Part shown: piece by piece, positions 1 to 20,591 of the stretch
Layout: each line of letters starts with the position of its first letter
How positions within the stretch are numbered: the stretch's first letter is position 1
Source: a virus
Virus record (IMG/VR): IMGVR_UViG_3300020009_000090
Span: 1 to 20,591 of that record
Length of the DNA stretch: 20,591 nucleotides
Reading direction: 5' to 3' (one strand)
Program-made: the position numbers and the translations under genes
The notes under the pieces: model-generated
The model's database searches: none
The model's input: only the letters and a program-made list of their open reading frames with translations
What the model was told of the DNA's origin: nothing

Positions 1-276
1 AGTGATTGCAGTGGTTGCAGTGGTTGCAGTGGTTGCAGTCGTTGCAGTCGTTGCAGTCGTTGCAGTGATTGCAGTGATTGCAGTGATTGCAGTGGTTGCA
101 GTCGTTGCAGTGATTGCAGTGGTTGCAGTGATTGCAGTGGTTGCAGTGGTTGCAGTGGTTGCAGTGGTTGCAGTGATTGCAGTGATTGCAGTGGTTGCAG
201 TGGTTGCAGTGGTTGCAGTGGTTGCAGTGATTGCAGTCGTTGCAGTCGTTGCAGTGATTGCAGTGGTTGCAGTGGT
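1..276 (+). repeat. 9-bp tandem repeat array (AGT-NNT-TGC), 30 units plus a partial unit
   Basis: Thirty contiguous 9-base units fill bases 1-270, followed by AGTGGT at 271-276. Every unit is AGT-xxT-TGC, and xx is only GG, GA or CG. The Ser and Cys codons never change, even at the third base. There are no spacers, so it is not a CRISPR array. The array may continue to the left of the window. It is translated in the frame of the surrounding gene. Confidence 0.97.
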
Positions 277-672
277 TTAAGGTGGCAAGGCAATGTCAAA
301 GGAGAGAAAAATAATGCTGTCGAAAACCCTGTTTCTGGGTTCCCAAATGTGCCTATAATAGAGAAGATTCATCAAAAGGTTTACGAAGCAATCAAACCTA
401 ACGGTCATTCAAACAAACTTGATATGTCCTCGTGGCATACTTGTGATACTACACATTGTCGGGCTGGATGGGTTGTACACCTTGCCGGAAAAGAAGGATA
501 TGAATTGGAGGGTAAAACATCAACCCAATTTGCTGCAATGCAAATTTTAAAAGCTTCATCACCTATAAAAGTTAGCCCACCAAGATTCTTTGAAACTAAT
601 GAGGTTGCAATGGCTGATATAAAAAGATGTGCTGAGGAAGAAAAAAACCTTGTTGAAGGAAAAGCCGAATAG
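1..672 (+). CDS. Ser-x-Cys tandem-repeat protein with a Cys/His C-terminal domain (5' partial)
   Basis: The frame is open from base 1 to the TAG at 670-672 and has no start inside the window, so the gene is cut by the left edge. Residues 1-90 are 30 perfect tripeptides S-x-C, where x is Gly (14), Asp (10) or Arg (6). After a short linker, residues of about 117-223 form a non-repetitive domain with a Cys/His cluster (WHTCDTTHCRAGW) and a charged helical tail. A shorter call starting at the GTG at 349 would remove the repeat, but no stop separates the two parts. I recall similar WHTC..THCRAGW domains in phage and Bacteroidota proteins that carry low-complexity or pentapeptide-like repeats; this is memory, not a search. 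The spaced cysteines could bind metal or form disulfides (inference). Function unknown. Confidence 0.75.
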   Translation, partial: SDCSGCSGCSGCSRCSRCSRCSDCSDCSDCSGCSRCSDCSGCSDCSGCSGCSGCSGCSDCSDCSGCSGCSGCSGCSDCSRCSRCSDCSGCSGLRWQGNVKGEKNNAVENPVSGFPNVPIIEKIHQKVYEAIKPNGHSNKLDMSSWHTCDTTHCRAGWVVHLAGKEGYELEGKTSTQFAAMQILKASSPIKVSPPRFFETNEVAMADIKRCAEEEKNLVEGKAE

Positions 673-717
673 CCCCAACGATGATCATTTCCTATACTAA
701 ATACCCCTCAGATAAAC

Positions 718-751
718 GGATCGGCTGTCCATGGGTGGCCGGTCCTATTTT
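718..751 (+). terminator. Hairpin with short T-run between the repeat gene and the next gene
   Basis: An 8-bp stem (718-725 with 738-745, one G-T wobble) encloses a 12-base loop and is followed by TATTTT. It lies in the 101-base gap between the two genes. It fits a weak intrinsic terminator or a leader hairpin for the gene at 774. Confidence 0.5.
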
Positions 752-773
752 AAAATTCAACAATTAATTTAAA

Positions 774-1133
774 ATGACAGACCAAAAATTTGACTTATGG
801 GCACTTGTAGAATTATTCGGGCATACCAAAATTGCAGGACGTTGTACCGAACAAAATATTGCTGGCAGTAACATGCTTCGTGTTGATGTTCCTGAAACAA
901 CACAACAGCCTTCTTTTACCAGGTTCTTCGGTTCTTCTGCTATTTATTCTATCAATCCTATTGATGAAGATTCTTGCAAGTTCATGGCAGAAAAATTACA
1001 GGTAAGGCCTATTGAGTCATGGAACGTTTCTGAGATTGTAAAAAAGCACAATGAATTATTGTTAACGAACGGTAAAACAACTTCTGAGCCGGTTGGCAAT
1101 GAGTTGGACGATCAAGACCAGGACGATTATTAA
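774..1133 (+). CDS. Conserved small phage protein of unknown function
   Basis: 119 residues with an ATG start in an A-rich context. The N-terminal two thirds carry a pattern I recognise from many phage genomes: W-A-L-V-E-L-F-G-H near residues 9-17, then R-V-D-V-P-E near 36-41, then F-T-R-F-F-G and A-I-Y-S-I near 48-60, and a P-I-E-S-W segment near 83. Such proteins are sometimes loosely annotated as acetyltransferases, which I cannot support from motifs here. The C-terminus (DDQDQDDY) is strongly acidic. It sits 41 bases upstream of the cytosine methyltransferase and is probably in the same operon. No function is assigned. Confidence 0.8.
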   Translation: MTDQKFDLWALVELFGHTKIAGRCTEQNIAGSNMLRVDVPETTQQPSFTRFFGSSAIYSINPIDEDSCKFMAEKLQVRPIESWNVSEIVKKHNELLLTNGKTTSEPVGNELDDQDQDDY

Positions 1134-1174
1134 CCTTATTCCTATTCTATTTAAAAACCAAAAAGGTTTCTCTG

Positions 1175-2527
1175 ATGTACGAACTAAGCAATGACCCCGT
1201 CATTATTGTTATTGATCTATTCGGCGGTGGCGGCGGGGATGCCACTGGACTCTTTCAAGCCGAAATTGATGGCCGTATGGTTGTTGTGGTAATTATTTGT
1301 GTCAACCATGACAAGATTGCCTTACAAACACACGAGTACAACTATCCACACGTAAAACATTTTAAGGAAGATGTAAGAACAGTTGATCTATCAGAATTAG
1401 AATCAGTTGTTGAATTTAATAGAAAGTTATATCCAAATGCAAAGCTTGCAGTGTGGGGCTCGTTTCCTTGCCCACATTTCAGCAAAGCACTTGGAAATAA
1501 GCCAAAGGATGAGGGAATAAGAACAATGGCAAAGTCGCTTTACATGAATTATGATCAGGTAAAGCAAAAACACGTTGAAGGAAATAGTTATATCCAGGTA
1601 TTGAACCCTGATTATATAATAATAGAAAACGTAGAAGAATTTAAGAGCTGGGGGCCATTATGTGAAAAGGGAAAACCGATAGTCAAACAGAACGGAATGG
1701 ATTGGCTAAGGTGGAAAAAAGACGTGTGCTCATTTGGGTATTTCGATGAGTGGAAAGAGTTGAATAGTGCAGACTTTGGTGCACATACTTCAAGAAACAG
1801 ACTATTTGGAATTTTTGCTAAAAACGGGCTGCCTATTGCATGGCCTCAGCCAACACATGCAAAGAATCCAGAAAGAGAAGGTTTGTTTTCATCATTGAAA
1901 AAATGGAAACCGGTTAAGGATCTAATTGATTTTAACGACATAGGTACCAGTATAATTAATAGAAAAAAACGGCTTGCAGAAAAAACGATTCGTGGAATTA
2001 TCAAGGGTATTAAAAAGTTTGCGCTCAAAGGAGAGGAATATTTTCTTTTTCACTATTACGGTAATAATTTTTGTACCTCAGTAAATGATTCTTGTCCCAC
2101 TATAAGAACAAAGCAGTCGGCCTACTTAATACAGGCCTTTATACACAACCCTTCGCATGGTGGCCACTGTACTTCCATAAACAGCCCCTGCCCCGTCATT
2201 GTTGCAAGACAAGATAAAGCTCCATTAAGGATTGCCACTTGTATAAAAAAAGATTCAACCATAACAATTGAAGAAACAGATTCAGATGCATACAAAGAAT
2301 TAAAAACATTGATGATTGAAAACGGCATTGGTGATGTGTATTACAGACCGCTGAGGGTGCAAGAAAAGAAAGTTATTCAGGGGTTCCCCGCAGACTATCA
2401 TTTATGTGGTAACCAGGCACAGCAGGACAAGCAAATAGGAAATAGTGTCGCTCCCAAAGTTGCAAAGGTTATCGGTGAAGCATTATCGGAAAGTATTATT
2501 GGTCATAACAAAGCAAAAGTTGCGTAA
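1175..2527 (+). CDS. C5-cytosine DNA methyltransferase
   Basis: 450 residues, about the usual family length. It would transfer a methyl group from S-adenosylmethionine to C5 of cytosine. Motif I is D-L-F-G-G-G-G-G (14-21). The catalytic Pro-Cys is in FPCPHFS (97-103, Cys99). Motif VI is ENV (151-153). Motif VIII is the R-x-R-L-F variant SRNRLFG (206-212). Motifs IX/X are RPLRVQE (391-397), QGFP (402-405) and QIGNSVAP (420-427). The target-recognition region between VIII and IX holds two similar copies of a C-T-S-[VI]-N-x-x-C-P segment at 300-308 and 332-340. The stop overlaps the next start (TAATG), coupling it to the adenine methyltransferase. The likely role is protecting phage DNA from host restriction. 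Sequence specificity cannot be read from the sequence. Confidence 0.95.
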   Translation: MYELSNDPVIIVIDLFGGGGGDATGLFQAEIDGRMVVVVIICVNHDKIALQTHEYNYPHVKHFKEDVRTVDLSELESVVEFNRKLYPNAKLAVWGSFPCPHFSKALGNKPKDEGIRTMAKSLYMNYDQVKQKHVEGNSYIQVLNPDYIIIENVEEFKSWGPLCEKGKPIVKQNGMDWLRWKKDVCSFGYFDEWKELNSADFGAHTSRNRLFGIFAKNGLPIAWPQPTHAKNPEREGLFSSLKKWKPVKDLIDFNDIGTSIINRKKRLAEKTIRGIIKGIKKFALKGEEYFLFHYYGNNFCTSVNDSCPTIRTKQSAYLIQAFIHNPSHGGHCTSINSPCPVIVARQDKAPLRIATCIKKDSTITIEETDSDAYKELKTLMIENGIGDVYYRPLRVQEKKVIQGFPADYHLCGNQAQQDKQIGNSVAPKVAKVIGEALSESIIGHNKAKVA

Positions 2528-3204
2528 TGAACACACTGTTTGAAAGAAATATTACTAACTATAAAGATGAGTGGCTTACACCTCCATCGATAATAAAAGC
2601 ATTGGGAGAATTTGACCTAGATCCTTGTGCTCCTATAAACAGACTTTGGGACACTGCTAATAACCATTTTACTATCGCTGATGATGGTTTGCAAAAGCAA
2701 TGGTTTGGCCGTGTGTGGTGCAACCCCCCTTACTCAGATAACATTAACTGGCTAAAAAAATCTGTTCATCACGGCAATACAACGGTATTAATTTTTGCAA
2801 GAACTGAAACAAAATGGTTTTTTAAATATATATGGGAAGCAGCCGACTCAATTCTGTTTCTTAAAAACCGAGTAAGTTTTTTAACAGATAAGGGAGTAAA
2901 GAAATGGAATGCCGGCGCTCCTTCGGTTCTTGTTGCCTATGGTAAAAATAATGTTGATGCAATTGAGGACAGTAAACTACCAGGCAAGCACATTTACCTG
3001 AACTATACGCCAATGATCATAGTAGGAATATCTCCTACATGGTTTTCGGTTGTAAGCATAGCAATAAAACATTTTGGTGATGATGAGTTGAAGCCTGTTT
3101 ATGACTTGGTTGAAATAATGGCCCCCGATAAGATCATAAAAAATCAGCACTGGAAAGCAAAGGTCAGACAACAGGTTCAGGAGTGGAGGAAAAAGAAACC
3201 GTAA
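2527..3204 (+). CDS. Phage N6-adenine DNA methyltransferase (Dam-type) with C-terminal extension
   Basis: 225 residues. The motifs are those of the phage Dam family: DEWLTPP (14-20), FDLDPCA (29-35), the catalytic NPPY motif in CNPPYS (65-70), and NAGAPSVLVAYG (128-139). It would methylate adenine N6 in DNA using S-adenosylmethionine. Residues from about 165 onward form an extra segment ending in W-K-A-K-V-R-Q-Q-V-Q. This resembles the small winged-helix (HARE-like) domains that I recall being fused to phage Dam proteins; that part is inference. Start and stop overlap the neighbours (TAATG on both sides), so it is translated as part of one operon with the cytosine methyltransferase. Confidence 0.93.
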   Translation: MNTLFERNITNYKDEWLTPPSIIKALGEFDLDPCAPINRLWDTANNHFTIADDGLQKQWFGRVWCNPPYSDNINWLKKSVHHGNTTVLIFARTETKWFFKYIWEAADSILFLKNRVSFLTDKGVKKWNAGAPSVLVAYGKNNVDAIEDSKLPGKHIYLNYTPMIIVGISPTWFSVVSIAIKHFGDDELKPVYDLVEIMAPDKIIKNQHWKAKVRQQVQEWRKKKP

Positions 3205-3437
3205 TGGACACAAAGCCTAAATACTTTCTGCTGGTATTTTTTGCAGACAAGCCGAAGGATGAATTTAATTATAAAAGCAAGAAAGTAGAAAAAGATCTTT
3301 TTGATGAATTAAAAAACGCTGAATCTGTGGAACTGGATGACGTGATTTATAAAGTGGTTGAAAAAAGAATCACCCGCAACATTATAATAATTGATGTGAT
3401 ACATGACAAAGGACCCGCTGAGAGTAACATACAATGA
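3204..3437 (+). CDS. Small protein of unknown function
   Basis: 77 residues from the ATG at 3204, which overlaps the Dam stop as TAATG. An upstream GTG at 3183 in the same frame is possible but less likely. The protein alternates hydrophobic strands (YFLLVFFAD, NIIIIDVIHD) with charged helices, suggesting a compact alpha/beta fold. No family is recognised. It may depend on the methyltransferase gene for translation, given the 1-base overlap. Confidence 0.65.
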   Translation: MDTKPKYFLLVFFADKPKDEFNYKSKKVEKDLFDELKNAESVELDDVIYKVVEKRITRNIIIIDVIHDKGPAESNIQ

Positions 3438-3438
3438 C

Positions 3439-3873
3439 ATGATCGCTGACACTGAGGAAAAACTAAAGTGGATGAAAAAGACTTTTCCTGGTAGGGTGAT
3501 CGCTGGTAAAATGAGCCAGTGGCATGCTACTCACAGAATTGAAATGGAGAAAACTAAGTTGAAAGTATTTCAGGCATTGAAGGGGTTGAACGCAAAATTT
3601 ATCATTAAAAATAATAACGATGAAAAAGAAGCCAGCAACAAAAAAGAGGGTTCAGAAAAAAAGAACAAGCGGCAATACCATGAGTTTTTCTTTATCAATG
3701 ACCCGAACATTTCAAGATCAAACCTAATAATGCATGATCAGGATGATCTAATTGAGCACTTGAAATATTATGTTTTGGATAACCTGTTTGTTGGTGATGA
3801 GGTGCAAATAAAAATTGGAAAAACCCAAATGACCGAAAGACAATTTAACAATTTGAAAGACCTAGAAGATTAA
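3439..3873 (+). CDS. Unknown phage protein with Lys/Asn/Glu-rich linker
   Basis: 144 residues from the ATG at 3439, one base after the upstream stop. An ATG at 3403 would add 12 residues but overlap the previous gene by 35 bases. The N-terminal half is a charged helix pair (TEEKLKWMKK..., HRIEMEKTKLKVFQAL). A Lys/Glu/Asn-rich low-complexity linker follows (about residues 58-74). The C-terminal part (HEFFFINDP..., VGDEVQIKIG) looks like a small beta-rich domain. No family is recognised. Confidence 0.65.
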   Translation: MIADTEEKLKWMKKTFPGRVIAGKMSQWHATHRIEMEKTKLKVFQALKGLNAKFIIKNNNDEKEASNKKEGSEKKNKRQYHEFFFINDPNISRSNLIMHDQDDLIEHLKYYVLDNLFVGDEVQIKIGKTQMTERQFNNLKDLED

Positions 3874-3898
3874 TTATTCATTCTTAAAATAAAATACA

Positions 3899-4498
3899 AT
3901 GTCGAAAATTAACATCACAACTGCCAAAGTGCTAAATGAAGAAGTTTTTGCTTCATGGTGGGAACTAGAAAACGAAAAGAGAGCTGACACAGAAAAAACA
4001 ATTCATGAGAAACCCCACAAGGACCTGGTTAAAGTCATGAATTCACTTGCCGTTCATGCTGCATTGATCGCTGAATTAATTCCTATTGATGAAATAGATG
4101 ACATTAAAAAGCCCGATCATCCTGATCTGAAAAAATTTGAAGTAAAGGGGTTCAGCCTAAGTGGTAAAAACGAAGAAAGATTTATTCTTACTTGTCAAAA
4201 ATCACTTAACAGCGGTGGCAACTTGGGCTTCAATACTCCTTTGAAAAGCTTCGATGATACCAGCGATAATGCCTACAAGTATCTGAAAGAACTAAAAGTG
4301 TTGATTGAAAAATGCAAGGATGAGATCACTCAATATTTGAACGGTAAACACGGTGAAGAAGGACAAGGTGATTTATTTAAAGAGAATGCAAAAAAGAGTG
4401 AAAACGGTATTCCTACAACCACTGACGGCAAACCCGTAATGAAACCGGTTACAGGCGGCAAGGGCAAAAACAAAAAAGAAAAGGAGCCAGTTAGTTGA
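3899..4498 (+). CDS. Unknown phage protein with a clamp-binding-like QGDLF motif
   Basis: 199 residues. The N-terminal 60 residues are helical, the middle has a short beta-rich segment (FEVKGFSLSG, RFILTCQKS), and the last 40 residues are a Lys/Gly/Glu-rich tail that is probably disordered. At the edge of the tail, residues 156-160 read QGDLF, which fits the bacterial sliding-clamp-binding pattern Q-x-[SD]-L-F. The protein could therefore touch the replisome (inference). It sits three genes upstream of the replication cluster. The stop TGA overlaps a TTG start of the next gene. No family name is assigned. Confidence 0.7.
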   Translation: MSKINITTAKVLNEEVFASWWELENEKRADTEKTIHEKPHKDLVKVMNSLAVHAALIAELIPIDEIDDIKKPDHPDLKKFEVKGFSLSGKNEERFILTCQKSLNSGGNLGFNTPLKSFDDTSDNAYKYLKELKVLIEKCKDEITQYLNGKHGEEGQGDLFKENAKKSENGIPTTTDGKPVMKPVTGGKGKNKKEKEPVS

Positions 4499-4728
4499 TC
4501 AGTCAACTAACCATATTCTCAACCGGTATTGCTTGCGATATATGCGGTGATGATCCTGGCAGGGATGATAGAAACATGCTTATGTGGAATGGGTTTATTG
4601 ATTTAGACCTTAATAAAAAAGTTTGTTGGACCTGTCAGGATCTACACTATCGCCGGAAACAAACGGGAACCTATTCTGAGTACCCGTTTCCATTAACTGA
4701 AACTTTTATTAACAGGTTTAAAAATTGA
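4495..4728 (+). CDS. Small CxxC/CxxC zinc-finger-like protein, TTG start
   Basis: 77 residues. The start is taken as TTG at 4495, overlapping the upstream TGA as TTGA, because no ATG occurs before the first cysteine pair. The pairs C14-x2-C17 and C44-x2-C47 are spaced like a four-cysteine zinc ribbon. The extreme N-terminus contains QLTIF (residues 4-8), close to the sliding-clamp consensus. The C-terminus is rich in aromatic residues and proline. The likely role is nucleic-acid or protein binding; no family is recognised. Confidence 0.65.
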   Translation: MISQLTIFSTGIACDICGDDPGRDDRNMLMWNGFIDLDLNKKVCWTCQDLHYRRKQTGTYSEYPFPLTETFINRFKN

Positions 4729-4733
4729 ATTAT

Positions 4734-5153
4734 ATGAACTGGCTGCACACAAGTATAAAATTGCCTTCAAAAAATGTTGATGCTATTTATAAGGGACAGT
4801 TGGGTTTGCTGGAAGTCAGAAAGACGTCTGCTATATTTTATGTTACTAATTGCGAACCAATAGAATTTGAATTTAACAACCCTGAATTATACACGATCAG
4901 TTATGCAGATGAAACCGAGTTGGAGCAATTAAGGTTATGGAAAGAATCTGCAATGAAGGTAATGCCCGATATGCAGGCTATCGGTAAGGAGCTAAAAATA
5001 AAATTGGGTGAATCTATTCACGATAAAATTCTGCCTGAAATTATTAGGCTTAAAGGATTGATAAGAAAGGCCTGGTTTGGCAATGGAATGGATTGTGATT
5101 GTCTTGCATGCACGGCTCACTTTAATAATTTCAAAAAGGAAAATAATATATGA
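4734..5153 (+). CDS. Unknown protein, DUF551-like N-terminus
   Basis: 139 residues from the ATG at 4734. A TTG at 4725, overlapping the upstream stop as TTGA, is an alternative start adding three residues. The beginning (M-N-W-L-H-T-S-I-K-L-P) resembles the W-I-x-v-x-x-x-L-P opening of DUF551 proteins. That domain would normally continue with a strand-rich region, here IYKGQLGLLEV. The C-terminal half is a long helix followed by a Cys-rich patch (CDCLAC, 123-128). The stop overlaps the next start as ATGA. Function unknown. Confidence 0.65.
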   Translation: MNWLHTSIKLPSKNVDAIYKGQLGLLEVRKTSAIFYVTNCEPIEFEFNNPELYTISYADETELEQLRLWKESAMKVMPDMQAIGKELKIKLGESIHDKILPEIIRLKGLIRKAWFGNGMDCDCLACTAHFNNFKKENNI

Positions 5154-5365
5154 ACGAAAAAGAAATCATTGAAAGACTGATGGCCAAGGCTGAACTAGCC
5201 AGGGAGTCACAGAACTACTATTTCGCTAACAGGAACCCTGTTAACCTTAAGCTGTCAAAGGCAAAAGAATTTAACCTTGACATGGCATTAAAGGAACTTA
5301 GGAAACGAGGTTACAGCCCTGATCAATATAAAAAAGAGGATAACAAACAAGCAAACATTTTTTAG
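5150..5365 (+). CDS. Small helical phage protein ending in a clamp-like motif
   Basis: 71 residues, starting in an ATGA overlap with the previous gene. Almost the entire chain is predicted charged helix by eye (EIIERLMAKAELAR, DMALKELRKRG). The last five residues are QANIF, a loose match to the Q-x-x-[IL]-F sliding-clamp or PCNA-binding pattern, placed exactly at the C-terminus where such peptides often lie. It is the last gene before the replication cluster. No family is recognised. Confidence 0.65.
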   Translation: MNEKEIIERLMAKAELARESQNYYFANRNPVNLKLSKAKEFNLDMALKELRKRGYSPDQYKKEDNKQANIF

Positions 5366-5389
5366 ATAGAACCTTACACCTGTAATGTT

Positions 5390-6022
5390 ATGGCAGAAGG
5401 AAAAAAATCTTTTATTCTATACTCAGACCTGTTACCAACGGTTGAAAAATTAAGTGATAAGAGGGCCGGAGTTTTGTTTAAAACAATACTGCAATATGTA
5501 AACGATAAGGACCCTAAAATTTCTGATCTGATAGTTGATATTGTTTTTGAAACAGTGAAGCAATCATTGAAGCGGGACCTTAAAGGATGGGAAGCAAAAC
5601 GAAGCAAAAAGGTAGAAGCTGGAAAATTGGGTGGTATAAAAAGCGGAGAAACAAGAAGGAACAAAGCAAACGAAGCAAGTGCTTCAAAAAAGGAAGCAAA
5701 CGAACCTGTTAATGTAAATGCTAATGTTAATGTAAATGATAAAGAAGTATTGCCCACATTTTCAATTGAACATTGTTTAGTTGTTGCAATGAATGATGAT
5801 CGTTGGGTAAGAGCTAATAAAACCAACAAAATTGAGTTGGAAGAATTTAATAAAATGCTTGAAAGACGTGGAGATTATACTAAAGTTCCTAAAGATTATA
5901 AAAGCCATTTTGCAAACTGGAAACGTGCCGGTAAAAAAGATGAGCCACAAATTCAAATAAGCACAAACGGACAATCACACAGAGAAGAAAAAGGAAAAAA
6001 CATTCTTGAATCGGTAAAATAA
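5390..6022 (+). CDS. DUF6291-like phage replication-associated protein
   Basis: 210 residues. The N-terminal ~90 residues match the pattern I know from DUF6291 proteins: S-F-I-L-Y then L-S-D-K-R-A-G-V-L-F-K at 20-30, a conserved second helix, and the lysine-rich K-V-E-A-G-K-L-G-G region. A low-complexity linker (NVNANVNVN, about 108-116) separates this from a C-terminal segment containing W-V-R-A and Y-K-S-H-F-A-N-W, typical of phage replication or helicase-loader proteins. Placement four bases before the DnaB-type helicase gene supports an origin-binding or helicase-loading role (inference). Confidence 0.8.
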   Translation: MAEGKKSFILYSDLLPTVEKLSDKRAGVLFKTILQYVNDKDPKISDLIVDIVFETVKQSLKRDLKGWEAKRSKKVEAGKLGGIKSGETRRNKANEASASKKEANEPVNVNANVNVNDKEVLPTFSIEHCLVVAMNDDRWVRANKTNKIELEEFNKMLERRGDYTKVPKDYKSHFANWKRAGKKDEPQIQISTNGQSHREEKGKNILESVK

Positions 6023-6026
6023 CAAA

Positions 6027-7535
6027 ATGGAATTAACAAACCTCAATAAAGACAGAAAGCAAAGAAGGAATACAGCCACCGATTTAAGTAGCCTGGTTTA
6101 TGGTAAAATACCACCACAGGCAAAGGATATTGAGGAGGCTTTACTTGGATCTACTTTGATGCATAGAGATTCTTTTAATGAGGCCGCTGAACTAATAAAA
6201 GCTGAATGTTTTTATGTAGATGCCCACCAAAAGATATTCAATGCAATGCAATCACTTTCTGATAAACACCAGCCGATAGACATAAACACGGTTGTTGAAG
6301 AATTGAAAATAGCAGGCGAACTTGAAATTGTTGGAGGTCCTTACTACATAACCAAATTAACAAATTCAGTTGTTTCGGCTGCACACAATGAACACTATTG
6401 CAGAATAATACTTCAAAAATATGTGCAGCGTGAATTAATACGGCTGTCTGGTGAACTAATGAGCAATGCTTACGAAGATGCGGCAGATGCATTTGAGCTC
6501 ATGGATGAGGCTGAGGTTATTCTTGGCGGCATAAGTTCAATGCTTCATACAGGTGAAATGATGGGCATTGATACAGCCCTGGTAAAAGCAATTCAAAAAA
6601 TTGAAGAATGGAGGCAGTTAGATTCAACGATTACCGGTGTGCCGTCTGGTTTTAGTGAGCTTGACAAAGCTACAAGAGGATGGCAAGACACCGACCTGAT
6701 AATACTTTCAGCAAGGCCGTCAGTTGGTAAAACCGCATTATCATTATCGATCACAAGAAATGCAGCCAAATACTTTCACGAACAAAGTTTAAAAAACCCA
6801 GCAGAAAAAAAGCATGTAGCATTTTTTAGTTTGGAAATGGAAATAGTGATGCTGGTCCTAAGAATGTTAAGCGCTGAGAGTGGTCAACTACTACATAGAA
6901 TTCAAACCGGCAGATTGGATAACGACCAGATGAAAGCATTGTACGTTAACGGCATTCGTAAACTTAGCAACCTGAATATAAAATTTGATGATAGTGCCGG
7001 CCTGACAATTCAGAAACTAAAATCAAAAACGAGAAAACTGAAAAGAAAGGGTCAACTAGGAATGATCATTATTGACTATTTGCAATTAATGACCCCGCGG
7101 AATAGCAAAGCAATTCGTGAGCAACAAGTATCTGAGATCAGCCGCGAATTAAAACTACTGGCAAAAGAATTGGAAGTGCCCATTATTGCACTGAGCCAAA
7201 TGAGCCGTGAAATTGAAAAGAGGACCGGCGCCAACAGAGTACCGCAATTGAGTGACTTAAGGGAAAGCGGAAGCCTGGAACAGGATGCAGACGTTGTTTT
7301 GTTCTTGTGGGGGCCAGATGAAAAAGAAGTTCAAGATAATGCAGAACTACAGAACAGAAGGTATTTGAGAATAGCTAAAGCCCGTAATGGAATGCTGATC
7401 AGAACAGATCTTGAATTTAAAGATGAGATACAGTTTTTCAGTGATCTGAATAAACTAGGGCTTGGCAGTAATTGGAAGCCGGTTGCTGAAACGGGTAATT
7501 TGTTTGAAAAAAAAGAGTCACCATTTAACGAATAA
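6027..7535 (+). CDS. dnaB: Replicative DNA helicase, DnaB family
   Basis: 502 residues, slightly longer than typical DnaB. The N-terminal domain (about 30-160) has the usual opening A-K-D-I-E-E-A-L-L-G-S. The RecA-like C-terminal domain carries Walker A ARPSVGKTA (229-237), Walker B MIIIDYLQLM (346-355), and the arginine-finger/loop region QLSDLRESGSLEQDAD (407-422). It would unwind DNA at the phage replication fork as a hexamer. No polymerase or primase is visible nearby, so host replisome parts are probably recruited. An internal insertion of about 10 residues (SLKNPAEKKH, 254-263) lies after Walker A. Confidence 0.96.
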   Translation: MELTNLNKDRKQRRNTATDLSSLVYGKIPPQAKDIEEALLGSTLMHRDSFNEAAELIKAECFYVDAHQKIFNAMQSLSDKHQPIDINTVVEELKIAGELEIVGGPYYITKLTNSVVSAAHNEHYCRIILQKYVQRELIRLSGELMSNAYEDAADAFELMDEAEVILGGISSMLHTGEMMGIDTALVKAIQKIEEWRQLDSTITGVPSGFSELDKATRGWQDTDLIILSARPSVGKTALSLSITRNAAKYFHEQSLKNPAEKKHVAFFSLEMEIVMLVLRMLSAESGQLLHRIQTGRLDNDQMKALYVNGIRKLSNLNIKFDDSAGLTIQKLKSKTRKLKRKGQLGMIIIDYLQLMTPRNSKAIREQQVSEISRELKLLAKELEVPIIALSQMSREIEKRTGANRVPQLSDLRESGSLEQDADVVLFLWGPDEKEVQDNAELQNRRYLRIAKARNGMLIRTDLEFKDEIQFFSDLNKLGLGSNWKPVAETGNLFEKKESPFNE

Positions 7536-7537
7536 CT

Positions 7538-7975
7538 ATGAACTGGACAGAAAAACACATAAAGGGGCTTCTACACAATAACACAATCAAAGGTTATTCT
7601 GCAGACGTAAAAAAAGAGAACACTCCTGCCCTGCCACAAAACCATAAATCAAAAGCTTTGACCTGGTTGGAGTGGAATCTTTCCTACTGGTGCAACGAAC
7701 ATTCACTTACTCTTGAAAAAGAATATCGCTTTTGTGATCGTGGTTGGAGGTTTGACTTTGCCATTGCAACGGGGTCCTTAAAAATTGCAGTTGAGTTTGA
7801 GGGTGGAATATTTAGGCAATATAGCAATCAAAGCGGAGCACATTCAACAGCAAAACTATTTACTAAGGACACAGACAAATACAATAGGGCTTCGGTCCTT
7901 GGTTGGAGAGTTATAAGGGTTACTGCCATGAATTACACAACAGTTTTAACCACGTTAAACGAAATGATCAAATGA
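7538..7975 (+). CDS. PD-(D/E)XK-like phage endonuclease
   Basis: 145 residues, ATG two bases after the helicase stop. The core has the order seen in small restriction-like nucleases: R-F-D-F-A (Asp73), then V-E-F-E-G-G (Glu86/Glu88), a conserved H102 and a D-x-D-K-Y-N segment with Lys114, ending in L-G-W-R-V-I-R-V. It resembles the phage endonucleases related to DUF559 and VRR-NUC-type folds. The substrate cannot be told; a branched-DNA or recombination role next to the helicase is plausible (inference). The stop overlaps the next start as ATGA. Confidence 0.78.
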   Translation: MNWTEKHIKGLLHNNTIKGYSADVKKENTPALPQNHKSKALTWLEWNLSYWCNEHSLTLEKEYRFCDRGWRFDFAIATGSLKIAVEFEGGIFRQYSNQSGAHSTAKLFTKDTDKYNRASVLGWRVIRVTAMNYTTVLTTLNEMIK

Positions 7976-8280
7976 ACCATTCAGTTAACATAGCCCAATT
8001 ATTAAAGCAACGAAGGTCTGAGGCCGGAATGTCTCAAAAAGAAATTTCTACCAGGTGTGATATTAACCCTAGCACTTATGGAGCTTATGAAGAAGGAAGG
8101 GCGACTCCGAACATTCACCTACTAATGAAGATCGCAATGAATTTTGGCTTTACTTCTTTGGACGAATTCTTAGATGATGGGCTTTGCGGAACATTTAATC
8201 TGCCAATAGTAAGGGCTTATTACAGTTCGGGTGAACTTGAAAGAAAAGTAATTGATCGCATTTTAAATATTGAAAAATGA
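7972..8280 (+). CDS. XRE-family helix-turn-helix regulator
   Basis: 102 residues. The start is the ATG at 7972 inside an ATGA overlap; an upstream TTG at 7903 would overlap the nuclease gene by 73 bases. Residues 8-63 form a typical Cro/CI-type HTH: L-L-K-Q-R-R-S-E-A-G-M-S-Q-K-E-I then C-D-I-N-P-S-T-Y-G-A-Y-E-E-G-R-A-T-P. The C-terminal 40 residues are acidic and have no recognised domain. It probably binds a phage operator. No clear palindromic operator was seen immediately around the gene, which lies inside an operon. Confidence 0.85.
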   Translation: MNHSVNIAQLLKQRRSEAGMSQKEISTRCDINPSTYGAYEEGRATPNIHLLMKIAMNFGFTSLDEFLDDGLCGTFNLPIVRAYYSSGELERKVIDRILNIEK

Positions 8281-8738
8281 AAAAAGACATTAAAGACTAT
8301 CTGCATTTTTATTTGGGAAGTTGGGTTTTAATAGAAAAATCTAACTACTACTTTGTTCACGAACTTAATCTTCATCAAGGAGAAACGTTTTTACTAAGCG
8401 GCTTTTATTTGGGAGCAATAAGCGATCACGGCAATGGCCTGGTAATTAAATTGAAGCTACGACCATTGCCAAGCATGACAGAGCAAGAGGCGGTTGAAAT
8501 GGCTTCATTAACTGAATGGGAGCCACATTTTAGGGACGTAAAAGTTGAAAGAAACAAAATCACTAATGACATAATTGTTACATGGGACGGAGCAAACGAG
8601 TCACGGGATATGGTAAATGCAACAGGCGATCTGTTTTGGTGCTATGAACAGTTCATGTGGTTTCTAAAAAAGGAGTTTGACATTTTTGAATTAATCGAAG
8701 AGGGACTTGCTATTGATAAAACAAAAATTTCAGTATGA
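8277..8738 (+). CDS. Conserved Bacteroidota phage protein of unknown function
   Basis: 153 residues, ATGA-coupled to the HTH gene. The family pattern I recall from Bacteroidota phages is an N-terminal D-Y-L-H-F-Y-L-G, a central L-R-P-L-P-S-M-T-E-Q-E-A (62-73), and a C-terminal F-D-I-F-E-L-I-E-E-G-L-A-I-D-K-T (134-149). The middle contains several aromatic residues (WCYEQFMWF). No catalytic motif is visible. The stop overlaps the next start as ATGA. Confidence 0.75.
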   Translation: MKKDIKDYLHFYLGSWVLIEKSNYYFVHELNLHQGETFLLSGFYLGAISDHGNGLVIKLKLRPLPSMTEQEAVEMASLTEWEPHFRDVKVERNKITNDIIVTWDGANESRDMVNATGDLFWCYEQFMWFLKKEFDIFELIEEGLAIDKTKISV

Positions 8739-8962
8739 AAACACCCGCTATTAAATATAAATCTGATACAAGGGGTGAATTGGTCCCAACTGTTATTGTG
8801 GAGTTTGATGAGTACCCCGACCTGTGGTTGACAAAAAACAACTATGATGGCATGGGAAAAATGAAAGGCTTAATTAAAAACGGATTTCCTCTAAGAAACA
8901 TTGTCAAAGTTCATCACGTTATAAAAAACCCGTCTAAATACCCAACAGAAGATTGGCCATAA
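8735..8962 (+). CDS. Small protein of unknown function
   Basis: 75 residues, ATGA-coupled to the upstream gene. It appears beta-rich in the first half (TVIVEFDEYPDLWL) with a basic helix in the middle (GKMKGLIKNGF). A Pro/Trp-rich end (PSKYPTEDWP) closes the chain. No family is recognised. Confidence 0.65.
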   Translation: MKTPAIKYKSDTRGELVPTVIVEFDEYPDLWLTKNNYDGMGKMKGLIKNGFPLRNIVKVHHVIKNPSKYPTEDWP

Positions 8963-8976
8963 AACAATAAATCATC

Positions 8977-9606
8977 ATGAAAGAACACCCAATTTTATTT
9001 AGCACAGATATGGTCAAGGCAAAGCTTGCTGGCAACAAAACAATGACCAGGAGATTGATCAACCCTCAACCTATTATTGATGATCAAAGCGGATTTGTAT
9101 TTGATGGCAAACACAGAAAGCAATATGATATTCATAACTGGAAAGATCGGTTCATTGATGATTGGAGTAGATGGATGCCCGGGGATCTTCTTTGGACAAG
9201 AGAAAGTTGGTCATACTATACAGACGATGTTGGGAATGATATTCCTGGACTATACCAGTTCAAAACAGATAGTCATATTACCGATGAAGTAAAATTCAGG
9301 CCATCCATACACATGCCAAAAGATGCGTGCAGAATTTGGGATGAGATAATCAGTATTAAAATTGAAAGAGTAGCAGATATTACCGAAGATGATGCAAAAA
9401 AAGAAGGTGCAAATCGGGGAATATTCCGTGAGGGTCCTAATACAGAAAAAGGAGAGTTTCATCTTGAACATAATATTCATGGAAGCTATAAGGCGGGTTT
9501 TGAATTTATCTGGAAAATAATCAATGGGAAAGATTCATGGAAACTAAATCAGTGGGTATGGGTGATTGAATATAAGAACGTATCATTAAACGGACCCAAG
9601 CCATGA
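8977..9606 (+). CDS. ASCH-domain protein (phage type)
   Basis: 209 residues. Recognisable family features in order: P-I-L-F-S-T-D-M-V (5-13), G-N-K-T-M-T-R-R (19-26), M-P-G-D-L-L-W-T-R-E-S-W (67-78), R-P-S-I-H-M-P (near 108), I-E-R-V-A-D-I-T-E-D-D-A (near 129), and the closing W-V-W-V-I-E-Y. ASCH domains have a PUA-like RNA-binding fold. One bacterial family member, YqfB, removes acetyl groups from N4-acetylcytidine, but I cannot claim that activity here. It is often annotated as a phage morphogenetic protein. A second, unrelated-looking ASCH gene lies at 17112. Confidence 0.85.
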   Translation: MKEHPILFSTDMVKAKLAGNKTMTRRLINPQPIIDDQSGFVFDGKHRKQYDIHNWKDRFIDDWSRWMPGDLLWTRESWSYYTDDVGNDIPGLYQFKTDSHITDEVKFRPSIHMPKDACRIWDEIISIKIERVADITEDDAKKEGANRGIFREGPNTEKGEFHLEHNIHGSYKAGFEFIWKIINGKDSWKLNQWVWVIEYKNVSLNGPKP

Positions 9607-9998
9607 TCACAGCAACAGGATATAGCAAGGACCCATCAATACTACCCGAAGGGATTGCAATAACATTCGGGCAGGAAATGATTGAATTAAATAATGGACT
9701 AAAGAATTTACTACGATGGTTCAAGATAGTTATTTCTGATGAAGATGATTACTGGATGCACCGCTGTAAAAATCAGCCAAAGTTTGATGTGCTTCATGTT
9801 TACATAATTATTGCAGGTAGATTATATGGTAGGTGCCCGTATGGTGGATTTATAAAAAACAATCCAAAGGCAATGTATGGAAACAATTATTATACGGGAT
9901 GGACGGGTATTATAATTCCAGGGCCTTTTGAGAAATGTCCATTTGATCGGGAACTAAAAGGTTTCCGAGGATTCAGGTACACAACTAAATTATTTTAA
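9603..9998 (+). CDS. Unknown phage protein
   Basis: 131 residues, ATGA overlap with the ASCH gene. It has a mixed fold with several aromatic and Gly residues (HVYIIIAGRLYGRCPYGGF, 65-83) and a C-terminal F-R-G-F-R-Y. Two cysteines and a histidine (HRCKNQPKFDVLH) lie just before the hydrophobic strand. I recall similar hypothetical proteins in Bacteroidota phages but no functional name. Confidence 0.65.
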   Translation: MITATGYSKDPSILPEGIAITFGQEMIELNNGLKNLLRWFKIVISDEDDYWMHRCKNQPKFDVLHVYIIIAGRLYGRCPYGGFIKNNPKAMYGNNYYTGWTGIIIPGPFEKCPFDRELKGFRGFRYTTKLF

Positions 9999-10000
9999 AA

Positions 10001-10408
10001 ATGGAAAAACCATTACCGATAAATATAGAACCATTTGAAACATTGAGGCGCCGGTTTAGTGAAGCTGTTAAAAATTCTTATGACACTTTAAAAATAGCTG
10101 CAAACCCTAAAGATAGACCAGGTCAAAAGCCTGAACATGTTTTTGATTTTGATGACGGAATAAGACTAATAATAAGCAGAGACAGGTTTAATGAAAAAGA
10201 AGTGCTTCATTTTTCAGGTTCGGTATTGCCTGGATATCCAATTGAAACCGGCCTGCCACCAAGATTATATTTAGCCAAGTTTCTAGGAGAGTGCACAGAA
10301 AAAATAACAAAGCTATCGGGTTGCAGGACATCTGATGTAAAACTGGTTGCAATTACACAGGAAAAAGGAATTCCTCATTGGATTGTTGAGCTTTCAAACT
10401 TAAACTAA
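10001..10408 (+). CDS. Unknown phage protein
   Basis: 135 residues, start two bases after the previous stop. The central region has the pattern V-F-D-F-D-D-G-I-R-L-I-I-S-R-D (47-61), followed by a strand (EVLHFSGSV) and a second domain ending in H-W-I-V-E-L. It is probably a small alpha/beta protein. No motif gives a function. Confidence 0.65.
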   Translation: MEKPLPINIEPFETLRRRFSEAVKNSYDTLKIAANPKDRPGQKPEHVFDFDDGIRLIISRDRFNEKEVLHFSGSVLPGYPIETGLPPRLYLAKFLGECTEKITKLSGCRTSDVKLVAITQEKGIPHWIVELSNLN

Positions 10409-10419
10409 ACTTTTTAAAA

Positions 10420-10626
10420 ATGAATTCATATTATATCGTTTGGTCAAACTATGATGGTCATTATCTGGAATGCTATAATGACGAAGATCAGTGCTTAACA
10501 AATGTTGCCACAATTCAGGGACTTCATGAGCAGAAAAACAACGGAACGTCTGAGCCCGTGGTTATTTATGGACAGAAAAAAGAGTTTGAGCCAATAAATG
10601 TGACAACAAAAATTAAGTGGAAATGA
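10420..10626 (+). CDS. Small unknown phage protein
   Basis: 68 residues. The pattern is Y-Y-I-V-W-S-N-Y-D-G-H-Y-L-E-C-Y near the start and V-V-I-Y-G-Q near residue 48. This resembles short phage proteins made of a small beta-sheet. The stop TGA overlaps the ATG of the next gene as ATGA. Function unknown. Confidence 0.62.
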   Translation: MNSYYIVWSNYDGHYLECYNDEDQCLTNVATIQGLHEQKNNGTSEPVVIYGQKKEFEPINVTTKIKWK

Positions 10627-10847
10627 GAGGCAACCCAGGTAAAATATGGGAGATTATAGAAACAGGAAAGCTTGCATTTTCTTACCACAAAGAACAGCAG
10701 CGGGAGTTTTTAGAAAAGAAAAAAATCTTAGTGTATATCACAGAGATCACACAGCTTAGTTTATTTTCTGATCTGCCAGATAAAGAGCAATGCAGGAAAG
10801 TTTTGAAAGACATTGATAAATTAAAACTGATCGGATTCATTGACTAA
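10623..10847 (+). CDS. Small protein carrying a perfect QLSLF sliding-clamp-binding motif
   Basis: 74 residues from the ATG at 10623 (ATGA overlap); a GTG at 10617 is an alternative. Residues 44-48 are QLSLF, the exact consensus by which many bacterial and phage proteins bind the DNA polymerase sliding clamp. It is flanked by a helix on each side: charged QQREFLEKKK before and CRKVLKDIDKLK after. It is the last gene before a long hairpin terminator. A role as a clamp-interacting replication modulator is inferred from the motif alone. Confidence 0.68.
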   Translation: MRGNPGKIWEIIETGKLAFSYHKEQQREFLEKKKILVYITEITQLSLFSDLPDKEQCRKVLKDIDKLKLIGFID

Positions 10848-10854
10848 AACCTAT

Positions 10855-10938
10855 ACCACCGGCTAAACCATTAATTAAAAAAAAGTCCCTCACGGGTCTA
10901 GTTGATGGCCTTTCGGGTGGAAGGGCCGGTGGTTTTTT
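10855..10938 (+). terminator. Large hairpin terminator with a competing inner stem
   Basis: ACCACCGGC (10855-10863) can pair with GCCGGTGGT (10925-10933) to form a 9-bp stem immediately followed by a T-run (10934-10938). Inside the loop, GGCCTTTC (10907-10914) can pair with GAAGGGCC (10920-10927) around a 5-base loop (one G-T wobble). The two stems share bases 10925-10927, so they compete for those bases. The position, after a tightly packed gene cluster, fits transcription termination or attenuation. Confidence 0.75.
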
Positions 10939-10958
10939 ACTTTTAAAATTTACAGTAT

Positions 10959-11147
10959 ATGAAAATAGTTTTTTTTGAAAACAAGTTTGGGACAAACTTT
11001 GAATTGCAGCCTGAGACAACAGCGGAGGTTGCTACACTTGCCAGGATTGCCAAAAGTTCAAGAGCAGAGAAGCCACAAATAACATTTTATTTTTCCGGAG
11101 AGCCGTCTTGCTCAATATGGATCAGGAAAACAATAGAAAAATCATAG
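10959..11147 (+). CDS. Small unknown protein
   Basis: 62 residues, the first gene after the hairpin terminator. A hydrophobic beginning (MKIVFFENKFG) is followed by a helix (TAEVATLARIAKSSR) and a strand-rich end (ITFYFSGEPSCSIWI). There is no signal peptidase site. It looks like a compact alpha/beta protein. No family is recognised. Confidence 0.6.
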   Translation: MKIVFFENKFGTNFELQPETTAEVATLARIAKSSRAEKPQITFYFSGEPSCSIWIRKTIEKS

Positions 11148-11179
11148 CGTAACAGTATTTCAAATAAACGCAATCAATA

Positions 11180-11611
11180 ATGCCAATACTTAACTACACA
11201 ACAGGAATAGAAGCCTGGAAAACAGTGAATGAAATTCAGCAGATAATGAGCAAACACAAGGTTACTCACTTCTCAATAAAGAATGAGGGGAGTTTTCCGG
11301 TTGCATTGTCTTTCACGATCGATTATATCGGCACACCAATGAATTTTCTTTTACCATGCAATCATGCCGGAGTATTAAGATGTTTAAAAGCTGATCGCAA
11401 AGTACCCAACAGCAGTAAGAACGAAGAACAAGCTTTGCGTACAAGTTGGAGAATCATAAAAGATTGGGTTGAGTCACAACTTGCAATTGTAGAAGCAGAA
11501 CTAGCGCCGATACAGGAAGTGTTTATGCCATACCTGGTCATTAATGCAACGGGTGAAACATTATCACAACGAATGTTGAAAGGTGATGGAATGAAGCTGT
11601 TAGAATCTTAG
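11180..11611 (+). CDS. Conserved phage protein of unknown function
   Basis: 143 residues. The pattern is one I know from many tailed-phage genomes: M-P-I-L-N-Y-T-T at the start, V-A-L-S-F-T-I-D near residues 41-48, an R-T-S-W-R-I-I-K-D-W-V-E-S-Q segment near 86-99, then E-A-E-L-A-P-I-Q-E-V-F-M-P-Y-L near 105-119. It is commonly found in early or middle operons beside recombination or replication genes. No catalytic residues can be named. Confidence 0.78.
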   Translation: MPILNYTTGIEAWKTVNEIQQIMSKHKVTHFSIKNEGSFPVALSFTIDYIGTPMNFLLPCNHAGVLRCLKADRKVPNSSKNEEQALRTSWRIIKDWVESQLAIVEAELAPIQEVFMPYLVINATGETLSQRMLKGDGMKLLES

Positions 11612-11626
11612 CAAATTTTATTAGCA

Positions 11627-11653
11627 TTGTATTTGCTAAATTCATTAGTTTTG
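11627..11653 (+). promoter_or_regulatory. Bacteroidota-type promoter
   Basis: TTG at 11627-11629 is followed after 16 bases by TAGTTTTG at 11646-11653, an exact match to the Bacteroidota -7 consensus TAnnTTTG. It lies in the 59-base gap before the gene at 11671, placing the transcript start just upstream of that ATG. Confidence 0.6.
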
Positions 11654-11670
11654 TTGAACCCCGTTTTTAA

Positions 11671-12162
11671 ATGTATCCAATACCTCAAACGACAGACTAC
11701 AGACTGATTGGAAAATTACTACTGATTAAAATGCCCGAGGTGGCCGAGGATCTACTAACAAAACATAATAATGAAACCAGGGAAATGGAAGTTGTTAAGC
11801 CACTTGAAACTGATCATGCAAAAATATTTTTATACTTCATACAGTTTTGCAGATTGAAACAAAAAGAGCCCACACAATTCTTTGGTTACTTAAGAGAAAA
11901 AATATTAATAGATGCCAGGATGGAGTTTGTTGCGGCACTTCTTCATATTTATTCACCGATCGTTTTTGTGGCTACAAAAGAATTTATGTTTCTGTACCGG
12001 AGCAGCATGGCAGAAATGGGATTGATCAAAAGCATTAGCAATGTTTTGAACGTGAGACAAGGCAGCGTTAGTAAGATGGTCCGGAAAATAATTGTGAGGG
12101 AGAAAGCTTATGAAGATTTCAGAGAAAATGTAAATGATCTTTTTAAACAGTTATCAAAATGA
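11671..12162 (+). CDS. Possible DNA-binding regulator (HTH-like)
   Basis: 163 residues, preceded by a promoter-like sequence. The N-terminal ~70 residues are helical. From about residue 110, the segment M-G-L-I-K-S-I-S-N-V-L-N-V-R-Q-G-S-V-S-K-M-V-R-K looks like a helix-turn-helix: a helix, a turn at N-V-R-Q-G, and a Ser/Lys-rich recognition helix. It ends in an acidic helix (YEDFRENVNDLFKQL). I recall similar Bacteroidota phage proteins without a name. The stop overlaps the HNH gene as ATGA. A transcriptional role is inference. Confidence 0.62.
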   Translation: MYPIPQTTDYRLIGKLLLIKMPEVAEDLLTKHNNETREMEVVKPLETDHAKIFLYFIQFCRLKQKEPTQFFGYLREKILIDARMEFVAALLHIYSPIVFVATKEFMFLYRSSMAEMGLIKSISNVLNVRQGSVSKMVRKIIVREKAYEDFRENVNDLFKQLSK

Positions 12163-12593
12163 TTCATCACGAAATAATATTAATCTCTAAGGGCGGTGGA
12201 TATATGAGATGTAAAACACGGCCAATTCACCCAAGGGCCGACGTTAATGGTTACAGAAAATTGCATAGAACCATTATTGAAAATAATTTGGGCCGGTACT
12301 TGAATGATGATGAACACGTTCACCATATAGACGGAAACAAGTATAACAACGATCTTTCAAACCTTGAGGTTTTAAATAATTCAGAACACGGCAAGAGACA
12401 CCACTCACCGCTACCGTTAGTAAATTGTATTTGTGCTGAATGTGGAAGCCATTTTCAAGAAATACCAAGATTTTACAGGCTAAGAATTAAAAGAAATAAG
12501 AACGGAAAGCTGTGTTGTTATCGTAAGTGTGCATCAAAATTTCAATTTAAAAACCAGGCCGCGGAGTGTAGCAGTGGCAGCTTCCTTGGCTGA
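12159..12593 (+). CDS. HNH endonuclease running into a tRNA gene
   Basis: 144 residues, ATGA-coupled. The HNH core is V-H-H-I-D-G-N-K-Y-N-N-D-L-S-N-L-E-V-L-N (54-73) followed by S-E-H-G-K-R-H (75-81), typical of phage HNH and homing-type endonucleases. The C-terminal part has paired cysteines, C92-x2-C95 and C119/C120/C124, suggesting a zinc finger for DNA binding. An in-frame ATG at 12204 (residue 16) is an alternative start. The last 10 codons are read from inside the tRNA-like gene at 12561, and the TGA stop lies in its anticodon loop, so the natural C-terminus may have been lost or replaced. Confidence 0.85.
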   Translation: MIHHEIILISKGGGYMRCKTRPIHPRADVNGYRKLHRTIIENNLGRYLNDDEHVHHIDGNKYNNDLSNLEVLNNSEHGKRHHSPLPLVNCICAECGSHFQEIPRFYRLRIKRNKNGKLCCYRKCASKFQFKNQAAECSSGSFLG

Positions 12594-12643
12594 CTTCCAA
12601 GGGGTCGAGGAGTTCGATTCTCCTCCTCCGCAACCTGGTTTTT
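12549..12643 (+). repeat. Perfect 10-bp inverted repeat enclosing the tRNA-like gene
   Basis: AAAAACCAGG (12549-12558) is perfectly complementary to CCTGGTTTTT (12634-12643). With two unpaired bases on each side it stacks directly onto the acceptor stem of the tRNA-like structure. The right arm ends in five T residues, so the whole element could act as an intrinsic terminator or as a processing guide. Confidence 0.8.
12561..12632 (+). tRNA. tRNA-like gene, anticodon GAC (Val), unusual 6+6 stem
   Basis: A cloverleaf can be drawn: acceptor stem GCGGAG/CTCCGC (6 bp), D-arm with A14, G18-G19 and A21, anticodon stem CTTGG/CCAAG with loop CTGACTT, variable loop GGGTC, and a T-arm with TTCGATT. T8, U33, C48, T54-T55-C56 and the discriminator A73 are in place. 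The T-stem has 6 bp, so acceptor plus T-stem still total 12. Base 37 is U instead of a purine. CCA is not encoded. Anticodon GAC (12592-12594) would read valine codons. Whether it is charged and used is unknown. Confidence 0.72.
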
Positions 12644-12686
12644 CATAGGATGATGAATTTGTAATTACTAACAGAGCCTTAACTTA

Positions 12687-12714
12687 AAACCCTGCTATTC
12701 TTAGCGGGGTTTTT
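12687..12714 (+). terminator. Strong intrinsic terminator
   Basis: An 11-bp stem (12687-12697 with 12702-12712, one G-T wobble) with the 4-base loop TTCT is followed directly by T residues. It lies downstream of the tRNA-like gene and upstream of a new promoter, separating the two transcription units. Apart from the tRNA, this terminator, the promoter at 12800 and the leader hairpin at 12848, I see nothing in 12594-12887. Confidence 0.85.
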
Positions 12715-12799
12715 GTTGGTCCTAAATACTAACTTTTTTGGCAATTTGTGGGTAAAAGTGGTAAAAATATTAGCAAAAATATATTTTGAATAAAACTTG

Positions 12800-12827
12800 T
12801 TGAAATCAAAAAAGGGGTTTATATTTA
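12800..12827 (+). promoter_or_regulatory. Bacteroidota-type promoter of the cargo unit
   Basis: TTG at 12800-12802 (or 12797-12799) and TATATTTA at 12820-12827 match TTG-N17-TAnnTTTG with one mismatch. It lies between the terminator and the first gene of the ArdC-containing unit, in a very AT-rich stretch. Confidence 0.6.
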
Positions 12828-12847
12828 CATATCATTTAGCACGAAAA

Positions 12848-12880
12848 ACAGGTAGCCGCCCTGACTAAAAAGAAGGCATC
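12848..12880 (+). promoter_or_regulatory. Cargo leader element 1: hairpin plus GGCATCAAA
   Basis: A small stem CAGG/CCTG (12849-12852 with 12860-12863) is followed by CTAAAAAGA and then GGCATCAAA just before the ATG at 12888. The same order recurs before three other genes downstream, at 13303, 13741 and 14820. It lies between the promoter and the gene, so it is transcribed as a 5' leader. Confidence 0.5.
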
Positions 12881-12887
12881 AAAAGTC

Positions 12888-13295
12888 ATGACAACTTCAC
12901 AAAGAATTACATTAAACGAGTACAAAAAACTCAACACTATCAATGATGCTGCAAAGGCTATTTTGATAGTTCTTAAAACCTTCAACAAAACAGAGGTTCA
13001 AGAAGTTTTGCCTATTATTTTGGGCATGGTTGAAAAGCACCAAAAAGAAAACGTTTACCCTGAATTGAACGAACCAGAAAGCATTTTTGAAAACTCAATA
13101 CTTGAAAGTGAGTACAAAAAATTTCCTGAAAAAATAGTGGTAATAATTGAAACAAGCAACAACCCACACGGTGATTGGGCTTTGACCGTTTGCGATAAAG
13201 ACGAGCAATTGGGCCAATATTTTTATGACAGCAAAGAAGATGCACAAAAGGACGGCGATAAACTCGAAGAATTTTGTAATGTAACATTTGAATAA
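12888..13295 (+). CDS. Unknown cargo protein
   Basis: 135 residues, the first gene of the unit. The N-terminal half is helical (NDAAKAILIVLKTF, VQEVLPIILGMVEKH). The C-terminal half is a likely beta-alpha domain starting at I-V-V-I-I-E-T and containing H-G-D-W-A-L-T-V-C-D and an acidic end. No family is recognised. It shares its leader with the DUF6573-like and ArdC genes, so it may act in the same antirestriction or conjugation-related programme (inference). Confidence 0.65.
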   Translation: MTTSQRITLNEYKKLNTINDAAKAILIVLKTFNKTEVQEVLPIILGMVEKHQKENVYPELNEPESIFENSILESEYKKFPEKIVVIIETSNNPHGDWALTVCDKDEQLGQYFYDSKEDAQKDGDKLEEFCNVTFE

Positions 13296-13302
13296 TAAAA
13301 AA

Positions 13303-13339
13303 ACAGGGTACGAAACCTGTCTAAAAAGATCGAATCAAA
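13303..13339 (+). promoter_or_regulatory. Cargo leader element 2: hairpin plus CGAATCAAA
   Basis: ACAGG (13303-13307) pairs with CCTGT (13316-13320), followed by CTAAAAAGA and CGAATCAAAT directly before the ATG at 13341. The CTAAAAAGA block is identical to that in leader 1. Apart from a short A-rich stretch after the previous stop, the leader fills the gap between the genes. Confidence 0.5.
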
Positions 13340-13340
13340 T

Positions 13341-13727
13341 ATGAACAATCAAACCACAATTACAGACATTTTCGGGCCGGTTATCTCTTCTTATTCAAGA
13401 AAACAAGCAATTGAGGACGGCTATTTGCACCCTGTTAGCGAACTTTTTCCTAGCGATTGCAGAATTTACAAATACCCTGTTTGCTTCTCTAATGAAGTTG
13501 TAAACCTAATTGAAGGTGACAATATGGGGGCATGGGTTTGGGACATTTGTTTTATGTCTGCTAAATGCCCCACAAAACAATTGGACCCGACAAGGCAATT
13601 ATTCAAAGTCACATTACCAAGAAAAAAAGGGACCACAGCAACAAAAACTTTTGAACTCATGGCTATATGCGGCCCTGATGATAACGCAGCGCCATGCATA
13701 ACAATTTGTTTTCCTAACGAAGATTAA
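13341..13727 (+). CDS. DUF6573-like protein
   Basis: 128 residues. The N-terminal F-G-P-V-I-S-S-Y-S-R-K-Q-A-I-E-D-G-Y-L (11-29) is the recognisable opening of DUF6573 proteins, which I know mainly from mobile elements and phages, often close to ArdC genes. Later segments (V-W-D-I-C-F-M near 67, L-F-K-V-T-L near 87, I-T-I-C-F-P at the end) fit a small beta-rich protein with several cysteines. Biochemical function is unknown. Confidence 0.78.
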   Translation: MNNQTTITDIFGPVISSYSRKQAIEDGYLHPVSELFPSDCRIYKYPVCFSNEVVNLIEGDNMGAWVWDICFMSAKCPTKQLDPTRQLFKVTLPRKKGTTATKTFELMAICGPDDNAAPCITICFPNED

Positions 13728-13740
13728 TTAACCGAACATA

Positions 13741-13785
13741 AAACCGGGGTTGCAAGCCCCGGTTTAAAAAAAAGATTGCATCAAA
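13741..13785 (+). promoter_or_regulatory. Cargo leader element 3: strong hairpin plus TGCATCAAA
   Basis: AAACCGGGG (13741-13749) pairs perfectly with CCCCGGTTT (13757-13765) around a 7-base loop, followed by an A-run, then TTGCATCAAAT and the ATG at 13787. The downstream part matches leaders 1 and 2. The stem is followed by A residues rather than T, which argues against a plain terminator on the plus strand. Confidence 0.6.
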
Positions 13786-13786
13786 T

Positions 13787-14668
13787 ATGAATAACGTTTA
13801 TCAAATAGTAACAGACAGAATTTTAGATATAATGAAAACCGGAAAATTGGTATGGGTGAAAAATTGGCAAGCCCGGGCCGGTAATGTGCCGCAAAATTTT
13901 GTATCTAAAAAACATTATAACGGCATAAACTTTTTGTTTCTCTCTTCGCTGCCATATTCAAACCCGTATTATTTGACATTTAACCAGGTTAAAAATTTAG
14001 GCGGGCATGTAAAGAACGGAGAAAGATCACAGCCCGTTATTTTCTGGAAAATAAATCAATATTCAAAAGATAAAGGTGACGGGACACAAGAAACAAAAAA
14101 TGTACCTCTATTAAGATACTACCCTGTTTTCAATATAGAACAGACCGAGGGCATTGAATGGAAAATGCCAGACACAGCACCAAAGACAGAACACGAACGA
14201 ATTGAAGCAGCCGACAGTGTAATTAATAACATGCCACAAAGACCAGACATTGAATATTCAGATTTTGACCGGGCATGTTATAACAAAGTAAAAGATCTGG
14301 TCACAATGCCACACTTGCAATATTTCAAAACTAATGAGGCATACTACTCAACATTATTTCACGAGTTAGCACATAGCACCGGGCACGTTACAAGATTGAA
14401 CCGTGAAGAGCTGCAAAGAGTTTCAATGTTTGGTAGCGAAGATTACGGTAAAGAAGAGTTGACCGCTGAACTTTCGGCAAGTTTTATATGTGCTAGAATA
14501 GGCATTTCAAATGTTGACAATCTTAGAAACAGTGCAGCCTATTTGCAGGGTTGGAGTAAAGCGATAAAGAATGACCCTAAAATGTTTGTTCATGCAGCGG
14601 CCCGGGCACAAAAAGCAGCCGACTTTATTCTAAATGAAAAACCAGAAACCGGTATTGATCACGAATAA
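13787..14668 (+). CDS. ardC: ArdC-type antirestriction protein (zinc metalloprotease)
   Basis: 293 residues, close to the usual ArdC length. The N-terminal domain (1-125) is the ssDNA-binding ArdC/DUF1738 type: V-Y-Q-I-V-T-D-R-I-L, W-Q-A-R-A-G (28-33), Y-N-G-I-N (44-48), T-F-N-Q-V-K-N-L-G-G (64-73). The C-terminal domain carries the zinc site HELAHSTGH (192-200) and Y-G-K-E-E-L-T-A-E (220-228), which supplies the third ligand in this fold. ArdC proteins protect incoming DNA from restriction enzymes. Its presence in a leader-linked cargo unit suggests acquisition as a counter-defence block, alongside the phage's own DNA methyltransferases. Confidence 0.93.
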   Translation: MNNVYQIVTDRILDIMKTGKLVWVKNWQARAGNVPQNFVSKKHYNGINFLFLSSLPYSNPYYLTFNQVKNLGGHVKNGERSQPVIFWKINQYSKDKGDGTQETKNVPLLRYYPVFNIEQTEGIEWKMPDTAPKTEHERIEAADSVINNMPQRPDIEYSDFDRACYNKVKDLVTMPHLQYFKTNEAYYSTLFHELAHSTGHVTRLNREELQRVSMFGSEDYGKEELTAELSASFICARIGISNVDNLRNSAAYLQGWSKAIKNDPKMFVHAAARAQKAADFILNEKPETGIDHE

Positions 14669-14678
14669 AAAAACTACA

Positions 14679-14795
14679 ATGAAAAAATTAATATTATTAT
14701 TTGCAGTTGTCATTGTCCTGGTATCATGCCGGACAACAAAAGAGCCATGCGGCAACCCTGCAAAGTGGGAAAGAAAGCATTCATTCAACAAATAA
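14679..14795 (+). CDS. Small 38-residue lipoprotein
   Basis: A short frame 10 bases after the ArdC stop encodes 38 residues. It has a lysine-rich start (MKK), a hydrophobic core (LILLFAVVIVLV), and a lipobox with Cys17 (L-V-S-C, residues 14-17). After lipid attachment the mature peptide would have about 22 residues, Thr/Lys/Glu-rich with a second cysteine. It would be anchored in a membrane. A role beside ArdC, such as altering the host cell surface (exclusion), is inference; similar tiny lipoproteins occur in mobile elements. Confidence 0.72.
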   Translation: MKKLILLFAVVIVLVSCRTTKEPCGNPAKWERKHSFNK

Positions 14796-14819
14796 AATCT
14801 TTATTAATAAAAAACCGTG

Positions 14820-14846
14820 GCGGGTCGGTATATACCCGCATCAATT
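14820..14846 (+). promoter_or_regulatory. Cargo leader element 4: hairpin plus CGCATCAA
   Basis: GCGGGT (14820-14825) pairs with ACCCGC (14834-14839), and the stem is followed at once by ATCAATTTTT and the ATG at 14850. This is the same hairpin-then-G(C)ATCAA design as leaders 1-3, and it favours 14850 over the GTG at 14817 as the start. Confidence 0.5.
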
Positions 14847-14849
14847 TTT

Positions 14850-15686
14850 ATGAGAAAACAAAAAAACAGTGGTAAGCAAATAGAACCACACAAAGAAGTA
14901 AGTGCAAGCATTCAGGCAGCGATCAAAGAAGTTGCAAAAAAGTACAGGCTGAAAGATATGGAAGCAGCCATGTTGTATGCCCTTAAAGACAAAGACGTTG
15001 ATTATGAAATTAATTATTCAGAAGGGTTGAAGAAAAGCATTTTTGAAAAGCTTGACAACCATAGCTGGTTTGATTATGATGATAACACAAAGAAAATTTT
15101 AAGTGAATTGGCAGTTGAGTTTATTACAAAAGTTGATGCTCGTTATGCAACCAGGAAAAACGTTAAGAACGGAACTGATCTTTTTCCTTCTCAGGCTAAC
15201 ATACCAGAATTTAACCCCGACAACATACAGGCAGTTAAAATAAATAAACCAAAAATAGTTAAGCCACAACCGGCACCCGTTAAACCGGCTGAACCATTGA
15301 CAAAAGAAAATGTAAAGGGTGAATTTGATCGCATTACCAAGCTAATAAAGGGCACTGATGAAATGGTTTTTGAAAGTTGGGGGCCTGATGCAATCACCCG
15401 TAAATGGGACAATAAAAATTTGATCACAGTATCTTTTGACGTTGACGGGTTTTTGTTTGCTGGTACTGTATCGGTAACAAAATTGCACGACCGTGGCACG
15501 TTTACCGTCTCATTGCTGACAGGTAAAAAGAAACCGGCAAAGGTCCAAAAGATCGTTGAGAAGGTAAAGGGCGAAGATTTAAACGGGCTTATTGATATGC
15601 TGGTAGAATGTGACAGCTATGATAAATGGCAAGAGAAAATGAATGAGACGTATAATGTAACAACCGAAGAAAAGAAAGCGGCCTAA
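14850..15686 (+). CDS. Unknown two-domain cargo protein
   Basis: 278 residues from the ATG at 14850; a GTG at 14817 would read through the hairpin and is less likely. The N-terminal ~115 residues are helical and basic (SIQAAIKEVAKKYRL, KKILSELAVEFITK). A Pro/Lys-rich linker (PKIVKPQPAPVKPAEP) leads to a C-terminal domain (about 160-278) with strands such as LITVSFDVDGFLFAGTVSV. No catalytic motif is seen. The leader ties it to the ArdC unit; a helper role in the same unit is only inferred. Confidence 0.68.
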   Translation: MRKQKNSGKQIEPHKEVSASIQAAIKEVAKKYRLKDMEAAMLYALKDKDVDYEINYSEGLKKSIFEKLDNHSWFDYDDNTKKILSELAVEFITKVDARYATRKNVKNGTDLFPSQANIPEFNPDNIQAVKINKPKIVKPQPAPVKPAEPLTKENVKGEFDRITKLIKGTDEMVFESWGPDAITRKWDNKNLITVSFDVDGFLFAGTVSVTKLHDRGTFTVSLLTGKKKPAKVQKIVEKVKGEDLNGLIDMLVECDSYDKWQEKMNETYNVTTEEKKAA

Positions 15687-15696
15687 TTATTAATCG

Positions 15697-15717
15697 GGGG
15701 GCCTTCGGGTCCCCTTT
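15697..15717 (+). terminator. UUCG-capped hairpin closing the cargo unit
   Basis: GGGGGCC (15697-15703) pairs with GGTCCCC (15708-15714, one G-T wobble) around a TTCG tetraloop closed by C-G, a very stable loop type. Only three T residues follow. It can mark the end of the cargo unit or act as a leader hairpin for the next gene. Confidence 0.65.
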
Positions 15718-15729
15718 AAAAAATACTAT

Positions 15730-15936
15730 ATGCTAAAGACGATTAAATGTGAACAAACCACAGATGTAAAAGCACTTCAAGACGCTTATTCTGAATTATG
15801 GAATGCTGTTGAAAACGGAATTAACAGCAGCAACTTTTTTCTACTAAGGGCAAAGTTAAGGCGTTTGATGATGATTGAACCAAAGCCGAAAAATAAAGTT
15901 TGTAAAAAAAGTCAAAAAAGAAATGAGCAACATTGA
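15730..15936 (+). CDS. Small unknown protein
   Basis: 68 residues, the first gene after the UUCG hairpin. A helical middle (VKALQDAYSELWNAVENG) is followed by a second helix (FFLLRAKLRRLMM) and a lysine-rich tail. It overlaps the start of the next gene by 14 bases. No family is recognised; the basic tail could bind nucleic acid. Confidence 0.58.
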   Translation: MLKTIKCEQTTDVKALQDAYSELWNAVENGINSSNFFLLRAKLRRLMMIEPKPKNKVCKKSQKRNEQH

Positions 15937-16126
15937 TAAAAAAAAGATTCGTGAAGTGTTGACAGAGTTTTTCAACACTTCACCCTGGCAAAGGCATGAA
16001 AAAGAAAAGGAACGGAAACAGAACTTGAAAGATGCCGGTTTTTATTTTATGCCAATAGGTGAACGAGCTGAATTTTATAACGATGTAAAAGCCGAGGTAA
16101 AGACAAGCACCAAACAAAGATTTTGA
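15923..16126 (+). CDS. Small unknown protein
   Basis: 67 residues from the ATG at 15923; an earlier TTG at 15875 would add 16 lysine-rich residues and deepen the overlap with the previous gene. The protein is highly charged (KKKIREVLTEFF, RHEKEKERKQNLKD) and has an F-Y-F-M-P-I-G-E-R-A-E-F core. Its stop overlaps the next start as TTGA. Function unknown. Confidence 0.57.
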   Translation: MSNIDKKKIREVLTEFFNTSPWQRHEKEKERKQNLKDAGFYFMPIGERAEFYNDVKAEVKTSTKQRF

Positions 16127-16518
16127 AAAAGACAAGTGAACATATTACCTTTGAATCTATGGGCACAATAGATCGTATAACCGAAGAATTTTTGTTTGTT
16201 GAGAACCCTGAATCAATGCCTGGTCCTGGCCTGATCTTGCAGACGAAACCACCCTTTTTATTGGGCAAGGTTGTGAACTTTAAGACTAGAGAAGAGATGA
16301 AAATTTATTTGACCAGGAAAGGCGGTTTAGGATTTATAAAAAATTGTCCTGGTTATTTGGTATGTGTTATACCTATTGAGCCTTTGATGTATTCGGAGAC
16401 AATAATGAATAACGAAGTTATACGGGCCTATGAAGGCATGGCCAACTTTTATTTAGAAAAAAAAATTAAGAGAAATGAAGGGTACTACAAAAGGTATAGA
16501 GAAAAAACTGATAGCTGA
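16123..16518 (+). CDS. Unknown protein, TTG start
   Basis: 131 residues from the TTG at 16123 that overlaps the upstream TGA as TTGA; an ATG at 16159 is the alternative. The middle contains L-I-L-Q-T-K-P-P-F-L-L-G-K-V-V-N-F (38-54) and G-Y-L-V-C-V-I-P-I-E (77-86), suggesting a beta-rich fold. The C-terminus is a basic helix. The 3' end overlaps the next gene by 44 bases. No family is recognised. Confidence 0.6.
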   Translation: MKKTSEHITFESMGTIDRITEEFLFVENPESMPGPGLILQTKPPFLLGKVVNFKTREEMKIYLTRKGGLGFIKNCPGYLVCVIPIEPLMYSETIMNNEVIRAYEGMANFYLEKKIKRNEGYYKRYREKTDS

Positions 16519-16690
16519 ATTTGAGGAGGCGCTACTACCAATCATTCAAAAATTTGTGAATGAAACCGGTATTAGAATTGCAAAAATTATTGTTTTTGAT
16601 GCCGAAGAATTGAGCCCCAAAAGAATAGATATTGTTACACTTATGACAATGCTTAAGCAAAATGAAGAAGAAAGAAACAAAAAAGCCTGA
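16475..16690 (+). CDS. Small unknown protein
   Basis: 71 residues with an ATG start inside the previous gene. A charged helix (LIAEFEEALLPIIQKFVNE) leads to a strand (RIAKIIVFDAEEL) and a final helix. It is the middle member of a run of overlapping genes (44 bases shared upstream, 29 downstream). Function unknown. Confidence 0.57.
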   Translation: MKGTTKGIEKKLIAEFEEALLPIIQKFVNETGIRIAKIIVFDAEELSPKRIDIVTLMTMLKQNEEERNKKA

Positions 16691-16907
16691 TGGCCGTGGT
16701 GGTGCCAGGAAAGGAGCTGGAAGAAAAAGCAGCGGGAAAAAGTATTTCAGTTATTTTCTTGATGAGAAGATCGGTAATGCAGTTTCTAAGCAGGAAAACC
16801 CATCGCAGTTTGTTGAAGAAGCTATTAAAGAAAGGTTTGAATTAGATAAACAGAATAAAAGGTATAAAGAAAAATTGCCTCGCATCGTATTCACAACAGG
16901 TAAATAA
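16662..16907 (+). CDS. GARKGAGRK-motif / ribbon-helix-helix-like DNA-binding protein
   Basis: 81 residues. The N-terminus carries G-R-G-G-A-R-K-G-A-G-R-K (11-22), an AT-hook-like motif common in phage and mobile-element proteins. It is followed by a short strand (YFSYFLDEKI) and two helices ending in Q-F-V-E-E-A-I-K-E-R-F, like ribbon-helix-helix regulators. It likely binds DNA. It overlaps the previous gene by 29 bases. Confidence 0.75.
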   Translation: MKKKETKKPDGRGGARKGAGRKSSGKKYFSYFLDEKIGNAVSKQENPSQFVEEAIKERFELDKQNKRYKEKLPRIVFTTGK

Positions 16908-16914
16908 ATATTTT

Positions 16915-17115
16915 ATGGAAACAAATGAAGTGATCGAAAAAAAGAAAAAACTAAAAAACGACATTGAAAGCCTAGTGGCAAAGTTTATCGAAGAAACAAA
17001 AACATACCCAAGCGTAAATGTTGAAGTTAATACACAGGAAATTTTTGTTGAGGATAGCAAGAACCCTGCAGACTTTGTTACTTCGGTAAAAGCCAACATC
17101 ACCCTAAGTTTATGA
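16915..17115 (+). CDS. Small unknown protein
   Basis: 66 residues. An N-terminal coiled-coil-like helix (EVIEKKKKLKNDIESLVAKFIEE) is followed by alternating strands (VNVEVNTQEIFVED, SVKANITLSL). The stop overlaps the ASCH gene start as ATGA. Function unknown. Confidence 0.62.
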   Translation: METNEVIEKKKKLKNDIESLVAKFIEETKTYPSVNVEVNTQEIFVEDSKNPADFVTSVKANITLSL

Positions 17116-17453
17116 CACTAACCCTTTCAATTAAAGAAGAATTTTTAAAGCAATTGATAGCTGGTACCAAGAAAGAAGATTATAGAGAGGCAACACCATA
17201 CAATATCAGCAAGATTTGCGACACTGATAAAGATGGTAAGATCATAGGCGTAAGGGCATTTGATCGAGTAAGATTCTTAACTGGTAAATACACAAAAGGT
17301 AAAGCCAGGCCTTTCGCAGAATTCGCCATCAAAGAAATATTTATTGAAGAAGTAACGGATGAGCAAAACAACCCCTGTTTTGATTTTACTATAAAAGTTA
17401 GTAATTTGCTTGCTGACAATTTTAGTAAAACTATTTCTTCACCCAAAATTTAA
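17112..17453 (+). CDS. Second ASCH-domain protein (short)
   Basis: 113 residues, ATGA-coupled. The ASCH pattern is L-S-I-K-E-E-F at 5-11, I-A-G-T-K-K-E-D-Y-R-E at 16-26, V-R-F-L-T-G near 53-58, and F-A-I-K-E-I-F-I-E-E in the C-terminal half. This is the short ASCH type, different from the 209-residue gene at 8977. ASCH domains resemble PUA RNA-binding domains. Its TAA at 17451-17453 lies inside an Arg-rich open frame (17429-17569). Confidence 0.82.
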   Translation: MTLTLSIKEEFLKQLIAGTKKEDYREATPYNISKICDTDKDGKIIGVRAFDRVRFLTGKYTKGKARPFAEFAIKEIFIEEVTDEQNNPCFDFTIKVSNLLADNFSKTISSPKI

Positions 17454-17569
17454 AACGAGTCAGACGTAATCGTAGAAGGTTGGCCAGCGGCATCCGTCAG
17501 GATTTAGCACGTTTATCACGTCAGCGTGGTAGAGGTGTAACAAGGGCCAGAGGCTCATCCGGTGGATAA
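17429..17569 (+). other. Arg-rich open frame without a normal start codon
   Basis: An open frame from 17429 to the TAA at 17567-17569 encodes about 46 residues, with 12 Arg in the last 37 (K-R-V-R-R-N-R-R-R and S-R-Q-R-G-R-G). The TAA overlaps the ATG of the next gene (TAATG), as between other genes here. There is no ATG or GTG; the only candidate start is TTG at 17480 (29 residues). The segment is visibly richer in G/C and CGT codons than its neighbours. It could be a small DNA-binding peptide, a frameshifted extension of the ASCH protein, or a remnant. Confidence 0.45.
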
Positions 17570-18312
17570 TGCTCCCAATTAAACAAACTAACGAAGTATT
17601 GTCTTTCATTAGAAAGAGAACTAATGAGGCAATACTTTTTTATTCTTGTGGCAAAGACTCGATCGTATTGCTTGACCTGATGGCACATAAATTTGATAAA
17701 GTGTATTGTGTCTTTATGTACCTGGTTAAGGATCTGGAACACATTAATCGATTCATCAATTTTTCAACCAGCCACTACCCCAACGTTGAATTTATGCAAG
17801 TCCCACACTTCAGACTTGCAACGATCTACAAACACGGCATTTACTGCAAGCCGAATAATAATATAAAAAAGGAAAACAAACTTTCTGACATTGATCAGTA
17901 TGTAAGAATTAAAACCGGCTGCAATTGGACTTTTTACGGATGGAAAAAAGCAGACGGATTACACCGGCGCCTTGCCTTAAATACATACCTGATGGAATCG
18001 ATATCGTTAAACACACAAAAAGTTTACCCGCTATCTACCTGGACAAAGGCAGATGTTTTGTCTTACGTCAAACAACACAAGCTGCCCACTCCTATTGCTT
18101 ACGGTAAAAAAGCAAGCAACGGCGTTGGACTAGATCTTGACTGTTTTTTGTGGATGAGAAAGAATAGCCCGGGCGATTTGAAGAAAGTAATTGCAGCTTT
18201 CCCATTATCTGAATCAATTTTATATGAGCACGATAACAAAATTCCAGACAGAAAGCGTGTTGATCAACAGAAAAAAGATCAAAAACGCGCCTTACAATCC
18301 GCGAATAATTAG
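17569..18312 (+). CDS. PAPS-reductase-family protein (IbrA-like, PP-loop)
   Basis: 247 residues. The PP-loop S-C-G-K-D-S (26-31) marks an ATP-binding pyrophosphatase of the PAPS-reductase/N-type superfamily. It is followed by V-Y-C-V-F-M-Y near 45 and a conserved T-W-T-K-A-D-V-L-S-Y near 157-166. Phage members pair with a ParB-like gene, as in the IbrA/IbrB regulators of E. coli; this pairing is my inference from the neighbouring gene. A redox or sulfur-transfer reaction is not proven. The 3' end is read in two frames: the next gene starts 89 bases before this stop. Confidence 0.85.
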   Translation: MLPIKQTNEVLSFIRKRTNEAILFYSCGKDSIVLLDLMAHKFDKVYCVFMYLVKDLEHINRFINFSTSHYPNVEFMQVPHFRLATIYKHGIYCKPNNNIKKENKLSDIDQYVRIKTGCNWTFYGWKKADGLHRRLALNTYLMESISLNTQKVYPLSTWTKADVLSYVKQHKLPTPIAYGKKASNGVGLDLDCFLWMRKNSPGDLKKVIAAFPLSESILYEHDNKIPDRKRVDQQKKDQKRALQSANN

Positions 18313-18919
18313 TGATAAAGCTTTTAAGCTTTTAAAAAACAACATCAAAAAATTGAAGTTGATGGGTGGCCTTGTTGTGAACAAAAGAACAATGAAACTG
18401 GTTAGTGGGCACCAAAGGTTAAAAGCTTTGGATGCACTTGAAAAGAAAGACGATTACATGGTAAGGGTTGAAATGGTTGAGCTGACGGACAAAGAAGAAA
18501 AGGAGCAAAACATTTTCATGAACAGCGCCACGGCACAAGGTGAATTTGATTACGCAATGTTGCAAGAGATTTTGCCGGACATAGATTACCAGGCCGCAGG
18601 CTTTGACGAAACGGACCTGAACATTATTGGAGTTACACTTTATGAAGAAGAACAGCCCGAAGAAAACGAAGCCCTTGATGAAATAAACCAGATCAACAAA
18701 GTTTCTGCAGAAGATCGAAAGGCAAAAGTAATAGCTGAGAAAAAAAAGTATCAAAAACAGTTGGGAGAAAAGCACGAAGGCGAACCAATTGTAACACTTA
18801 CATTCTCTAATTACAAAAACAAACAGGATTTTATGAGTAGTTTTGGCCTTGAAGAAGATGAAAGATTCATAAAAGGAGAAATATTTTCCAAAAAGATCAA
18901 GATTATTTCCAAATTTTAG
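18224..18919 (+). CDS. ParB-like nuclease-domain protein (IbrB-like)
   Basis: 231 residues from the ATG at 18224 (a TTG at 18191 would lengthen it). The ParB/Srx domain is clear: V-L-I-N-R-K-K-I-K-N-A-P-Y-N-P-R (12-27), then S-G-H-Q-R-L-K-A-L (61-69). Acidic and lysine-rich stretches fill the C-terminal half, with a final beta segment (PIVTLTFSNYKNKQDF). Because the conserved N-terminal segment lies in the region shared with the previous gene, the overlap is real coding sequence in this frame. It is positioned directly upstream of the terminase genes, as is common in phages. Confidence 0.87.
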   Translation: MSTITKFQTESVLINRKKIKNAPYNPRIISDKAFKLLKNNIKKLKLMGGLVVNKRTMKLVSGHQRLKALDALEKKDDYMVRVEMVELTDKEEKEQNIFMNSATAQGEFDYAMLQEILPDIDYQAAGFDETDLNIIGVTLYEEEQPEENEALDEINQINKVSAEDRKAKVIAEKKKYQKQLGEKHEGEPIVTLTFSNYKNKQDFMSSFGLEEDERFIKGEIFSKKIKIISKF

Positions 18920-19005
18920 CAATTTAATTCCAGAAACAACATTATTTGACCTTTACAAACTGAACAGACATAAAAAAGCCAGACAAAAGGACGTTCAAAA
19001 AGATA

Positions 19006-19437
19006 ATGGAAGCCAAGGGCGGCAATCTCACTGAGGTTGCCAGGGCATTATCTGTATCAAGAACTACGGTTTATGAATGGATTGAAAAAGATAAACGTTT
19101 CAAGGAAATTCATAAAGAATCAAAAGAGGCTTTACTTGATTTTACAGAAAGCCAGACAAAGATCTTAATTCAAGGTATTCCAAAGTTAGAAGTGGATCCA
19201 GCAGACCCCGAAGGAAAAAAAATGAAACGTGTTGGATGGAAAGAAAGGCCTGATACAACCTTGATCATTTGGGTGCAGAAAACATTAGGTAAAGAACGTG
19301 GATATGTTGAACGATCTGAGCTAACAGGAAAGGACGGAAAACCTTTGGTGCCTGAAAAGAAAATTGACTATTCAAAATTATCTGATAGTGCTTTAAAAGA
19401 AATAATAGAGGCAACGAGTCAAGACGAAGGAAAATAA
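19006..19437 (+). CDS. Terminase small subunit-like HTH protein
   Basis: 143 residues from the first ATG. The HTH (N-L-T-E-V-A-R-A-L-S-V-S-R-T-T-V-Y-E-W-I, about 7-26) matches phage small-terminase and Fis-like DNA-binding domains. The frame stays open upstream of this ATG to about 18964 and would add K-R-T-F-K-K-I just before it, which fits helix 1 of the domain. The true start may therefore be an unusual codon (ATA at 18970). The C-terminus has the Lys/Asp-rich S-K-L-S-D-S-A-L-K-E-I-I often seen in TerS-like proteins. It probably recognises phage DNA for packaging. Confidence 0.8.
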   Translation: MEAKGGNLTEVARALSVSRTTVYEWIEKDKRFKEIHKESKEALLDFTESQTKILIQGIPKLEVDPADPEGKKMKRVGWKERPDTTLIIWVQKTLGKERGYVERSELTGKDGKPLVPEKKIDYSKLSDSALKEIIEATSQDEGK

Positions 19438-19438
19438 A

Positions 19439-20591
19439 ATATTATCCAATATCGACCGCAATGCTGCCCTTGCTGAAATGTGTAGGCGCAGCTTTTACTT
19501 TTTCGTTCAATACTTTTGGGACACTATCATTGCTGAAACTCCGGTTTGGAATTGGCATATCAAATATATCTGTGAAGAACTGCAAGAGGTTGGAAAACGT
19601 GTTTCACTATTAGACAGGGGCAGAAAAGATGCGGAAGGGAAACCGATTTTTGAAAGACTGCCTAAAGAATACGATTACTATATTTTCAACGTCCCACCTG
19701 GTTCAAGCAAATCAACGATCATTTCTGAAATGTACCCGTTATGGTGCTGGACGATCGATGCGACACAAAAGTTTATTTGTGGGTCCTACTCATCAACAGT
19801 AGCGGAGGACATTGCTCATAAGTGCTACAATATTTACCATTCAGAGAAGTTTGCAAGGGTATTTCCTGACTTAGTTGAAAATGCATTCGGGGGTAAGACA
19901 CATTTTCACAACGGCCTTAAAGGTGAAAGATATACTACATCAAGCGGAAGCATGATTCAGGGTGTGCACGCTCATCAAAAGCTATTAGATGATATTATTG
20001 GACGTGATCAGGCCCATTCAAAAGTAGAAAGGAAAAAAGTAAACGATTGGATGAGTGAAACAATCAGCACCAGAAATGTTGATGCAAATATTTCGGTTAC
20101 AATTTTGGTAATGCAGCGGCTACATGAAAACGATCCAACAGGGTATTTACAAAAGAAGCCAGGATTAAGAATTAAACGGGTAACTATTCCAGCAGAACTA
20201 TCAAAAGATGTTCAGCCAAAAGAGCTTTCTAAATTCTATGTTAACGGCCTGTTTGACCCTATCAGAAAGCCAAAGGAAAGATTGATAGTTGAAAAAGCGG
20301 AGTTAGGAAGTTATGGTTATGCCGGGCAGATGCAACAAAGGCCAGCTCCTGAAGCCGGAGGAATTATAAAAAAAGAATGGTTCACTATAACACAACGGGC
20401 ACTGCCTATGCCGGTGGAAGCAACCATTAATTTTCAGATGGACACCGCATACACTGAAAAGACTGAGAACGATCCAACCGGTATGATTTCTTATTACAAA
20501 CTGAAAAATGATTTATACATAACACATGCGTCAAGTGTTTATAAAGAATTTCCTGCATTGATCAGGTGGATGCAGGAAATTCTTTATAAAC
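19439..20591 (+). CDS. Terminase large subunit (3' partial)
   Basis: The frame runs from 19439 to the right edge with no stop. The Walker A-like motif is V-P-P-G-S-S-K-S-T (residues about 86-94). Further family markers are L-L-D-D-I-I-G-R-D, M-Q-R-L-H-E-N-D-P-T-G-Y-L, and Q-M-D-T-A-Y, the start of the C-terminal nuclease. It would cut and translocate DNA into the capsid using ATP. No ATG, GTG or TTG precedes the first methionine at 19478, yet conserved-looking residues extend upstream to 19439, where an ATA sits two bases after the TerS stop. Coordinates for the true start are uncertain. Confidence 0.9.
   Translation, partial: MLSNIDRNAALAEMCRRSFYFFVQYFWDTIIAETPVWNWHIKYICEELQEVGKRVSLLDRGRKDAEGKPIFERLPKEYDYYIFNVPPGSSKSTIISEMYPLWCWTIDATQKFICGSYSSTVAEDIAHKCYNIYHSEKFARVFPDLVENAFGGKTHFHNGLKGERYTTSSGSMIQGVHAHQKLLDDIIGRDQAHSKVERKKVNDWMSETISTRNVDANISVTILVMQRLHENDPTGYLQKKPGLRIKRVTIPAELSKDVQPKELSKFYVNGLFDPIRKPKERLIVEKAELGSYGYAGQMQQRPAPEAGGIIKKEWFTITQRALPMPVEATINFQMDTAYTEKTENDPTGMISYYKLKNDLYITHASSVYKEFPALIRWMQEILYK

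Follow-up and report, generated by a model that had tools for sequence, protein, structure and literature searches.

The window, that is, the whole stretch of 20,591 bases analysed here, is a virus record in which most starts have no Shine-Dalgarno sequence before them (a simple count gave 11%). Because the order of its PAPS reductase-like, ParB-like and terminase small subunit genes is that of Riemerella phage RAP44, the window was treated as a Bacteroidota-type phage. Three consecutive genes on the + strand are the subject of this analysis. Gene 12888 (12888..13295) encodes a protein of 135 aa with no relative in Pfam, PHROGs, NCBIfam or plasmids. Gene 13341 (13341..13727) encodes a 128-aa DUF6573 protein (Pfam PF20213, E 2.3e-12), and gene 13787 (13787..14668) encodes an ArdC-type antirestriction protein (PHROG 7245) carrying an ArdcN domain (Pfam, 7.7e-28) and a zincin-like peptidase domain (MPTase-PolyVal, 1.5e-33). 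The next gene considered, 14850, has no relative in Pfam, PHROGs, NCBIfam, plasmids, phages, viral contigs or genome contigs. Structure prediction gave models of too low quality for use for both unmatched proteins, 12888 (pLDDT 47) and 14850 (pLDDT 43). The proteins of genes 12888, 13341 and 13787 belong to differing families or to none, and gene duplication is not indicated.

Several other features of the window were observed. A C5-cytosine methylase and a Dam-type adenine methylase (1175-3204), together with ArdC (13787-14668), make up three possible means of restriction escape. The 3' end of an HNH endonuclease frame (12159-12593) lies within a tRNA-Val (GAC) at 12561-12632, and a hairpin with a T-run lies near 12690-12712, downstream of the tRNA. 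At the contig end (1-277), a 9-bp unit, AGTGGTTGC, is repeated in tandem about 31 times and reads in one frame as Val/Ala/Ile repeats.

Each of the three consecutive genes is preceded by the same 17-base leader, AAAAAGANNGMATCAAA, which reads AAAAAGA-NN-G-(A/C)-ATCAAA. Sequence reading and a scan found exactly three occurrences in the window, all on the + strand. The first copy (E1, AAAAAGAAGGCATCAAA, 12867-12883) lies 4 nt upstream of the ATG at 12888, and the second (E2, AAAAAGATCGAATCAAA, 13323-13339) and third (E3, AAAAAGATTGCATCAAA, 13769-13785) each lie 1 nt upstream of the ATGs at 13341 and 13787, so that the ATCAA of the three copies ends 2-5 nt before the start codon. The best other site in the window matched 15/17 positions. 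Pairwise similarity of the copies is unremarkable in such A-rich sequence, since the best pair agrees at 15/17 positions and shuffled sequences also reach 15. The three-way sharing is different: the observed score was reached in 0/300 dinucleotide shuffles, and its z-score of 5.2 was the highest among 35 Bacteroidota-type loci given the same test, figures that serve as guides because the motif was noticed prior to testing. On reading, the next-ranked loci showed for the most part partial pairs or promoter boxes. What is directly observed is the common sequence, where it lies and its excess in the statistical tests, and a leader shared by three unrelated genes is real, as known from one genome. 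Since the three genes are not apparent duplicates, the leader became common to them without the genes themselves.

The ATCAA part of the leader was also examined at the remaining starts. ATCAA occurs within 15 nt before 7 of the 37 starts in the window, against about 1 expected, and these occurrences cluster at 11180-14850, where 6 of 8 starts carry it compared with 1 of 29 elsewhere in the window. The starts at 7972, 11180 and 12159 also have ATCAA directly before them, in these cases with no strong hairpin. We considered whether ATCAA is a general start signal of Bacteroidota and rejected this, as it was barely enriched among 869 starts of other Bacteroidota-type replicons (38 near vs 30 far). 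Start-proximal ATCAA therefore appears to be peculiar to this phage.

A hairpin ends 2-3 nt upstream of each 17-mer. In E1 (12849-12863, + strand) it is weak, with a 4-bp stem (CAGG, a 7-nt loop, CCTG) that falls outside the minimum-energy fold of the stretch, and it does not differ from dinucleotide shuffles (p=0.49). The E2 hairpin (13303-13320, + strand; 5-bp stem, ACAGG..CCTGT) gave p=0.02, and the strong E3 hairpin (13741-13765, + strand; 11-bp stem, AAACCGGGG..CCCCGGTTT) was matched in 0/300 dinucleotide shuffles (z -3.7). The core arms of E1 and E2 are identical (CAGG/CCTG), and among the three the stem has changed in E3 only. In their alignment one pair is compensatory and one is broken, and 167/500 shuffles were equally good. 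Furthermore, in other Bacteroidota phages and plasmids a strong hairpin was present in 12% of the gaps between same-strand genes vs 2% of shuffled ones, indicating that intergenic hairpins as such are ordinary. No Rfam family matched in the window at the gathering score. Given the uneven hairpin p-values, the same arms in E1 and E2 and the ordinariness of intergenic hairpins, structural selection, which the first-pass annotation had suggested, was not demonstrated. Its underlying observation, that the stems differ while the layout is kept, applies to E3 and to the hairpin before gene 14850, and fails for E1 and E2.

The same annotation had counted gene 14850 as a fourth bearer of the hairpin and leader. 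This arrangement was confirmed for genes 12888, 13341 and 13787 but not for 14850. The element before the latter (E4, 14820..14849, + strand) consists of a hairpin, GCGGGT..ACCCGC (p=0.09 vs dinucleotide shuffles), and then ATCAATTTTT, directly before the ATG; it has only ATCAA in common with the leader and was not recovered by a covariance model built from E1-E3. In addition, an in-frame GTG at 14817 would place the E4 hairpin within the gene. A further hairpin (E5, 15696..15714, + strand; p=0.04) precedes gene 15730 and is not followed by ATCAA.

The covariance model was run on the window, on 90 loci and on 41 whole related or similar records, and outside the window nothing convincing was recovered from the loci or the records. 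The five best whole-record matches scored below 20 bits, compared with 45-55 bits for the true copies. Five locus matches were read out, none of which stood at a real gene start; two end in an ATG that opens frames of 1 and 14 codons. Within the window, a fourth match (5306-5351) was rejected because it lies within a coding gene and has no ATG at its end. When 2.9 million viral contigs were scanned for exact patterns, most of the matches listed fell within longer open frames, and none of those listed placed a hairpin and leader at an intergenic start. BLASTN of E1 in phages and of E3 in plasmids returned nothing relevant.

Relatives of the downstream genes gave a similar result. The leader is missing before the ArdC relatives (38-44% identity) that Bacteroidota plasmids carry, and likewise before the DUF6573 and ArdC relatives in viral contigs, most of which have Shine-Dalgarno-type starts; no ArdC relative was present in the genome contigs searched. 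Of five plasmids checked, one had DUF6573 beside ArdC. ArdC was the only one of the four cargo genes to match an antirestriction family. With one antirestriction-like gene and no convincing leader copy in other genomes, the portable antirestriction module that had been proposed for this region is unsupported, and the outcome of the covariance search, which had been suggested as a check, speaks in part against portability.

Translation control, also raised in the first-pass annotation, is the best-supported reading of the leader, which is adjacent to the ATG, A-rich, without a Shine-Dalgarno sequence and largely unpaired in E2 and E3; in addition, E2 and E3 have no U-tract, nor a promoter recognisable by eye. 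Flavobacterium johnsoniae uses Shine-Dalgarno-less, Kozak-like initiation in which A-3 and A-12 are positive determinants, and the A-rich upstream sequence together with A-3 tunes initiation in that organism (PMC6847099). In phages related to the one analysed here, starts are likewise preceded by A-rich positions -10 to -14 and by A-3, with no Shine-Dalgarno sequence. E2 and E3 partly resemble the F. johnsoniae initiation region, in lacking a Shine-Dalgarno sequence, in being A-rich upstream, in having A-3 and A-12 (with G at -13) and in their low structure near the start; the upstream accessibility of their starts ranked 7 and 3, respectively, among 37. E1 has G-3, G-12 and G-13, and hence neither A-3 nor A-12. 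The F. johnsoniae feature, however, is a positional base preference, whereas here a specific 17-mer is common to the three genes and is intact in E1 even though it has moved 3 nt from the ATG. The retention of the E1 leader despite this shift indicates that the sequence itself, beyond ribosome spacing, is common. This suggests either that the 17-mer matters as such or that its copying was recent, and the data fit both.

Taken together, these observations led us to a reading to which we assign about even confidence: E1-E3 would represent a phage-specific, Shine-Dalgarno-independent start leader that stands behind an insulating hairpin and was spread by local copying. The unit would consist of the hairpin, 2-3 nt, AAAAAGANNGMATCAAA, 1-4 nt and the ATG. 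Bacteroidota promoters have the consensus TTTG/TAnnTTTG, and by sequence reading a promoter-like, Bacteroidota-type CTTG-N20-TATATTTAC lies upstream of E1 (12796..12828, + strand); no promoter was seen by eye before E2 or E3. A single rightward transcript probably starts near 12830. On this transcript, the A-rich stretch would hold the initiation site unpaired and may contact the ribosome. The strong hairpins of E2 and E3 end at -21/-22, where the initiation region would have its upstream limit; they may shield the site from upstream mRNA or mark an RNA 5' end. The leader would have reached the adjoining unrelated genes via local copying and been retained as it works. The presence of only three copies in one genome, the weakness of the E1 hairpin, the lack of A-3 and A-12 in E1 and the G at -13 in E2 and E3 weigh against this start-leader reading.

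Possible, although we consider it doubtful, is that the locus combines ordinary Bacteroidota gap architecture with a short leader that was recently duplicated locally, so that the 17-mer has no special function. The frequency of strong gap hairpins in other Bacteroidota phages and plasmids is in accord with this explanation, as are the generality of A-rich starts and the failure to find leader copies elsewhere. Against it, ATCAA is not general in those replicons yet is enriched and clustered in the window, and the stem and the NN positions have diverged while GMATCAAA has been retained, a pattern that is read from three copies only.

Alternatively, a protein or RNA encoded by the phage or the host could bind the hairpin and leader and jointly control translation of the three genes; we regard this as unlikely. 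Translational operators typically consist of a hairpin, a fixed spacer and an invariant sequence at the start codon, and the layout of the present elements is of this kind; the retention of the leader in E1 despite the 3-nt shift also agrees with recognition by a regulator. However, the E1 hairpin is weak, the stems of E1 and E2 are unlike that of E3, and a candidate regulator was not identified. The more specific form of this proposal, a sequence-specific translational operator, in a phage of a phylum that dispenses with Shine-Dalgarno pairing, in which a phage or host factor would recognise the leader and co-regulate the cargo genes with no mRNA-rRNA pairing, is rather improbable in our judgement.

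That the hairpins are intergenic transcription terminators, attenuators or RNase processing sites is very unlikely. They do sit in intergenic gaps, and E4, with ATCAATTTTT after it, was scored as terminator-like. However, E1-E3 lack the G+C-rich hairpin followed by a U-run that defines an intrinsic terminator, E2 and E3 having no U-tract; they are followed by A-rich instead of U-rich sequence on the + strand, and none was scored as a + strand terminator. This explanation would also leave GMATCAAA at the ATG unaccounted for. Hardly credible is a conserved boundary sequence for swapping single genes between phages by homologous recombination, of the kind proposed for some phages (cited in PMC3233612): the common sequence lies exactly at the borders of unrelated genes, as do the short identical sequences of mosaic phages, but a stretch of about 17 bp is short for this process, the position here is tied to the ATG, and no partner phage with the same boundary was found among the listed viral-contig matches or the loci and records searched with the model.

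The start-leader reading was compared with the start-associated sequences (SAS) of cluster K mycobacteriophages, which have a 13-bp consensus, GGGATAGGAGCCC, with a Shine-Dalgarno core, and are present in 11-19 copies per genome, conserved across many phages (2011, PMC3203893). SAS lie 3-7 bp before the starts of unrelated non-structural genes, in large gaps and in one orientation, with at most two mismatches; about half have an inverted repeat (ESAS) just upstream, and a role in translation has been proposed but is unproven (PMC3203893). The ESAS are imperfect 17-bp inverted repeats of conserved sequence that may contain promoters (PMC11373665). As in SAS/ESAS, a short non-palindromic repeat stands near the ATG of unrelated genes, in one orientation and with an inverted repeat upstream, and its distance of 1-4 nt from the ATG is comparable, E2 and E3 being slightly nearer than 3-7 bp. 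By analogy with these elements, the leader probably works as they do. Unlike SAS, however, AAAAAGANNGMATCAAA is A-rich, has no Shine-Dalgarno core and does not fit the GGGATAGGAGCCC consensus, and three copies were present in a partial genome of 20.6 kb, with no convincing copy in the 41 related or similar records. Unlike ESAS, the stems are 4, 5 and 11 bp long, the same core is found only in E1 and E2, and no promoter was seen in E2 or E3. Because consensus, copy number and inverted-repeat sequence all differ, the leader was not classed as a member of SAS/ESAS. Start-associated sequences are known from mycobacteriophages, where the Shine-Dalgarno core confounds their reading; a like layout under Shine-Dalgarno-less initiation would allow the role of such sequences beyond rRNA pairing to be asked. 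It would also supply expression tools for Bacteroidota with a compact translation leader.

Shared sequences before starts were also noted in other replicons. In another Bacteroidota-type phage (L143), two adjoining genes at 7652 and 7950 have a common leader, GTCAAACATTTAAATCAAA(A)ATATT, before the ATG. In a Shine-Dalgarno-using phage (L214), a small hairpin and then GGAGGAAAGGGA precede three small genes on the - strand (9754, 10239 and 10386), a repeated start arrangement similar to the present one. In a Runella plasmid (L243, 3999 and 4968), the HNH and ArdC genes are preceded by the same duplicated sequence, which includes a box resembling a promoter as well as CTACGTAATCATTCACAATCAACC. 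At two further loci (L190 and L196), TAACTTTGTAAAAACAAA-type sequences before starts match the Bacteroidota -7 box TAnnTTTG, placed very near the start codon.
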